Source of the DNA: Burkholderia sp. HI2500
GTDB taxonomy: Bacteria > Pseudomonadota > Gammaproteobacteria > Burkholderiales > Burkholderiaceae
Length of the DNA stretch: 64,000 bases
Assembly (NCBI RefSeq): GCF_002223055.1
Contig: NZ_NKFL01000006.1
Span: forward strand, 2,170,001-2,234,000
Direction of reading: 5' to 3'
Numbering within the stretch: the first letter of the stretch is position 1; the number at the start of each line of letters is the position of its first letter. The notes below the pieces were generated by a model, which worked only from the letters and a program-made list of their open reading frames with translations, was not told the origin of the DNA and ran no database searches. This document shows positions 1 to 64,000 of this stretch, in pieces. A program made the position numbers and the translations under genes.

Positions 1-83
1 TCACCGTCTCAATAATAATCAGGGAATACCCTTATTTCCGCCGGCTCCGCCGCCTGCCTTTTCCCTGGGATTGTTTCGTTTCA

Positions 84-130
84 GTACACATTCCACGTTC
101 GGCTATCTCGAAAATTTCCCGGATGTGTAC
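84..130. promoter_or_regulatory. Spaced inverted repeat upstream of the first response regulator
   Basis: The 224 bases before the first gene are noticeably less GC-rich than the coding DNA. They contain a perfect 8-base inverted repeat, GTACACAT at 84-91 and ATGTGTAC at 123-130, separated by 31 bases. This could be a pair of half-sites for a regulator of the two-component operon that starts at 225. No gene is visible in 1-224. Function is inferred from position only. Confidence 0.3.
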
Positions 131-224
131 CGTTTTCGGATTCGGCGGAATATATTGATCAGAAGAACAGCCGCGGCGACACCCGGACAGCAGGGCGCGG
201 CGTCATCCCGAAGAGGATCGCTAG

Positions 225-869
225 ATGATCAGGGTAATTCTGGCTGACGATCACGCAGTCATGCGGGACGGACTGCGTTACATCCTGGAAACGGCCGGCG
301 GTTTCGAAATCGTCGGCGAGGCGAGCGACGGCTCGGCCACGCTTGCGCTGGTCGAGCGCGGTGCCGCCGACGTGCTGCTGCTCGACCTGTCGATGCCCGC
401 GCCGACCGGCATCGAGCTGATCCGGCTGGTGAAACGCCACGCGCCGTCGCTGCGCACGCTGGTGCTGACGATGCATGCGGAGGCGCAGTACGCGGCGCGC
501 GCGTTCAAGGCCGGCGCGACCGGCTACCTGACGAAGGACAGCGCGACCGCCGAGCTCGTCGAGGCGGTCGGCAAGGTGGCCGCGGGCGGCGTCTACGTGA
601 GCCCGTCGGCGGCCGAGAGCCTCGCGCTCACGCTGCGCACGCCGGCCGCCGCGCTGCCGCACGAACGGCTGTCCGCGCGCGAGCTCGACGTGATGCGCCG
701 CATCGTCGCCGGCCAGACCGTCACGCAGATCGCGACCGAACTCGCGCTCAGCGCAAAGACGGTCAGCACCTACAAGACCCGGATCCTCGAGAAGATGGAG
801 CTGCCGCACGAAGCCGCGCTGGTCCGCTACGCGGTGCGCCACGAACTCGACCCCGGCGGCGACGCATGA
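225..869 (+). CDS. NarL/FixJ-family response regulator
   Basis: A 214-residue cytoplasmic response regulator. The receiver domain fills residues 1-120, with the acidic pocket at D8-D9 and the phospho-acceptor D54 in LLLDLSMP. A LuxR-type helix-turn-helix follows from about residue 148, with the typical LSARELDVM start and an AKTVSTYKTRI recognition helix. Its stop codon overlaps the start of the histidine kinase at 866 (ATGA), so the two are translationally coupled and are almost certainly cognate partners. The signal and target genes are not evident; no enzyme or transporter gene is attached to the operon. Confidence 0.92.
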   Translation: MIRVILADDHAVMRDGLRYILETAGGFEIVGEASDGSATLALVERGAADVLLLDLSMPAPTGIELIRLVKRHAPSLRTLVLTMHAEAQYAARAFKAGATGYLTKDSATAELVEAVGKVAAGGVYVSPSAAESLALTLRTPAAALPHERLSARELDVMRRIVAGQTVTQIATELALSAKTVSTYKTRILEKMELPHEAALVRYAVRHELDPGGDA

Positions 870-2668
870 CCGCCGCCTTCCGCTTCCCGCCCTCATCCCG
901 GCCCTCGCCCGCGGACGACGACGACCCGGACGCGTCGCGCCTGTTCATGTCGTCGCTGCCGCCGGGCCGGCGCGAGCGGCGGCTCGCGCTCGCGACCGTC
1001 CTCATCTCCGCCGTGATCTTCGCCGCGCTTGCACCGTTCGCGGGCAGGCCGCTTGCGCCGGGCTGGGCGTTCATTCCCGTGTACCAGTCGGCGATCGTCG
1101 TCAACGACATGGTGACCGCCGGCCTGCTGCTCGGCCAGTACGCGATCCTGCGCCAGCGGCCGCTGCTCGTGCTCGCGGGCGGCTACCTGTTCACGGGTTT
1201 CATGGCCGGCACCCACATGCTGACCTTTCCCGGACTGTTCGCACCGACCGGCCTGCTCGGCGGCGGCGACCAGACCACCGCCTGGCTATACCTGTTCTGG
1301 CACGGCGGCTTTCCGCTGGCGGTCGCCACTTACGCGCTGCTGCGCGCGAAGTCGCGTGCGCCGGGCCCGATTCCGGCCCCGCAGCGCCGCGCGGCGATTC
1401 CCGTCGTGCTGTGCATCGCGGCCGCGGTCGGCGCGACGGTCGCGCTCGCGCTGCTCGCGACGGCCGGCCACGACCTGCTGCCGCGCATCATGAACGGCAA
1501 CCGGATGGCCGCGACGATGACGAACGCGATCACGATCGTCTGGGGGCTGAACCTGGTCGCGCTGATGCTGATGTGGCGGCGGCGGCGGCGCCATTCCGTG
1601 CTCGACCTGTGGGTGATGACGGTGCTCGTCGCGTGGCTGTTCGACATCGCGCTGTCGTCGATGCTGAATCACGGGCGCTACGACCTCGGCTTCTACGCGG
1701 GGCGCGCGTACGGCCTCGTCGCGTCCGGCGTCGTGCTGTTCGCGATGCTGTTCGAGAACGGCCGGCTGCATGCGCAGACGGTGCGCGCGCTGGCCGGCGC
1801 GCGCTACCAGCATCTGCTCGTCGCGCAGAAGAGCGCGCAGCTGAACGACGCGAACGAACGGCTCGAACAACGCGTCGCCGCGCGCACCGCGCAACTGAGC
1901 GCGTCCAACCGCGACCTGCGACGCGAAGTCGAGGACCGCGTGCGTGCCGAGCGGGCGCTGCAGGCGTCGCGCGAGGAGCTGCGCGAGATCGCCGCGATCA
2001 GCGCGAGCGCACGCGAAGCCGAGCAGCGCCGCATCGCACGCGAGCTGCACGACGAACTCGCGCAGACGCTCGCGACGCTGAAGAACGATCTCGAATGGCT
2101 GATCGACCGCGTGCCGCAGGACGATGCGCAGCTGGCGCGCAAGATCGCGGCGATGCACGCGCTGGCGCGCGGCGCGGTGGCCGCGACGCGCCGCATCGCG
2201 TCGGACCTGCGCCCGCTGATGCTCGACGATCTCGGCTTCGCCGCGGCGATGCAGTGGCTCGTGGAGGATTTCCGGCACCGTCACGGTATCGAGTGCACGC
2301 TGCACGTCGAGCCTCCCGAGCTGCAGCTCGACGAGCCTTACGCGACGGCGGTGTTTCGCATCGCGCAGGAAGCGCTCGCGAACGTCGCGCGGCACGCGGC
2401 CGCGTCGCATGCGACAGTCGAACTCGTGCATGCGAGCAACGCGATCGAGCTGACGATTCGCGACGACGGCGCGGGGTTCGATCCCGGCGTGCCGCGCAAG
2501 TCGGGATCGTTCGGGCTGGTCGGGTTACGCGAGCGCGCGTATCTCGTCGGCGGCACGCTGCGGATCGCGACGACGCTCGGCGAAGGGACGACGGTCGAGG
2601 TGGAGATTCCGCTGGCGCCTGCGCAGGTGACGGTCGCGCATGGTGGGGTTGGGGCGCCGCGGGGGTAG
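866..2668 (+). CDS. Membrane-bound NarL-type sensor histidine kinase
   Basis: A 600-residue sensor kinase. The first ~310 residues hold roughly eight hydrophobic segments, resembling an integral-membrane MASE-type sensor (MASE4 is my best guess). A coiled-coil stretch near 320-375 follows, then a HisKA_3 dimerisation helix with the phospho-accepting H395 in ARELHDELAQ, and a C-terminal HATPase domain with the N box near NVARHA and a G box in DDGAGFDPG. This is the NarX/DegS/UhpB kinase class that pairs with NarL-type regulators, matching the overlapping upstream gene. With its sensor in the membrane and no periplasmic domain, it probably reads a membrane or small diffusible signal (inference). 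Confidence 0.9.
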   Translation: MTAAFRFPPSSRPSPADDDDPDASRLFMSSLPPGRRERRLALATVLISAVIFAALAPFAGRPLAPGWAFIPVYQSAIVVNDMVTAGLLLGQYAILRQRPLLVLAGGYLFTGFMAGTHMLTFPGLFAPTGLLGGGDQTTAWLYLFWHGGFPLAVATYALLRAKSRAPGPIPAPQRRAAIPVVLCIAAAVGATVALALLATAGHDLLPRIMNGNRMAATMTNAITIVWGLNLVALMLMWRRRRRHSVLDLWVMTVLVAWLFDIALSSMLNHGRYDLGFYAGRAYGLVASGVVLFAMLFENGRLHAQTVRALAGARYQHLLVAQKSAQLNDANERLEQRVAARTAQLSASNRDLRREVEDRVRAERALQASREELREIAAISASAREAEQRRIARELHDELAQTLATLKNDLEWLIDRVPQDDAQLARKIAAMHALARGAVAATRRIASDLRPLMLDDLGFAAAMQWLVEDFRHRHGIECTLHVEPPELQLDEPYATAVFRIAQEALANVARHAAASHATVELVHASNAIELTIRDDGAGFDPGVPRKSGSFGLVGLRERAYLVGGTLRIATTLGEGTTVEVEIPLAPAQVTVAHGGVGAPRG

Positions 2669-2705
2669 GTTCCCGGCGACGGCGGTGGTGCGTTCGTCGG
2701 GAACC
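2668..2705. terminator. Hairpin between convergent genes
   Basis: GGTTCCCG at 2668-2675 pairs with CGGGAACC at 2698-2705 around a 22-base GC-rich loop. It lies between the kinase gene and the convergent MFS gene. There is no U-tract, so it is a weak intrinsic terminator candidate serving either strand. Confidence 0.4.
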
Positions 2706-2734
2706 CGTTGATGATGCGATAACGCCGCGTACCC

Positions 2735-4045
2735 TCACGCGCGCGCCGCCACCATCCCCCGCTCCGAGCGCGTCCACGCGACCAGCGCGCCGATCCCGAG
2801 CAGTGCGAGACACACGATCGGCACGATCATCGGGCCGAACGCGGTGCCCGTCACCTTGCCGGCAAACGGCATCAGGTTCTGGCTGAAGAAGCCGCCGAGG
2901 TTGCCGATCGAGTTGATCGCCGCGACGCTCGCCGCCGCCCGCGCGCCGGTGAAGTAACGCGGCGGCATCGACCAGAAGCACGGATACAGCAGCGGGATGC
3001 ATGCGCCACCGAGCACCAGCGCGATGAAGCGCAGCGGCGTCGACGGCAGCACGAGGCTCAGCAGGAAGCCGAGCGCACCGAGCGCCGCGACGATCGCGAT
3101 CGTGCGCAGGATGCTCTTCGCGCGGCGCAGCTTCGCCGGCAGCCACAACAGCAGCAGCACCGCGAGCGCCCACGGCAGCATGCTCAGGAAGCCGTTCATG
3201 CTGCTCGACACGCCGAACGATTTCACGAGCGTCGGCAGCCAGTACGTGGCGCCGTACAGCGACGTCGACATCAGCATGTAGGTCGCCGCGAACAGCATCA
3301 CGCGCGGATCGAGCAGCGCCTTCCACGGCTGCCCATGCTCGGCCTTCGCCGGCTTCTCGCGTTCGAGCGCGGCCTCGACGATCTGCTTCTCGCGGTCGTC
3401 GAGGAAACGTGCGTCGCGCACCGACGCGGGCAGCACGCGGAACACGACGACCGCGACGATCACCGCCGGGATGCCCGTCGCCACGAACACCCACTGCCAG
3501 CCCGCCAGCCCCCACACGCCGTTCAGGCTCAGCAGCACGCCGCCGACCAGCGAGCCGAGCATGTTCGCGAGCGCGCTGCCGAGCGTGAAGATGCCGAGCA
3601 CCTTCGCGCGGTAGCTCTGCGGGAACCACAGCGTCAGGTAGTAGATCACGCCCGGATAGAAGCCGGCCTCGGCGATACCGAGCACGAAGCGCAGCCCGCA
3701 GAATGCGGGCATCGACGTCGTGAAGCCCATCAGCACGGTGATGAGCCCCCACGTCAGCATGATCCGCGCGAGCCACACGCGTGCGCCGTAGCGATGCAGC
3801 GCGAGCGTGCTCGGCACCTCGAACAGCAGGTAGCCGATGAAGAACAGCGACGACGCGAGCCCGAACGCGGCCTCCGTCATCCCGAGGCTGTGCACCATCT
3901 GCAGCTTCGCGAAGCCGACGTTCTGCCGGTCGATGAACGCGATCAGGAACATCACGACGAGGATGGGCAGCAGGCGCCGCGCCATCTTCGACATGATGCG
4001 CTGCTCTTCGGCGGACGCGGGGTCCAGGGTTTCGGTGGCGTTCAC
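2735..4045 (-). CDS. MFS transporter, anion:cation symporter (ACS) type
   Basis: A 436-residue major facilitator carrier with twelve predicted helices. The N-terminal RRLLPILVVMFLIAFIDRQN stretch is typical of the ACS family (phthalate, tartrate and hexuronate permeases), so it probably imports an organic acid by H+ symport. I chose the GTG at 4045 because GGAGCC lies about 8 bases upstream; an ATG at 3994 is a shorter alternative. It lies about 100 bases downstream of an orphan periplasmic-type binding protein in the same orientation, suggesting a shared substrate. The actual substrate cannot be told from the sequence. Confidence 0.85.
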   Translation of the reverse strand: MNATETLDPASAEEQRIMSKMARRLLPILVVMFLIAFIDRQNVGFAKLQMVHSLGMTEAAFGLASSLFFIGYLLFEVPSTLALHRYGARVWLARIMLTWGLITVLMGFTTSMPAFCGLRFVLGIAEAGFYPGVIYYLTLWFPQSYRAKVLGIFTLGSALANMLGSLVGGVLLSLNGVWGLAGWQWVFVATGIPAVIVAVVVFRVLPASVRDARFLDDREKQIVEAALEREKPAKAEHGQPWKALLDPRVMLFAATYMLMSTSLYGATYWLPTLVKSFGVSSSMNGFLSMLPWALAVLLLLWLPAKLRRAKSILRTIAIVAALGALGFLLSLVLPSTPLRFIALVLGGACIPLLYPCFWSMPPRYFTGARAAASVAAINSIGNLGGFFSQNLMPFAGKVTGTAFGPMIVPIVCLALLGIGALVAWTRSERGMVAARA

Positions 4046-4145
4046 TTGAGGCTCCTTGCGTGAAGCGGTTGCATAGTGGTTGAATCGGCGCTGCGCGCGA
4101 CAAGCGCGCGGGCGCGGGGCATTTCGATGAAAGGGCGCGGCGGCA

Positions 4146-5162
4146 TCAACCCGATCGATAGTCGTCGAGCATCGGCGCGAACATCTCGTGCCACGCCCGC
4201 GGCTTCGCCTTGATCGTGCCGGCGAGGTACAGGAATTCGACGTAGTCCATCAGCTGGTTCGGCAGCACCGAGAAGCGCGTGTCCGGCGCGGCGAGCATCC
4301 GGATCACGTCGTCGTGCGACACGCCGACACCCGACGACGCCGCATAGAGCGCGGCCGCCGCGCGCGGGTCCTGCGCGATCAGGCGGTTCGCTTCGTCGAG
4401 CGCGCCGAGAAACGCGCTGGCCAGCGCCGGCTCCGTATCGGCGAGCCGCTTCGGTGCGAACACGACGTCGAGCGTCAGCGGGCCGAGCACGTCGACCGAA
4501 TTCACGACGCGGTGGATACCCGGCTGCCGCAGCTCGAGCGTCGAGAACGGCGGCGACGTGAAGTGCGCGGTGACGCCGTTCTCGCGGCGGATCAGCGCCT
4601 GCATCGCCTGCGGATGCGGCAGGTTCACGGTGATCGAATCGAGCTGCGCGAAATGCGTCGGGCCGAGCTGCCGGCTCGCGACCATCTGCAGCACCACCGC
4701 CGACAACGACGTGCGGATGCCCGGCACCGCGATCCGGTCGGCCGGCGTGAAGTCGCGCAGCGACACGAGCCCCGGCCGGTTCGCGTTCAGCGACAGCGAC
4801 GTGGTCGACAGCCCGCTGATGCCGATCACCTCGACGTTCGGAATGCCGCGCGCCCGCGCCCACAGCTCGATGAAACCCGGTGCGCCGGCGCCGGCGAAAT
4901 CGAGCGTGCCGGCCATCATCGCGTCGTTGACGGAATTGCCGCCGTCGAGCAGCACCCAGTCGACCGCGACGTCGCGCACACCGTGGCGCGCCGCGTGCCG
5001 CTCGAACAGCCGCTGCTTCTCCATCACGAGCAGCGGCAGGTACAGCACGCCATAGCCTTTGGAAATCCGCACTGTGCGCGGCTTCGCGCGCACGAGCGCA
5101 GGCGCGGCGAGCACGCCGAGGCCGGCGGCGATCAACGCGCGGCGGCGCGGCGACGTCGTCAT
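4146..5162 (-). CDS. NitT/TauT-type periplasmic substrate-binding protein
   Basis: A 338-residue exported binding protein of the nitrate/taurine/sulfonate class (SsuA/TauA-like). The start MTTSPRRRALIAAGLGVLAA carries an R-R tail before a hydrophobic stretch, a Tat- or Sec-type signal ending near ALVRA. Mature features include the KGYGVLYLPLLV and DFAGAGAPGF segments seen in ABC sulfonate binding proteins. The frame stays open upstream to 5270, but that part is repetitive, so 5162 is preferred. No ABC permease or ATPase gene is adjacent; neighbours are an MFS carrier and, divergently, a TctD/TctE-like two-component system. It may work as a sensor accessory rather than an importer subunit (inference). 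Confidence 0.82.
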   Translation of the reverse strand: MTTSPRRRALIAAGLGVLAAPALVRAKPRTVRISKGYGVLYLPLLVMEKQRLFERHAARHGVRDVAVDWVLLDGGNSVNDAMMAGTLDFAGAGAPGFIELWARARGIPNVEVIGISGLSTTSLSLNANRPGLVSLRDFTPADRIAVPGIRTSLSAVVLQMVASRQLGPTHFAQLDSITVNLPHPQAMQALIRRENGVTAHFTSPPFSTLELRQPGIHRVVNSVDVLGPLTLDVVFAPKRLADTEPALASAFLGALDEANRLIAQDPRAAAALYAASSGVGVSHDDVIRMLAAPDTRFSVLPNQLMDYVEFLYLAGTIKAKPRAWHEMFAPMLDDYRSG

Positions 5163-5180
5163 GCGCCGGCCTTCCCTGCA

Positions 5181-5207
5181 CGAGCGGCACGAGCGGCACG
5201 AGCGGCA
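5181..5207. repeat. Three perfect tandem copies of a 9-base unit
   Basis: CGAGCGGCA occurs three times head to tail at 5181-5189, 5190-5198 and 5199-5207. It sits just upstream of the binding-protein start codon, in the leader transcribed on the minus strand. If translated it would give a repeated R-S-C tripeptide, which is why I read it as leader rather than protein. Confidence 0.85.
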
Positions 5208-5442
5208 AACGCCAGGCGGCTGGGGCCCGCGTCGCCGCACCGGCGAGCACCGGCCGGCGACGCGCTGCACCGCGCGTTCGTCGCACCCGTTTGCTGCTGC
5301 ATGTTGCCGTCTCCTGTGGTTCTGGTATTAATGGCCGTCCTTGCAACGTCCGGCTCGACACAGGTTATCGACCGAGTCTGAGAAAATGCTGACATCCCGG
5401 CCCCGGGAAAACCCCTAACCCACCCACCTGCGAAACGGCACC

Positions 5443-6108
5443 ATGCGCATTCTCGTCGTGGAGGACGATGCCGAAATCGGCGCGGCGATCCGCAGCCGCC
5501 TGGCGCGGCTTGGCCACGCCGTCGATCTCGAAACCGACGGCGCGACCGCGCACGGGCTGCTGCGCGTCGAGCGCTTCGACCTCGTCGTGCTCGACGCGAA
5601 CCTGCCCGGCATGGACGGCTTCACGGTGCTGCGCCACCTGCGCGCATCGGGCAGCACGACGCCCGTGCTGCTCGTCACCGCGCGCTCGGCGATCGACGAC
5701 CGCGTAAGCGGCCTCGGCCTCGGCGCCGACGACTACCTGGTGAAGCCGTTCGACTACCGCGAGCTCGATGCGCGCGTGCAGGCGCTCCTGCGCCGCAACA
5801 GCGGCCACGCGAACGACGTGCTGACGCTCGGCGGCCTCGTGATCGACCGCAGCAGCCGTCTCGCGGAACTCGACGGCCAGCCGCTGTCGCTGTCGCGCCA
5901 GGAATTCGCGCTGCTCGAGATCCTTGCCAGCCGCCCGCAGCGGATCTTCTCGAAGGACGAACTGCTGAACCAGCTGTTCAGCTTCGGCAACGAGCCGACC
6001 ACGAACGCGGTCGAGCAATACGTGACCCGCGTGCGCAAGAAGCTGCAGGGCAGCTCGGTCGAGATCCGCACCGCGCGCGGGATGGGGTATCAGATTGCGG
6101 CGCACTGA
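5443..6108 (+). CDS. OmpR-family response regulator, TctD-like
   Basis: A 221-residue winged-helix response regulator. Receiver domain residues 1-115 contain the E7-D8-D9 acidic pocket, phospho-acceptor D51 (VVLDANLPG) and the conserved lysine in VKPFDY. The C-terminal Trans_reg_C domain is complete through the final wing (ARGMGYQI). Length and motifs fit the TctD/QseB group. It overlaps the kinase gene that begins at 6095. Divergent from a binding protein and an MFS carrier, it probably controls uptake of their substrate (inference). Confidence 0.92.
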   Translation: MRILVVEDDAEIGAAIRSRLARLGHAVDLETDGATAHGLLRVERFDLVVLDANLPGMDGFTVLRHLRASGSTTPVLLVTARSAIDDRVSGLGLGADDYLVKPFDYRELDARVQALLRRNSGHANDVLTLGGLVIDRSSRLAELDGQPLSLSRQEFALLEILASRPQRIFSKDELLNQLFSFGNEPTTNAVEQYVTRVRKKLQGSSVEIRTARGMGYQIAAH

Positions 6109-7516
6109 CTGGTTCCCGAAGACGCTGTTCGGGCGCACGCTGCTCTTCATCGCGCTCGTCGTCGCGACCGGCGCGCTCGCGCTCGCGGCGATCGCCCGCT
6201 ACTACGCGGGCGTCGCGGCCGAACGCGCGTACGACCAGTTGCTTGCGGGCGCATCGATCCAGGTCGCGGAAAACCTCTACGTGCAGGGCGGCGTGCTCGC
6301 GCTGAATCCGCCGGTGGCCGCGCTGTCGACGCTGTCGCGCTACGACCTCGTCTACTACAAGGTGGTCGATTCGCGCGGCATCGTCGTGGCCGGCTACAAC
6401 GATCTCGCGAGCCCCGCGACGCTCGCCGCCGCGAAACAGGGCCCCGCGTTCGCGAACGGCCTGTACCAGGGGCACCGGATCCGCACCGCGACCATCGCGC
6501 GCTACATGCCCGAGGAAAGCACGCCGGGCTGGGCGCTCGTGACGGTCGCGCAAACCACCAACGCGCGCCAGCAGCTCACGAACGACATGAGCATCAAGGT
6601 GTGGACGCTGATCCTGCTGATGAGCGTGCTCGCGATCGGCGCGAGCGGCCTCGCGATCCGGCGAGGCCTGCGTCCGCTCGCGCAGATCGGCACGATCATC
6701 GCCTCGCGCGACCCGGCCGACCTGCGGCCAGTGGCCGTCGACACGCCGAGCGAGATCGACGCGATCATCGGGTCGATCAACGGGCTGATCCACCGTCTCG
6801 CCGAGCGGATCAACGCGATGCAGCGCTTCATCGCCGATGCCGCGCATCAGATGCGCACGCCGCTCGCGCGACTCGACGCGCAGATCGAGCTGCTCGACGG
6901 CGAAGCCGATCCCGCGCGTCACGCAGCGCGGCTCGATGCGCTGCGTGCGACCTCGTCGGACGTCGGCCGGCTCACCGGCCAGCTGCTCAATCATGCGATG
7001 GTGATTCATCGCACCGAGGCCGTGCCGCTGCAACCGGTCGAACTTGTCGCGCTCGCGAAGGACGTGCTCGGCCGCGCGATTCCGCTCGCGGGCGAGCGCG
7101 ATGTCGCCGTCGCGTTCGCGAGCGACGCGCCGCTCGCGTGGATCGACGGCGACGCGATCAGCCTGCAGGAAGCGCTGTCGAACGTGCTGCACAACGCGCT
7201 GCTGCACGGTCATGCGGACGACATCGTCGTCTCGGTCGCGACGCAGGGCAACGCGGACGATGCGGTGACGCTGACCGTCACCGACAACGGCCGCGGGATT
7301 CCGCGCGAGCACTGGGATGCCGCGCTGCAACCGTTCGTGCGGATCGCACCGGACGGCAGCGAGCGGCGCACGGGGTCGGGCCTCGGGCTCGCGATCGTGC
7401 AGGAAGTGATGAAGGCGCACGGCGGGCGTGTCGGGTTTGCATTTCCCGAGGCGGGCGGGTTTGCGGTGGTGCTGACGTTTCCGCGCGCGGCGGGAAGCGG
7501 CGAAAAGAAGGCATGA
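6095..7516 (+). CDS. Sensor histidine kinase, TctE-like
   Basis: A 473-residue class I sensor kinase. A TTG start inside the regulator's last codons (14-base overlap) gives the expected N-terminus of the family. TM1 is at about 12-34 and TM2 at about 168-188, flanking a ~130-residue periplasmic sensor domain of the 2CSK_N type. A HAMP-like linker and HisKA helix follow, with H251 in DAAHQMRTPLARL, and then HATPase with DNGRGIP and GSGLGLAIV. TctE relatives respond to carboxylates such as tricarboxylates, sometimes through a periplasmic binding protein; the divergent orphan binding protein is a candidate partner (inference). Confidence 0.9.
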   Translation: MRRTDWFPKTLFGRTLLFIALVVATGALALAAIARYYAGVAAERAYDQLLAGASIQVAENLYVQGGVLALNPPVAALSTLSRYDLVYYKVVDSRGIVVAGYNDLASPATLAAAKQGPAFANGLYQGHRIRTATIARYMPEESTPGWALVTVAQTTNARQQLTNDMSIKVWTLILLMSVLAIGASGLAIRRGLRPLAQIGTIIASRDPADLRPVAVDTPSEIDAIIGSINGLIHRLAERINAMQRFIADAAHQMRTPLARLDAQIELLDGEADPARHAARLDALRATSSDVGRLTGQLLNHAMVIHRTEAVPLQPVELVALAKDVLGRAIPLAGERDVAVAFASDAPLAWIDGDAISLQEALSNVLHNALLHGHADDIVVSVATQGNADDAVTLTVTDNGRGIPREHWDAALQPFVRIAPDGSERRTGSGLGLAIVQEVMKAHGGRVGFAFPEAGGFAVVLTFPRAAGSGEKKA

Positions 7517-7542
7517 ACCGACGGACCCGGGCCGGTTCATGC
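7511..7542. terminator. Hairpin terminator between convergent genes
   Basis: GCATGAACCG (7511-7520, including the kinase stop codon) pairs perfectly with CGGTTCATGC (7533-7542) across a 12-base loop. This 10-bp stem lies between the kinase gene and the convergent gene ending at 7560 and can serve both. No clear U-tract. Confidence 0.6.
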
Positions 7543-7559
7543 ACGCGCGCGACATGTAC

Positions 7560-8006
7560 TCAATCGTCGCTGTCGTCATCGAAGCGGTTGCGCTCCGCAT
7601 GCCGCGCGACCAGCCGGTCCAGCTCGTCGTACTGACGATCGCAGAACAGCCGGCACAACGTATCGACATCCGCGCGCGTGTCGACGTCGATCGTATCGAC
7701 ATGCTGCTCCAGCTTGCCCTTGCCGATCCCGAACAGCCCCTTTTTCATCCGCATCGAGACGGCATTCAGCTGGAAGCCGTCCGCATGCGCATCGCGCAGC
7801 GCGGTCACCCACAACTCCCGCTGATCGTCGGCATGCTGCAGCACGAGGGCCGGCAACGGGCCCTCCTGCGTGTCGTCCCATTCGGCATGCTGCGCCGCCC
7901 ACGGGAACGCGTCGAACGCCTGCGTGAACGACGGATAATCCGTCGCGCCCTGCGGATCCAGTTGCTCGAATGCGTAGCCGACTTTCTGAACGGAATAGGT
8001 CAACAT
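7560..8006 (-). CDS. Conserved hypothetical cytoplasmic protein
   Basis: A 148-residue acidic protein starting MLTYSVQKVG, with no signal peptide or membrane segment. The C-terminus is very acidic (FDDDSDD). The upstream codons remain open far into the next gene, but the ATG at 8006 gives a compact protein with Burkholderia-like codon use. I do not recognise a named domain. It stands about 95 bases downstream of livF on the same strand and may be read through from the transporter operon, or be independent. Confidence 0.6.
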   Translation of the reverse strand: MLTYSVQKVGYAFEQLDPQGATDYPSFTQAFDAFPWAAQHAEWDDTQEGPLPALVLQHADDQRELWVTALRDAHADGFQLNAVSMRMKKGLFGIGKGKLEQHVDTIDVDTRADVDTLCRLFCDRQYDELDRLVARHAERNRFDDDSDD

Positions 8007-8101
8007 GGTGCGGCGCTCCCGGTGGCGGTGATGGCGACTGAGCGCCAATCTACCTGACAATCCGGCGCGCATCGCCGTTTTTTGCCCCGCCACCCCGCCC
8101 G

Positions 8102-8866
8102 CTACGCCGCCACCGCCTCCCCGCCGAGATACGCATCGCGCACACGCTCGTCGTCGAGCAGCGCCTTCGCGGCCCCTTCGAGCACGACGCGCCCCGTCTG
8201 CAGCACATACCCGTAGTGCGCGATCTCCAGCGCGAGGCTCGCGTTCTGCTCGACCATGAACACGGTCACGCCCTGCCGGTTGATCGCGTCGATCAGTTCG
8301 AGCACTTTGTCGACGTAGAGCGGCGACAGCCCCATCGTCGGCTCGTCCATGCAGATCAGCTTCGGCCGCGCCATCAGCGCGCGCGCCATCGCGAGCATCT
8401 GCTGCTCGCCGCCCGACAGCGTGCCCGCGCGCTGCGTCAGCCGCTCGCGCACACGCGGAAACAGGTCGAGCACGCGCTCGTAGTCCTCCGCCACCGCCGC
8501 ACGGTCGCCACGCGTGTACGCGCCCATCAGCAGGTTCTCGCGCACGCTCATGTCGCCGAACAGCCGCCGCGCCTCGGGCACGGCCGCGATCCCGCGCCGC
8601 ACGCGCTGCGGCGTGGCGAGCGCCGTCACGTCGTCGCCGTCGAAGCGCACGACGCCGCGGCGCGGCCGCATCAGCCCGAGGATCAGCTTCATCGTCGTCG
8701 ACTTGCCGCTCGCGTTGCCGCCGAGCAGGCTGACGATCTGCCCGCGGCCCACTTCGAAGTTCACGTCGAAATGCACCTGCACCGGCCCGTAGAACGTGTC
8801 CAGGTGTTTGAGTTTCAGCAGCGCGTCGGTCATGGTCGTGTCGGGTCCGGAAGAAAGGGCCGTCAT
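8102..8866 (-). CDS. livF: Branched-chain-type ABC importer ATPase
   Basis: A 254-residue nucleotide-binding subunit of the LivF class. The Walker A is GGNASGKST (a common LivF variant), the signature LSGGEQQMLAMARAL and the Walker B LICMDEPTMGLSP. The start at 8866 overlaps the stop of livG (ATGA), with an AGGCGG ribosome site; an internal ATG at 8833 (MTDALLKLKH) is an alternative. It powers uptake together with LivG and the fused permease. The transported compound need not be an amino acid: this subfamily also moves amides, urea and aromatic acids. Confidence 0.9.
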   Translation of the reverse strand: MTALSSGPDTTMTDALLKLKHLDTFYGPVQVHFDVNFEVGRGQIVSLLGGNASGKSTTMKLILGLMRPRRGVVRFDGDDVTALATPQRVRRGIAAVPEARRLFGDMSVRENLLMGAYTRGDRAAVAEDYERVLDLFPRVRERLTQRAGTLSGGEQQMLAMARALMARPKLICMDEPTMGLSPLYVDKVLELIDAINRQGVTVFMVEQNASLALEIAHYGYVLQTGRVVLEGAAKALLDDERVRDAYLGGEAVAA

Positions 8867-9720
8867 GCGGCCGCCTGTGCCGTGCGGTCGGCCGGCGCGC
8901 CGCCCGCATGCCGGCGGCCGAGGTACGCCTCGATCACGCGTGGATCGTGCCGCACGTCGCGCGGCGCGCCTTCGGCGATCTTCACGCCGTTGTCGAGCAC
9001 CATCACGCGGTCGGATACGCGCATCACGAGTTCGAGCTTGTGCTCGATCAGCAGGATCGTCAGGCCGCGCGCCTTCAGCGACTGGATCAGTTGCAGCATC
9101 TCGGCCGTCTCCGTCTCGTTCATCCCGGCCGTCGGCTCGTCAAGCAGCAGCAGGCGCGGATGCAGCGCGAGCGCGCGGCCGATCTCCACGCGCCGTCGGT
9201 TCGCATACGACAGGCTGTGCGCCGGATGATCGATGCGCGGCGTCAACCGCTCGCCGAACCCGGCGACGATCGCGCGTGCCTCGTCGCGCAGCGCGGCTTC
9301 CTCGCGCCGCACCGATGCGGGCCGCACGAGCGCGCGCAGCACCTCGGCCGCGGCACCCAGCGCGGGCCAGCCCGGCCGGGCCGCGCGCAGCCGCGCATGC
9401 GCACCGATCAGCACGTTGTCGAGCACGCTCAGGTTGCCGAACACGCGGCCGTGCTGGAACGTGCGCGCGATGCCGAGCGTCGCGAGGCGTTCGGGCGCGG
9501 TGCCCGTGATGTCGCGGCCGTCGAACGTCACGCGGCCGGCATCGGGCCGGTCGGCGCCCGCGATCAGGTTGAACAGCGTCGACTTGCCCGCGCCGTTCGG
9601 CCCGATCACGCTCAGCAGTTCGCCTTCGGCGAGTGACAGGCTCGCGCCGTCGAGCGCGGTCACGCCGTCGAAGCGGCGCGTCAGACCCTGCACGTCGAGC
9701 AGGGGTTGATGGTTGGTCAT
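8863..9720 (-). CDS. livG: Branched-chain-type ABC importer ATPase
   Basis: A 285-residue LivG-class ATPase beginning MTNHQPLLDV. It has Walker A GPNGAGKST, Walker B LLLLDEPTAGM and the switch histidine in LLIEHKLEL. The signature is slightly degenerate (LSYANRRRVEIGRAL, where LSYGQQRR is usual). The C-terminal extension (DPRVIEAYLG) is the LivG hallmark. It sits 11 bases after the permease gene and overlaps livF by 4 bases, so all are one operon with the binding protein upstream. Confidence 0.9.
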   Translation of the reverse strand: MTNHQPLLDVQGLTRRFDGVTALDGASLSLAEGELLSVIGPNGAGKSTLFNLIAGADRPDAGRVTFDGRDITGTAPERLATLGIARTFQHGRVFGNLSVLDNVLIGAHARLRAARPGWPALGAAAEVLRALVRPASVRREEAALRDEARAIVAGFGERLTPRIDHPAHSLSYANRRRVEIGRALALHPRLLLLDEPTAGMNETETAEMLQLIQSLKARGLTILLIEHKLELVMRVSDRVMVLDNGVKIAEGAPRDVRHDPRVIEAYLGRRHAGGAPADRTAQAAA

Positions 9721-9731
9721 CGCGTTCCTCC

Positions 9732-11543
9732 TCACACCGTGCCGAGCAGGCCCTGCGGCCGGAACCGGACGAGCAGCAACAGCACGAGGCCGTAGATCAG
9801 CATCCGGTAGTCGGCCGCCCAGCGGAACAGCTCGGGCAGCCCGATCAGCGCGATCGCACCGGCGATGCCGCCGAGCACGTTGCCGAGCCCGCCGAGGATC
9901 ACCATCGTCAGCGCGAGGATCGACACCTGCGAATCGAAGGTCTGGTGATTGATGTAGCTGTACAGGTGCGCGGCGATCCCGCCGCTCACGCCGGCCGCAA
10001 CGCCGCCGACCGCGAACGCGATTGCCTTGTAGCGGTTCGGTGCGATGCCGTGCGCACGCGCGGCGACGTCGTCCTCGCGCACCGCGCGCAGCGTGCGGCC
10101 GAGATGCGAGCGCAGCAGCCGCACCTGCACGAGCGCGAACACGACGAGCACCGCGAACGTGAACCAGTACGCGGCACGCGCGGTCGTCGCCCACGGCAGC
10201 GGCGCGATGCCGGTGATGCCGAGCGGGCCGCGCGTGAGGCCGTCCCAGTTCAGGATCACGAGGCTCACCACTTCGCCGATGCCGAGCGTCGCGATCGACA
10301 CGTAGTGCCCGCGCAGCCGGAACGCCGGATACACGAGCAGCGTGCCGAGCACGGCGGTGATCACGCCCGCGCACGGAATCGTCACGGCCGGCGACCAGCC
10401 GAGATCCGACGACAGCAGCGCCGACGCATACGCGCCGATCACGAGCAGCGCCGCGTGGCCAAGCGAGATCTGCCCGACCGTGCCCGCCACCAGCGTGAGA
10501 CTCAACGCGAGCAGCCCGTACAGCCACGCGTTGGTCAGCGTCTGCAGCACGTACGGCGACGCGCCGAGCCACGGCAGCACGGCCGCCGCCACGATCAGCG
10601 CGACGAGTACCGGACGCGGCACGCGCACGGCCTTCGCGGCCGCGAGGAAGGTGCCCGTCATCGGCTCGGGCGGCAGCGCGCGGTTCGCGCTGAACAGCCC
10701 GTTCGGCCGCCACACGAGGAACACGATCAGCAGCCCGAACGCGAACAGGTCGCGATAGCTGGTGCCGAACAGCGCGACGCCGTAGCTTTCGACGAGACCG
10801 AGCAGCAGGCTGCCCGCGATCGCGCCCGGCACGTTGCCGAGCCCGCCGATCAGTAGCGCGACCACGCCCTTCAGCGTGGCCTGGAAGCCCATCGCCGGAT
10901 CGATGCTGTTGTAGTACATGCCGACCAGCAGCCCGCTCACGCCGCCGAGCGCGCACGCGATCGCGAACACGGTCTGGTTCACGCGGTCGACGTCGACACC
11001 CATCTGCAGCGCCGCGTCGCGATCCTGCGCGGTCGCGCGCACGGCCCAGCCGAGCCGTGTGAAGCGCAGGAAGCCGTACAACAGCGCGGCCGCCGCGATA
11101 CCGATGCCCGCGATCAGCAGGTCGAGCGAGCCCAGCGTCGCGCCGGCGATCCGCACGTGCCAGTCGGGCAGCGGCGTCGGCACCGCGCGCGGGTCGGCGC
11201 CGAACGCGAGCTGCGCGAGCTGGTCGAGGATGAAGCTGATGCCGATCGTCGCGAGCAGCGGTGCGATGCGTGCCGCGTGACGCAGCGGCCGCAGCCCGAT
11301 CCGCTCGATCGCGATGCCGAGCGTGCCGCAGCCGACGACGACCGCCGCCAGTGCGACCGGCAGCGGCAGCCCGAAGCGCGTCAGGCACAGCCAGCCGATG
11401 AACGCGCCGACCATGTAGACCGAGCCGTGCGCGAAGTTGATCAGGTGCGACACGCCGAAAATCAGCGCGAGCCCGACCGCGAGCAGCGCGTAGATGTTGC
11501 CGACGATGAGGCCGTTGAGCGTGTAGTCGAGCCAGGAAGCCAT
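9732..11543 (-). CDS. Fused LivH-LivM ABC importer permease
   Basis: A 603-residue polytopic membrane protein in which a LivH-like half (residues ~1-290) is fused to a LivM-like half (~305-600). Each half has its own coupling loop: [19 protein letters not shown] in the first and [16 protein letters not shown] in the second. Together they form the complete translocation pore that is usually two proteins. The ATG at 11543 is preferred; a GTG one codon earlier (11546) is possible. Fusions of this sort are known in several proteobacteria. No separate livH or livM gene is present, which supports a real fusion. Confidence 0.9.
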
Positions 11544-11583
11544 CACGATGCGTCCGTTACATGCATGCTGTTCAGCGCCGGGT

Positions 11584-12777
11584 TCAACGCGCGGCGAGCT
11601 GCGGTTTCGCGCCGTCCCACAGCGCCCACTGCCCCTGCTTCACGACCAGATACACGGTCCGTGCGCCCGCGACGCGGCGCGTCTGCGGATCGAAGCGCAC
11701 CTTGCCGAAGATCACGCTCGGCACGTCGCTGATTTTCGCGAAGCCGTCGTGCGCGGCCTGGCGCGTCGTGCCGTAGCGGCGCAGCACTTCCGCCGACAGG
11801 ATCAGCGCATCGTATGCACGCGCGACGAACGAATCGGGATCGGCGTGGAATTTCGCGCGATAGCGCTGCACGAACGCCTGCACCTCGGGGCGCGGTTCGG
11901 CCGGGAAGAAGTTCGATTCGGTATAGACGCCGTCGACGGCCGTGCCGCCCAGTTCGAGGAACTTCGGCGAGTACACCGAACCAACCGCCGCGATCGGCAG
12001 CGTGAGCCCCGATGTGCGCGCCTGGCGCACGATCTGCGCACCGTCCGCGTAGTAAGAGATCAGCACGATCGAATCGGGCTTCGATTCGCCGATGCGCACG
12101 AGCGTCGAGCGGAAATCCTTCTCCGTCGGCTGATAGCCTTCGGCCGCGACGACCTGCGCGCCGAGCCCGGCCACCGCCTTCGCGAAGATGTCCTTGCTGG
12201 TGCGGCCCCAGTCAGTGTTCAGGTACAGCACCGCGATCCGCTTGAAGCCGAGCTCCTTCACCGCGTAGCGCGCGAGCAGCGGCTGCTCCTCGGCCTGGCT
12301 CAGCGCGGTGCTCCACAGATAGTCGCCGCCCTTCGTGAAGTCCGGATGCGAGTTCGTGAAGCCGAACTGGATCAGCTGCCCGCGCTGGTAGATCGGCGAT
12401 GCGGCCATCGACGTCGCGCTGGAGAAGTCGCCCAGCTCGATCGCGATGCGCGGATCGGCGACGAACTTCTGCGCGATCGCCACCGCCTGGCGCGGGTCGC
12501 TGCGGCTGTCCTGGAAGTCGACTGCGAGCGGACGGCCGTGAATGCCGCCGCTGCCGTTGATCTCGTCGAGCGCGAGGTCGAAGCCGCGCTTCCATTGTTC
12601 GCCGTACTGCGCGTCCTGGCCCGTGAGCGGGCCGCTCACGCCGATCACCACCGGCTCGCCCGACACGCCCGCCGCGAGCGCGCCGCCCGTCGACAAGCCC
12701 CATGCGGCAGCGAGCGCCGCCACCGTGCCCAGCACGCGCCGCCATGCGCCGCGTGCGTCGTTCCCCGAAACGTTCAT
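11584..12777 (-). CDS. Periplasmic amino-acid/amide-type ABC binding protein
   Basis: A 397-residue type I periplasmic binding protein of the LivK/Peripla_BP_6 class. The N-terminus [20 protein letters not shown] is followed by a hydrophobic signal with likely cleavage after GGALA. The mature start [19 protein letters not shown] is typical of the family. It is the first gene of the importer operon (binding protein, fused permease, LivG, LivF) and is divergent from a LysR regulator. Genes on the other side encode an FAD monooxygenase and peroxidase-like proteins, so the ligand may be something oxidised by them (inference). Confidence 0.88.
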
Positions 12778-13131
12778 GCGTCCCCCAGCTTCAGTCAGTC
12801 GAAAAGAGTGAGGGCATGTAACCACCCGGTTCAGGACGATCCAACGAAGTTTTGCGCATATCGATATCGTGCGCGGCGCGAAGGAGTGATGCCGGCGAGC
12901 GGCCATCCGCACTCCCCGCCTCGCGCGATGTATCGGCATGCAACGCATCGCGTTGATTCGATTGGCGTTTCGTTCACGGCGCCGATCGCAACCCACGCTC
13001 GGGCACGCACCACCGGCCGTCGCAACGATCGTGCCCTTCGCAGTTTTCGCGCTGTCGATAGCAAAAATCATTATATGAATCTCGCATGCTCACACTTCTA
13101 CAATGCGCAAATCGCATCATCGGAAGGTGTC
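12778..13131. promoter_or_regulatory. Divergent control region between ABC importer and LysR gene
   Basis: This 354-base gap separates the importer operon from the LysR gene. The right half is AT-richer than its surroundings (around 13050-13080, including TTATAT). It ends in a dyad, ATGCG at 13103-13107 and CGCAT at 13113-13117, which fits the LysR T-N11-A rule (T at 13104, A at 13116). No gene can be supported inside it. Confidence 0.45.
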
Positions 13132-14148
13132 ATGGAGCTGCATCAACTCGAAGCCTTTTCCGCAGTCATGTCGGCCGGCAGCGTGACCGGCGCGGGCGAA
13201 CTGCTCGGCCGTTCGCAGCCGGCCGTCACGCGGCAGATCCAGGAGCTCGAAGCCGATCTCGGCTACGCGCTGTTCGACCGGCACGGCCCGCGCGTCACGC
13301 CGACGCGGCGCGCATTCCTGCTCTACGAGGAAGTCGAACGCTCGCTGGTCGGCCTGCGCGCGATCGAGGCGCGCGCCCGGGCACTCGGCGATGAAAGCGC
13401 CGAGCCCGTGCGCATCGCGGCCACACCTTCGCTCGCGGCCACGCTCGTGCCGGCCGCGCTCGCCGTGCTGCCCGACGGCGCGCAGGCGCCCCACTACCAG
13501 TTGCGCAGCGAATCGGCCGAGCATGTCGTGCACGAGGTGCTGGCCGGCACGGCCGATGTCGGCGTCGTCACGCTGCCGATGGCGCACGCGGGGCTCGACG
13601 TGCACTGGATCGCGCAGACGCCGTGCGTGGCCGTGCTGCCGGCCGGCGACCCGCTCGCGGCGCAGCCGCGCATCGCGCTGCGCGACCTCGCGCGCCGCCG
13701 CATCGTGACGGTCGCGAACCGCCACCGGTTGCGCCAGCGGATCGATGCGGCATTCGCGGCCGCGCGGGTCGATGCACGCGTGTTCATCGAAACCAACGCG
13801 TCGCTGAATGCGGTGATGGCCGCGCGCGCGGGCATCGGGATCGGCATCGTCGATCCGGCCACGGGCGTGGCACTGCCGGTGGAGGGCGTCGTCGCGCGCC
13901 CGCTCGACGTCGACATCCCGTTCGCGTTCGGCGTCGCGACGCCCGCCGGCAAGGCACGCACGTCAGCGGTCGATGCGCTGCTCGACGCGTTGCACCGTAC
14001 GACGCGCGCGCTGCTCGACGACGTGATCTTCCACGATGCCGCCGCGCACGACGCGCTGCTGCGCGGCGACCGGCTGCGCGCCGAGCGCGCGCCGCGTGGG
14101 GCAACCCGCACGACGCGTGCACGCCGGACCCGCCCGGAGGCCGCATGA
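13132..14148 (+). CDS. LysR-family transcriptional regulator
   Basis: A 338-residue LysR regulator. The winged HTH occupies residues 1-60 (MELHQLEAFSAVMSAGSVTG, SQPAVTRQIQELE) and an effector-binding domain of the periplasmic-protein fold follows. The ATG at 13132 has a GGAAGG ribosome site. The C-terminal ~40 residues are arginine-rich and unlike the family core; they reach into the overlap with the monooxygenase gene (ATGA at 14145-14148). It is divergent from the ABC importer and coupled to the oxidation genes, so it is the likely regulator of both. Confidence 0.88.
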   Translation: MELHQLEAFSAVMSAGSVTGAGELLGRSQPAVTRQIQELEADLGYALFDRHGPRVTPTRRAFLLYEEVERSLVGLRAIEARARALGDESAEPVRIAATPSLAATLVPAALAVLPDGAQAPHYQLRSESAEHVVHEVLAGTADVGVVTLPMAHAGLDVHWIAQTPCVAVLPAGDPLAAQPRIALRDLARRRIVTVANRHRLRQRIDAAFAAARVDARVFIETNASLNAVMAARAGIGIGIVDPATGVALPVEGVVARPLDVDIPFAFGVATPAGKARTSAVDALLDALHRTTRALLDDVIFHDAAAHDALLRGDRLRAERAPRGATRTTRARRTRPEAA

Positions 14149-15575
14149 CAACGACCGATCCATTGCAGGCACTCGAAGCCCGGCTCGCGCAAGACCTGCG
14201 CTGGCTCGACCTGCCCGCACCGTCGTGGGTGCCGCCGCGCGAGGCCGACGGCACACGCGTGCTCGACGCCGCGATCGTCGGCGGCGGCATGGCCGGGCTC
14301 GCGGCGTCCGCCGAACTGCGCCTGCTCGGCATCGACAACCAGTGCGTGATCGACCGCGCGCCGGCCGGCTACGAAGGCCCGTGGGTCACGTTCGCGCGGA
14401 TGGACACGCTGCGCTCGCCGAAGCAGCTCGCGGGCCCCGCGCTCGGCCTGCCCGCGCTGACGTTCCGCGCGTGGTTCGAAGCGCAATACGGCCGCGACGC
14501 GTGGGACGCGCTCTACAAGATTCCGCGCACGCAATGGATGGACTACCTGCGCTGGTACCGGCGCGTGCTCGACCTGCAGGTGCGCAACGACACCACGCTC
14601 GTCGCGCTGCGCCCGCGCGACGACGGCCTGCTCGCGCTCGACGTGCGCAGCAACGGTGAAGCGCAGACGCTGCTCGCGCGGCACGTGGTGCTCGCCACCG
14701 GCCGCGACGGGCTCGGCGGCCCGTACGTACCGCCCGTCGCGCAACGCGCGCCGCGCACGCGCTGGGCCCATTCGTCCGAGCCGATCGATTTCGCGGCGCT
14801 CGCGGGCAAGCGCATCGGCGTGGTCGGCGCGGGCGCGTCCGCGTTCGACAATGCGGGCACCGCGCTCGAAGCCGGCGCCGCGCGCGTCGACCTGTTCTTC
14901 CGCCGCACGGACATTCCGCGCATCAACAAGCTGACGGGCATCGGCAGCCCGGGGCTCGTGCATGGCTACGCCGATCTCGACGACGCGACGAAATGGCGCT
15001 TCATGCACTACGCGCTGACGTCGCAGACGCCGCCGCCGCGCGACAGCGTGCTGCGCGTGTCGCGTCACGAACAGGCGCACTTTCATGCGGGCAGCCCGAT
15101 CGAGACGCTCGCGGAACATGCGGACGGCCTCGACGTGACGACGCCGCGCGGACGCTACACGGTCGACTTCCTGATCTTCGCGACCGGTTTTCATTCGGAC
15201 TGGACGACGCGCGCGGAATTCGCGTCGTTCGGCGCGCAGGTGCGGCGCTGGAAGGATCGCTATCGACCGGAGCCGGGCACGTGGATCGACGAGCTCGCCG
15301 AATCGCCCGACCTCGGCCCCGCGTTCGCGTTCCAGGAGCGCGAGCCCGGCGCATGTGCGGCCATCACGCGAATTCACTGCTTCAACCATGCAGCGAGCCT
15401 GAGCCACGGCAAGCTGTCCGGCGATATCCCGGCCATCAGCGCGGGCGCCAGGCGGCTCGCGCGCGGGATCGCGAGCCGGCTGTTCGACGCGGACCGCGAT
15501 CGCCACTACGACGCGCTCGTCGCGTATGCAAACGCCGAACTGCAAGGCGACGAATGGCGCGACGCCGACGCATGA
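14145..15575 (+). CDS. FAD/NAD(P)-dependent flavoprotein monooxygenase
   Basis: A 476-residue flavoprotein with two Rossmann motifs: AIVGGGMAGLAAS near residue 45 for FAD and IGVVGAGASAFDNAG near 225 for NAD(P)H. The ATG-motif-like segment FLIFATGFHSDW near 345 is typical of the class B flavin monooxygenase/lysine-ornithine hydroxylase group. No signal peptide. It overlaps the LysR gene and is followed by two CMD-family genes. Probable role: NAD(P)H-dependent oxygenation of the compound imported by the divergent ABC system; substrate unknown. Confidence 0.8.
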   Translation: MTTTDPLQALEARLAQDLRWLDLPAPSWVPPREADGTRVLDAAIVGGGMAGLAASAELRLLGIDNQCVIDRAPAGYEGPWVTFARMDTLRSPKQLAGPALGLPALTFRAWFEAQYGRDAWDALYKIPRTQWMDYLRWYRRVLDLQVRNDTTLVALRPRDDGLLALDVRSNGEAQTLLARHVVLATGRDGLGGPYVPPVAQRAPRTRWAHSSEPIDFAALAGKRIGVVGAGASAFDNAGTALEAGAARVDLFFRRTDIPRINKLTGIGSPGLVHGYADLDDATKWRFMHYALTSQTPPPRDSVLRVSRHEQAHFHAGSPIETLAEHADGLDVTTPRGRYTVDFLIFATGFHSDWTTRAEFASFGAQVRRWKDRYRPEPGTWIDELAESPDLGPAFAFQEREPGACAAITRIHCFNHAASLSHGKLSGDIPAISAGARRLARGIASRLFDADRDRHYDALVAYANAELQGDEWRDADA

Positions 15576-15620
15576 GCGCGCATTCATCGATCACATTGAC
15601 GACGAAGGGAACCCGAAACG

Positions 15621-16151
15621 ATGACTGAATCCATCACGCCGGCCGATGCGCCGGACACGATCGATGCGGTGGCCGGCCTGCGCGATGGCGACGCCGTCGC
15701 CGCGCTGCGTCGCGCACGCGACAAGGTGCTGCTCCATACGCGGCTGAGCGAAGCGGCGCTGTTCGATCCCGCGTTGCCCGATCTTTCGTTGATCGAACGA
15801 CTGCACGCGGCGCGGTATGTCGCAGAAAAATCGAACGCTCGCGTGCTGGCCGACACCTATCGCGCACGACTGATCGACGCAGGCGGCACGCTCGACGATA
15901 TCGCACGTGCGGACGCTGATGCATTCGACACCTTGCCCCGCCGCATCGGCGCGATCGTCGCGCATGCACGCCTGCTGACGCGCGCGCCGGTCGATGCACG
16001 TCCGTCCGATCTCGACGCGCTGAAGTCGGCCGGACTCACGACGCCCGCGATCGTCGCGCTGTCGCAGCTCGTCGCGTTCGTCGCGTATCAGTTGCGCGTC
16101 GCGGTGGCCGCGCAGGCGCTTCAGGCACGTGCCGCAGCGGAGGCCGCATGA
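15621..16151 (+). CDS. CMD-domain protein, Avi_7170-like
   Basis: A 176-residue, mostly helical soluble protein. It resembles the carboxymuconolactone-decarboxylase-related family that is always found next to an alkylhydroperoxidase-like protein, but it lacks a CxxC redox pair in its helical core. It overlaps the next gene by four bases (ATGA at 16148-16151), implying a stoichiometric complex. The family name is from memory of gene-neighbour families; biochemical function is not established. Confidence 0.6.
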   Translation: MTESITPADAPDTIDAVAGLRDGDAVAALRRARDKVLLHTRLSEAALFDPALPDLSLIERLHAARYVAEKSNARVLADTYRARLIDAGGTLDDIARADADAFDTLPRRIGAIVAHARLLTRAPVDARPSDLDALKSAGLTTPAIVALSQLVAFVAYQLRVAVAAQALQARAAAEAA

Positions 16152-16741
16152 CGACGACCACGCACGGCTTCACGTCCGACACGCTCGGCTGGCGTGCCTG
16201 GCTCGACACCGTCTCGCTCGATGCCGCGACACCCGACCAGCTGGCCGTGCTCGAAGCGAGTCACCCGCAAGCGAAGACGTCCGACTATTACCTGCTGCTC
16301 GTCCATCTTCCCGAGATCCTGCGGCAACGCTCGGGCGTATTCAACGCGATCATGTACGGCCCCGGCGGACTGTCGCGCGCGGAGCGCGAACTGGCGAGCA
16401 CGGCCGTGTCGCGCGTGAACGGCTGCGTGTACTGCGCGTCCGTGCATGCGCAGCGCTTTACCCAGCTCGCGAAGCGCACCGACGCGATCGAGCAGGTGTT
16501 CGACGCTCCGGCGACGGCCGGCACGACGGCGCGCGAACGCGCGATCATTCGCTATGCGATCGCGCTGACGGAGCGGCCCGATACGGTCGACGCGGGCGAT
16601 ATCGCCGCGCTGGAAGCCGAAGGGCTGACACATGAGGAGATTCTCGACCTGTCGCACGCGGTCGCGATCTTCGCGTGGGCGAACCGGTTGATGCTGACGC
16701 TAGGTGAGCCGGTATTTCCGGAATCGGCGACCAGCGCCTGA
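16148..16741 (+). CDS. Alkylhydroperoxidase-like (AhpD/CMD) protein, Avi_7169-like
   Basis: A 197-residue AhpD-fold protein. The redox motif is intact: C93-V-Y-C96-A-S-V-H100, preceded by VSRVNG. Members of this group reduce peroxides or act as thiol reductants through the CxxC pair. Coupled to the cysteine-less partner just upstream and last in the operon LysR-monooxygenase-CMD-AhpD. It could protect against peroxide leaking from the flavin monooxygenase or take part directly in catabolism (inference). Confidence 0.8.
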   Translation: MTTTTHGFTSDTLGWRAWLDTVSLDAATPDQLAVLEASHPQAKTSDYYLLLVHLPEILRQRSGVFNAIMYGPGGLSRAERELASTAVSRVNGCVYCASVHAQRFTQLAKRTDAIEQVFDAPATAGTTARERAIIRYAIALTERPDTVDAGDIAALEAEGLTHEEILDLSHAVAIFAWANRLMLTLGEPVFPESATSA

Positions 16742-16766
16742 CGCCTGAGCAAACCTGAGCGCTGAC

Positions 16767-16781
16767 GCAGGCGCCGCCTGC
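16767..16781. terminator. Short hairpin between convergent genes
   Basis: GCAGGC (16767-16772) and GCCTGC (16776-16781) form a 6-bp stem with a 3-base loop between the AhpD-like gene and the convergent Lrp gene. It is short, with no U-tract. Confidence 0.35.
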
Positions 16782-16786
16782 CCGCG

Positions 16787-17218
16787 TCACGCCTTGTGCG
16801 TCGACAGCAAAATACTCGTCTCGGTATTCGCGATCCCGTCGATCAGCCGGATCGCGCCGAGCACGCGATCGAAGTGCTCGAGCGAATCGGCATGCAGCTC
16901 GGCGACGAGATCCCAGCGCCCGTTGGTGCTGTGGATCGACGCGACGTTCGGATGCCCGCGCAGCACCTTCACCACTTCCGCGCCGCGATTGCCTTGCACG
17001 GCGATCGACATCAGCGCGCGGATCCGGTGCCGTTCGGCCGCCGGCTTGAGCCGCACCGTATAGCCGACGATCACGCCGTTCTTCTCCAGCCGCGTCAGCC
17101 GGTTCTGCACGGTCGCGCGCGCGACGCGCAATTCCTTCGCCAGCGCGACGACGGGCAGTCGCGCGTTGTCGCGCAGCAGCGCGATGAGCTGCCGGTCGAC
17201 GTCGTCGAGCGTGATCAT
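16787..17218 (-). CDS. Lrp/AsnC-family transcriptional regulator
   Basis: A 143-residue Lrp-type regulator. The N-terminal HTH (LDDVDRQLIALLRDNARLP, ARATVQNRLTRLE) is followed by an AsnC ligand-binding (RAM) domain ending ETSILLSTHKA. The ATG at 17218 is the normal family start. It is divergent from ornithine cyclodeaminase and a CtlX-type hydrolase, so it probably responds to an amino acid such as arginine, ornithine or citrulline. The gap carries a strong array of candidate binding sites described separately. Confidence 0.92.
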   Translation of the reverse strand: MITLDDVDRQLIALLRDNARLPVVALAKELRVARATVQNRLTRLEKNGVIVGYTVRLKPAAERHRIRALMSIAVQGNRGAEVVKVLRGHPNVASIHSTNGRWDLVAELHADSLEHFDRVLGAIRLIDGIANTETSILLSTHKA

Positions 17219-17282
17219 GAACGGGCCTTCCTGTTGAACGTGAACCGGCCGCCAGCGTGCCGGAGCCTTTGCATTCCGACCA

Positions 17283-17353
17283 GGCAATTTAATCAAATTG
17301 CCATATCTGGCCAGCAATTTGCCAAGTCTATCGATAAATCTGCCACTTTTGCC
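17283..17353. promoter_or_regulatory. Candidate Lrp operator array with 21-base phasing
   Basis: A perfect dyad, GGCAATTT (17283-17290) and AAATTGCC (17295-17302), is followed by further half-sites: TTTGCCA at 17318-17324, CTGCCA at 17340-17345 and TTTTGCC at 17347-17353. The TGCC cores at 17299, 17320 and 17341 repeat at exactly 21 bases, two helical turns, which suits DNA wrapping around an Lrp octamer. The array lies between the Lrp gene and the divergent catabolic operon. Confidence 0.65.
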
Positions 17354-17511
17354 GTCTTTTTGTTGGCTCGACTCGCGGAAATAATGGCTCTATCGACCGG
17401 CCGACCCGCCGCGCCGCTGCTGTTCCAGGAAGCCCGGATGCGCGCCGAAGCCCCGCCCGGTCGATCAGAACGCCGGGCACCCGTACCGGCCACGAATATG
17501 GAGACAGACGT

Positions 17512-18591
17512 ATGACCCGCTTCCTCGACGTTCCCGCCACCGCCCGACTGATCGCCCAAACCGGCGTCACGACGTTCCTCCGCGAGCTCGTCGACACGCT
17601 GCGCGCCGATTACCTGCACTGGGCCGACTTCGACAAGTCGCCGCGCGTCGCGTGCCACTCGCGCGACGGCGTGATCGAACTGATGCCCGTCGCGAACGCG
17701 TCGCTGTTCGCGTTCAAGTACGTGAACGGCCACCCCGTCAATGCCGCGCGCGGGATGCACACGGTGATGGCGTTCGGCGCGCTCGCCGAAGTCGATACCG
17801 GCTACCCGCTGCTGCTCGCCGAACTCACGCTGACCACCGCGCTGCGCACGGCCGCCACGTCGGTGCTCGCCGCGCAAGCCCTCGCCCGCCCTGATTCGCG
17901 CACGATGGCGCTGATCGGCAACGGCGCGCAGAGCGAATTCCAGGCGATCGCGTTCCACACGCTGCTCGGCATCGACGAAATCCGCGTGTTCGACGTCGAT
18001 CCTCATGCGACCGACAAGCTCGTGCAGAACCTCGCCGCCTACCCCGCGTTGCGCGTGGTGCGCGCCGCGTCGACCGCCGACGCCGTGTGCGGCGCCGACA
18101 TCGTGACGACCGTCACCGCCGACAAGGCATACGCGACGATCGTCACGGCCGACATGATCGAGCCCGGCATGCACCTGAACGCGGTGGGCGGCGATTGCCC
18201 GGGCAAGACCGAACTCGAGGCCGGCGTGCTGCATGCGGGCCGCGTGTTCGTCGAATTCGAGCCGCAGTCGCGCATCGAGGGCGAGATCCAGCAGATGCCG
18301 GCCGACTTCCCCGTCACCGAGCTGTGGCGCGTGCTGCAGGGCGAGACGACCGGCCGCGAACGCGCGGACGAAGTCACGGTGTTCGACTCGGTCGGCTTCG
18401 CGCTCGAGGATTACTCGGCGTTGCGCTACCTGTATGCGCTCGCGCAGCAGCACAACGCGGGCGTCGAGATCGCGCTGATTCCGCCGGCCGTCGACCCGAA
18501 GAACCTGTTCGCGCTGATCGACGACCCGGCCGCGATCGCGCAGGGCCACGCGGCATACGTGACCGAAGCCGTCGCCGCGTTCGCGCGCTGA
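17512..18591 (+). CDS. Ornithine cyclodeaminase
   Basis: A 359-residue member of the ornithine cyclodeaminase/mu-crystallin family, converting L-ornithine to L-proline and ammonia with bound NAD+. The NAD-binding segment is ALIGNGAQSEFQ near residue 140. Other landmarks are the N-terminal HWADFDKSPRVACHS and the VGGDCPGKTELE segment near 225, with the D that in the family serves catalysis. Full length for the ornithine-specific branch. First gene of the Lrp-controlled operon; the next gene makes a probable ornithine-producing hydrolase, so the pair would funnel citrulline or arginine nitrogen to proline. Confidence 0.88.
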   Translation: MTRFLDVPATARLIAQTGVTTFLRELVDTLRADYLHWADFDKSPRVACHSRDGVIELMPVANASLFAFKYVNGHPVNAARGMHTVMAFGALAEVDTGYPLLLAELTLTTALRTAATSVLAAQALARPDSRTMALIGNGAQSEFQAIAFHTLLGIDEIRVFDVDPHATDKLVQNLAAYPALRVVRAASTADAVCGADIVTTVTADKAYATIVTADMIEPGMHLNAVGGDCPGKTELEAGVLHAGRVFVEFEPQSRIEGEIQQMPADFPVTELWRVLQGETTGRERADEVTVFDSVGFALEDYSALRYLYALAQQHNAGVEIALIPPAVDPKNLFALIDDPAAIAQGHAAYVTEAVAAFAR

Positions 18592-18650
18592 CGGTCATCC
18601 CCGGGCGGCCCGTGCGCCGCCCGGCCCCTTGCCTTTCGCTCCTGCCTTCC

Positions 18651-19655
18651 ATGAATCTCGTATCGATCCAGGCGCCGGCCGCCGTCGTGATGATCCGGCC
18701 GCACCGCTTCCTGCCGAACCCGCAGACCGCGGCCGACAACGCGTTCCAGCGCACGGCCGGCGGCGACGGCGCGCACGGCGCGGCATCCGTGTCGGCCGCC
18801 GCGCGCGACGAAGTCACGGCCGCCGCGCGGACGCTCGCCGATGCGGGCGTGCGCGTGCACGTGTTCGACGACCACGGCGAGCGCGACACGCCCGACTCCG
18901 TGTTCCCGAACAACTGGTTCTCGACGCATCCGGGCGGCCACGTCGCGCTCTTTCCGATGTTCAGCCCGAACCGGCGCCGTGAGCGGCGCGCGGACGTGAT
19001 CGAGATGCTGAAGGCCGAGTACCGCGTGCAGGACGTGATCGACTACTCGGGCCTCGAATACGACGACGTGTTCCTCGAAGGCACCGGCGCGCTGGTGCTC
19101 GACCACGTCGCTCGGATCGCGTACACCGCGCGTTCGCGCCGCGCCGATCCGGTCGCGCTCGAACGCTTCTGCACGCACTTCAATTTCGAGCCGATCTGCT
19201 TCGATACGGCCGATGCCGACGGGCGGCCGATCTATCACACGAACGTGATGATGAGCGTCGCGACCGAGTTCGCGATGGTCGGCCTCGAACTCATTGCCGA
19301 CCGCCGTCGTCGTGACGAGATCGCACAGCGTCTCGCCGAAACGGGCCGCACGGTGATCGCGCTCGATGCCTCGCAGATCGCGAATTTCGCGGGCAATACG
19401 CTGGAATTGTCGGGCAAGGAAGGGCGTGTGCTCGCGCTGTCGCGGCGTGCGTACGACTGCCTCACGCCGGTGCAGCGCGCGACGATCGAGCGTTCGGCAC
19501 GGCTGCTGCCGCTCGACGTGCCGACGATCGAACTGGCCGGCGGCTCGGTGCGCTGCATGCTGGCGGGGATTCATCTGGCGCGGCGGGCGGTGGCGCCGAA
19601 CGTGATGGCCGTGGAATCGGCCGCATCGTCATGCGAGACGACGCCACAGATGTGA
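18651..19655 (+). CDS. ctlX: Citrulline-utilisation hydrolase CtlX-like (amidinotransferase fold)
   Basis: A 334-residue protein of the guanidino-group-modifying superfamily. Visible landmarks are the substrate-pocket segment DSVFPNNWFSTH near 85, EGTGALVLD near 145, the catalytic His in PIYHTNVMM near 200 and the nucleophile Cys in GGSVRCMLAGIHL near 305. It matches the CtlX group, reported to act on citrulline, rather than classical arginine deiminase. It follows ornithine cyclodeaminase by about 60 bases in one operon. Product is probably ornithine, fed to the neighbouring enzyme (inference). Confidence 0.78.
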   Translation: MNLVSIQAPAAVVMIRPHRFLPNPQTAADNAFQRTAGGDGAHGAASVSAAARDEVTAAARTLADAGVRVHVFDDHGERDTPDSVFPNNWFSTHPGGHVALFPMFSPNRRRERRADVIEMLKAEYRVQDVIDYSGLEYDDVFLEGTGALVLDHVARIAYTARSRRADPVALERFCTHFNFEPICFDTADADGRPIYHTNVMMSVATEFAMVGLELIADRRRRDEIAQRLAETGRTVIALDASQIANFAGNTLELSGKEGRVLALSRRAYDCLTPVQRATIERSARLLPLDVPTIELAGGSVRCMLAGIHLARRAVAPNVMAVESAASSCETTPQM

Positions 19656-19674
19656 TCGGCGCGCTCACAACGCA

Positions 19675-19711
19675 CAAACGGCTGCCGATGCAATGCAACG
19701 GCAGCCGTTTG
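19675..19711. terminator. Strong bidirectional hairpin
   Basis: CAAACGGCTGCCG (19675-19687) pairs perfectly with CGGCAGCCGTTTG (19699-19711), a 13-bp stem with an 11-base loop. It lies between the ctlX-like gene and the convergent Hsp70 operon, and the stem base is A/T-rich on both sides. Confidence 0.75.
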
Positions 19712-19808
19712 CGTATTCGAAGGACGTTGAATCGGTGAGCGTCAGCCCGCATCGGCAACGCCGCGCAATGCTCCGGCGTCCGAATGATGCCGGAGCACAC
19801 CGCGCTGC

Positions 19809-22553
19809 TCACCCCGCCAGCAGCTTCAACCCCGCCGGCAGCGTTTCGCCGAACACACGCACCGTGTCGGCTTCGTCGAACGCGATGGCCTCGCGCACCA
19901 TGTCGATCCATGCCGCCGACGCATTCGCGGCCGACAGGCGCTTGATCACGGCCTCGCGGGTATCGTCCGGCAGGTCGCGCGAACGGTCTCCGGTCATCCG
20001 CGCAATCTGTGCAGCCGCGAACGCAGCCGGTTCAACCTGCTTCCAGTCGAGCGCGAACAGCGCATCGAGCCAGCCGGTGGCGACTTCCGCCGGCACGACA
20101 CTGTGCGCGCTGCCGTAGAACGGCCGGCGCGCACCGATGCGTCCGAGCGCCCACGCGCACAGCGTGCGCTCCGCCGGCTTCTGCAATTGCGCGATCAACC
20201 GCTCGGCCAGCTCGACCTTGCGTTCGACGGGCAGCCGTTCGAGCGACGCGGACAACCGCGTCATATCGGCCGGCCCGACCTTGCCCGGGTCGAACGGCAG
20301 CTTGCGCCGCTTGTCGTCGGTCGGTTCGAGGAAGGCGATCGCGTCGCGCACCTGCGTCTGCGCATCGTCGTCGAGGCCGCCGGCCACGCGCCGCCACAGC
20401 GTCCACCACTCGGACCACACCTGAGCGTCGGTCACATACTGAATCCCGTCGTCGAACAACGGCCACAGCTGCTCGATGCGCCATGCATCGAGCGGATGCC
20501 CGAAGCCCGGGCGCAGGCAATAGCCGGCGAGGTTCAGCCACGCACGTTCGTGATCGGCCGAGCGCCGGCGGCGCCGTGCGCGCGCGAGCAACGCATCGAA
20601 CAATTCACGCGCGAGCGCAACGTCCCACTCTTCCCGCGCACCAAGCACCTGCTCAAGCTGCGCGCGCAGCCGTCGCGTGTCTTTCGGCGTGACGCCGGCG
20701 GCCTTGCTGCCGAACGAGCGCTCGATCAGTTCGAGCGCCTGGTCGAGCCGCGGATGCCGCGCGAGCGCAGCGTCGTCGCCCTGCACGGGCGCATCGCCGC
20801 GCAGCTGGAATTCGAGCCGCCAGCGGCGCGATGCATCGTCGGTCGCGATGCAGTGCATTTCGAGCGTGCCGACTTCCGTCAGCGACGCGGTGAGCTTCAC
20901 CGGTGTTTCGCTCGCATCGCCGCCCACTTTTGCGTCGACGACCGTCGCGATCGGCGGCAGCCGCACGAAATCGCCGCCGTCGAAATCGACGAGATCGCCG
21001 GGCCGGTATGCGGTGTCGGCCACCGTCGACACGAGGTGGAAACGCACCGGCTGCCCGAGTTGCAGCGCGAACGTGCGATCGTCGAGCCGGATCTCGTGGC
21101 CCTCTTCCGCGCCGCGCGGCAGCAGGCAGACGCCGCGCACGGCCGCGCCTTCGGCACCATCGTCGAGCACGAGGAAATAGCTGCGCGCGGAACCGCCGCC
21201 GATGCGCGGCGCATGACCGGCGCGCGCGAGCCCGTAGGCCACCGCGCCGCGCGCGACCGCGACGTCCGGATGCGCGTTGTGCAGCACGTCGAGCGGCGCG
21301 CCGCGCCACGCGCCGAGCGTCTGCGCGAGACGGTCGGCGAGCGCGCCCGCGCGGAACACGCCGCCGTTGAGCAGCAGCGTGTCCGGCAGCGGGCCTTCCG
21401 CATGACGATTCAGGAACGCGGCGACGTGCCGCGTGACGGCCGCGTCGCTCGCATACGGCAGCCCGAATTCGACGATCGCGGCGCGCGCACGGCGCGGCAA
21501 CTCGCCGGCTTCGACCTGCGGAAAGAACCCGTCGACGACGATCTGCTCGACTTCCTGCCGCGTCAGCTCGGCCGAGCGCGCGCCGCCGACGAGCTTGCTG
21601 CCCGCGCCGAGCAGCGTGACGTTGACGGATTCGGGCGCATCGTCGCCGAGCAGCCGCTCCTTCGCGGCACGGCAACGCTCGACGAGCTGCGACAGGCTCG
21701 CGGCCGACAGCCGCGTGCCGGGCTCGGTCAGCCGCGACTCGACCAGGCGCGCGAGCGCGAGGTCCATGTTGTCGCCACCGAGCATCAGGTGGTTGCCGAC
21801 GCCGACGCGCGTGAAGGTCGGCTCGCCGTCGTCGCCCGGCGCGACATCGACGAGCGTGAGATCGGTCGTGCCGCCGCCGACGTCGCAGATCAGCACGCGG
21901 CGCGCAGCGGCAAACGTCTCGCGCAGCGTGTCACGCTGCCCGTACAGCCAGTCGTAGAACGCGGCCTGCGGCTCTTCCAGCAGCCGCAGCGCGGGCAGCT
22001 TCGCACGCCGCGCGGCCTCGACCGTCAGCGCGCGCGCGCCGTCGTCGAACGACGCGGGCACCGTCAGGATCACGTCCTGCTTCGCGAGCGGTGCGTCGGG
22101 AAAACGGGCATCCCATGCGTCACGCACGTGCGCGAGATAGCTCGCGCTCGCGTCGACCGGCGACACCTTGTCGACGCCGTCGGCCGCGCCCCACGGCAGG
22201 ATCGCCGCGAGCCGGTCGACCGACGCGTGCGACAGCCAGCTCTTCGCGCTCGTCACGAGCCGGCCCGGCACCTGCGCGCCGAGCGTGCGCGCGTAGCGGC
22301 CGATCACGGCCGGCGTCGCACCGGCCGCGCTCGCTTTCGCGTGGGCCACCCACGGCAGCCGCAGCGTGTCCGGCGGCAGCTCGCCCGCCGCCGGGTGATA
22401 GCGCACCGACGGCAGCAGCGGCTGCGCGGCCACCGCGCCGGGGCCGACCAGCTGCTCGACGTCGAACACGCGGATCGCGTCGGAACCGGCCTCGACGTAT
22501 GCGACGACCGTATTGCTCGTGCCGAGGTCGATCCCGACCGTATAGCGCTTCAT
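19809..22553 (-). CDS. Large Hsp70-family protein with C-terminal extension
   Basis: A 914-residue Hsp70-type protein. The N-terminal actin-like ATPase domain (about 1-400) has the phosphate-1 motif GIDLGTSNTVVAY, phosphate-2 CDVGGGTTDLTLVD and the GGDNMDLALA segment. A substrate-binding-like region follows, then a ~300-residue C-terminal extension that DnaK lacks (I think DUF3731). No DnaK-style acidic tail. It starts six bases after the smaller Hsp70 gene and is the last gene of the DUF2760-Hsp70-Hsp70 operon. Cytoplasmic; clients are unknown. Confidence 0.88.
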   Translation of the reverse strand: MKRYTVGIDLGTSNTVVAYVEAGSDAIRVFDVEQLVGPGAVAAQPLLPSVRYHPAAGELPPDTLRLPWVAHAKASAAGATPAVIGRYARTLGAQVPGRLVTSAKSWLSHASVDRLAAILPWGAADGVDKVSPVDASASYLAHVRDAWDARFPDAPLAKQDVILTVPASFDDGARALTVEAARRAKLPALRLLEEPQAAFYDWLYGQRDTLRETFAAARRVLICDVGGGTTDLTLVDVAPGDDGEPTFTRVGVGNHLMLGGDNMDLALARLVESRLTEPGTRLSAASLSQLVERCRAAKERLLGDDAPESVNVTLLGAGSKLVGGARSAELTRQEVEQIVVDGFFPQVEAGELPRRARAAIVEFGLPYASDAAVTRHVAAFLNRHAEGPLPDTLLLNGGVFRAGALADRLAQTLGAWRGAPLDVLHNAHPDVAVARGAVAYGLARAGHAPRIGGGSARSYFLVLDDGAEGAAVRGVCLLPRGAEEGHEIRLDDRTFALQLGQPVRFHLVSTVADTAYRPGDLVDFDGGDFVRLPPIATVVDAKVGGDASETPVKLTASLTEVGTLEMHCIATDDASRRWRLEFQLRGDAPVQGDDAALARHPRLDQALELIERSFGSKAAGVTPKDTRRLRAQLEQVLGAREEWDVALARELFDALLARARRRRRSADHERAWLNLAGYCLRPGFGHPLDAWRIEQLWPLFDDGIQYVTDAQVWSEWWTLWRRVAGGLDDDAQTQVRDAIAFLEPTDDKRRKLPFDPGKVGPADMTRLSASLERLPVERKVELAERLIAQLQKPAERTLCAWALGRIGARRPFYGSAHSVVPAEVATGWLDALFALDWKQVEPAAFAAAQIARMTGDRSRDLPDDTREAVIKRLSAANASAAWIDMVREAIAFDEADTVRVFGETLPAGLKLLAG

Positions 22554-22558
22554 CGCGC

Positions 22559-24400
22559 TCAGGCGGCGCCGCGCACGTCGAACTCGACCTTCCAGCGCTC
22601 GTCCGTGCCGCTCGGGATCGCCTCGAGTTCGAGCGTGCCGGCTTCGGTCACGCGCGCATGCAGCTTCACGGGCACGACCTCGCCGACGGTGCGCCCTTCG
22701 GCGGGCAGCGTCGCCTGGATTTCCTCCAGCTCCTGCAGCTCTTCCGGCGACCAGTAGTCGAGCAGCGTGCCGACCTGGTCCTGGCGGCGCACCGACGAAC
22801 CGAAGAAGCGGAACTGCACCGGTTCGCCGACGACGAGGCCGAACTCCTGCGGCGGCAGCGCCGCGTCCGAGCCTTCCTCCATGCCGAACGGCGCGACGCA
22901 CAGCGCCTGCACCGGCGGTTCGAGCCCCGGCACGGCCGGCATCGCAGATTCGATCGCGACGTAGTACGCACGCGCCGTGCCGCCGCGAATGCGCACGCCC
23001 CGGCCGCGCTTCACGTAGCCGTAGTACGCGGCGCCGCGCGCGACCGCGAGATCGAGATCCGCGCCTTCGAGCAGGCGCGCGGGCGGCGCGCCTTCAGCGG
23101 CGAGCCAGCTGTTGAGCGTATCGAGCACGCGCTGCGTGAGCAGCGTCGACTTGAACACGCCGCCGTTGAACAGCACGGCGGTCGGATGCAGGAACGTCGC
23201 GCCCTGCGGCAGCGTGCGCTGCACGCCTTCGAGCGAGTCGAGCGCCGCGACCTGACGGCCGAGGAACGCCGCGAGATGGCGCGTGATGCCCGCGTCCTGC
23301 GCATACGGCAGGCCGAGCTGCGTCAGGCCGACACGGGCGCGGCTCACCGGGCGCGCGGCCGCGTCGACTTGCGGGAAGAAGCCTTCGAGGATCGTCTGCG
23401 TGAGTTCGGCGCGCGTCAGCTCCGTGCGGATCGACCCGCCGATCAGCTTCGAGCCGCGGCTCGGCACGACGAGCGGCACCGCGTCGGTCGTCGGGTCGGA
23501 CAGCAGCGTTTCCTTCGCGGAACGGCATGCGTACGTGAGCGCGCGCAGTTGCCACGGATCGGCCTGCGTGCCCTGCTGCGCGAGCTTGCGCGCGACGACG
23601 TGCGCGAGCGCGAGGTCCATGTTGTCGCCGCCGAGCAGGATGTGCTCGCCGACCGCCACGCGATGCAGTTCGAGATTGCCGTCGCGCTCGACCACCGCGA
23701 TCAGCGACAGGTCGGTCGTGCCGCCGCCGACGTCGACGCACAGGATCAGGTCGCCGACCTGCACCTGCTTACGCCAGCCGCCCTGGCTCTTCTGGATCCA
23801 GCTGTACAGCGCGGCCTGCGGCTCTTCGAGCAGCGTCATCCGCGAGTAGCCGGCGGCGCGGGCGGCCTCGGCCGTCAGTTCGCGCGCGGCCGGGTCGAAC
23901 GACGCGGGGATCGTGACCGTCACGTCCTGGTCGGCGAACGGCGCGTCGGGATGCGCGTGGTCCCACGCTTCGCGCAGGTGCGTCAGGTAGCGGATCGAGC
24001 TTTCCAGCGGCGACACGCGCGCCACTTCCGGCGGCGCATCGCTCGGCAGGATCGCCGCGCGGCGGTCGACGCCCGGGTGGCACAGCCAGCTCTTCGCGCT
24101 CGACACGAGGCGGATCGGCGTGCCGGCGCCGCGCGTGCGCGCCATTTCGCCGACTGCGAAAGCGCGCGAGGCCGTCCACGGCAGCGTCAGGTCGCCTTGC
24201 GTGAGTTCGCTTTCATGCGGCAGGTAAAGGAACGACGGCAGCAGGTCGCGCGACTCCAGCGCGCCGGGCGCGGTGAGCTGCGCGATCGGCAGCACCTGCT
24301 GCGTGATGGTTTCGCCGTCGCTCGCGGCGCTGTCGACATACGACAGCGCGCAGTGGGTCGTCCCGAGATCGATACCGATCGAATAGCGCGGATCGCTCAC
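22559..24400 (-). CDS. Hsp70-family protein
   Basis: A 613-residue Hsp70 relative with GIDLGTTHCALSYV at the N-terminus, CVDVGGGTTDLSLI at phosphate-2 and GGDNMDLALAHVV. It is near DnaK length, but the sequence diverges strongly from DnaK and HscA: there is an insert near 205 (KSQGGWRKQ) and no recognisable DnaK lid. It overlaps the DUF2760 gene by four bases and precedes the larger Hsp70 by five. Two non-identical Hsp70s in tandem suggests they work together, perhaps as a heterodimer or relay (inference). Confidence 0.88.
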   Translation of the reverse strand: MSDPRYSIGIDLGTTHCALSYVDSAASDGETITQQVLPIAQLTAPGALESRDLLPSFLYLPHESELTQGDLTLPWTASRAFAVGEMARTRGAGTPIRLVSSAKSWLCHPGVDRRAAILPSDAPPEVARVSPLESSIRYLTHLREAWDHAHPDAPFADQDVTVTIPASFDPAARELTAEAARAAGYSRMTLLEEPQAALYSWIQKSQGGWRKQVQVGDLILCVDVGGGTTDLSLIAVVERDGNLELHRVAVGEHILLGGDNMDLALAHVVARKLAQQGTQADPWQLRALTYACRSAKETLLSDPTTDAVPLVVPSRGSKLIGGSIRTELTRAELTQTILEGFFPQVDAAARPVSRARVGLTQLGLPYAQDAGITRHLAAFLGRQVAALDSLEGVQRTLPQGATFLHPTAVLFNGGVFKSTLLTQRVLDTLNSWLAAEGAPPARLLEGADLDLAVARGAAYYGYVKRGRGVRIRGGTARAYYVAIESAMPAVPGLEPPVQALCVAPFGMEEGSDAALPPQEFGLVVGEPVQFRFFGSSVRRQDQVGTLLDYWSPEELQELEEIQATLPAEGRTVGEVVPVKLHARVTEAGTLELEAIPSGTDERWKVEFDVRGAA

Positions 24401-24984
24401 AGTTCCACCTCCGCCGGTGCGACGACCGACGCGTCGTGGCTGCCCGTCAGCTTCGGCAGGCGCACGTCGGCGACCCGCCAGCCGCGATGGCTGACCGTGC
24501 CCGTGAACGGCGCGGCGCCGACCACGTTGCCGGTCACGCGCACGGCCGTCGCGTCGAAACCGGCCGGCAGCGTCACGCGGCTGCCTTCGGCTTCGTCGCG
24601 CACCGGCACGATCGTGAAATGTTCGCGCAGCGCGGCACGGCAGCCGTCGTGCACGAGGCGTGCGGCCGCGCCGATGTCGGCGTCCGCGTAGCCGGCGATG
24701 TCTTCCTCGACGAAGTCGATGAAGCGCGCATCGCGCTGCAGCAGGCCGAGCAGTTGCAATGCAGCCTGCGGGCTCGCCTCGCTCAGCTCGGGCGCCGGCG
24801 CCTTCACGGGCGCGGCGGCAGGCGCCGGGGCCGGGGCCGCGGCGGGGGCCGGCGCGACCGGGGCCGGGGCGCCATCGCGCACGCGCAGCACGCCGGCCGC
24901 GAACTCGCGGTTGCCGAGCACGGAGAAGAACGTGCCGACGGCCAGCGACAGCCGGCCGAAGAAGGACAGGTTGGATTCGGGCAT
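24397..24984 (-). CDS. DUF2760-domain protein, partner of the tandem Hsp70s
   Basis: A 195-residue protein. Residues 1-38 form an amphipathic/hydrophobic start (LSFFGRLSLAVGTFFSVLG), residues ~39-66 a low-complexity Ala-Pro linker, and the remainder a compact domain containing ALQLLGLLQRDARFIDFVEED, which fits DUF2760. The domain has no known activity. It is first in the operon and translationally coupled to the Hsp70 that follows. The hydrophobic start could tether the chaperones to the membrane, or the domain could act as co-chaperone (inference). Confidence 0.75.
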   Translation of the reverse strand: MPESNLSFFGRLSLAVGTFFSVLGNREFAAGVLRVRDGAPAPVAPAPAAAPAPAPAAAPVKAPAPELSEASPQAALQLLGLLQRDARFIDFVEEDIAGYADADIGAAARLVHDGCRAALREHFTIVPVRDEAEGSRVTLPAGFDATAVRVTGNVVGAAPFTGTVSHRGWRVADVRLPKLTGSHDASVVAPAEVEL

Positions 24985-25235
24985 GGGGTCTGGACTCCTG
25001 TGGGCTCGCGACTGGGCGAGCGTTTCTTGCCTGGGCGCCCGGCGGCAGCGTGCGGATGGCGCACTGGCGCCGCCCGGCGCGTGATTCGGTCGCGCCCTCG
25101 CGGGTGCGGAAAACCCGTATTTTGCCCTGTGGCGGGCGAACCGGGCAGAAGTTGGGGGACAGAACATCGCGGCGCGGTGTTTTCGGCCGCGTCGGCGCGC
25201 GCGTTGGCGACGCCCGACGGCGATGCTGCGGTGCG

Positions 25236-25676
25236 TCAGCGCGGCTTGCGCCGCTTCGCGTGCTTCGCGTCGAAATCGCGCGACAGCATGCCGAGCGTGA
25301 CTTCGCCGAAGCGGGCGAGCAGCGTCGTCTCGGCCTCCTTCAGCGTGGCCGACAGGTGCGCATTGACGGCCTGCTCGACCAGGCATTCGGCCTCGTCGTC
25401 GGTCACCAGATCGGAGAACAGCGGCGGCTCGCCCACCGCGCGATAGACGTCGAGCAGCGTGATGTCGTCGAGCGCGACGCTCAGCACCCAGCCGCCGCCA
25501 TGCCCCTTCTCCGACTGCACGTAGCCGCAGTCGCGCAAGCCGCCGAGCAGGCGCCGCACGACGACCGGGTTCGTGCACAACATCGTCGCGATCGCGTCGG
25601 ACGTCATCGGGCCGTCGGCCTGATCCAGGTGGATCAGCGCATGCAGCATCCGCGACAAGCGGCTATCGGTTCTCAC
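25236..25676 (-). CDS. Rrf2-family transcriptional regulator
   Basis: A 146-residue Rrf2 regulator. The GTG at 25676 has a strong GGGGAG site about 9 bases upstream; a longer open frame to 25742 overlaps the operator dyad and is unlikely. HTH residues 24-60 include PMTSDAIATMLCTNPVVVRRL. It has three scattered cysteines (MLCTN, RDCGYV, EAECLV), not the clustered C-x5-C-x5-C of iron-sulfur members such as IscR, so thiol-redox sensing is more likely. Divergent from a thioredoxin-reductase-like flavoprotein that it probably represses. Confidence 0.88.
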   Translation of the reverse strand: MRTDSRLSRMLHALIHLDQADGPMTSDAIATMLCTNPVVVRRLLGGLRDCGYVQSEKGHGGGWVLSVALDDITLLDVYRAVGEPPLFSDLVTDDEAECLVEQAVNAHLSATLKEAETTLLARFGEVTLGMLSRDFDAKHAKRRKPR

Positions 25677-25705
25677 GAGCGGTGCTCCCCTCTCTCGAAA
25701 CTTTT

Positions 25706-25746
25706 GAAGTTGCGTGAATGATACCATCGCCCTATCATGCAACTTC
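25706..25746. promoter_or_regulatory. Candidate Rrf2 operator dyad
   Basis: GAAGTTGC at 25706-25713 is inverted as GCAACTTC at 25739-25746, and inside it ATGATA (25718-25723) is inverted as TATCAT (25733-25738). The nested dyad sits in the 156-base divergent gap next to the Rrf2 gene start. It is the most likely site of autoregulation and control of the flavoprotein gene. Confidence 0.6.
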
Positions 25747-25832
25747 TCGTGTTTCTTGAGTTGGGTTGAGTTGAGACGACCACCATCGGAGCACGTCCGT
25801 CATTCACGCAGGTTCAGGAAAGGAGTCGGTGC

Positions 25833-26747
25833 ATGCATGGCCATCATGAAGTGATCGTGATCGGCGGCAGCTTTGCAGGGCTGTCGGCCGCGATGCAGCT
25901 TGCGCGGGCGCGCCGCCGCGTGCTCGTGATCGATGCCGGCCGGCCGCGCAACCGCTTTGCCGCGCACGCGCACGGTTTTTTCGGGCAGGACGGCAAGCCG
26001 CCCGCGCAGATCGTCGACGAAGCCGCCGCGCAGCTCGCCGCGTACCCCACCGTGCAGCGGATCGCAGGCGACGTGCGCACGGCCGAGCGCGATGCGGACG
26101 GCCGCTTCCACGTGACGCTCGCCGACGGCAGCCGGGCGAGTGCCGACCGGTTGATCCTCGCGACCGGTATCCGCGACGAATTGCCTGCACTGCCGGGGCT
26201 TGCGGAACGCTGGGGTGTCAGCGTGCTGCATTGTCCGTACTGCCACGGATACGAGGTGAGCGGCCAGCGGCTCGGCGTGCTCGCCACGCATCCGCTGTCG
26301 GTGCATCAGGCGATCCTGATTCCGGACTGGGGCCCGACGACGTGGTTCACGCAGGACGTGGTCGAAGCGAACGAAGAAGAAGCCGCGTTGCTCGATGCGC
26401 GCGGCGTGCGCATCGAGCGGTCGCCGGTCGTGGAAATCCTCGGCGATGCGCCGCGGATCGATGCGTTGCGGCTCGCCGACGGGCAGGTCGTGCCGATCGA
26501 TGCGCTGTTCGTCGGCGCGCACACGGCGATGGCGAGCGATCTCGCGCAGCAGCTCGGCTGTGCATTCGACGACGGGCCGCTCGGCCCGGTCGTGCGCGTC
26601 GATGCAATGAAGCAGACGAGCGTCGCCGGCGTGTTCGCGGCCGGCGACGCGTCGACGCCGATGACCAACGCAACGTTCGCATCGGCGTCGGGGGTGATGG
26701 CCGGGGTCGCCGCGCACCGGTCGCTGATTGTCGGGCTCGGCCGGTAA
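25833..26747 (+). CDS. Thioredoxin-reductase-like FAD/NAD(P)H oxidoreductase
   Basis: A 304-residue flavoprotein of the low-molecular-weight thioredoxin reductase fold. FAD motif VIGGSFAGLSAAMQLARA is at residue 8, the redox pair C134-P-Y-C137 lies in LHCPYCHGYE, and the C-terminal FAD motif is VAGVFAAGDAS. The NADPH-binding glycine motif expected just after the CxxC is replaced by RLGVLATHPLS, which is typical of the TrxR-like side branch that includes gliotoxin/holomycin-type dithiol oxidases and ferredoxin-linked enzymes. The electron partner is uncertain. Divergent from its probable Rrf2 repressor. Confidence 0.82.
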   Translation: MHGHHEVIVIGGSFAGLSAAMQLARARRRVLVIDAGRPRNRFAAHAHGFFGQDGKPPAQIVDEAAAQLAAYPTVQRIAGDVRTAERDADGRFHVTLADGSRASADRLILATGIRDELPALPGLAERWGVSVLHCPYCHGYEVSGQRLGVLATHPLSVHQAILIPDWGPTTWFTQDVVEANEEEAALLDARGVRIERSPVVEILGDAPRIDALRLADGQVVPIDALFVGAHTAMASDLAQQLGCAFDDGPLGPVVRVDAMKQTSVAGVFAAGDASTPMTNATFASASGVMAGVAAHRSLIVGLGR

Positions 26748-26857
26748 CGGTGCGTGGCGCCGCGGGCCGTGTCATTCGAAGCAGCCAGGCAATCCGATTC
26801 GATGCGCGACCGACGCGATCCACAGCAGCATCGATGGATTCGCGTCGCGATGTGCGG

Positions 26858-26885
26858 TTTAATGCTCGGCACACCCAGCATTAAG
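26858..26885. promoter_or_regulatory. Candidate LysR operator, copy 1
   Basis: TTTAATGC (26858-26865) and GCATTAAG (26878-26885) form an inverted repeat with a 12-base spacer, ending 9 bases before the LysR start codon. The same arms and spacer recur at 27867-27894 before the operon downstream, suggesting autoregulation plus operon control by one protein. Confidence 0.6.
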
Positions 26886-26894
26886 AGAAACGAA

Positions 26895-27821
26895 ATGCTC
26901 GACCTCGACGACCTTCGACTCGTCCGCGCGATCGGCACGTCGCGCTCGCTGGCCGCGGCCGCGCGGCTGCTCGATCTCACGCCGCCCGCGATCACGATTC
27001 GGCTGCAGCGGATGGAAGCGCGACTGAACGCACGGCTCGCCGTGCGGCAGCCGAAAGGGATCGCGCTGACCGACGAAGGGCAACGGCTGTACCAGGAAGC
27101 CGTCGACATCCTCGAGCGCGTGGAGGCGCTGCCGGTCAGCATCTCGGGCGACCACGGCGACGTGCGCGGCACGCTGCGCGTCGTCGCCCCGCTCGGCTTC
27201 GGCCGCAAGTACGTCGCGCGGATCGTGCGCGACGTGCAGCGCGCGCATCCGAAGCTCGACATCGCGCTCCACCTGTCGGAGAGCCCGTTGACCAGCGCGC
27301 CGGGCGCCGACGTGGTCGTTCACGTCGGCAGCCTCAAGTCGTCGTCGTGGATCGGGTATCCGCTCGCGCCCAATGACCGCTTTCTGTGCGCGAGCCCCGC
27401 CTATGCGCGCCGCATCAAGGAACTGAACCATCCGTCCGACCTGGCCCGCTACGACTGCCTGTGCCTGCGCGAGAACGACGAGGACATCCCGCGCTGGCGC
27501 TTCTCGCAAGGCGGCGACGTCAAGGGCGAACCGCGCCGGTCCGCCGTGATCCGCGTGACCGGCGCGCTGTCGTCGAACGACGGCACCGTCATCACGGATT
27601 GGGCGCTGGCCGGGCTCGGGATCGTCGAGCGCTCCGAGTGGGACGTCGCGCCGCTGCTGGCGAACGGCAAGCTCGTCCGGTTACTGCCCGACTGGCACCT
27701 GCCGCCCGCCCCCGTGACGGCGCTGCTGCCGTCGCGCACCGGCCGCTCCGCACGGCAACGGGTGTTTCTCGAAGCCGCGACGCGGTTTCTCAGCCCGCCG
27801 CCGTGGCGCGGCGACGCGTGA
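26895..27821 (+). CDS. LysR-family transcriptional regulator
   Basis: A 308-residue LysR regulator starting MLDLDDLRLVRAIGTSRSLA. HTH residues are 1-60 (TPPAITIRLQRME) and the effector domain is 88-300. The ATG at 26895 is the standard family start. It lies in the same orientation as, and 133 bases upstream of, a D-threonine aldolase-like gene. The DcsR/DsdC logic of such neighbours suggests it senses a D-hydroxy amino acid (inference). Confidence 0.9.
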   Translation: MLDLDDLRLVRAIGTSRSLAAAARLLDLTPPAITIRLQRMEARLNARLAVRQPKGIALTDEGQRLYQEAVDILERVEALPVSISGDHGDVRGTLRVVAPLGFGRKYVARIVRDVQRAHPKLDIALHLSESPLTSAPGADVVVHVGSLKSSSWIGYPLAPNDRFLCASPAYARRIKELNHPSDLARYDCLCLRENDEDIPRWRFSQGGDVKGEPRRSAVIRVTGALSSNDGTVITDWALAGLGIVERSEWDVAPLLANGKLVRLLPDWHLPPAPVTALLPSRTGRSARQRVFLEAATRFLSPPPWRGDA

Positions 27822-27866
27822 GCCGCGCCACGGTCCATGCGATTCTTTCGATTCGATTAAACAGCC

Positions 27867-27894
27867 TTTAATGCCGGATTAGCGATGCGTTAAA
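27867..27894. promoter_or_regulatory. Candidate LysR operator, copy 2
   Basis: TTTAATGC (27867-27874) and GCGTTAAA (27887-27894) repeat the arms of the element before the LysR gene with one mismatch and the identical 12-base spacing. It precedes the aldolase-like gene by about 60 bases, a typical LysR activation distance. Confidence 0.6.
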
Positions 27895-27954
27895 CCCGAG
27901 ACTCATCGACGGCCCTACAGTGTCCACATCGGCAACCCTCCGAGGCAACGCATC

Positions 27955-29085
27955 GTGGACCTTCAAACCCTCAACACCCCGACCGCCCTGATCGACGTCG
28001 GCCGCATGCAACACAACATCGGCCGCATGCAGGCGCATCTGGACGCACTCGGCGTCAGGTTCCGGCCGCACGTCAAGACCACCAAATGCACGCACGTCGT
28101 CGATGCCCAGATCGCGGCCGGCGCGCAGGGCATCACGGTGTCGACGCTCAAGGAAGCCGAACAGTTTTTCGCGCACGGTATCCGGGACATCGTCTACGCG
28201 GTCGGCATGGTGCCCGCGAAGCTGGGCCAGGCGCTCGCGCTGCGCCGGCAGGGCTGCGACCTGAAGCTGGTCGCCGACAGCCTGCCGGCCGCGCACGCGA
28301 TCGCCGAATTCGGGCGCGCGCACGACGAGCGCTTCGACGTGTGGATCGAGGTCGACGTCGATGGTCACCGCTCCGGGATTCCGCCCGACGCCGACCTGCT
28401 GATCGACGTGGGCCGCGCGCTGGTCGACGGCGGGATGGTGCTCGGCGGGGTGCTCGCGCACGCGGGCTCCAGCTACGAATACAACACGCCCGACGCGCTG
28501 GCGGCGATCGCCGAGCAGGAACGCAGCCGCACCGTGCGGGCGGCGGAGCGCCTCCGGGCCGCCGGGCTGCCCTGCCCGGTCGTGAGCATCGGCTCGACCC
28601 CCACCGCCCTCGCGGCGGAACACCTCGAAGGCGTGACCGAAGTGCGCGCCGGCGTGTACGTGATGTTCGACCTCGTGATGCACAACATCGGCGTGTGCGA
28701 CCTGTCCGACATCGCGCTGTCGGTGCTGACCACCGTCATCGGGCACCAGGAAGAGAAAGGCTGGGCGATCGTCGACGCCGGCTGGATGGCGATGAGCCGC
28801 GACCGCGGCACGCAGCGCCAGGCGCACGACTTCGGCTACGGGCAGGTTTGCACCGAACAAGGCGACGTGCTCGGCGACTACGTGATGAGCGCCGCCAACC
28901 AGGAGCACGGGATCGTGTCGCGGGCAGGCACGCCCGACGCCGGCATCGCGCAACGGTTTCCGATCGGCACCCGCCTGCGCATCCTGCCGAATCACGCGTG
29001 CGCCACCGGGGCGCAACATCCCGAATATCAGGCGATCGGCGAAGACGGCGGCGCGCAGACGTGGCCGCGCTTCTACGGGTGGTGA
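27955..29085 (+). CDS. D-threonine aldolase / 3-hydroxy-D-aspartate aldolase-like PLP enzyme
   Basis: A 376-residue alanine-racemase-fold PLP enzyme of the D-threonine aldolase family. The PLP lysine is K41 in RPHVKTTK, and the C-terminal metal ligands H347-x-C349 lie in LPNHACATG, the mark of Mn2+-dependent D-threonine and 3-hydroxy-D-aspartate aldolases. It starts with GTG (MDLQTLNTPTALIDVG), with CCGAGG upstream. Likely reaction: retro-aldol cleavage of a beta-hydroxy-D-amino acid to glycine plus an aldehyde or glyoxylate, although the related D-serine dehydratase activity is not excluded. LysR-controlled. Confidence 0.82.
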   Translation: MDLQTLNTPTALIDVGRMQHNIGRMQAHLDALGVRFRPHVKTTKCTHVVDAQIAAGAQGITVSTLKEAEQFFAHGIRDIVYAVGMVPAKLGQALALRRQGCDLKLVADSLPAAHAIAEFGRAHDERFDVWIEVDVDGHRSGIPPDADLLIDVGRALVDGGMVLGGVLAHAGSSYEYNTPDALAAIAEQERSRTVRAAERLRAAGLPCPVVSIGSTPTALAAEHLEGVTEVRAGVYVMFDLVMHNIGVCDLSDIALSVLTTVIGHQEEKGWAIVDAGWMAMSRDRGTQRQAHDFGYGQVCTEQGDVLGDYVMSAANQEHGIVSRAGTPDAGIAQRFPIGTRLRILPNHACATGAQHPEYQAIGEDGGAQTWPRFYGW

Positions 29086-29120
29086 GCAAAACCGCGCACC
29101 CGCGCCGTCCCGTCGATTCA

Positions 29121-29149
29121 TTGACTATTTGTCCAAATCTGGACAAAAT
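29121..29149 (+). promoter_or_regulatory. Promoter overlapped by a perfect dyad
   Basis: A -35-like TTGACT (29121-29126), a 17-base spacer and a -10-like CAAAAT (29144-29149) carry a perfect dyad, TTTGTCCA (29128-29135) and TGGACAAA (29140-29147), across the spacer. This is a classic repressor geometry upstream of the second gene of the cluster. It suggests that gene also has its own regulated promoter. Confidence 0.6.
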
Positions 29150-29194
29150 TTAAACCACCCTGATTTGCCTGGCGCCGAAAGCGCTTGCCCGAAC

Positions 29195-30166
29195 ATGCCG
29201 ACCGACGACCGACTCCTGCTTCTCGACCGCGATACCGTCGCGCCCGCCCTCCAGGCCGCGCAAGTGACAGCGGCCGTTCGCGAAGCCTTCGTGCTGCATA
29301 GTCAGCGGGCCGGACGCGTGTTCCCGGTGGTGCGCGAGAAGCTGCACACCGGCGGCGTGTTCGGCATCAAGTCGGGCGATGTCGCGAATCAGGATCTGCT
29401 CGGTTTCAAGGCGGCCGGATTCTGGCCCGGCAACCGCGGGCTCGGCGGCGAACCGCATCAGGCCACCGTCGCGCTGTTCGACCCGGCCACGGGCCGCCCG
29501 CTGTGCATCATGGACGGCAATGCGATCACCACCGCGCGAACCGGCGCCGCCGGCGGCCTCGGTCTGCAACTGCTCGCGCGTCGCGACAGCGCGCGAATCT
29601 GCGTGTTCGGCACCGGCGTGCAGGCGCGCGTCCAGCTCGACTACGCACTCGGGCTGCTGCCGCAACGGTGCACCGTGCAGTACGTGAACGTCAGCGGCGA
29701 GCCCGACCCGGTGTTCGAATCGGCCTTCCGGGAACGATGCACGATCGGCGTGGCGCGCGACCGGAACGACGCGGTGGCCAATAGCGACGTGGTGATCACG
29801 GCAACGCCCGGTGGCGGCGCGCTGTTCGACGCGGATGCGGTGCAGCCGGGCACCCACCTGACCTGCGTGGGCGCCGATACCGCCGGCAAGCGCGAACTGC
29901 CGGCAGGCGTGCTGGACCGCGCGCGGATTTTCGTGGACGATCACGACCAGGCGCGCAGCATCGGCGAGTGCCAGTGGGCGCCCGATTTGCCACGCACGGA
30001 AATCGGTGACATCCTCGCGGGAACCGCGACGGTCGACCGCGCGCCGCACGAGATCACCGTCTTCGACATGACCGGGCTCGCGCTGCAGGACCTGACCGTC
30101 GCACGCTTCCTGTATCGGCAGGCCCTCGAAAACGGCACCGGAATCTCCATTCCGTGGCCCTGGTAA
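29195..30166 (+). CDS. Ornithine cyclodeaminase/mu-crystallin family dehydrogenase
   Basis: A 323-residue NAD(P)-binding protein with the nucleotide motif VFGTGVQARVQLDYAL near residue 130 and AADxxGKREL-type segment (GADTAGKRELP). The ATG at 29195 follows the promoter/dyad at 29121-29149; a TTG at 29129 would lie inside the operator and is rejected. It is distant from the first ornithine cyclodeaminase in this window (17512). It could be an imine or ketimine reductase, alanine dehydrogenase-like enzyme or 3-hydroxy-amino-acid deaminase; the aldolase neighbour favours a D- or hydroxy-amino-acid route. Confidence 0.78.
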   Translation: MPTDDRLLLLDRDTVAPALQAAQVTAAVREAFVLHSQRAGRVFPVVREKLHTGGVFGIKSGDVANQDLLGFKAAGFWPGNRGLGGEPHQATVALFDPATGRPLCIMDGNAITTARTGAAGGLGLQLLARRDSARICVFGTGVQARVQLDYALGLLPQRCTVQYVNVSGEPDPVFESAFRERCTIGVARDRNDAVANSDVVITATPGGGALFDADAVQPGTHLTCVGADTAGKRELPAGVLDRARIFVDDHDQARSIGECQWAPDLPRTEIGDILAGTATVDRAPHEITVFDMTGLALQDLTVARFLYRQALENGTGISIPWPW

Positions 30167-30188
30167 ACGAAACCCTCCGTCAACCTCC

Positions 30189-30911
30189 ATGCGTCTCACC
30201 CAAGTTTCCGCGCTCTCGTTCGACCTGGACGACACCCTGTGGCCGTTCGGGCCATCCGTCGTACGGGCCGAAGGGGAGCTTCGCACGTGGCTGATCGAGC
30301 ACGCGCCCGGTACCGAGCGGGTGCTGTCCACGCAGCAGGCGCTCAGCGACTTGCGTGAGGAATACGAACGATTGTGTCCCGATCTTGCCGGCGACTTCCG
30401 CGCGATGAGAATCGGCTCGATCCGGCTTGCACTGGAGCGCGCGAACGAAGATGTCGCGCTCACCGACCGTGCGTACGCAGCGTTCTATGCCGCACGCAAC
30501 CGGGTTGAATTCTACGAAGATGCGTTGCCGGCGCTCACGTGGTTGAGTGCGCGGTTTCCGTTGATCGCGGTGACCAACGGCAACGCGGATCTGCGGCTGA
30601 CCGGCGGCGGCGAATTCTTTCGTGCGACGCTCAGCGCGCAAGCGTTCGGCGTCGCGAAGCCGGAGCCCGGGATATTTCATGCGGCGGCAGAAACGCTCGA
30701 TGTGCGGCCGGCGGAACTGCTGCATGTCGGCGACGATTACCACCTCGATATCGTCGGCGCATTGAACGCGGGGCTTCAGGCGGCGTGGGTAGTGCGCGAT
30801 ACGCATCCGGAAGCGGAGCGTGTGCAGCAGCAGGCCGCGACGCCGCACGTCACGCTCAGCGACCTGTCGATGCTGTGCCGCATGCTCGGCGGGCCTGACG
30901 ACGTGGCGTGA
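30189..30911 (+). CDS. HAD-superfamily hydrolase
   Basis: A 240-residue HAD phosphatase. Motif I is SFDLDDTLW with the nucleophile and acid/base aspartates, motif II is IAVTNGNADL, motif III has the lysine near AFGVAKPEP, and motif IV is LHVGDDYHLDI. It has a C1-type helical cap. Likely a small-molecule phosphatase such as a phosphoglycolate phosphatase-like or YjjG-like enzyme. It follows the ornithine cyclodeaminase-family gene by 22 bases, so it is co-transcribed. Confidence 0.85.
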   Translation: MRLTQVSALSFDLDDTLWPFGPSVVRAEGELRTWLIEHAPGTERVLSTQQALSDLREEYERLCPDLAGDFRAMRIGSIRLALERANEDVALTDRAYAAFYAARNRVEFYEDALPALTWLSARFPLIAVTNGNADLRLTGGGEFFRATLSAQAFGVAKPEPGIFHAAAETLDVRPAELLHVGDDYHLDIVGALNAGLQAAWVVRDTHPEAERVQQQAATPHVTLSDLSMLCRMLGGPDDVA

Positions 30912-30977
30912 GCACCTGCGTGCGCCGCGTTCGCGACGCACGCTTCATCATCATGAAACGCGGCAAGACTGCCGCTC

Positions 30978-31004
30978 GCCGACCGCACCAACGTAACGGT
31001 CGGC
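30978..31004. terminator. Hairpin between convergent genes
   Basis: GCCGACCG (30978-30985) pairs perfectly with CGGTCGGC (30997-31004) over an 11-base loop, between the HAD gene and the convergent GST gene. No long U-tract; a shared terminator is likely. Confidence 0.55.
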
Positions 31005-31039
31005 CGTGCCGATGCAACGCATGACCGGCCGCCGCCCGT

Positions 31040-31657
31040 TCACGCCGCCTTGCGCGCATCCGCGATCCGCTGCGGCGCCTTCGGCCGCGCATACAGCCGT
31101 TCGAGATACGCACGCAACTGCGGAAACGGTTCGATCAGGTTGCACTCGCCGGCCCAGTCGATCAGGTAAGCCGTCACGCAATCGGCCACCGTCAGCGTGT
31201 CGCCGACGATGAACTCGCGGCCTTCGAGATGCTTGTCGAGGATCGCGGCCATCGTCCTGAAATCCTCGCGCGCCAGTTCGATGTCGGCCGGCGAGCGCTT
31301 CTCCGGCGGATAGATGAACGAGTGCCGGGTGATCCGCCACAGCGGCTGCTCGAGCTCCGTCACCGCGAACATGACCCACCGGTAAGCTTCGGCCCGCAGC
31401 GCCGGATCGACCGGCAGCAGTGCCTTCTCCGGGTACTTGTCCGCGAGATACAGTACGATCGCGGCCGATTCGGGAATCACGAGGTCGCCGTCCACCAGCA
31501 CGGGCACCTTGCCAGCCGGATTGAGGCGCAGGAATTCGGGCCGCTTGTGTTCGCCCTGGAGCAGGTTCACCGAGATGAACTCGAAATCGGCATCCAGTTC
31601 CTTCAGCCCCCACAGCGCGCGTTGCGAGCGGGTGCCGGCAAATCCGTAAAGCTTCAT
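31040..31657 (-). CDS. Glutathione S-transferase family protein
   Basis: A 205-residue cytosolic GST. The N-terminal thioredoxin-fold domain (MKLYGFAGTRSQRALWGLKE) has a Ser/Arg catalytic-region motif, the cis-proline in GKVPVLVDGD and the glutathione gamma-Glu site in VIPESAAIVLYL. The C-terminal helical domain contains the N-capping box VGDTLTVADCVTAY. Class resembles theta/beta-type bacterial GSTs. It is followed upstream on the same strand by a YciI-like gene about 90 bases away, and may share its MarR-controlled promoter. Confidence 0.88.
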   Translation of the reverse strand: MKLYGFAGTRSQRALWGLKELDADFEFISVNLLQGEHKRPEFLRLNPAGKVPVLVDGDLVIPESAAIVLYLADKYPEKALLPVDPALRAEAYRWVMFAVTELEQPLWRITRHSFIYPPEKRSPADIELAREDFRTMAAILDKHLEGREFIVGDTLTVADCVTAYLIDWAGECNLIEPFPQLRAYLERLYARPKAPQRIADARKAA

Positions 31658-31745
31658 CGCCAGTCTCCATCCAGAATGTCGGGAAAACGCCCACCTGCCG
31701 GCCACGGCGCATCGCCGATACACGGCGCCGGGCCTCGCGCGTCGT

Positions 31746-32114
31746 TCACGCGCCGGGAATCGCCAGCACCGGCATCACGTCGATCGCCACGCCCGGGAAC
31801 AGCGTGAAATGCGGATGGCCTTCGAACAGCGCGGCCGCGGCTTCGTGCGAGGCCGCCCGCACGACGGTGAAGCCGCTCATCGCGTTCGCCGTGTCCTTGA
31901 CACCGGCGGCATCGATGGTCTTCGTCTTGCCGAGCGGGCCGCCCATCTCGACGATCGCGTCGCGATGCCGGTCGACCCACGCATGCCATGCGGCGATGCC
32001 GTCGCGCTCGCGCGTGCGCCGCTCCTCGTCCGGCAGCGCCATCCACGCCTTCATCGCCGGGCTCTCCTTCGTCCCGAGAAATACCGCGAGATACAACTGC
32101 TGTTGAGCACTCAT
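31746..32114 (-). CDS. YciI-like / DGPF-type small protein
   Basis: A 122-residue ferredoxin-like-fold protein. The segments LYLAVFLGT, IVEMGGPLGKTKTID, SGFTVVRAASHEAAAALFEGHPHF and the C-terminal DVMPVLAIPG match the YCII-related family of small proteins of unclear activity. Divergent from a MarR regulator through a 12-base palindrome, and upstream of a GST gene. A role in stress or xenobiotic response under MarR control is plausible; no catalytic residues are established for this branch. Confidence 0.7.
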   Translation of the reverse strand: MSAQQQLYLAVFLGTKESPAMKAWMALPDEERRTRERDGIAAWHAWVDRHRDAIVEMGGPLGKTKTIDAAGVKDTANAMSGFTVVRAASHEAAAALFEGHPHFTLFPGVAIDVMPVLAIPGA

Positions 32115-32160
32115 GCTGTCCCCTCCGGTGACGGACGCGACGGGCTGCCGCGCCTCGACC

Positions 32161-32194
32161 TTGACAAGATAGGTTGATATCAACACAATTGCAA
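32161..32194. promoter_or_regulatory. Face-to-face divergent promoters sharing a palindromic operator
   Basis: The perfect palindrome GTTGATATCAAC (32173-32184) lies in the spacer of two promoters at once. Rightward: TTGACA (32161-32166), 17 bases, CACAAT (32184-32189). Leftward: TTGCAA (32189-32194), 17 bases, TATCTT (minus strand of 32166-32171). The MarR product probably binds here and represses both itself and the YciI-like/GST genes. The rightward transcript would start almost at the MarR ATG. Confidence 0.65.
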
Positions 32195-32195
32195 C

Positions 32196-32663
32196 ATGGC
32201 ACGAAAAGAAAAGCTCCCCTTCGAAACGACGCTGATGGTGCGCGATTGCTGCCTGTGCCTGCACATGCAGCGCGCGGCGCGCAATCTTGCGCGGATCTTC
32301 GACGATGTGCTGCGCCCGCTGGATCTCACCAACGGCCAGTTTTCGCTGCTGATGTCGCTGAACCGGCCCCAGCCGGCGCCGATGAAATCGGTCGCGTCGC
32401 TGCTCGCGATGGACCGCACCACGCTCACGGCCGCGCTCAAGCCGCTCGAGCGGCGCGGCCTGGTCACGATCATCCAGGATCCGGACGACCGGCGCAGCCG
32501 CCTGCTCGAACTGACGCCGGCCGGCCAGGACCTGCTGGCCGCGGCGTTTCCGCTGTGGCAGCAGACGCATGCCGAGATCGAACGGCCGTTCGCGCCGGGG
32601 GAAGTCGATCAGTTGCGCGGCCAGTTACGCGCGCTGTCGGTCGATCCGGCCGCGCGCGACTGA
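32196..32663 (+). CDS. MarR-family transcriptional regulator
   Basis: A 155-residue winged-helix MarR protein. The DNA-binding core includes MKSVASLLAMDRTTLTAALKPLERRGLV and the wing IIQDPDDRRSRLLELT. An N-terminal cysteine pair (RDCCLCLHM, residues 17-21) could respond to oxidants or electrophiles as in OhrR-type MarR members, though this is inference. The predicted promoter puts transcription start within a few bases of the ATG, so the mRNA may be leaderless. Divergent from the YciI-like gene. Confidence 0.9.
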   Translation: MARKEKLPFETTLMVRDCCLCLHMQRAARNLARIFDDVLRPLDLTNGQFSLLMSLNRPQPAPMKSVASLLAMDRTTLTAALKPLERRGLVTIIQDPDDRRSRLLELTPAGQDLLAAAFPLWQQTHAEIERPFAPGEVDQLRGQLRALSVDPAARD

Positions 32664-32699
32664 ACCGGACCGGCGCGCGGATCGCCGCGGCCGGGCGGC

Positions 32700-33293
32700 T
32701 TACTTGCGGCCCTTCTTCGGCAACAGCAGTTGCGCGAATTCCTGCAGGAAAGCCACGGGCCCATGCGCATGCAACGCCTGCCCGCTGCTCAGCGCGCCGT
32801 CGATCACGGTCGCAAGCCGCAGCGCGAAGGTCTCCGGCTCGTCGACGCCCATCGCATCCGCCAGCTCGGTCAGCCGGCGCCGCAATTCCTGCTTGTGCGC
32901 GACGGCCACCTTGCGGGCCGGATGGTTGCCGTCCGCGTATTCGGCGGCGATGTTGATCTGCGGGCAGCCGCGATAGCCGGGCCGCGCAATGCGCTCGCCG
33001 ATCCATTGCAGTTGCGCGTCCAGTTCCTCGCGCGGCGCGCGCCGGTACTGCGTGGCCACCGCATCCCAATGCGCCCAGAAATCGGCGTCCTCGCGCAGCA
33101 GAAACGCCTCGATCAGGTCGTCCTTCGTCGCGAAGTAACGATAGAGGCTCGTCTTCGCCACGCCTGCCTGCGCGACGATCAGGTCCACGCCGACCGCGCG
33201 TGTGCCCTCCCGGTAGAACAGCTCGCTCGCCGTCTGCAGAATGCGTTCGCGCGTATCGGGCGCGCTCCCTGGTGTGCCTGTTTCCTTTTTCAT
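32700..33293 (-). CDS. TetR-family transcriptional regulator
   Basis: A 197-residue TetR regulator. HTH at 14-60: TRERILQTASELFYREGTRA, VAKTSLYRYFATKDDLI. The C-terminal ligand domain has the GYRGCPQINIAAEY segment seen in the TetR_C group near reductase genes. The ATG at 33293 is preferred to an open extension to 33353, which would run into the divergent promoter. It faces away from a reductase/PEP-mutase-family operon that it probably represses. Confidence 0.9.
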   Translation of the reverse strand: MKKETGTPGSAPDTRERILQTASELFYREGTRAVGVDLIVAQAGVAKTSLYRYFATKDDLIEAFLLREDADFWAHWDAVATQYRRAPREELDAQLQWIGERIARPGYRGCPQINIAAEYADGNHPARKVAVAHKQELRRRLTELADAMGVDEPETFALRLATVIDGALSSGQALHAHGPVAFLQEFAQLLLPKKGRK

Positions 33294-33356
33294 CCCGACC
33301 CGGCCTGGCTGGCCGCCCACTCCCTCAACAGTGAGCCGATCATAGCACCGCACGCT

Positions 33357-33400
33357 TGACGACGCTACAGGTCTGTACTATAAAACATACCGTTCTGTAT
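33357..33400 (+). promoter_or_regulatory. Promoter and candidate TetR operator
   Basis: TTGACG (33357-33362), a 16-base spacer and TATAAA (33379-33384) form a good promoter for the reductase operon. Just downstream ATAC (33387-33390) and GTAT (33397-33400) flank CGTTCT in a 14-base imperfect dyad (five of seven positions symmetric), typical of TetR operators. Confidence 0.55.
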
Positions 33401-33411
33401 CGGAGTTGATC

Positions 33412-34464
33412 ATGGATGATCGAATGACGGTTGCAGTCTATGGCGCCACGGGTCATACCGGGCGGTTCGTCGTCGCCGAACTGGCCCGGCGCGGCCTGCG
33501 CGCGATCCGCATCGGGCGCGACGCCGCGCGGCTCGCGGAGGACGGCGGCGATACGGCGCTCGCGCTCACGCGCGTCGCCGCGATCGACGATCCGGCCGCG
33601 CTCGACGCCGCATTGCGCGGCGCGGCCGCGGTGATCAACTGCGCGGGCCCGTACCTCGATACCGCGCTGCCGCTGGCCGATGCCGCGCTGCGGGCCAGCA
33701 TCCCCTATCTCGACCTGACCGCCGAGCAGCCGTCGGTGCTGGCACTGGCCGAACACTGCGATGTGCGGGCGCGCGCGGCGGGCGTGACCATCGTGCCGGC
33801 CGCGGCGTTCTACGGCGGCCTGGCCGACCTGCTCGTCACCGCCGTCGTCGACCAGAACCAGCCGATCGAGCGCGTCGACATCGCGACCGGGCTCGACCGC
33901 TGGCACCCGACGCGCGGCACGCGCGTGACCGGCGAACGCAATCGCGCGGTGCGGCTCGTGCAGAAGGCCGGCAAGCCGACGCCGGTGCCGTCGACCGCAC
34001 GCGAACGCGCATGGCCGTTCCCGCCGCCGATCGGCCGCGTCGACGTGACGCTGCTGCCGTTTTCGGAAGTGATGACACTGTCGCGTCACCTGCGCATCGA
34101 TACGATCGAATCGTGGCTCGCCACCGTCGCGCTGCGCGACGTGCGCGATGCCGCCACGCCGCCGCCCGAGCCGACCGACGCGCTGGGCCGCTCGGCGCAG
34201 CAGTTCGCGATGGACGCGATCGTCGTGCAGGGCGGCACGACGCACCGCGCGACGGCATCCGGGCAGGACATCTACGCCGTCAGCGCACCGATCATCGTCG
34301 AGGCGGCCGTGCGCCTGATCGCGGGCGACACCGGGGTGTCGGGCGGCGTGCGCAGTCTCGGCGAGCTGTGCGACGCACGCGATTTCCTCGCGGCGCTCGA
34401 TTCGGTGGCAGTATCGTTCGGCACGACAACCGATCCGGTTTTCAACCAGGAGACGCAAGCATGA
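33412..34464 (+). CDS. Saccharopine-dehydrogenase-like NAD(P)-binding protein
   Basis: A 350-residue protein with an N-terminal Rossmann fold (VAVYGATGHTGRFVVAEL, residues 7-24) and the VINCAGPYLD segment near 80 characteristic of the saccharopine dehydrogenase/trans-acting enoyl reductase group. I prefer the ATG at 33412; 33424 and a TTG at 33406 are alternatives. It overlaps the next gene by four bases. Likely an NADP-dependent reductase of an unknown carbonyl or enoyl substrate; many such genes lie next to TetR repressors, as here. Confidence 0.78.
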   Translation: MDDRMTVAVYGATGHTGRFVVAELARRGLRAIRIGRDAARLAEDGGDTALALTRVAAIDDPAALDAALRGAAAVINCAGPYLDTALPLADAALRASIPYLDLTAEQPSVLALAEHCDVRARAAGVTIVPAAAFYGGLADLLVTAVVDQNQPIERVDIATGLDRWHPTRGTRVTGERNRAVRLVQKAGKPTPVPSTARERAWPFPPPIGRVDVTLLPFSEVMTLSRHLRIDTIESWLATVALRDVRDAATPPPEPTDALGRSAQQFAMDAIVVQGGTTHRATASGQDIYAVSAPIIVEAAVRLIAGDTGVSGGVRSLGELCDARDFLAALDSVAVSFGTTTDPVFNQETQA

Positions 34465-35222
34465 GCAGCAATGAGAAAGGCGCATATTTCCGTTCGCTTC
34501 ACCGTGCGGGCCAGCCGCTGGCGCTGTTCAACGTGTGGGACGCCGGCAGCGCGCGCACGGCGGCCGATGCGGGCGCCGTCGCACTGGCGACCGGCAGCTG
34601 GTCGGTCGCGGCGGCCAACGGTTTCGGCGACGGCGAGCAGATGCCGCGCGCGCTGATGATGGACGTGCTCGAGCGGATCACGCGCGCGACCAACCTGCCC
34701 GTCACCGTCGATCTCCAAAGCGGGTACGGCGAGCGGCCGGAAGATGTCGCCGAAACGATCGCGCTCAGCATCAAGGCCGGCGCGATCGGCTGCAACCTCG
34801 AGGACAGCTTCCCGGCGACAGGCGAATTGCGTGACGTCGACGCAGCGGCGGCTCGTCTCGCGGCAGCCCGGCAGGCCGCGGATCGCGCGGGCACCGACTA
34901 TTTCATCAACGCGCGCACCGACGTGTTCTTCACGGCGCCGGCCGACACGCACGACGAACGCCTGCTCGACGCCACGCTGGCCCGCGCTCGCGCGTATGCC
35001 GCGGCCGGTGCCGATGGGCTGTTCGTGCCGGGGCTGGGCTCGCCTGCGCTCATTCGCGCGCTGACGGCCGCGTCGCCTCTGCCGGTGAACGTGATGCGCG
35101 TCACGGAGACGCCGACGCTCGCCGAATTCGCGGAATACGGCGTGGCCCGCATCAGCCACGGGCCGTATCCGTACCTGCAGGCGATGAAGACGCTGGCGGA
35201 GATGGTCAGGCACGGCGGCTGA
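34461..35222 (+). CDS. Isocitrate lyase/PEP mutase superfamily protein
   Basis: A 253-residue TIM-barrel protein of the PEP mutase/2-methylisocitrate lyase superfamily. The metal/substrate site VTVDLQSGYGE near residue 80 and GCNLEDSF near 113 are present, with NARTDVFF near 150. The KKCGH loop that marks isocitrate lyases is absent, so it is the short oxaloacetate-decarboxylase/phosphonopyruvate-like branch. Translationally coupled to the reductase upstream; probably a C-C or C-P lyase acting on an alpha-keto acid. Substrate not predictable. Confidence 0.82.
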   Translation: MSSNEKGAYFRSLHRAGQPLALFNVWDAGSARTAADAGAVALATGSWSVAAANGFGDGEQMPRALMMDVLERITRATNLPVTVDLQSGYGERPEDVAETIALSIKAGAIGCNLEDSFPATGELRDVDAAAARLAAARQAADRAGTDYFINARTDVFFTAPADTHDERLLDATLARARAYAAAGADGLFVPGLGSPALIRALTAASPLPVNVMRVTETPTLAEFAEYGVARISHGPYPYLQAMKTLAEMVRHGG

Positions 35223-35355
35223 CAGCTTCGCGGAGCGGTCGGCGTCACACGCGCACCGAACGATTACATCCCATGTAATTGGCGCACGACACGGCCGCTC
35301 CTACGCTTCGGGTGTCGCGCCGCCATTCCGGCGGCGCTCCTCCCCCGGAGACATC

Positions 35356-35913
35356 ATGTCCGCCTACCCGCTTCACACCATCGACTCGGCACCGGCCGCC
35401 TCAAAGCCCGTCCTCCTGCAGCTCCAGCACACCTTCGGCGTCGTCCCGAACATCGCCGCGGCCATGGCCGCGTCGCCGGTGCTGATCAACGGCTTCATCG
35501 GCCTGTTCGAGCGCGTGCACGCGAGCAGCCTCACCGAGCCGCAGATCCAGACGCTCCTGCTCACCAACGCGGTCACGAACGCGAGCGAATGGCCGGTCGC
35601 GTTCCATACCGCGCTGGCGCTGAAACAGGGGGTGACCCACGCCGACGTCGACGCGATCCGCCGCGGCGCCCTGCCCGGCGACGCGACCCTGGCCGCGCTG
35701 TCGGCCACCGCACGCAAGCTGATCGACACCCGCGGCCGCCTGCCCGAGGCCGACCGGCAGGCGTTCCTCGACGCCGGCTTCAGCGCCGAACAGTTGCTGG
35801 AAGTGATCGCGGTGGTCGCTGCGTCGACGATCACGAACTACGTCGGCAGCGTGACGCAGCCCGCGCTCGAAGCGCCGTTCGACGCATTCGCATGGCAGGC
35901 GAACGCCGCGTGA
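35356..35913 (+). CDS. Carboxymuconolactone decarboxylase-family protein lacking the CxxC pair
   Basis: A 185-residue helical CMD/AhpD-fold protein. In the position of the redox motif C-x2-C-x3-H, it has S77-E-W-P80-V-A-F-H84: both cysteines are replaced, while the histidine is kept. It therefore cannot run the usual thiol peroxidase cycle. The start MSAYPLHTIDSA has a GGAGACATC leader. It stands alone between the TetR operon and an XRE regulator about 50 bases downstream in the same direction. Function unknown. Confidence 0.8.
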   Translation: MSAYPLHTIDSAPAASKPVLLQLQHTFGVVPNIAAAMAASPVLINGFIGLFERVHASSLTEPQIQTLLLTNAVTNASEWPVAFHTALALKQGVTHADVDAIRRGALPGDATLAALSATARKLIDTRGRLPEADRQAFLDAGFSAEQLLEVIAVVAASTITNYVGSVTQPALEAPFDAFAWQANAA

Positions 35914-35961
35914 GTCCGATATAGTCGATCGCGTCGCTCACGGAACGCCCAGGGAGGCACG

Positions 35962-36807
35962 ATGAACGCCAGCCGCCGCGAACCGCACGCGCCGCCGCAC
36001 GAACTCGGCCAGTTGCTGCGCTACTGGCGCGACGTGCGCGGCGTGAGCCAGCTCGACCTGTCGCTCGACGCGGGCATCTCGCAGCGCCAGATCAGCTTCA
36101 TCGAAAGCGGACGCAGCGTGCCGGGCCGCGACACGCTGCTGACGCTCGCGCAAACGCTGGACGTGCCGCTGCGCGAGCGCAACGCGCTGCTGCTCGCGGC
36201 CGGGTATGCACCGGTGTATTCGGAAGCGCCGTGGGATGCGCAGGAGATGCAGGGCGTGATCGGCGCGCTCGAACGCGTCGTGCGCCAGCACGATCCGTTT
36301 CCGGCGATCGTGATGGATCGCCACTGGAACGTGCTGATGACCAACGACGCGGCGCCGCGCTTCTTTGGCTGCTTCATCGACATGGCCGCGCGCGACGGCC
36401 CACGCAACCTGCTGCGCCTGATGTTCGATCCGCAGGGGATGCGGCCGTTCCTGGCCGACTGGGAGACGGTGTCGCGCAGCCTGCTGCAACGCGTGCAGCG
36501 CGAAGCGGTCGGCCGCGTGATCGACGACGAGACGCGGCAGCTGCTCGACGACCTGCTCGCGAGCCCCGATGCGCCGCGCGACTGGAAAACGCCGCCGGCG
36601 CCGGCTGCCGCACCATCACTGCCGGTCATCCCGATCGGCTTCGTGCATGAAGGCGTCGTGCTGCGTTACTTCTCCTTGGTCACGACGGTAGGGACGCCGC
36701 AAAGCGCCGCCGCGCAGGAGTTGCGCATGGAGTGCATGTTCCCCGCCGACGACGCGACCGAAGCACGCCACCGGCAGTTGCTCGACACGCACGCCCCGGT
36801 GCGCTGA
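35962..36807 (+). CDS. XRE-family regulator with MmyB-like ligand domain
   Basis: A 281-residue regulator. An N-terminal HTH_XRE (residues 14-70, VSQLDLSLDAGISQRQISFIESGRS) is followed by a MmyB-like PAS-type domain (MDRHWNVLMTNDAAPRFFG). MmyB-type proteins bind small ligands, in some cases fatty acids. It follows the cysteine-less CMD gene by 48 bases and is convergent with an MFS exporter. It may regulate the CMD gene. Confidence 0.88.
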   Translation: MNASRREPHAPPHELGQLLRYWRDVRGVSQLDLSLDAGISQRQISFIESGRSVPGRDTLLTLAQTLDVPLRERNALLLAAGYAPVYSEAPWDAQEMQGVIGALERVVRQHDPFPAIVMDRHWNVLMTNDAAPRFFGCFIDMAARDGPRNLLRLMFDPQGMRPFLADWETVSRSLLQRVQREAVGRVIDDETRQLLDDLLASPDAPRDWKTPPAPAAAPSLPVIPIGFVHEGVVLRYFSLVTTVGTPQSAAAQELRMECMFPADDATEARHRQLLDTHAPVR

Positions 36808-36808
36808 G

Positions 36809-36830
36809 CGGCGGGCCGGGCGGCCCGCCG
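36809..36830. terminator. GC-rich hairpin between convergent genes
   Basis: CGGCGGGCC (36809-36817) pairs with GGCCCGCCG (36822-36830) over a 4-base loop, directly after the XRE stop codon and just before the end of the convergent MFS gene. Confidence 0.6.
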
Positions 36831-36837
36831 GTGCAAC

Positions 36838-38049
36838 TCATTCCGCCAGCGCGGACACCACGCCGACACGCTTGGGCACGCCGGTCACGATCGTCGCGAC
36901 CGCGACGGCCAGCACGACGGCCGCGGCAACGAACACGCCGGCCGCCCCGTTCGCGTCGAACACGACGCCGCCGGCCGCCGCGCCCGTCGCGATCGCGAGC
37001 TGGATCGCCGCGACGATCAGCCCGCCCGCACTCTCGGCTTCATCGGGCACGGTGCGCGTGACCCACGTCGACCACGCGACGGGCACGCCGCCGAACGCCA
37101 TCCCCCACAACGCGACGAGCACCGCGTCGATCATCGGCGCGCGGCCGAGTGCGACGAGCGCGACGCCGAGCACGACCATCAGCGCGGGCATGCCGATCAG
37201 CATCGGCCGCAACCGGTGTTCGAGCACGCGGCCGGCAAGCGACGTGCCGACGAAGTTCGCGATGCCGTAGCCGAGCAGGATCGCCGACAACCCGTTCACG
37301 CCGACGCCCGCGACCTGTTCGAGGAACGGCCGCAGGTACGTGAAGAACGCGAAGTGCCCGGTGAACACGAGGATCGTCGCGAACATGCCGAGGCCGACGG
37401 TCGGCCGGCGCAGCACGTCGATCAGCGTGCGCAGCCGCGTCGTGCCGCTCGGCGGCATCGACGGCAGCGTGAGGATCTGCGACACGAACGCAATGCCGCC
37501 AAGCGCAGCCGCGATCAGGAACACGTTGCGCCAGCCGATCAGGTGACCGAAGTAGCTGCCCATCGGCGCGGACGCGATCGTCGCGACCGCCACGCCGCTG
37601 AAGATGATCGACAGCGCACGCGGCACCATCGCCGTCGGCACGAGCCGCATCGCGGTGGCGGTGGCCATCGTCCAGAAGCCGCCGAGCGCGATGCCGAGCA
37701 CGACGCGGCCGACCAGCAGCATTGCCAGGTTGGGCGCGAACGCGACCGCCAGGTTCGACGCGACGAGCAGCACCGAGAACACGAGCAGCACGCGCCGCCG
37801 GTCGATCGTGCGCGTCAGCGCCGAGATCAGCAGGCTCGTGACGAGCGCGACCGTCGCGGTGGCCGTGACGGCCTGCCCGGCCACGCCTTCGGTCACGCCG
37901 AGGCTGTCGGCCATCGGCGTCAGCAGGCTCGCCGGCAGGAATTCGGCCGTGACGAGCCCGAACACGCCGAGCGTCATCGCGAATACCGCGCCCCAGGCCG
38001 GTTCGCGGGGGGCCGCCGTCGAGGCGGCCGTGGAGGTTCCGGGATTCAT
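36838..38049 (-). CDS. MFS drug/sugar efflux transporter (DHA1 type)
   Basis: A 403-residue twelve-helix MFS protein. The motif-A region is LTRTIDRRRVLL and motif C lies in GVAVATIASAPMGSYFG, as in DHA1 antiporters (AraJ, SotB, CmlA group). The N-terminus starts MNPGTSTAASTA before TM1. It is divergent from an AraC regulator across a 70-base gap with a candidate operator. Likely an exporter induced by its substrate; the substrate is not predictable. Confidence 0.85.
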   Translation of the reverse strand: MNPGTSTAASTAAPREPAWGAVFAMTLGVFGLVTAEFLPASLLTPMADSLGVTEGVAGQAVTATATVALVTSLLISALTRTIDRRRVLLVFSVLLVASNLAVAFAPNLAMLLVGRVVLGIALGGFWTMATATAMRLVPTAMVPRALSIIFSGVAVATIASAPMGSYFGHLIGWRNVFLIAAALGGIAFVSQILTLPSMPPSGTTRLRTLIDVLRRPTVGLGMFATILVFTGHFAFFTYLRPFLEQVAGVGVNGLSAILLGYGIANFVGTSLAGRVLEHRLRPMLIGMPALMVVLGVALVALGRAPMIDAVLVALWGMAFGGVPVAWSTWVTRTVPDEAESAGGLIVAAIQLAIATGAAAGGVVFDANGAAGVFVAAAVVLAVAVATIVTGVPKRVGVVSALAE

Positions 38050-38050
38050 G

Positions 38051-38107
38051 CGTGGTTCCGTGTCGGTTAGGGAAAGTACTGATGAGGGCGTATCGTAAGG
38101 AACCACG
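38051..38107. promoter_or_regulatory. Inverted repeat bracketing the MFS/AraC divergent gap
   Basis: CGTGGTTCC (38051-38059) is perfectly inverted as GGAACCACG (38099-38107), 39 bases apart. The arms abut both gene starts in the 70-base divergent region, consistent with a dimeric AraC protein holding a loop or occluding both promoters. Confidence 0.55.
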
Positions 38108-38119
38108 TCAGGACGGTCT

Positions 38120-39169
38120 ATGACATACAATCCGTTCTTGTTGATCGTTCGTCCGAATCTCGAAATGTCCGAGCCCCTTCTGCCCCCGATTCCCGACGTG
38201 CACGACCTCGTCAGCGAGCTGCTGCTGGGGATGCGCCTGAGCGGCGTCCAGTACCGCCGCATCCAGGTCGCACGGCCGTTCGGGCTGAATTTCGGCCACG
38301 TGACGGGCCGCGCGCAGTTCCATTTCGTCGGGCGCGGGCCCGTGCTGCTGCGCGACGCGTCGGGCGCCACAATGCGGCTCGAAGCCGGCGACGCGATCCT
38401 GCTGCCGCACGGCGGCATGCACGCGCTGGTGTCCGACCCCGATGCACCGTGCCGCGAGATCAACGGCTTCGAGGTCGCGAAAATCTGCGATACGGTCGCG
38501 TCGGTGGCATCGGCCGGCGTGTCGCCCGCCCGTTGCGCGACGACCGAGCCGGGCGCCGGCGATGCGCTGATCTTCAGCGCGTGCATGGAGCTCGATCTCG
38601 GCGGCATGCAGCCGCTGGTCGGCACGATGCCCGAGTTCATGCACGTCGGCACGCTGCTCGCGCGCTACCCGGAAATCCGCCCGATGCTCGACGCCATGGA
38701 GCGCGAAGCGTGCTCGGCGCGCGCGGGTTTCGCGGGCATCCTCGCGCGGCTCGCGGATGTGGTCGCGGCGTTCATCGTGCGCGGCTGGGTCGAATGCGGA
38801 TGCGGTGATGCGACGGGCTGGGTGCAGGCGCTGCGCGAACCGAAGCTCGGCCGCGCGATCGTCGCGCTGCATCGCGACCCGGGCCGCAACTGGAGCGTGG
38901 CGGAACTCGCGACCGAAGCGGGCGTGTCGCGTTCGGTGTTCGCCGAACGCTTTCTCGCGGCCACCGGGATGACGCCGGTGCGCTACCTGACCGAGCTGCG
39001 GATGCGGCTCGCCGCGCAATGGATCACGCGCGACCACGAGACGATCGAGGCCGTCGCGTACCGGCTCGGCTACGGCTCGCTCGCCGCGTTCAGCCGCGCG
39101 TTCAAGCGCGTGGTGGGCAAGCCGCCCGGCGCCGTGCGCGCGGACGGCGAGGTGCGCGTCGAAGCGTAG
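38120..39169 (+). CDS. AraC-family regulator with cupin sensor domain
   Basis: A 349-residue regulator. An N-terminal cupin_6-type domain (residues ~20-200) precedes a double HTH AraC domain (residues ~240-340, WSVAELATEAGVSRSVFAERF and VAYRLGYGSLAAFSRAFKR). I chose the ATG at 38120, which has AGGACGG upstream; an internal ATG at 38165 (MSEPLL) is a fair alternative. It probably controls the divergent efflux transporter and itself. Confidence 0.88.
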   Translation: MTYNPFLLIVRPNLEMSEPLLPPIPDVHDLVSELLLGMRLSGVQYRRIQVARPFGLNFGHVTGRAQFHFVGRGPVLLRDASGATMRLEAGDAILLPHGGMHALVSDPDAPCREINGFEVAKICDTVASVASAGVSPARCATTEPGAGDALIFSACMELDLGGMQPLVGTMPEFMHVGTLLARYPEIRPMLDAMEREACSARAGFAGILARLADVVAAFIVRGWVECGCGDATGWVQALREPKLGRAIVALHRDPGRNWSVAELATEAGVSRSVFAERFLAATGMTPVRYLTELRMRLAAQWITRDHETIEAVAYRLGYGSLAAFSRAFKRVVGKPPGAVRADGEVRVEA

Positions 39170-39245
39170 TGTGTGACGCGGCGCGCATGATGCCGGCCGC
39201 GCCACCAGGCGTCGTCGCCATCGACGTCACGCGTAATGGCAGCGT

Positions 39246-39413
39246 TCAGTCGCTGCGCGCTTCCAGCTTGTCGATCAGCGCCGTCGCGCACTGCACGGCA
39301 AGCGCCGCGCACTGCTCCACGTCCACGACCGCGCCGCTCGCCACGGTGCCTTGCACGATCCGGCCCAGCAATTCCTTCGAGAGATCGGCGATCTCGTGAT
39401 CCCGTTCCGTCAT
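39246..39413 (-). CDS. Small hypothetical protein
   Basis: A 55-residue protein starting MTERDHEIADLS. The ATG at 39413 has an excellent AGGAGG site, which is the main reason to accept it. Predicted helical, with a hydrophobic stretch AALAVQCATALIDKLEA and no clear membrane span. It lies about 55 bases after the DUF3857 gene in the opposite sense of its own reading: both are on the minus strand, this gene being downstream. No family recognised. Confidence 0.6.
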   Translation of the reverse strand: MTERDHEIADLSKELLGRIVQGTVASGAVVDVEQCAALAVQCATALIDKLEARSD

Positions 39414-39469
39414 GATGTTCCTCCTGCGCATCGACCGAGCGCATCGATGCGTTCACCTTCCCTGCCCGT

Positions 39470-41392
39470 TCAACGCCCTTTCGCCCGCACGACGATCTGC
39501 GCCTGCGTGTCGCGTTCGATGCGCTCGAGCGACGCGCGCAGCGCCGTGAATTCGTCCGCCGTACACACCTGACGGCCAAAGTCCGCCGTCATGCGCCGCG
39601 TGACCTGCACGACGCGCGCGGCCGCGTCGAAGACGTAATGCGACGTGAAGTCGACGAAGCGGTCGTGCACGGCCGTATCGGCCGGCAGGTCGGTCACCGC
39701 GACGTCGGCCGGCAGCGCGATCTGGCCGGTCTCGTCGAACGTCCCGCCGATGCAGCCCCACGGCTGCGTGCGCACGGGCTCGGCGAGCCAGTTCTCGACC
39801 TGCGTCGCGATGCCGCCCGTCAGGCTCGACAGCGCGGGCAACGCGGTCGTGCCGTCGGGCCACACGAAATGATCGAGCGTGCCCGACATCGTCACGTCGA
39901 ATGGCCCGTCGGTCACGCGCCGGTCGCTGGTCGACAGCTGCGCGCGGCCGCGCAGCCCGCTTTGCCGCAGACGGTTGTTCGCCAGCTGCGCGACGCCATC
40001 GGGCGTCGCGCGGCGAAACAGGTTGCGTTCGAGTTCGGCCGTCCAGCCGTCGTCCTCGGTGTGCGCGTGAAAACGCGCGGCGCCCGGCCCCGCGGCGTCG
40101 ATCTCGACCCGCGCGATGCGGCCGCGCGGCTGCGTGGCCGGCGTACGCGACAGCACGCCCGTGTCGACGAGCAGCGTGGGACGGTCCATCACGATCGGCG
40201 GCAGATAGCCGAATGCGATGCCGGCCGTCGTCGTGTCCGCATAGCGCGCGAGATCGGGCAGCCACGTGATCGCGTGATTGATCGCCCCGCCGCCGTAACC
40301 GGGCACCGACGGCAGCGTGTAGACGGACCCGAGATTGAGCAGCACCGGCTCGCTGCGGATGCCGACCGCCGCGAGCAGCGCGCCGAACAGCGCGACATGA
40401 TCCTTGCAGTCGCCGTAGCGGTTGCGCAGGATGTCGGTGACGCGATGCGGGGCGGCGGCCGTTTCGCCGAGAAACAGCCCGACGTAGCGGATGTTCGCCT
40501 GCACCCAGTCGTACAGGATGCGCGCCTGGTCGTGCGGATCGGCGACACCCGCTGTGAGCGTGCGCGCCAGCTGCGCGACGGCCGGATCGTCCGCGCCCGG
40601 ATCGACGGCCGCGTTGCGATAGCGCGCGGCGAACGCCGCGTAGTCGGGCAGCGTCGACACGACGAGCCGGTCGCCGTAGGTCGCGTAGCCGACCGCGCCG
40701 CTTTCGATGCGGTCGTACGGGCCGTGCCGGTAGTCGAATTCGTAGCGCGTGCGGCCGTTCGCGGTGACCGGCGGCAGCGCGACGTAGCCGTGCGCATCCG
40801 CGTACAGCGGCATGTCGGCCGGCACGTCGAAGATCAGCCGCTGGCGGTCGACCGGCTCGCGCGACGGCTCCACGGTATAGCCGAAGTAGCCGCGGTTGAC
40901 CGGCTTCGTGCGGGTCTTGCGGAACGCCACGCGCGTGCTCGACCCGGCTTCGACGCCGGGAAACACGACGGTGCGCAGCAGCCCGTCCTGGAACGTCGGC
41001 GCGCCGGCCGAGCGCGGTTCCTGCACGTCGCGGATGCTATCCGCGCCGACCGGATGCGCGACGCCGTCGCGGTCGATCGTCTCGGCCGCGAGCAGGTCCA
41101 CCTTCTCGAGATTCTTGTCGAACCACACGTAGCGCTGGGCGATGGCATCGATGCCGTTCGCGTCGTTCGCGCGCAGCGTCGAATCGTCGTGCTCGTCGAG
41201 CGAGCCGTCGTGCTGGATCACGAATTCGTGGACGTCGCTGACGATCGTGACGGGCGCTGTGTCGCCAGCATCGACCGTATCGGCCGCAGCCGGCCGCACG
41301 GCCGCGACGACGCCGAATGCGACGACGCACGCAAACGCAAAACCGGTCGGTCGGGAAAGAAAACGCACCACGTCGCGCTCGTTTCGGAACAT
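39470..41392 (-). CDS. Exported DUF3857/transglutaminase-like protein
   Basis: A 640-residue protein with an N-terminal signal (hydrophobic GFAFACVVAFGVVAA, cleavage near PAAA). The N-terminal DUF3857 domain covers about 40-220, then a transglutaminase-like domain has the catalytic Cys in RYGDCKDHVALF (near 325), the His in NHAITWLPD and the downstream Asp. The catalytic triad therefore looks complete. A C-terminal beta-rich domain follows. Such proteins act in the periplasm or cell envelope as presumed peptidases/transamidases, with no known substrate. Neighbours give no clue. Confidence 0.82.
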   Translation of the reverse strand: MFRNERDVVRFLSRPTGFAFACVVAFGVVAAVRPAAADTVDAGDTAPVTIVSDVHEFVIQHDGSLDEHDDSTLRANDANGIDAIAQRYVWFDKNLEKVDLLAAETIDRDGVAHPVGADSIRDVQEPRSAGAPTFQDGLLRTVVFPGVEAGSSTRVAFRKTRTKPVNRGYFGYTVEPSREPVDRQRLIFDVPADMPLYADAHGYVALPPVTANGRTRYEFDYRHGPYDRIESGAVGYATYGDRLVVSTLPDYAAFAARYRNAAVDPGADDPAVAQLARTLTAGVADPHDQARILYDWVQANIRYVGLFLGETAAAPHRVTDILRNRYGDCKDHVALFGALLAAVGIRSEPVLLNLGSVYTLPSVPGYGGGAINHAITWLPDLARYADTTTAGIAFGYLPPIVMDRPTLLVDTGVLSRTPATQPRGRIARVEIDAAGPGAARFHAHTEDDGWTAELERNLFRRATPDGVAQLANNRLRQSGLRGRAQLSTSDRRVTDGPFDVTMSGTLDHFVWPDGTTALPALSSLTGGIATQVENWLAEPVRTQPWGCIGGTFDETGQIALPADVAVTDLPADTAVHDRFVDFTSHYVFDAAARVVQVTRRMTADFGRQVCTADEFTALRASLERIERDTQAQIVVRAKGR

Positions 41393-41659
41393 GGCGGCAA
41401 CACACCGGCACGGACGATCCGCGCCGCGCTCACGCGCGCCTGTCGCACGCCGCCTTGCAGCCCAGTGTGGGTGACGCATCGGCGAGCGTCAAGCGACGCG
41501 CGGCGATGCGGCACGGTCGCGCCGCGAGGCGCCGCACACACGCGCAATTGACGGCTGGCGCAACCTATAATCAAATCAGGTCACATTGCGTGCGCGATCT
41601 CGCCAGGACAAGCGCCGTCTCGACGAACGCGGCGTGCCCAACATGGGCAAGGAGGCATC

Positions 41660-41848
41660 ATGGCCGTGATCAACAGCGATTTCGAAACCGGCTTCCTCGT
41701 GGTGCTATTCACGCTGCTGGGCGTGATCCTGTTCGGCGCGCTGCTGACGAAGCTGCATCTCGGGCGGTGGCATCCGAAACTGATCGGCGCCGCGATCGGC
41801 GCGCTCATCGGTATCCTGCTGGTCGAAGCCGTGCCGATGCTGACGTGA
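41660..41848 (+). CDS. Small two-helix membrane protein
   Basis: A 62-residue protein (MAVINSDFETGFLVV) with two transmembrane helices around 11-29 and 40-57. An AAGGAGG ribosome site stands just before the ATG. No family recognised. It lies in the 640-base stretch between the exported transglutaminase-like gene and the permease, followed by another tiny gene. Confidence 0.65.
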   Translation: MAVINSDFETGFLVVLFTLLGVILFGALLTKLHLGRWHPKLIGAAIGALIGILLVEAVPMLT

Positions 41849-42037
41849 CGGCGATCCGCCGCGCACGGCGGGATGCGCGGCGCGGCCTTCATTCATCCGA
41901 TCAAATGCCGCGCAAGCCCGCTCATCCGATCCGTGAGGTCGGACACGAACGCCCGCGCGCCGGCGGCTTCATCCCCGCAGGCTGACCCCAATCACGGCGC
42001 TCACCTGGAGCGCAACCTCCTCCCGATCGGAGGCGAC

Positions 42038-42196
42038 ATGGTGGAACACGACCTCGTCTCGACCCTCGTCCTGCTTGCGGTCGTCATGCTTGCCGCGCTG
42101 TTCTTCGCGGAAGGGCGCAGCCGTAATCGGATTCGCGGCCAGTTGCAGCGCAAGCGCGCACGGCGGCCGCGTTCGCATACGCATCGTCATCCGTAA
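42038..42196 (+). CDS. Small single-span membrane protein
   Basis: A 52-residue protein (MVEHDLVSTLVLLAVV) with one transmembrane helix at 7-24 and a very basic tail of Arg, Lys and His. A GGAGG site lies 4 bases before the ATG. It follows the two-helix protein by about 190 bases; no family recognised. The strong ribosome site and membrane span support a real gene. Confidence 0.5.
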   Translation: MVEHDLVSTLVLLAVVMLAALFFAEGRSRNRIRGQLQRKRARRPRSHTHRHP

Positions 42197-42301
42197 CGCG
42201 CCGACGCAGTGCGCCGCACGGAAGGCCGCCCGTCATGCGCGCGTCGTTCGAGCGTACGACGCAAGACCGCCGGCGGAGGTTCGACCCGCAGCGGGCACGA
42301 C

Positions 42302-42320
42302 AAAAAACCGCGTGCGGTCC
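42302..42320 (-). terminator. Weak intrinsic terminator of the permease gene
   Basis: On the minus strand, just after the permease stop, a short ACCG-CACG-CGGT hairpin with flanking G-U pairs is followed by six T residues (plus-strand A-run 42302-42307). The stem is short but the U-tract is unusual for this GC-rich DNA. Confidence 0.4.
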
Positions 42321-42332
42321 TGCCGCCCGCCG

Positions 42333-44303
42333 CTACCCGACGTTCATCGGCAACAGCACCATCTGCTTGCCCTCGACGTGCAGGCGCGCCTGCAGCTCGA
42401 CGGGCGTCTGGTTGTGCAGCCAGGCCGTGAGGAAATTCACGCGCCGGAAGATCAGCTTGCTCGCGAAGCACACGGCGTTCGGGTATTCGTCGAGCGTCGA
42501 CGAAGCCAGGTTCATGAACTCGACGACGGGATTCGTGCCGAACGCGATCCGGTAGTCGGCCGCGATGCCGTTGCGGCGGCAGTGCGCGACATAGTAGTCG
42601 AGCGCTTCGGTGATCGTGTGCCGCAGCCGCTCGAGGTGTTCATGACCGTCGTACGCCTTCGCGTCGACTTCGCCGACCGCGAGGAAGATCACGTTGCGGA
42701 AGTGCCCGGGAAACAGCCGGTTGACCCACAGCAGCGCGTGCATGCTCGCACCGCGATGCTTGCCGACCAGCAGCACGGCCGTCGGCTGTGACGGGTCGGG
42801 CTTGCCCGGCGCGGTGGCCTCGTCGACTTCGGGCGTCTTCCCCGAGAACAGCGCGTCTTCCTTCGCGAGCTGTGCACGCGTATAGGCGTAGTGGCGGTTG
42901 ATCATGAAGCACAGCGCGATCACCGCGCTCGTCACGAGCACCGTGAGCCAGCCGCCCGCCGTGAACTTCTCGATCAGCGTGATGACGAGCACGGTTGCCG
43001 TCACGCTCAGCCCGAGTGCCGACAGGAAGAAGTGCTTGAACCAGCCCTGCTCGCGGCGATGGCGCCACCAGTACGTGCACAGCCCGAGCAGCGACAGGCT
43101 GAACGTGAGGAACACATTGATGCTGTACAGCACGACGAGCACGTCGACGTTGCCGTGCGTCCACAACAGGATCAGCAGGCTCGACAGCCCGACGACGATG
43201 ATGCCGTTCTGCCGCACGAGGCGCCCCGACAGGTCGCGGAAATGGCGCGGCACCCACGAATCCGATGCCATGTTCGACAGCACGGCCGGCCCGTCGAGGA
43301 AGCCCGTCTGCGCGCCGACCAGCAGCAGCCCGGCCTCGAACGCGAGCACGGCCGCGAGCAACGCGTGGCGCGCGAACGCCGAGCCGAGCCCGAGATGGTC
43401 GATCACGCTGCCGAACACGACCGCGTTGAGCGTCTGGCCGTCGACGGGCCGTGCGTGCCACAGCATGTACAGCAGGATGATGCCGCCGGCCGTGAACGCG
43501 AGCGACGTCGACATGTACCACATCGTCACCTTGCCGTTCGGCACGCGCGGATCGGCGAGCATATTCACGTTGTTCGACACGGCCTCGAGGCCCGTATAAG
43601 TACCGCCGCCGAGCGAGAACGCGCGCATCAGCAGCGCGAGCATCACGAACACGCCGAGCGATTGCGACATGCCGTGCGCTTCGTGCACGGCGTCGGGCAC
43701 CACCATCGCGAGGCTGCTGCCGTGCACGGCGACCCCATAGACGATCAGCGCGAAGTGCAGGATCACGAAGCCGATGAAGATCGGCAGCAGCACCATGATC
43801 GATTCGCGCATCCCGCGGAAGTTGAGCCCCGTCATCAGCACGATCAGCACGATCTCGGTCGTGAGCTTGAACGCCTGCGCGCTGACCGGCAGCAGGCTGA
43901 AGAACGCGTCGACCCCGCTCGCGAGCGACGTCGCGACGGTCAGCACGTAGTCGACCAGCAACGCGGCGCCCGACACGAGCCCCGGCTTCGAGCCGAGCAG
44001 CGACGTCGCGACGCGGTAGCCGCCGCCGCCCGTCGGGAACAGCTCGATCACCTGGTTGTAGCCGAGCGCGATGATGAACACGGTCGCCGCCGTCGCGAGC
44101 GCGAGGAACAGCGCGAGCGGCGTGTGGTGCGCCAGCGCGAGGAACGCTTCTTCCGGGCCGTAGCACGACGACGACAGGCCGTCGGCGCCGAGCCCGACCC
44201 AGGCCAGCAGCGGCGTCACGGCGATCGCATGCCGCGTGCGCGGATCGAGCGGGTCGAGCGGCTTTCCGACGAGCAACTGCCACACTTTCTGGAACGTGGT
44301 CAT
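42333..44303 (-). CDS. APC-superfamily permease with C-terminal cytoplasmic domain
   Basis: A 656-residue transporter. The N-terminal ~460 residues hold about twelve membrane helices with the APC-type consensus GLGADGLSSSCYGPEEAF and PTGGGGYRVATSLLG. A ~170-residue C-terminal hydrophilic part contains VLLVGKHRGASMHALLWVNRLF, resembling the nucleotide-binding-like domain of some KUP/amino-acid permeases. It likely carries amino acids or potassium; substrate uncertain. Its own transcription unit; 476 bases separate it from rpfF. Confidence 0.82.
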   Translation of the reverse strand: MTTFQKVWQLLVGKPLDPLDPRTRHAIAVTPLLAWVGLGADGLSSSCYGPEEAFLALAHHTPLALFLALATAATVFIIALGYNQVIELFPTGGGGYRVATSLLGSKPGLVSGAALLVDYVLTVATSLASGVDAFFSLLPVSAQAFKLTTEIVLIVLMTGLNFRGMRESIMVLLPIFIGFVILHFALIVYGVAVHGSSLAMVVPDAVHEAHGMSQSLGVFVMLALLMRAFSLGGGTYTGLEAVSNNVNMLADPRVPNGKVTMWYMSTSLAFTAGGIILLYMLWHARPVDGQTLNAVVFGSVIDHLGLGSAFARHALLAAVLAFEAGLLLVGAQTGFLDGPAVLSNMASDSWVPRHFRDLSGRLVRQNGIIVVGLSSLLILLWTHGNVDVLVVLYSINVFLTFSLSLLGLCTYWWRHRREQGWFKHFFLSALGLSVTATVLVITLIEKFTAGGWLTVLVTSAVIALCFMINRHYAYTRAQLAKEDALFSGKTPEVDEATAPGKPDPSQPTAVLLVGKHRGASMHALLWVNRLFPGHFRNVIFLAVGEVDAKAYDGHEHLERLRHTITEALDYYVAHCRRNGIAADYRIAFGTNPVVEFMNLASSTLDEYPNAVCFASKLIFRRVNFLTAWLHNQTPVELQARLHVEGKQMVLLPMNVG

Positions 44304-44779
44304 GGTCCCCTCCCGCACGCCCGGTGACACGCGCGGCGTGATCCTTTAAAGCTAATCGACGCACGGGCGCGGCGCCAGTCCGCATCTTCCATAGGGGCCG
44401 CACGGCGGCCCGGCACCGCTTTCAGCATGTAAGCGGACAACGCCGGCGGCCGCGCGCCGGATCGGCCGTTTCCACGCATCCGCGCGACACGGCGAACCTG
44501 CCCGGCTAGCGTTCAGGCCGCCTTCACACGCCTGCCGGCTCCGCCCGACGCGCCGCCCACCTTGGCCCGATACCGGCCGGCCGTGCGCGCCGCCCCCTTC
44601 CCCACCCGCGCCGATGCGACCGGCACCCGCGTCCCGGTCGTGCGTGGTTCCTCGCAATTCGACTTTTGTGCGCGCGCAACAATGGCGATGCCTCGCGCCC
44701 GGCGCCCTGCAGGACACTCGCCTCCCGCTCGGCACCGGGCGCGACGGTCTTCAAAAACCACATCTCACGAGGACATACC
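44304..44779. other. Divergent non-coding region upstream of rpfF
   Basis: A 476-base gap between the permease start and rpfF. It is GC-rich, with a short TTTAAAGC stretch near 44344 and a GC-dyad region near 44400-44520. I see no convincing promoter consensus and no gene that survives a codon-use check; some open frames across it are side products of GC bias. The rpfF and permease promoters must lie here. Confidence 0.5.
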
Positions 44780-45643
44780 ATGCAACTCCAATCCCATCCC
44801 GCGTGCCGCCCGTTTTATGAAGCCGGCGAACTCACGCAACTGACTGCCTTTTATGAAGAGGGACGTAATGTCATGTGGATGATGCTGCGATCGGAGCCGC
44901 GGCCGTGCTTCAACCAGCAACTCGTTACCGACATCATCCATCTCGCGCGCGTCGCACGCGATTCGGGCCTGCCGTTCGACTTCTGGGTGACGGGCTCGCT
45001 CGTCCCCGAGCTGTTCAACGTCGGCGGCGACCTGAGCTTTTTCGTCGACGCGATCCGCAGCGGCAAGCGCGACCTGCTGATGGCCTATGCGCGCTCGTGC
45101 ATCGACGGCGTGTACGAGATCTACACGGGCTTCGGCACCGGGGCGATCTCGATCGCGATGGTCGAGGGCAGCGCGCTCGGCGGCGGCTTCGAGGCCGCGC
45201 TCGCGCATCACTACGTGCTCGCGCAGAAGGGCGTGAAGCTCGGGTTTCCCGAGATCGCGTTCAACCTGTTCCCGGGCATGGGCGGCTATTCGCTCGTCGC
45301 GCGCAAGGCCGATCGGGGCATTGCGGAGGAACTGATCTCGACCGGTGAAGCGCACGCCTCCGAGTGGTACGAGGATCGCGGGCTGGTCGACCAGACGTTC
45401 GACGCGGGCGACGCGTATCTCGCGACGCGCACCTTCATCGACGTGACCAAGCCGAAGCTGAACGGGGTGCGCGCGATGCTGCGCGCGCGCGAGCGGGTGT
45501 TCCAGCTGACGCGCTCCGAGCTGATGGACATCACGGAAGCGTGGGTGCATGCGGCGTTCACGATCGAGCCGAAGGACCTCGCGTACATGGAACGCCTCGT
45601 GATGCTGCAGAACCGGCGCGTGTCGAAGCTGCGCACGGTGTAA
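44780..45643 (+). CDS. rpfF: BDSF synthase (crotonase family)
   Basis: A 287-residue crotonase-fold enzyme matching RpfF of the Burkholderia cepacia complex. It makes the diffusible signal factor cis-2-dodecenoic acid (BDSF) by dehydration and thioester cleavage of 3-hydroxydodecanoyl-ACP. The two catalytic glutamates of the family lie in MVEGSALGGGFEAAL and in KLGFPEIAF. A GAGGA ribosome site precedes the ATG; the length equals the known protein. It is convergent with rpfR, the BDSF receptor gene. RpfF also binds RpfR directly, which restrains signal synthesis (established for B. cenocepacia). Confidence 0.95.
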   Translation: MQLQSHPACRPFYEAGELTQLTAFYEEGRNVMWMMLRSEPRPCFNQQLVTDIIHLARVARDSGLPFDFWVTGSLVPELFNVGGDLSFFVDAIRSGKRDLLMAYARSCIDGVYEIYTGFGTGAISIAMVEGSALGGGFEAALAHHYVLAQKGVKLGFPEIAFNLFPGMGGYSLVARKADRGIAEELISTGEAHASEWYEDRGLVDQTFDAGDAYLATRTFIDVTKPKLNGVRAMLRARERVFQLTRSELMDITEAWVHAAFTIEPKDLAYMERLVMLQNRRVSKLRTV

Positions 45644-45648
45644 TGCGG

Positions 45649-45677
45649 CGGGCGCCGCCGCTGGCCGGCGGCGCCCG
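45649..45677. terminator. Strong hairpin between rpfF and rpfR
   Basis: CGGGCGCCGCCG (45649-45660) pairs perfectly with CGGCGGCGCCCG (45666-45677) around a 5-base loop, a 12-bp stem. It separates the two convergent genes and can stop transcription from both sides. Confidence 0.75.
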
Positions 45678-45691
45678 TTCGTGAACGAAGC

Positions 45692-47695
45692 TCAGGCGAT
45701 CAGCCTGAGCTTCCTCGTCTCCGCGAGCCACGCCTCGAACGCCTGGGCCGGCATCGGGCGGGCGTAGTAGTAGCCTTGCGCATGATCGACGTCGAGCTGC
45801 TTGAGGAATTCGGCTTCCGCATGCGTTTCAACGCCCTCGGCGACCACCGCGAAATTCAGCGCCTTCGCGAGCGACACGACCGAGCGCACCAGCGCCTGCG
45901 AGCGCGGATTGCGGTCGATGCCCGTGATGAAGCTGCGGTCGAGCTTGATCGCGTCGAGCGGCAGGCGCGACAGCTGCGACAGCGACGAATAGCCGGTGCC
46001 GAAATCGTCGAGATGGATCTCCGCGCCGAGCTGGCGGAACTGTCGCATCAGCCCGTTGGCCGCATCCTCGTCCTCGATGAAGCAGCTCTCGGTCAGCTCG
46101 ATGTCGAGCAGGCCGGGCTTGAGCCCCGCGGCGTCGAGGATCGACGCCAGCTGGTGCACGATGTTCATGTCCTGCAGCTGCCGCGCGGACACGTTCACCG
46201 CGATCCGGATGCCGAGCCCCTTCGCCTTCCATGCGGCGGCCTGCGCGGCCGCGGTACGCATCACCCAGCGCCCGAGCGGCGCGATCAGGCCCGACTCCTC
46301 CGCGAAGCGGATGAACTCGACCGGCGCGACGAGCCCGCGATCGGGCGACTGCCAGCGGATCAGCGCCTCGACGCCGTGCACGTCGCCGGTCGCGATATCG
46401 ACGACCGGCTGGTAATGCAGCACGAACTGCTCCTCTTCGAGCGCCTTGCGCAGGTTCGTGTCGAGCCACATGTACTTCGCGACCTTCTGGTTCATCTCCA
46501 GCGAGAACACGCGATACGTATGCTTGCCCTCTTCCTTCGCGACGTACATCGCGGTATCCGCGCTGCGGATCAGCGTCTCGAGCGAATCGCCGTGCTGCGG
46601 ATGCATCGCGATGCCGATCGAGCAACTCGTGTAGACCTCCATCAGCCCGAGATGAATCGGCGTGCGCAGCCGTTCGAGAATGATCTGCGCGGTCGCTTCG
46701 AGCAGCGGCCGCGTGCCGTGCTCGAACAGCACGAGGAATTCGTCGCCGCCGAGCCGCGCGAGCGTCGCGCCGGACGGCAGGCAGCCGCTGATGATCGCCG
46801 ACACGTCCTGCAGCAGCCGGTCGCCGGTGATGTGCCCGTAGTGATCGTTGACGCGCTTGAAGTTGTCGAGATCGAGGAACAGGATGCCGACCTGCCCGCG
46901 CGTCGCGGCGGTCTCGGCGGCGATCGCCGCGTGGATGCGCTCGCTGATCGCATGGCGATTCGGCAGGCCGGTCAGCACGTCGGTGTTCGCGAGCTCGATG
47001 AGCCGCTGCTGCGCGCTGCGCTCCTCGGTGATGTCGATGCCCGAGCAGATCAGGAACTGCTCGTCGACGCCGCTGCCGCTCTGCACGAACTTGTTGCGGA
47101 ACTGGAACAGGCGCGGCCCGTTGACCGTGTTGATGTAGCGCTCGACCGCGAACGAATGGTTGCTCGCGAAAAATCCCGTGATGTTGCTGCGCGACTGCGC
47201 GCCCTGCTCGGGGGTCATGAACAGCTCGAACGCGCTGCGGCCGATCACGTCGACCTCGCGCTTGCCCGTCACTTCCTCGCACAGACGGTTGAAGCGCTGC
47301 ACCATCCCGTTGCGGTCGAGGATCACCACGAGCGAATTCACTTCGGACACGACCTGCTCGGCGAACGCGAGCCCGTGCGCGAGATCGCCCGCGACGGACT
47401 CGGCATCCGAATAGGCGGACGCCGTGCCGGCCCAGTTGGTCGTGTCGACCTTCCGGCCGACGAGATGGAGCTTGACCGGTTCGCCGAACAGCGCGATGTC
47501 GAGCACCAGGTGCGACGTGACACCGGTCAGCGCGCGGATGCACGCGGCCTGTTCGACCGTCAGCGCGACGGCGACGTTGGTCAGGCCGCGGACGGCCGCC
47601 AGTTCGAGTGCGTTGCTGTCACTGCCGAGACGCCAGCAGGGGCTGCGCGTACCGACGTGCGCCTCGAGCACCGCGCTATCGTTTTCGTCATCCAT
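45692..47695 (-). CDS. rpfR: BDSF receptor, PAS-GGDEF-EAL c-di-GMP enzyme
   Basis: A 667-residue receptor. Residues ~1-95 are the RpfF-interaction domain, ~105-230 a PAS domain that binds BDSF, ~240-400 a GGDEF domain and ~415-665 an EAL domain. The GGDEF motif (LARLGGDEFLV, near 315) and EAL motif (GVEALIRW, near 443; DDFGTGYSS) are both intact. In B. cenocepacia BDSF binding raises c-di-GMP phosphodiesterase activity, lowering c-di-GMP and shifting motility, biofilm and virulence. The order and length match the known protein. Convergent with rpfF. Confidence 0.95.
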   Translation of the reverse strand: MDDENDSAVLEAHVGTRSPCWRLGSDSNALELAAVRGLTNVAVALTVEQAACIRALTGVTSHLVLDIALFGEPVKLHLVGRKVDTTNWAGTASAYSDAESVAGDLAHGLAFAEQVVSEVNSLVVILDRNGMVQRFNRLCEEVTGKREVDVIGRSAFELFMTPEQGAQSRSNITGFFASNHSFAVERYINTVNGPRLFQFRNKFVQSGSGVDEQFLICSGIDITEERSAQQRLIELANTDVLTGLPNRHAISERIHAAIAAETAATRGQVGILFLDLDNFKRVNDHYGHITGDRLLQDVSAIISGCLPSGATLARLGGDEFLVLFEHGTRPLLEATAQIILERLRTPIHLGLMEVYTSCSIGIAMHPQHGDSLETLIRSADTAMYVAKEEGKHTYRVFSLEMNQKVAKYMWLDTNLRKALEEEQFVLHYQPVVDIATGDVHGVEALIRWQSPDRGLVAPVEFIRFAEESGLIAPLGRWVMRTAAAQAAAWKAKGLGIRIAVNVSARQLQDMNIVHQLASILDAAGLKPGLLDIELTESCFIEDEDAANGLMRQFRQLGAEIHLDDFGTGYSSLSQLSRLPLDAIKLDRSFITGIDRNPRSQALVRSVVSLAKALNFAVVAEGVETHAEAEFLKQLDVDHAQGYYYARPMPAQAFEAWLAETRKLRLIA

Positions 47696-48259
47696 GGAGA
47701 CGCCCCGATCCAGAAAAAACGCACAGTGTAGACGGAGGCGAGCCGGCCGGCCGCCGTGCCGGGGCGCGCGTGATGCGCGTCCGGCAAGGCGGCCGTGAGT
47801 GCCGTGATGATGGGCCTCGTCCCGTACTTGTTTCCCGCTAATGCGACCCGGCGTTCGCGCGTCATGCGCGCAGGTGCTGCCTAACGAATGATGAGAGCCA
47901 TCTTATCAAATGACGATCAGGATTGGCACTCACATTTAGAGCAGAGTGTCAAGGAATTGGGACTCGATTGGCAAGCCGGATTTTTCATGATGGGCAGGCG
48001 GCTCAATCGCGGTTGCGGCGGTGCGCAACGGGTTCGGCGAGTCGGGCCGAGCGCCCCGCCAGGCGGGCGTTTTCGGCTGATTTCAGGATTCGGCGGCAAT
48101 GCTTTGGCCCGCGCGTGGCGACAGGGTCGGATCGCCCTCCGGCGACCCGACTTTCCGTCGAATTTGATTCCTTTGGTGCGTCAATGCGCAGCTTTATTCC
48201 ACAGTCCGTTGCAATGCCGTTCGAGCACCGGCGCTGCACGCCGGCACCGGCTGCCCGGC
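47696..48259. other. Non-coding gap between rpfR and 5-oxoprolinase
   Basis: A 564-base gap at the 5' side of rpfR. The part from about 47880 to 48000 is clearly AT-richer than the window (stretches such as ATCTTATCAAATGACG) and may hold the rpfR promoter. Short open frames can be drawn here on both strands, but their codon use is poor and no start has a good ribosome site, so I support no gene. Confidence 0.5.
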
Positions 48260-51910
<3,651 letters not shown>

Positions 51911-52030
51911 GATGTCGGGTCGATGCGTCGTGGAATCGAGGGATGAGCGCCGCCGCACGGCGCGCGTCGCGCGCCGTGTCACGGGGTCGGTCAAAGGGGA
52001 AGAAAAATGAAGGGCGGGCTGCCCCGCCGC

Positions 52031-53329
52031 TTACGCGGCGTCGAGTTCGCGGCCGCGAGTCTCGGGCAGCGTCAGCGCGGCGACGATCACCACGCCGTAC
52101 GCTGCGACCGCGAAGATGCCGATGCTCGTGCCGAGCCCGTATTGCTTGGACAGCGCGCCGATCAGGAACGGGAACAGCGCACCGATCGCGCGGCCCACGT
52201 TGTAGCAGAAGCCCTGGCCGGAACCGCGCACGCGGGTCGGGAACAGTTCGGTGAGGAACGCGCCCATCCCCGAGAAGATGCCCGATGCGAAGAAGCCGAG
52301 CGGAAAGCCGAGCCACAGCATCGACGCGTTGGTCAGGTTCAGCGACGTGTACGCGAACGCGATCACCATCGAGCCGACCGCGAACAGGATGAAGTTCGGC
52401 TTGCGGCCCAGGCGGTCGGTCAGGTACGCGCTCGTCAGGTAGCCGACCCACGAGCCGAAGATGATCATCGCGAGATAGCCGCCGGTGCCCATCACCGTGA
52501 GGTGACGCTCGGTCTTCAGGAAGGTCGGCAGCCACGTCGTGATCGCGTAGTAGCCGCCCTGCGCGCCGGTGGTCAGCAGCGCCGCGCGCAGCGTCGTCGT
52601 GATCAGCTTCGGCGCGAAGATCTCGGTGAGGCGCGGCGCATCGGCCACTTTCGCCTGCGCGGCCTTCTCCTTCTCGTAGACGTCCGGCTCCTTCACGTAG
52701 CGACGGATCGCGACGACCAGCAGCGCGGGCGCGAGGCCGACGAGGAACAGCGCGCGCCACGCCTGCTCGGCCGGCAGCACCGAGAACAGCAGCGCATACA
52801 GCAGCGCGCACAGCCCCCAGCCGATCGCCCAGCCCGACTGGACGAGGCCGACCGCCCTGCCGCGGTCGCGCGCACGGATCACTTCGCCGATCAGCACCGC
52901 GCCGGCCGTCCATTCGCCGCCGAAGCCGAAGCCCATCAGCGCGCGCGCCGCGAGCAGCTGGTGGTAGTTCTGCGCGAGCCCGCACAGCGCGGTGAACACG
53001 GCGAACCACAGCACGGTGAGCTGCAGCGTGCGCACGCGGCCGATCCGGTCGGACAGGATGCCGGCGATCCAGCCGCCGGCCGCCGACGCGAGCAGCGTGA
53101 TCGTGCCGATGAAGCCCGCGTCGGCGAGCGAGATGCCCCAGGTCGCGACGAGCGTCGGGATCACGAACGACAGCATCTGCGTGTCCATCCCATCGAGCAT
53201 GTAGCCGACCTTGCAGCTCCAGAACGCGCGGCGCTCGCGCGGCTGCGCGTCCCCGTACCACGAGAACAGGCCGTTACGCTCGGGGCTCGCGGGCTCCGCG
53301 GCGTGCGCCGCGAGGGTCTTGCTTTCCAT
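52031..53329 (-). CDS. MFS transporter, sialate/organic acid symporter type
   Basis: A 432-residue twelve-helix MFS protein. The start MESKTLAAHA, the helix 1 segment KVGYMLDGMDTQMLSFVIP and motif A ILSDRIGRVRTL resemble the metabolite:H+ symporter (MHS/sialate, NanT-like) branch. It sits between 5-oxoprolinase and the DUF1445 hydro-lyase gene, so it is a candidate importer of 5-oxoproline or a related acidic amino acid (inference). Gap to the hydro-lyase gene is about 80 bases. Confidence 0.85.
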   Translation of the reverse strand: MESKTLAAHAAEPASPERNGLFSWYGDAQPRERRAFWSCKVGYMLDGMDTQMLSFVIPTLVATWGISLADAGFIGTITLLASAAGGWIAGILSDRIGRVRTLQLTVLWFAVFTALCGLAQNYHQLLAARALMGFGFGGEWTAGAVLIGEVIRARDRGRAVGLVQSGWAIGWGLCALLYALLFSVLPAEQAWRALFLVGLAPALLVVAIRRYVKEPDVYEKEKAAQAKVADAPRLTEIFAPKLITTTLRAALLTTGAQGGYYAITTWLPTFLKTERHLTVMGTGGYLAMIIFGSWVGYLTSAYLTDRLGRKPNFILFAVGSMVIAFAYTSLNLTNASMLWLGFPLGFFASGIFSGMGAFLTELFPTRVRGSGQGFCYNVGRAIGALFPFLIGALSKQYGLGTSIGIFAVAAYGVVIVAALTLPETRGRELDAA

Positions 53330-53412
53330 GGTGGTGCTCCTGTCGTTATGCGCCGTCGAATGATTGTCGCGCGTGCGGCGTGCCGTGCGGGTCGGGTTGT
53401 CGTCGTCCTGGC

Positions 53413-54186
53413 TCAGAACACGGCCAGCGACGCGTTCGTGATGTCGGTCATCAGCATGTGGCCGGGCGTATGCGCGATCGCGATCGGCAGCTTCGCGTCC
53501 ATCAGCGCGGTTTGCGGCGTCACGCCGCACGCCCAGAACACCGGCAGCTCGCCGTCGCGGATCGTCACCGCGTCGCCGAATTCGGGGGCGTTCAGGTCGC
53601 TGATGCCCAACTCGCGCGGATCGCCGAGATGGATCGGCGCGCCGTGCACGCCCGGAAACCGGCTGGTGATCTGCACCGCCCGAATCGCGTCGGCGCCGCG
53701 CATCGGCCGCATCGACACGACGAGCTGGCCGCCGAAGATCCCCGCGCGGCGATTCGGGATCGACGTGCGGTACATCGGCACGTTGCGCCCCTCCTCCACA
53801 TGGCGCAGGCCGATGCCTTCGCGCGCCAGCATGTCCTCGAACGAGAACGAGCAGCCGATCGCGAACACGACGAAATCGTCGCGCCACAGTGCCTCCAGCG
53901 ATTCGACGCGTTCGGTCAGGCGGCCGTCGCGGTAGACGTTGTAGCTCGGCACGTCGGTGCGGATGTCGAGATCCTCGCCGAGCACGTCGACCCGGAACGC
54001 GCCCGGTTCGCCGACGCCCAGCAGCGGGCAGGCTTTCGGGTTCGCCTGGCAAAAGCGCAGGAAATCGTGCGCGAACGCGTCGGGCAGGATCGCGAGGTTC
54101 GCTTGCGCGTACGGGCCGCAGTGGCCGGCGGTCGGGCCGCGGAACGCGCCGTGGCGCACGGACTGGCGGAATTCGGAAGGGGTCAT
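53413..54186 (-). CDS. DUF1445 putative hydro-lyase / D-glutamate cyclase-like
   Basis: A 257-residue protein of the YcsI/DUF1445 family. Conserved segments are [39 protein letters not shown] and [11 protein letters not shown] with [13 protein letters not shown] at the C-terminus. The mammalian relative converts D-glutamate to 5-oxo-D-proline, and bacterial members often lie beside oxoprolinase genes. Together with the 5-oxoprolinase and MFS carrier it suggests a D-glutamate/pyroglutamate route. First gene of the operon, divergent from a LysR regulator. Confidence 0.82.
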
Positions 54187-54392
54187 GAGGTTCTGTCGCG
54201 GATCGGTGTGGCGTCGGGATGACGGTGCCGTGTCATCGGATACAGCGAAGAGTAGAAAAGAAAAAATTTTGTCGCCAACGAGTTTTTTTGCGCTTCGTGT
54301 ATAGAATTTCTTAACGGATCTTGGGGTTTTCCCCGGCTCCGTTCACTTTTCCTCACCGGCAAAGTGCGCGCTCACCCCTCCGTCCGACCGCC

Positions 54393-55325
54393 ATGAACAC
54401 GCGTTTTCTCGAAACCTTCGTCACGCTCGCGAAGTTGCGCAACTTCCGCACGACGGCCGCCGCGCTGCACGCGACGCCGGCCGCGATCTCGCAGCGCCTG
54501 AAAGCGCTCGAGGACGAACTGCAGACGGTACTCGTCGACCGCGACAGCCGCGAATTCCGGCTCACGCCGAACGGCGAATACCTGCTCGGCTATGCGAAGG
54601 CCGTGGTCGAGGCGACGCAGGAGCTGCAGGCCGCGGCCTCCGGCGAGCGCGCGCTGCGCGGCAAGCTGCGGCTCGGCGTGATCGAGACCGTCGTGCACAG
54701 CTGGCTGCCGCACTACATGCGGCGGCTGGCGGCCGACTATCCGCAGCTCGAGATCGACCTGACCGTCGACGTCAGCGTCGTGCTGCAGCGCCGGCTGATG
54801 GCCGGCGAGCTCGACCTGATCATCCGCGTGGAAGGCAGCGACGAGGCGTCGGTCGTGTGCGATGCGCTCGCGAACTACCCGGTGCGCTGGATCGCGCGCG
54901 CGGGGCTGCTGCCGAACACGCGCACGGGGCTCGCCAGGCAGGTGCTGCGGCAGCCGATTCTCACCTACGGGCGCGGTACGGCGCCGCATCGCGCGCTGGA
55001 GGACATCGTCCGCACGCTCGCGCATGCGCACGGCGTGCCGCTGTCGGACACGCGCATCACCGGCTCGCCGTCGATCTCGGTGATCGTGCAGCTCGTGCGC
55101 GACGGGTTTGGCGTGGCGGCGATTCCGGTGCTGTTCGTCGATGCGTTGATCGAAAGCGGCGAAGTCGTCGAGTTGCCGCTGCAGCCGTCGCCGCCGTCGA
55201 TCGTCGTGTCGATGTCGCGGCGGGCCGATGCGCCGCGGTTCGTGCATGGCGCGTCGATTGCCGCGCGGGCGGCTTGTCATGAGTATTGCGAGAAAAGCAA
55301 GCGGTTGCTGGTTGAGGCGCTTTGA
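54393..55325 (+). CDS. LysR-family transcriptional regulator
   Basis: A 310-residue LysR regulator with HTH residues 1-60 (MNTRFLETFVTLAKLRNFRT, TPAAISQRLKALE) and an effector domain after residue 90. The ATG at 54393 fits the family start. It is divergent from the hydro-lyase/MFS/5-oxoprolinase operon. The 206-base gap between them has an unusual AT-rich stretch (around 54250-54315), the likely control region. The inducer is probably a pathway intermediate such as 5-oxoproline. Confidence 0.9.
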   Translation: MNTRFLETFVTLAKLRNFRTTAAALHATPAAISQRLKALEDELQTVLVDRDSREFRLTPNGEYLLGYAKAVVEATQELQAAASGERALRGKLRLGVIETVVHSWLPHYMRRLAADYPQLEIDLTVDVSVVLQRRLMAGELDLIIRVEGSDEASVVCDALANYPVRWIARAGLLPNTRTGLARQVLRQPILTYGRGTAPHRALEDIVRTLAHAHGVPLSDTRITGSPSISVIVQLVRDGFGVAAIPVLFVDALIESGEVVELPLQPSPPSIVVSMSRRADAPRFVHGASIAARAACHEYCEKSKRLLVEAL

Positions 55326-55647
55326 TGCGGTGCAAGCCGGTGAATGGCGGGGCCGGGTATCCGGCACGCATTCGACTTCGCGCGAATCACCCACACTCGC
55401 CTGCGACGCGTGCGCCCCATGCGTCGTGCATGCCGGGCGTCGATCACCGCAACGTCATCGACGCACAGGCATCAGACACGAATGCGATGTTTCCGATCTG
55501 GCAGCGTGCGGCTCGGGCTGAGCCGAAAGACAGCGAAACGCAACGCGCCAGCTGAATCCGTACCACGACAAAGTCGAAGGGCACGGCCACACCAACGCGC
55601 GGCCGTGCCCGAGTCACCCGGCATCAATCAGCCGAGGCTCTCCTACT
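55326..55647. other. Non-coding gap between convergent genes
   Basis: A 322-base gap after the LysR gene and before the end of the exported propeller-like gene. Apart from the hairpin at 55579-55610, I see no gene or dyad that I can support; short open frames here lack ribosome sites. Confidence 0.5.
55579..55610. terminator. Hairpin terminator between convergent genes
   Basis: GGGCACGGCC (55579-55588) pairs perfectly with GGCCGTGCCC (55601-55610) over a 12-base loop. It is about 35 bases from the end of the minus-strand exported gene and suits both neighbours. Confidence 0.65.
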
Positions 55648-57348
55648 TCAGTGCGACCGCCCCGTATCCGTCCCCGGCGCGAACTCGATCCCCCGCAGCA
55701 CTTCCGCGAACTTCGCAGTCCGCAGCACCGCGAATTGCTCATGCGCAGCCGTCGCCGCGCTCGTGTTCTTCAACACGTCACGCACTGCAACCAGCCGGTT
55801 CGGATCCGCACCAACGTCGCCATTGCCGCTGACGGTCGACGTAATCGCCCAGATCGTCACCGTGCCGTCGCGTTCGACGCGGCCCGTCAGGTTGCGCAGG
55901 CCGGCCGTCGCCGGTGCCCACGGCAGGCCCGTGGCCGAATTGTTGCCCGCCGGATAGCCGGCGACGGCATACGGCTGACCGAGGTTCAACCCGTTCTGCA
56001 GCGTGTACGCGAGCTTCCACTGCTTCGTACCCGCGTCGTAAACCCACTTCTGCAGGCCCGCCGTCTTCTGCGCAGCGGCGTGCGTGTACAGGTCCGCGCC
56101 GCCCGTGTAGCCGTCGCCCTCGTCCGCGACATACAGCGTGTTCGCGTCGGCGAACCAGATCCCGAACGGATAGGCGAGCGTCGTCGCGGTCTTGTTCGGC
56201 GTGCTCGGGAAACCGGCCAGCACGCACATGGTGTTCGGCAGGCCAGCCGTCTGCAGCGTGGCGGCGTTGTACGCGAGCGGCGCGGTCGGCAGCACGGCCT
56301 TCGGTGACGGCACGCCGACGCCCGACGGGCACGCGGTGCCGGTCGTATCGACGAAGTACACCGTGTTCACGCCGTTGCCGCCGCTGCCCTTCGTGTAGTA
56401 CACGACGTTGTCGTGCACCGCGATGCCGCGGAAGTTGTCGTCCTTGCCGATCTTGTCGGCCTTCACGCCGAGTTCCGTGACCGAGAAGCTCGCGAGCGGC
56501 GTCGGCACGCCCGGATCCTGCTGCGCTTCGTGATGCTTCGCGCCGTCGATGAGCTGCGCGCCCGCGCCGAGGATCACGTTGTCCGGCTGCGGGTTCGCGC
56601 CGTTGCCGGCGTTGCCCGACGTGTAGTAGATCTCGCGGCCGTCGCGATTGTTCAGGATCGCCGCGCGGCCGTTGTTGCCGCTGTACGCGTTCGTCTCGGT
56701 GAAGCGGAAATGCCCGTGGCGATCGACGCGCGCGATCGCGCGATAAAAGTTCTGCCCGTCCGGGTTGGTCGTATCGACCGCGAGCAGCGTGTTCGAGTTC
56801 GACACGTCGACCGTATTGACCGGCGCGACGTAGCCCATGAACGTCAGATAGCGGCCGTCGAGCGACAGGTGCAGGCCGAGCTCCGACTTCGAGCTGAAGC
56901 TCGTCACCAGCTGGTCGTGCGCGAAGCCTTTCTGCAGGCTGTTCGGCACTTCGAGCGTGCTGACGACACCGCCTGCCGGCGTGATCTGGTCGAGGAAGAT
57001 GCGCGACGTGATGCCGAAGCTGCCGTCGTAGCGGTCGTTGTTCCACACGGTCGGATAGGTGCCGTCGTTCGGCGCGCCGGATGCCGCGCCGCAACCACCG
57101 GTGGTCTTCGCGCAGTTCGGCGGCAGGATCGCGCCGGGCTGGACGTTGGCCGACACGTTGTCGTACACGCTGCGGCTGACGACCAGGAAGCCCGGCACGA
57201 AACCCGGCGCGAAACGGCTGTCGCCGTCGTTGTCATGCGGAGCAGCGTGTGCGCCGATGCTCGCGGCAATCAGCGTCAGTGCGAAGACGGGAACGGCACG
57301 ATCGCGCAGCGCGCGGCGGCGCTTCGCGGACAAGGCGAGATTCGGCAT
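55648..57348 (-). CDS. Exported hypothetical protein, propeller-like
   Basis: A 566-residue protein with a Sec signal (MPNLALSAKRRRALRDRAVP, cleavage near GAHAA). The mature part shows repeated Asp/Gly/Asn-rich segments such as NNDRYDGSFGI, DDNFRGIAVHDNVVYYTKG and FGIWFADANTLYVADEGDG, suggesting a beta-propeller, probably seven blades. It has no motif for a named enzyme. I prefer 57348, with GGAGCC upstream; 57369 has a weak site. Alone between a hairpin and an ABM-domain gene; likely a periplasmic or surface protein of unknown role. Confidence 0.75.
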   Translation of the reverse strand: MPNLALSAKRRRALRDRAVPVFALTLIAASIGAHAAPHDNDGDSRFAPGFVPGFLVVSRSVYDNVSANVQPGAILPPNCAKTTGGCGAASGAPNDGTYPTVWNNDRYDGSFGITSRIFLDQITPAGGVVSTLEVPNSLQKGFAHDQLVTSFSSKSELGLHLSLDGRYLTFMGYVAPVNTVDVSNSNTLLAVDTTNPDGQNFYRAIARVDRHGHFRFTETNAYSGNNGRAAILNNRDGREIYYTSGNAGNGANPQPDNVILGAGAQLIDGAKHHEAQQDPGVPTPLASFSVTELGVKADKIGKDDNFRGIAVHDNVVYYTKGSGGNGVNTVYFVDTTGTACPSGVGVPSPKAVLPTAPLAYNAATLQTAGLPNTMCVLAGFPSTPNKTATTLAYPFGIWFADANTLYVADEGDGYTGGADLYTHAAAQKTAGLQKWVYDAGTKQWKLAYTLQNGLNLGQPYAVAGYPAGNNSATGLPWAPATAGLRNLTGRVERDGTVTIWAITSTVSGNGDVGADPNRLVAVRDVLKNTSAATAAHEQFAVLRTAKFAEVLRGIEFAPGTDTGRSH

Positions 57349-57545
57349 GGACAAGGCTCCGTACGACATCGAGTGAGGACGTTGTGGGTGGACAGACTGA
57401 CGACGTGAAGCCCCGCCACCTTAGCCATGCTTGATGAAGAATTGATTGCACGCGATCCCGCGGAAACCCGCGTGAAAACACGGGCTGCCGAGTGCGGCGC
57501 GTTGTTATTGATCCGTAATGCGAAAGAAATGAATCAGACAGCCAA

Positions 57546-57872
57546 TCAGGCGGATTGGCCCGCATGCGGTTGCGTGAGCTTGCCGTCGCCATACTCGCGC
57601 AACACTTTCGAAATCACGACGCGATAGCCGTCCAGCCAGCGCGCCTGTTTCGTCTTTGCCTCGAGATGCGCCGGGTGCTGCATCAGCTGCCGCAGCGCCG
57701 CCTCCGACTCCCAGTAGTAGACGTTCTGGATCAGCCCCGATTCGGCGTTCTCCCACGTCTCCTCGCCGAGATAGCCGGGCGTCGCGCGCGCCATGTCGGC
57801 AATCTGCCGGTCGAGCCGGTGGAATTCGTCGTCGTATTGCCCGGCACGGAAAATGAAGGTCGACGCGTACAT
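57546..57872 (-). CDS. Antibiotic biosynthesis monooxygenase (ABM) domain protein
   Basis: A 108-residue ferredoxin-like protein starting MYASTFIFRAGQYDDEF, with the ATPGYLGEETWENAESG and YYWESEAALRQLMQHPAH segments of the dimeric ABM fold. Members include heme-degrading and quinol-forming oxygenases, but the heme-ligand Asn/Trp set is not visible, so catalytic function is uncertain. It lies 65 bases after the cysteine-cluster gene on the same strand, possibly in the sulfatase operon's tail. Confidence 0.72.
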   Translation of the reverse strand: MYASTFIFRAGQYDDEFHRLDRQIADMARATPGYLGEETWENAESGLIQNVYYWESEAALRQLMQHPAHLEAKTKQARWLDGYRVVISKVLREYGDGKLTQPHAGQSA

Positions 57873-57937
57873 GCCCGCTCCATCGAAAGCGATTGAAAGA
57901 GCGCCGATTGTAAGGCACGTGCGGCTGGCCGCCGTCG

Positions 57938-58924
57938 TTATGCGGCGAGCGTATCGAGGTCGGGCCGGTCGGCGAGCCACGCGTCGATGCGTGGGGCGTC
58001 CTCGCGCATGCCGGCCGCGGGCGCCGGCATCGCAGCCAGGGCGTGCCGTGCCCGTTCAAGCGCCTGCGCGAAGCCGCGCAACTCGCGCGTCGCGGGCCGG
58101 TCGTCGGCGTGACGGCGCGCGAGCGCTGCTTCGATGTTCATGCCGATCAATGCGAGTTGCGCGTCGATGAACGCGAGGCAGCGTGTGCGGCAATACTCGG
58201 AAACCAGTGCGACGGCCAGCAGCACCGGCACGATCGACACGGTCAGGTAGCCGCCGGGCGCAAGCCGCGACAGCGCATGCCGCACATCCTGCCCGCCATC
58301 GGTCAACGATGCGAACACGGCATCCCGCCACACCGCGCGCTCGAACACCAGCGCATCGCGATACGCGTCGAGCGCCGCACGGTCCGCGACCTGCCCGGCC
58401 GTCACCAGTGGAATCGGGAATGACGATTCAACAGCAGATTGCGCGCTCGACGTTTCGACGATGCAGTTCGCACCGAGCCATCGCGCATCGTCGCGCCGCG
58501 CGGCCAGCACACGGGACTGCAAGCGGTCGGGCAGCATCGGATCGAGCGGCACCGCGCGGCAGATCGACGGCTTGTCCGCATGCACGCTGCAGCGTCCGTC
58601 GTCGGCCAGCGCCGCGCAGCGGCCGAGCGACGGATAGTCGTAGCCCTGCAGCGTCAGCGCGATCCATTCGCTCCCCGCGCCGCCGGTGCGATGAAACAGC
58701 CGCGCCGACAGCGCATCGGACGCCGCGACGTCTTCCGCATCGAGCGCGTGCTCGCGGCCGCCCGCACGCCAGCGCTCGCCGGTTCGACGCGTCGGCACGC
58801 GACGGATCGTCAGCGCACCGACGAAGCGATGCCCGTGCCGAAACAGTTCGCGCAACGACAGCGTCGGCGCGCTGTTGCAGCAGCGTCCGCATGCGTTGCA
58901 CGCGAGCAGGTACGTGTCTACCAC
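57938..58924 (-). CDS. YkgJ-type cysteine-cluster protein
   Basis: A ~328-residue protein. Near the N-terminus the cluster LACNACGRCCN gives four closely spaced cysteines, joined by CSVHADKPSICR about 100 residues later: the Zn/Fe-binding cysteine set of the YkgJ/CxxCxxCC family. No ATG is available; the GTG at 58924 (overlapping the previous gene's stop by 7 bases) is the best start, although the frame runs on upstream. It lies last in the sulfatase-FGE-binding-protein run. YkgJ-like proteins often accompany sulfatase or radical-SAM genes; exact role unknown. Confidence 0.65.
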   Translation of the reverse strand: MVDTYLLACNACGRCCNSAPTLSLRELFRHGHRFVGALTIRRVPTRRTGERWRAGGREHALDAEDVAASDALSARLFHRTGGAGSEWIALTLQGYDYPSLGRCAALADDGRCSVHADKPSICRAVPLDPMLPDRLQSRVLAARRDDARWLGANCIVETSSAQSAVESSFPIPLVTAGQVADRAALDAYRDALVFERAVWRDAVFASLTDGGQDVRHALSRLAPGGYLTVSIVPVLLAVALVSEYCRTRCLAFIDAQLALIGMNIEAALARRHADDRPATRELRGFAQALERARHALAAMPAPAAGMREDAPRIDAWLADRPDLDTLAA

Positions 58925-59727
58925 GGCCGTCGCACCGAATCCTGGTAACGCGTGAGGATGAAGCGCGCGACGTCGTCCGAGTGATACGCGGCGACGAGCT
59001 GCGTGACCCACGGCTTCGCGCGATCGGCCTCGCGCACCGTCAGCACGTTCGCATACGGCGAGCGCGCATCCTCGATGCTGATGCTGTCGCGTGCGGGCTG
59101 CAGCCCGGCACGCGCGGCATCGTCGCTGTCGATCGCGACGAACGCGGCCGTGTCGAGCGCAGCATAAAGGCGATCGCGGCGCAGCGCGACGAGCTTCAGC
59201 CCGAGCCGGTTGCCGGTCACGTCGCGCAGCGTCGCACGCAGGCCGGCCCGCTCGCGCAGCGTCACCAGCGTGTCGTTCTGCAGCAGCACGAGCGAGCGCG
59301 CCATCCCGCGCGGATCGGCAGGAATCGCGACCGTCGCGCCGGGCTGCAGTTCGTTCAGGTTCTTCAGCTTGCGCGAATAGAGTGCCATCGGCAGCGTGAC
59401 GGTCGGCGCGACTTCGGTCAGCGCGTAGCGCTTCTGCGCGCGCGTCGCGGCAAGCTGTTGTGCATCCTCGAAGCTGGCTGCGTCGATCCGGCCGTCGGCC
59501 AGTGCCGCGTCGATGCGCGATGCATCGTCGAATTCGACGACGTCGATGCCGAATCCTCGCGACGCGGCGACCCGCTTCACTTCGTCCAGGATCTGCGCAT
59601 GTACGCCGCGCGTCACGCCGACGCGTACCGCCGGTGCGGCCGATTCGGCGGCCACGGTCAAACCCGAATGAACGATTGCACACGCAACCATCAGCCACGC
59701 GCACATGCAAACCACGACGCGCTTCAT
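58918..59727 (-). CDS. NlpA/MetQ-like substrate-binding protein
   Basis: A 269-residue exported protein with an N-terminal signal (MKRVVVCMCAWLMVACAIVH) and the mature start VRVGVTRGVHAQILDEVKR. The ALTEVAPTVTLPMALYSRK and DPRGMARSLVLLQ segments are typical of the methionine-type NlpA binding protein family. The cysteines in the signal (CMC, VAC) could be lipid-attachment sites, but a clean lipobox is not seen. No ABC transport genes are nearby. Overlaps FGE (ATGA at 59724-59727). It may present a sulfated or thio compound to the enzymes (inference). Confidence 0.78.
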   Translation of the reverse strand: MKRVVVCMCAWLMVACAIVHSGLTVAAESAAPAVRVGVTRGVHAQILDEVKRVAASRGFGIDVVEFDDASRIDAALADGRIDAASFEDAQQLAATRAQKRYALTEVAPTVTLPMALYSRKLKNLNELQPGATVAIPADPRGMARSLVLLQNDTLVTLRERAGLRATLRDVTGNRLGLKLVALRRDRLYAALDTAAFVAIDSDDAARAGLQPARDSISIEDARSPYANVLTVREADRAKPWVTQLVAAYHSDDVARFILTRYQDSVRRPW

Positions 59728-60773
59728 GACGCATCCCTCAGAATCGTGCGAAACCCGATATGCGACGCGCCGAGATCGGCTTCCTGCTGTTCGCGCGACG
59801 ACGCGCGATAGCGCACGCAGTAGTCGCGCGAGCACAGGAACGAGCCGCCCTTGATGACCATCGGCGTGTCGTGCCGGCGCGTCGGCGGCGCGACGGCCGC
59901 CGTGTCGCCGTTCGTATGCGACTGGTGCGGGCCCGTGTACGTGTCCTTGGTCCATTCCCAGGCATTGCCGATCATGTCGTAGAGCCGGAACCCGTTCGCC
60001 GCGTAGCAGCCGACGGGCGCGAGCCCCGCATGGCCGTCCTCGGCCGTATCGAGCACCGGGAACACGCCCTGCCAGTAGTTCGCGGCCGGCTTGCCCTGCG
60101 CATCGCGCGGCGCCGCGTCGAGCGCTGCGTCGTCGCGGCCGGCCTTGCCCGCGTATTCCCATTCGGCTTCGGTCGGCAGGTCGCGGCCGAGCCAGCGCGC
60201 ATACGCGAGCGCATCGCGCTGCGTGACGAGCGTGACGGGCAGGTTGCCGAGCCCGTCGATGCCGCTGCCCGGCCCGTGCGGGTGACGCCACGACGCGCCC
60301 TTCACCCACGACCACCAGGCAAGATCGCGCGTGTTCATCTCGTCGCGCGTCGGCACATGGAACACGGCCGCCCCGTCCTGCTGCTCGGCCTCGGTCACGT
60401 AGCCGGTCGCCTGCACGAACGCGGCGAACTGCGCGATCGTCACGTCGGTCTGGTCGATCCAGAACCCGCCGACACGCGTGCGGCCGTCGCCCGCCGGGCG
60501 CTCGTCCGCATAGCCGCGCGTGCTGCCGAACACGAACGCGCCGCCGCGCAGGTGCACCATCCCGGCCTTCGGGTCGTCGCGCCATCTGGCCGGCAGCCCC
60601 GAATAGCGCGCGCACTGTCGCTCCGAGCCCAGCGGCGCGAGCGCGCGGCCGCGATTCGCGTCGTCGAAGGCGCCGCCCGCCGGTACGACGGGATTCGCAT
60701 AGCCGGCCGCGAACGCGGCGGCGAACAGCGTGCCGGCCAGCGCCGCGCCGATCGTCCAGAACCGGAACCGCAT
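59724..60773 (-). CDS. Formylglycine-generating enzyme (sulfatase-modifying factor)
   Basis: A 349-residue SUMF1-type enzyme that oxidises the active-site Cys of sulfatases to formylglycine using O2 and Cu. The two active-site cysteines are present as C314-S-R-D-Y-C319 in KGGSFLCSRDYCVRYR, close to the human C336/C341 site, and the domain ends GASHIGFRT as in FGEs. An N-terminal signal/TM (FWTIGAALAGTLFAAAF) suggests export, so modification would happen in the periplasm. Ends overlap the binding-protein gene. It follows the sulfatase by 16 bases. Confidence 0.88.
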   Translation of the reverse strand: MRFRFWTIGAALAGTLFAAAFAAGYANPVVPAGGAFDDANRGRALAPLGSERQCARYSGLPARWRDDPKAGMVHLRGGAFVFGSTRGYADERPAGDGRTRVGGFWIDQTDVTIAQFAAFVQATGYVTEAEQQDGAAVFHVPTRDEMNTRDLAWWSWVKGASWRHPHGPGSGIDGLGNLPVTLVTQRDALAYARWLGRDLPTEAEWEYAGKAGRDDAALDAAPRDAQGKPAANYWQGVFPVLDTAEDGHAGLAPVGCYAANGFRLYDMIGNAWEWTKDTYTGPHQSHTNGDTAAVAPPTRRHDTPMVIKGGSFLCSRDYCVRYRASSREQQEADLGASHIGFRTILRDAS

Positions 60774-60789
60774 CGTGTCGCTCCCGGCT

Positions 60790-62748
60790 TCAGTAGTAGC
60801 CGCGCGGACGCAGCGGTTCGACACCGCCGACGTTGCTCATGTAGGTCTTCCACTGGTCGACGAGCGTGCTGATCACCGACGGGTTCTGCGCGGACACGTC
60901 GGTCGTCTCGCCGCGATCCGCCGCGAGGTCGTACAGCTGCCAGTGACCGTCGAGCGGCCCGAGCGGCGGCTCGGTCCACAACGCCTTCCAGCGGCCGTCG
61001 GCGCTGCGCAGGTACGCGCGGCCGTACGCTTCGTCGCCGAACGGCGCGGTATGCACCTCGCCCGTCGCCGTGCCCGTCAGCACCGGCAGCAGCGACTGGC
61101 CGGTGACCGGGTACACGTAGCGGTTGTTGTAGATCACCTTGCCCTTGTTCTGGTCGACGCCCGTCAGCGTATTGACGAGCGGCGGCGCCGGCTGCGACGG
61201 CGGCGTGACGCCCGCGACCGCGAGGAACGTCGCCGTGTTGTCGGTCACGTGCGTGAACGCGCGCAGCGTCGGCAACTGCTGCGTCTGGCCCGGCAGGCGC
61301 ACGATCGTCGGCGTCGAGACGCCGCCTTCGGCCGAATAGCCCTTCGTGAGCCGGAACGGCGACGCGCTCACTTCGGCCCAGCGCAACCCGTACTGCAGGC
61401 GCTGCGCGTTCTGCTTGCCGTTGTCGGTGCCGAGCGTCGAATAGATCGGATCCTGCCCGTTCGCGGTATCGGTCGCCGTCGGGTCGGCGCCCGAATCGAT
61501 CGGCCAGCCTTCCGCACCGTTGTCCGACTGGAACATGATGAACGTGTTGTCGTATTCGCCGATGTCCTTCAGGTGCTGGATCAGCAGGCCGATGTTGTAG
61601 TCGAGGTTCTCGACCATCCCCGCATAGATCTCCATGTAGCGCGCCTGTGCACGGCGCTCGGCCGGCGACAGGCTCGACCACAGCTTGTCGACCTTGCCGG
61701 GGCCGTAGTCGCTGTAGCCGTCCGCGGCCGAATGCACCGCGCTGATGTATTTCGCGGCGGCCGTGCCGTTGTTCGCGGTCGCGGGCGACGCAGCCGTGGT
61801 TTCAGGCAGGCCGTCGAACGGCTTGAAATCGGCGGGGATCAGGCCGAGCGCCTTCTGCCGCGCGATCCGCGCGTTGCGGATCGCGTCGTAGCCGGCGTCA
61901 TAGACGCCCGCGTACTTGTGCAGCCATGGCTCGGGCACCTGCAGCGGCCAGTGCGGCGACGTGTAGGCCGCGTACGCGAAGAACGGCTTGCCGTCGCGCT
62001 GGTTCGAATCGATGTACGAGATCAGCTTCTGCGTATAGAAATCGGTCGAATAGAACACGGCCGGGCTGCCGCCCGTGCCGCCCGGCTGGCCGGGCTGGCC
62101 AGGCTGCACGTAACGGCCGTCTTCCGTGTAGTGCGACGAGCCGGCCGGCTCGTGCGCGAAGTGATTCGTCGCCGCGCCGCCGAGCAGCACGTAGCTGCGC
62201 TCGAAGCCCCACTGGTCGGGCGTCTGCCCGCTGCCCGTCGCGCTGCCGACGATCCCCGAGCCGATGTGCCACTTGCCCGCGATGTACGTGTGGTAGCCGG
62301 CATCCTTCAATAGTTGTGCGAACGACAGGGCACGGTCGTTCAGGTAGCCCTCGTAGCCGGGCAGCCCGCGCCGTTCGTCGGTCGGCACGCCCATCGTGCC
62401 TTCGCCGACGAGATGGTGGTCGGTGCCGGACACCAGCATCGCGCGCGTGATCGCGCAGACGGTGCCCGTGTGATGGTTCGACAGGATGCGGCCCGACGCG
62501 ACGAGCGCGTCGAGGTTCGGCGTGTTGATCTCGCCGCCGAATGCATGGATGTCGGAATAGCCGAGATCGTCGGCCATGATGTACAGGATGTTCGGGCGTT
62601 TCGCGGCCAGCGGCGGCGGGGTGTTCGTCTGGGACGACGGCGTATCGCTGTCGACGCCGCCGCACGATGCAAGCGACAGCGCGCCGGCAATCGCGGCGCA
62701 GACGACACGGAAACGAAAAGCATGCAACGGCGACGCGGACTTTTTCAT
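60790..62748 (-). CDS. Lipoprotein arylsulfatase with noncanonical signature
   Basis: A 652-residue sulfatase. It starts MKKSASPLHAFRFRVVCAAI and carries a lipobox LASC with C29 as lipidation site. Alkaline-phosphatase-fold landmarks: ILYIMADDLGYSD (metal ligands), then the active-site Cys C98 in VCAITRAMLVSG. The consensus C-x-P-x-R is here C98-A-I100-T-R102, so Pro is replaced by Ile. Related sulfatases have CSPTR here. The rest (SGTDHHLVGEGTMG, FAYAAYTSPHWPLQVP, MFQSDNGAEGW) matches the family. Co-transcribed with its modifying enzyme. Substrate unknown. Confidence 0.88.
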   Translation of the reverse strand: MKKSASPLHAFRFRVVCAAIAGALSLASCGGVDSDTPSSQTNTPPPLAAKRPNILYIMADDLGYSDIHAFGGEINTPNLDALVASGRILSNHHTGTVCAITRAMLVSGTDHHLVGEGTMGVPTDERRGLPGYEGYLNDRALSFAQLLKDAGYHTYIAGKWHIGSGIVGSATGSGQTPDQWGFERSYVLLGGAATNHFAHEPAGSSHYTEDGRYVQPGQPGQPGGTGGSPAVFYSTDFYTQKLISYIDSNQRDGKPFFAYAAYTSPHWPLQVPEPWLHKYAGVYDAGYDAIRNARIARQKALGLIPADFKPFDGLPETTAASPATANNGTAAAKYISAVHSAADGYSDYGPGKVDKLWSSLSPAERRAQARYMEIYAGMVENLDYNIGLLIQHLKDIGEYDNTFIMFQSDNGAEGWPIDSGADPTATDTANGQDPIYSTLGTDNGKQNAQRLQYGLRWAEVSASPFRLTKGYSAEGGVSTPTIVRLPGQTQQLPTLRAFTHVTDNTATFLAVAGVTPPSQPAPPLVNTLTGVDQNKGKVIYNNRYVYPVTGQSLLPVLTGTATGEVHTAPFGDEAYGRAYLRSADGRWKALWTEPPLGPLDGHWQLYDLAADRGETTDVSAQNPSVISTLVDQWKTYMSNVGGVEPLRPRGYY

Positions 62749-63337
62749 TGTTCTGGAACGCTCGATCTACGGGATCGGCGATCTTAGCGTCGCGTGCGCG
62801 GCAACCAAAGTCCGATTCGTCACATGCTAACGGGGTGGCGGAATATGCGCGCAAACAGAATACCCGCCATCCGCGCGCACACATGTGCGCGAGCGCGATG
62901 CGCGCCGACACCGGCGCGCGGGAATCGTCGCGAGCACCGGAACCTGCGCTTTCGTCGGACGATTCCATGTGCGTAACGGGACGTTACGTCGTGTCGTTAC
63001 GGCCGAAGCCGTAGCAACACGTTACGTTTTCTCCGCGTCAGCATCGCGAGGAATTTTCAAATCACGATTTTCATTAAATATCGTCTGATTAAATTGTAAT
63101 GCTCCATTTATAAAAGAAAGCTTGTTAATGAATAACGAACTCGCAAACGTTTTACATGTCGAGAATATGCGATTCAAAAATTAGACGAATAACGACTTAA
63201 AAAAATATACCGTTTAAAACAGCGGCGGGCATGCCTCTTGCTGACTCCCCCCACCATGTGCCGCGTTCGACCAGGAACGAATAACCCGAAAATCGGGCGG
63301 GGCCTTATTTCGTACAAATGATTCCGGGGTCGGGGAA
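62749..63337. other. AT-rich leader region between sulfatase and curli genes
   Basis: A 589-base divergent gap. The part from about 63030 to 63230 is exceptionally AT-rich for this genome (for example around 63100-63210, with runs of A and T), while 62760-62970 is ordinary. It holds a cluster of CGTTAC repeats at 62972-63026. It probably carries the curli promoter and regulator sites; no gene is supported in it. Confidence 0.6.
62972..63026. repeat. Cluster of four CGTTAC-type repeats
   Basis: CGTAAC at 62972-62977 (inverted copy), then CGTTACG at 62982-62988, 62995-63001 and 63020-63026. The first two form a dyad with a 4-base spacer. A further hairpin, TACGGC-CGAA-GCCGTA, occupies 62998-63013. 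The cluster sits at the upstream edge of the AT-rich leader of csgE and could be the binding site of a regulator. Confidence 0.45.
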
Positions 63338-63943
63338 ATGGTATCGAGCGCAAGCAGGCGATTGGCCTGGGGGGCCGTGACGTGCCTGTCGCTATTCGCG
63401 ACGGCGCGCGCGCAGGCACAAGACACCGTCGACGCACCGCCTTCCGCGGCGGTGAACGGCGGGCATCCGATTGCGCCGCCCTCGACGCTGCTGAACGCCG
63501 AACGCGTCCTTGAAGCACCGAAGCCCGCGCCCGGCGCGGGCCCGGCCGCGGCGAAGCCGGCCACCGGCGCCGCGTTGGCCGGCGCCCGGGCCGCCGCCCG
63601 CCATGCCCTTCCGGAAGACCAGCTCGGCGGCACGGTCACGACCGATGCCGTGACGCTCGCCGGCCGCGATTTCTATACCTACTTCTCGCAGACGTGGTCG
63701 GAAATCCCGCTGAGCGAGCGCTACATGGTCGCCATTCACGAACGCCCTTCTGGGCGCTACGGCAGCCTGATCTGGGTCGAATTCCAGCAAAAGCGCGTGT
63801 TCCAGACCTTCCTGCCGATCGCACGCGCAAACGTCAAGGCCGTGGCCGAAAGCGCCGCCAGTATTTCCTTTCAAACCGTCATTCAGGACGATCTGTCGAA
63901 TTTGCTGTTTCCCGATTCGGATCTGGCCAAAGACGAGATTTAG
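63338..63943 (+). CDS. csgE: Curli assembly protein CsgE
   Basis: A 201-residue exported protein, longer than E. coli CsgE because of an extra ~75-residue Ala/Pro-rich linker after the signal peptide (MVSSASRRLAWGAVT, cleavage near ARAQA). The C-terminal CsgE domain is clear: GRDFYTYFSQTWSE, IHERPSGRYGSLIWVEF, QQKRVFQTFLP and the ending DLAKDEI match the family. CsgE caps the CsgG outer-membrane channel and delivers CsgA. A GGGGTCGGGGAA site precedes the ATG. Followed by the start of the next curli gene, so this is probably the first gene of a curli operon. Confidence 0.85.
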   Translation: MVSSASRRLAWGAVTCLSLFATARAQAQDTVDAPPSAAVNGGHPIAPPSTLLNAERVLEAPKPAPGAGPAAAKPATGAALAGARAAARHALPEDQLGGTVTTDAVTLAGRDFYTYFSQTWSEIPLSERYMVAIHERPSGRYGSLIWVEFQQKRVFQTFLPIARANVKAVAESAASISFQTVIQDDLSNLLFPDSDLAKDEI

Positions 63944-63973
63944 TCGATTAATCAAAAACAGGGGTTAGGGAAA

Positions 63974-64000
63974 ATGAATCGAATCAGATTGAGCGTGATC
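63974..64000 (+). CDS. Start of next curli-locus gene (partial; csgF expected)
   Basis: An ATG at 63974 with a GGTTAGGG leader, 30 bases after csgE, opens a frame (MNRIRLSVI) that runs off the window edge. It is N-terminal signal-peptide-like. CsgF usually follows CsgE, so that is the expected product; only nine codons are visible. Confidence 0.5.

Follow-up and report, generated by a model that had tools for sequence, protein, structure and literature searches.

How a pair of Hsp70-type proteins is driven when no J-protein is encoded beside it is the question raised by a three-gene operon of Burkholderia sp. HI2500, located in a window of 64,000 nucleotides (the whole stretch of DNA analyzed) of an 8.26 Mb genome. 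On the minus strand, the gene of a DUF2760 protein, here called D, is followed by those of two Hsp70-type proteins, A and B (Table 1). The original prediction had described these as Hsp70-type proteins of 613 and 914 residues in tandem after a DUF2760 protein, and its coordinates proved exact to the base; likewise, the 4-base overlap (GTGA) of the D stop with the A start and the gap of 5 bases between the A stop and the B start were both borne out by the open reading frames. A gene for an Rrf2-family regulator, possibly the regulator of the operon, lies directly upstream of D on the same strand at a distance of about 250 bases, and a DDAH/ornithine-cyclodeaminase gene pair forms the downstream flank. 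Within the loci of relatives, no further conserved neighbor gene of the D-A-B trio was found.

Table 1. Positions in the window of the operon genes and the upstream regulator gene.
Feature	Position	Strand	Evidence
D: DUF2760 protein, 195 aa	24397..24984	minus	PF10816; ORF (ATG start, AGGAG upstream)
A: Hsp70-like ATPase, 613 aa	22559..24400	minus	PF00012, E 3.4e-17, residues 158-335; GTG start
B: A-like Hsp70 (residues 3-588) plus DUF3731 (665-911), 914 aa	19809..22553	minus	PF00012 and PF12531; ATG start
Rrf2-family regulator gene	25236..25742	minus	PF02082, E 2.9e-28

By alignment, A and B are paralogs of each other within the Hsp70 superfamily of ATPases, sharing 42% identity over 619 columns (E 1e-141). 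Since these columns comprise nearly all of A, the approximately 300 extra residues noticed earlier in the larger protein consist mainly of DUF3731 (PF12531, E 4.2e-102, 341.7 bits versus a cut-off of 25, whole profile). Both proteins passed the Pfam cut-off of PF00012 (for B, E 1.4e-16, residues 129-341), and their profile matches to DnaK, HscA, and HscC extended over the ATPase domain. HscA models represented the best NCBIfam matches of both, with 74-93 bits versus cut-offs of 620-709, and the NCBIfam DnaK and HscA cut-offs were reached by neither protein (best value 92.8 bits versus 620). The profile search also returned weak matches of the ATPase domain to MreB. Among known defence protein families, the ATPase region matched PDC-M61B weakly (A 4.4e-6, B 0.019), and D matched none of these families. 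In a tree of ATPase domains calculated with a quick method (92 rows), A and B were set apart from DnaK, HscA, and HscC by a long branch (SH-aLRT 100), and all 40 A proteins were separated off together by one branch (SH-aLRT 98); the B proteins were not resolved as one group in this tree. The A and B subtrees, judged by eye, both follow the phyla, indicating that the A/B duplication is probably old.

The C-terminal halves of A and B had been described as unlike that of DnaK, which agrees with the profile comparisons. The C-terminal domains of the two proteins are homologous to each other (hhalign E 3e-41), and the comparison of this domain with the DnaK substrate domain yielded an hhalign probability of 0.1%, a result of limited sensitivity because the DnaK profile comprised three sequences. 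The last strands of A align locally, at a non-significant level, with the DnaK beta domain in the expected place. A ends with the C-terminal domain common to B, with no sequence beyond it that could be a lid, and no profile similarity to the DnaK lid (same three-sequence DnaK profile) was found for the tail of B with its DUF3731.

To describe the ATPase domain, 40 A and 49 B sequences, hand-picked for spread from 75 loci with A and 93 with B (of 95) plus the window, were aligned and numbered according to E. coli DnaK. The phosphate motifs GIDLGT and DVGGGTTD as well as the GGDNMDLALA segment are present in both proteins, as initially read from the sequence. The equivalents of K70, E171, D194, G196-G198, T199, and D201 are invariant in all 40 A and 49 B proteins, and so are those of D8, G10, and T11 except for one B row that is gapped at D8-T11 (n = 89). 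A different picture emerged at the sites R167, N170, T173, Q378, and D393, which are common to E. coli DnaK, HscA, and HscC: N170 is replaced by E in 89 of 89 proteins, T173 by Q in 76, and Q378 by Y or F in 85, and R167 survives in 3 of the 40 A proteins and in 15 of the 49 B proteins. Furthermore, Y145 is changed to S and V218 to R in every one of the 89, and L177 to Y in 86 of them. With the reservation that the numbering of the linker columns is less sure (five-sequence alignment), no D was found at the D393 column and no VLLLD-like hydrophobic linker in any of the 89 proteins, a basic/glycine-rich run being present there instead. In the accessible parts of the published work, R167, Q378, the linker, and D393 are placed at the J-domain/interdomain interface as allostery sites, and N170 and T173 are listed among the sites tied to DnaJ action (PMC8215388, PMC7289447, PMC4022485). 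Judged from these residues, A and B keep the ATP-hydrolysis residues on a protein whose interdomain/J-domain surface is re-wired. Because the substitutes form a fixed set that is kept across phyla, they argue against decay and for an interface that is real but different.

J-proteins are described as obligatory Hsp70 cochaperones in the abstract consulted (PMC7289447). The profile search of the genome identified no J-protein or GrpE gene near the operon. The sole GrpE match lies on another contig, and J-domain matches were obtained at C4:238366 and C4:2027250, the latter adjoining a second full-length PF00012 match that presumably represents hscA; a third, below the Pfam cut-off, lies on the contig of the operon at a distance of about 440 kb. 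The absence of a J-protein, as originally proposed, is supported at the level of the locus and of the genome, and independently by the replaced J-contact residues. A J-protein encoded elsewhere could act in trans.

The third protein of the operon, D, matches PF10816 over profile positions 2-124 of 124 (E 3.7e-54, residues 72-194, 182.3 bits versus a cut-off of 25). Its AF2 model, built from 58 sequences, reached a mean pLDDT of 90.4 and a pTM of 0.58, and features two helices (8-24 and 26-36), a Pro/Ala linker, and a helical/beta DUF2760 domain, for which no confident known fold was found. A J-domain was not detected in D (no PF00226 match at E ≤ 1). The N-terminal segment is transmembrane-like (KD19 ≥ 1.6) in 26 of the 58 sequences and below this value in the other 32, among which the helix of the window's own D has a KD19 of 1.46 and is thus under the transmembrane threshold. 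An AEVEL-like C-terminal tail is kept in 56/58 sequences, the D of the window ending with AEVEL itself. From its sequence features, D is probably membrane-linked.

To evaluate whether the three families belong together, their occurrence was determined in a phylum sample and an order sample of 200 genomes each, both including the own genome and having some genomes in common. DUF2760 and DUF3731 occurred together in 14 genomes of the phylum sample, DUF2760 alone in one, and neither in 185 (DUF3731 in 14, DUF2760 in 15); the corresponding values for the order sample were 9, 1, and 190 (DUF3731 in 9, DUF2760 in 10). Regarding the two exceptions, the contig ends after A in the operon of the phylum-sample genome (G026), and the order-sample genome (G308) is a 470-contig assembly. 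The Fisher p-values of 1.3e-20 (phylum) and 8.5e-15 (order) assume that the genomes are independent of each other, although they are not. Co-occurrence had been named in the original prediction as a point on which the idea could fail, and the two families were found almost perfectly together (14/15 and 9/10) and mostly adjacent. Within the genus, DUF2760 was detected in 64 of 65 genomes, and the single genome lacking it is 82% complete; it is therefore considered core in the genus.

Loci of relatives were collected by a scan with the B alignment, the named loci representing the best 80 of 217. By record title, these 80 belong to Pseudomonadota, Myxococcota, Desulfobacterota, Planctomycetota, Verrucomicrobia/Lentisphaerae, Acidobacteria, and others, and the order D-A-B on one strand was present in 58. 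The other 22 comprise 15 loci with B and without D or full A, three with A and B, and four with D and B; in 6 of the 15, less than 3 kb of sequence is available upstream, and in one of these six (L129) a fragment of A lies where the contig ends. Of 15 further stretches, originating from 14 other genomes, 12 contained the trio, which was also found on the conjugative Bradyrhizobium plasmid pCC829_3 and on a Comamonadaceae plasmid; the Thiodictyon plasmid pTs485 carries D-A. Since D, A, and B follow one another in this order in further phyla as well, their arrangement is not due to chance: the D-A-B operon is real, widespread, core in the genus, and seen elsewhere as a unit on a conjugative plasmid. 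The single families are large, with at least 6028 DUF2760 relatives among 8000 candidates scored and at least 7996 relatives scored in a search with a Myxococcus B, of which the 120 listed carry PF12531.

The loci deviating from this order are informative regarding the dependence of the three proteins on each other. Eighteen loci were without D, and DUF2760 was encoded outside the fetched locus in all 12 genomes searched (12/12). Thirteen genomes having D and B were searched for A, which was told from B by score and frame length; it was present in ten and not found in three (G212, G213, and G214, i.e., two Desulfobacula and one Bryobacterales MAG, for which assembly incompleteness is possible), suggesting that A is not always needed. 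In 7 of the 8 genomes that were searched for both D and A, A adjoins D. D is the constant partner, D and A are usually adjacent, and B can lie apart. The proposal of a self-contained machine is plausible but tentative, given the three of 13 genomes in which A was not found and the loci in which B is apart from D-A.

Regarding the function, the original statement that the trio has not been described holds in so far as no paper on it was found, DUF2760 and DUF3731 being named in no paper found in the literature searched, and the trio does not seem to have been studied as a unit; it needs amendment for the single proteins. In Myxococcus xanthus, MXAN_5323 was reported as a 925-aa Hsp70 of the non-canonical class cd10170 (PMC8265645, the part consulted also for the results below). 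The database contains an M. xanthus protein of 925 aa, carrying PF12531 and PF00012, that is 92% identical to the B protein of a Myxococcus locus (L097) with D-A-B, and for this reason MXAN_5323 is a probable B ortholog, its equation with the database protein resting on length, class, and species. Its deletion lowered sporulation and H2O2 survival, and left swarming, predation, and growth under heat, cold, and osmotic stress as in the wild type; however, sporulation and H2O2 survival were likewise lower in each of the four deletions of other nonessential hsp70 genes tested, so that the phenotype is not specific (PMC8265645). The transcript rose with H2O2; upon heat, the transcriptome put MXAN_5323 apart from the non-rising genes, and qPCR gave no clear rise. 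The protein did not complement E. coli dnaK, and no mention of A or DUF2760 was found in the consulted part of this study (PMC8265645). In addition, a proteome study of Burkholderia (PMC7085900) includes an 'Hsp70 family protein' of approximately 65 kDa that may be A.

Compared to known systems, the operon shares its ATPase domain and catalytic residues with DnaK and differs from it in the linker, the J-interface, and the C-terminal half, where A has nothing at the place of the lid and B has DUF3731. HscA with HscB is likewise a dedicated Hsp70-cochaperone pair with adjacent genes in E. coli, and HscA is the best NCBIfam match of A and B; however, the scores are far below its cut-offs, and neither the operon genes nor the tested flanking genes include an HscB or Fe-S gene. 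E. coli HscC was described, in the part of the review available, as a specialized Hsp70 without GrpE signature that has tail-anchored membrane-targeting partners, DjlB and DjlC (PMC8215388), and in this combination it resembles the operon. However, HscC keeps R167, N170, Q378, and D393, most of which are replaced in A and B, and DjlB and DjlC have J-domains, whereas D has no DnaJ match at E ≤ 1.

The operon is a non-canonical Hsp70 system. Its best-supported mechanism, for which belief and doubt are about balanced, is that of a dedicated machine, a membrane-tethered Hsp70 pair activated by DUF2760 in place of a J-protein. Given the conserved gene order, A and B would probably act as a pair on one set of clients. 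The N-terminal helix of D may anchor this pair to the cytoplasmic membrane on its inner face, and D, by its DUF2760 domain and/or its AEVEL tail, may dock on and stimulate A and/or B, thereby providing the targeting and activation that DnaK, HscA, and HscC receive from J-proteins. The DUF3731 of B, standing in place of the alpha-helical lid of DnaK, may confer specificity for a client or partner. Going by the phenotype of one probable ortholog, the machine would likely maintain a particular client associated with the membrane during oxidative or developmental stress, and would not serve to refold proteins in bulk.

The chief rival is that A and B are not chaperones and instead serve as membrane-associated scaffolds or switches of the Hsp70/actin fold, whose ATP state would control the docking of the C-terminal AEVEL of D. 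In PilM-PilN and FtsA, the ATP state gates the docking of a membrane protein's peptide tail, and the hydrophobic helix and conserved tail of D, the weak MreB matches, the C-terminal domain not detectably related to the DnaK substrate domain (hhalign probability 0.1%), and the lack of dnaK complementation by the probable B ortholog are consistent with this analogy. The best matches of A and B are nevertheless Hsp70s over the ATPase domain, the last strands of A align, albeit non-significantly, at the expected place of the DnaK beta domain, and we know of no PilM/FtsA-like scaffold that comes with a second, larger paralog; on balance, we regard such a scaffold as unlikely.

That A and B are ordinary DnaK paralogues, driven in trans by the housekeeping DnaJ and GrpE that the genome does encode, with D as an unrelated neighbor or client, is compatible with their intact ATPase residues. 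This is hard to reconcile with the replaced J-contact residues and linker, with scores far below the NCBIfam DnaK and HscA cut-offs, and with the finding that D is encoded in 12/12 of the checked genomes in which it does not adjoin B, and is judged improbable. Large and standard-size Hsp70 relatives act together in the Hsp110/Hsp70 pairs of eukaryotes, and a paralogous pair with a longer member, a conserved gene order, and no GrpE nearby would suit a similar split, with A as the working chaperone and B as its nucleotide exchange factor. However, B keeps the catalytic residues, has DUF3731 in addition, and occurs together with D in genomes in which A was not found; this split is judged improbable.

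Three types of Hsp70 in prokaryotes were distinguished in a 2021 review, as far as its consulted part goes (PMC8215388). With somewhat more doubt than belief, the membrane-tethered hetero-pair is proposed to add a fourth kind of Hsp70 system to the bacterial DnaK, HscA, and HscC; its cycle would be driven by DUF2760 rather than by a J-protein, via a re-wired interface between the domains that is conserved across phyla (E170, Y177, R218, and Y378 in DnaK numbering). If true, a widespread, ATPase-intact Hsp70 pair with a largely replaced J-surface and a different small partner would reveal a further way of driving the Hsp70 cycle, and a function would be provided for two large DUF families, DUF2760 and DUF3731.

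Besides the Hsp70 pair, the 613-residue protein A and the 914-residue protein B, and two full-length Hsp70s, the genome profile search of G000 returned three more PF00012 matches, candidate further members of the superfamily. The ornithine cyclodeaminase-family and dimethylarginine hydrolase genes downstream of the trio in the window, with the divergent Lrp/AsnC regulator, look like an arginine/methylarginine catabolic cluster.

Features flanking the trio in the window, and additional PF00012 matches in G000
Feature	Position	Basis or remark
Lrp/AsnC regulator gene	window 16787-17317	divergent from the PF02423/PF19420 genes
Ornithine cyclodeaminase-family gene (PF02423), then dimethylarginine hydrolase (PF19420)	window 17512-19655	Pfam family matches
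ORF resembling a pyridoxal-type racemase/aldolase, adjoining the next ORF	window 27955-29085	likeness by eye
ORF resembling a second ornithine cyclodeaminase	window 29129-30166	likeness by eye
L003	C5:957298	open frame 347 aa
L006	C3:173292	open frame 439 aa
L007	C6:423815	open frame 369 aa

The complete trio, with the DUF2760 gene D preceding A and B, was also detected on the 110-kb conjugative plasmid pCC829_3 of Bradyrhizobium barranii (L179, 3384-8793), close to conjugation genes. At two loci (L040 and L063), A and B were separated by about 2.9 kb, the interval in L040 containing an opposite-strand ORF that appeared porin-like (outer membrane) by eye. At three others, from two Desulfobacula and one Bryobacterales MAG (L116, L114, and L120), B directly followed D, and a search of these three genomes for A did not find it. 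Unless the assemblies have a gap, such loci possibly represent a minimal two-gene form of the system.
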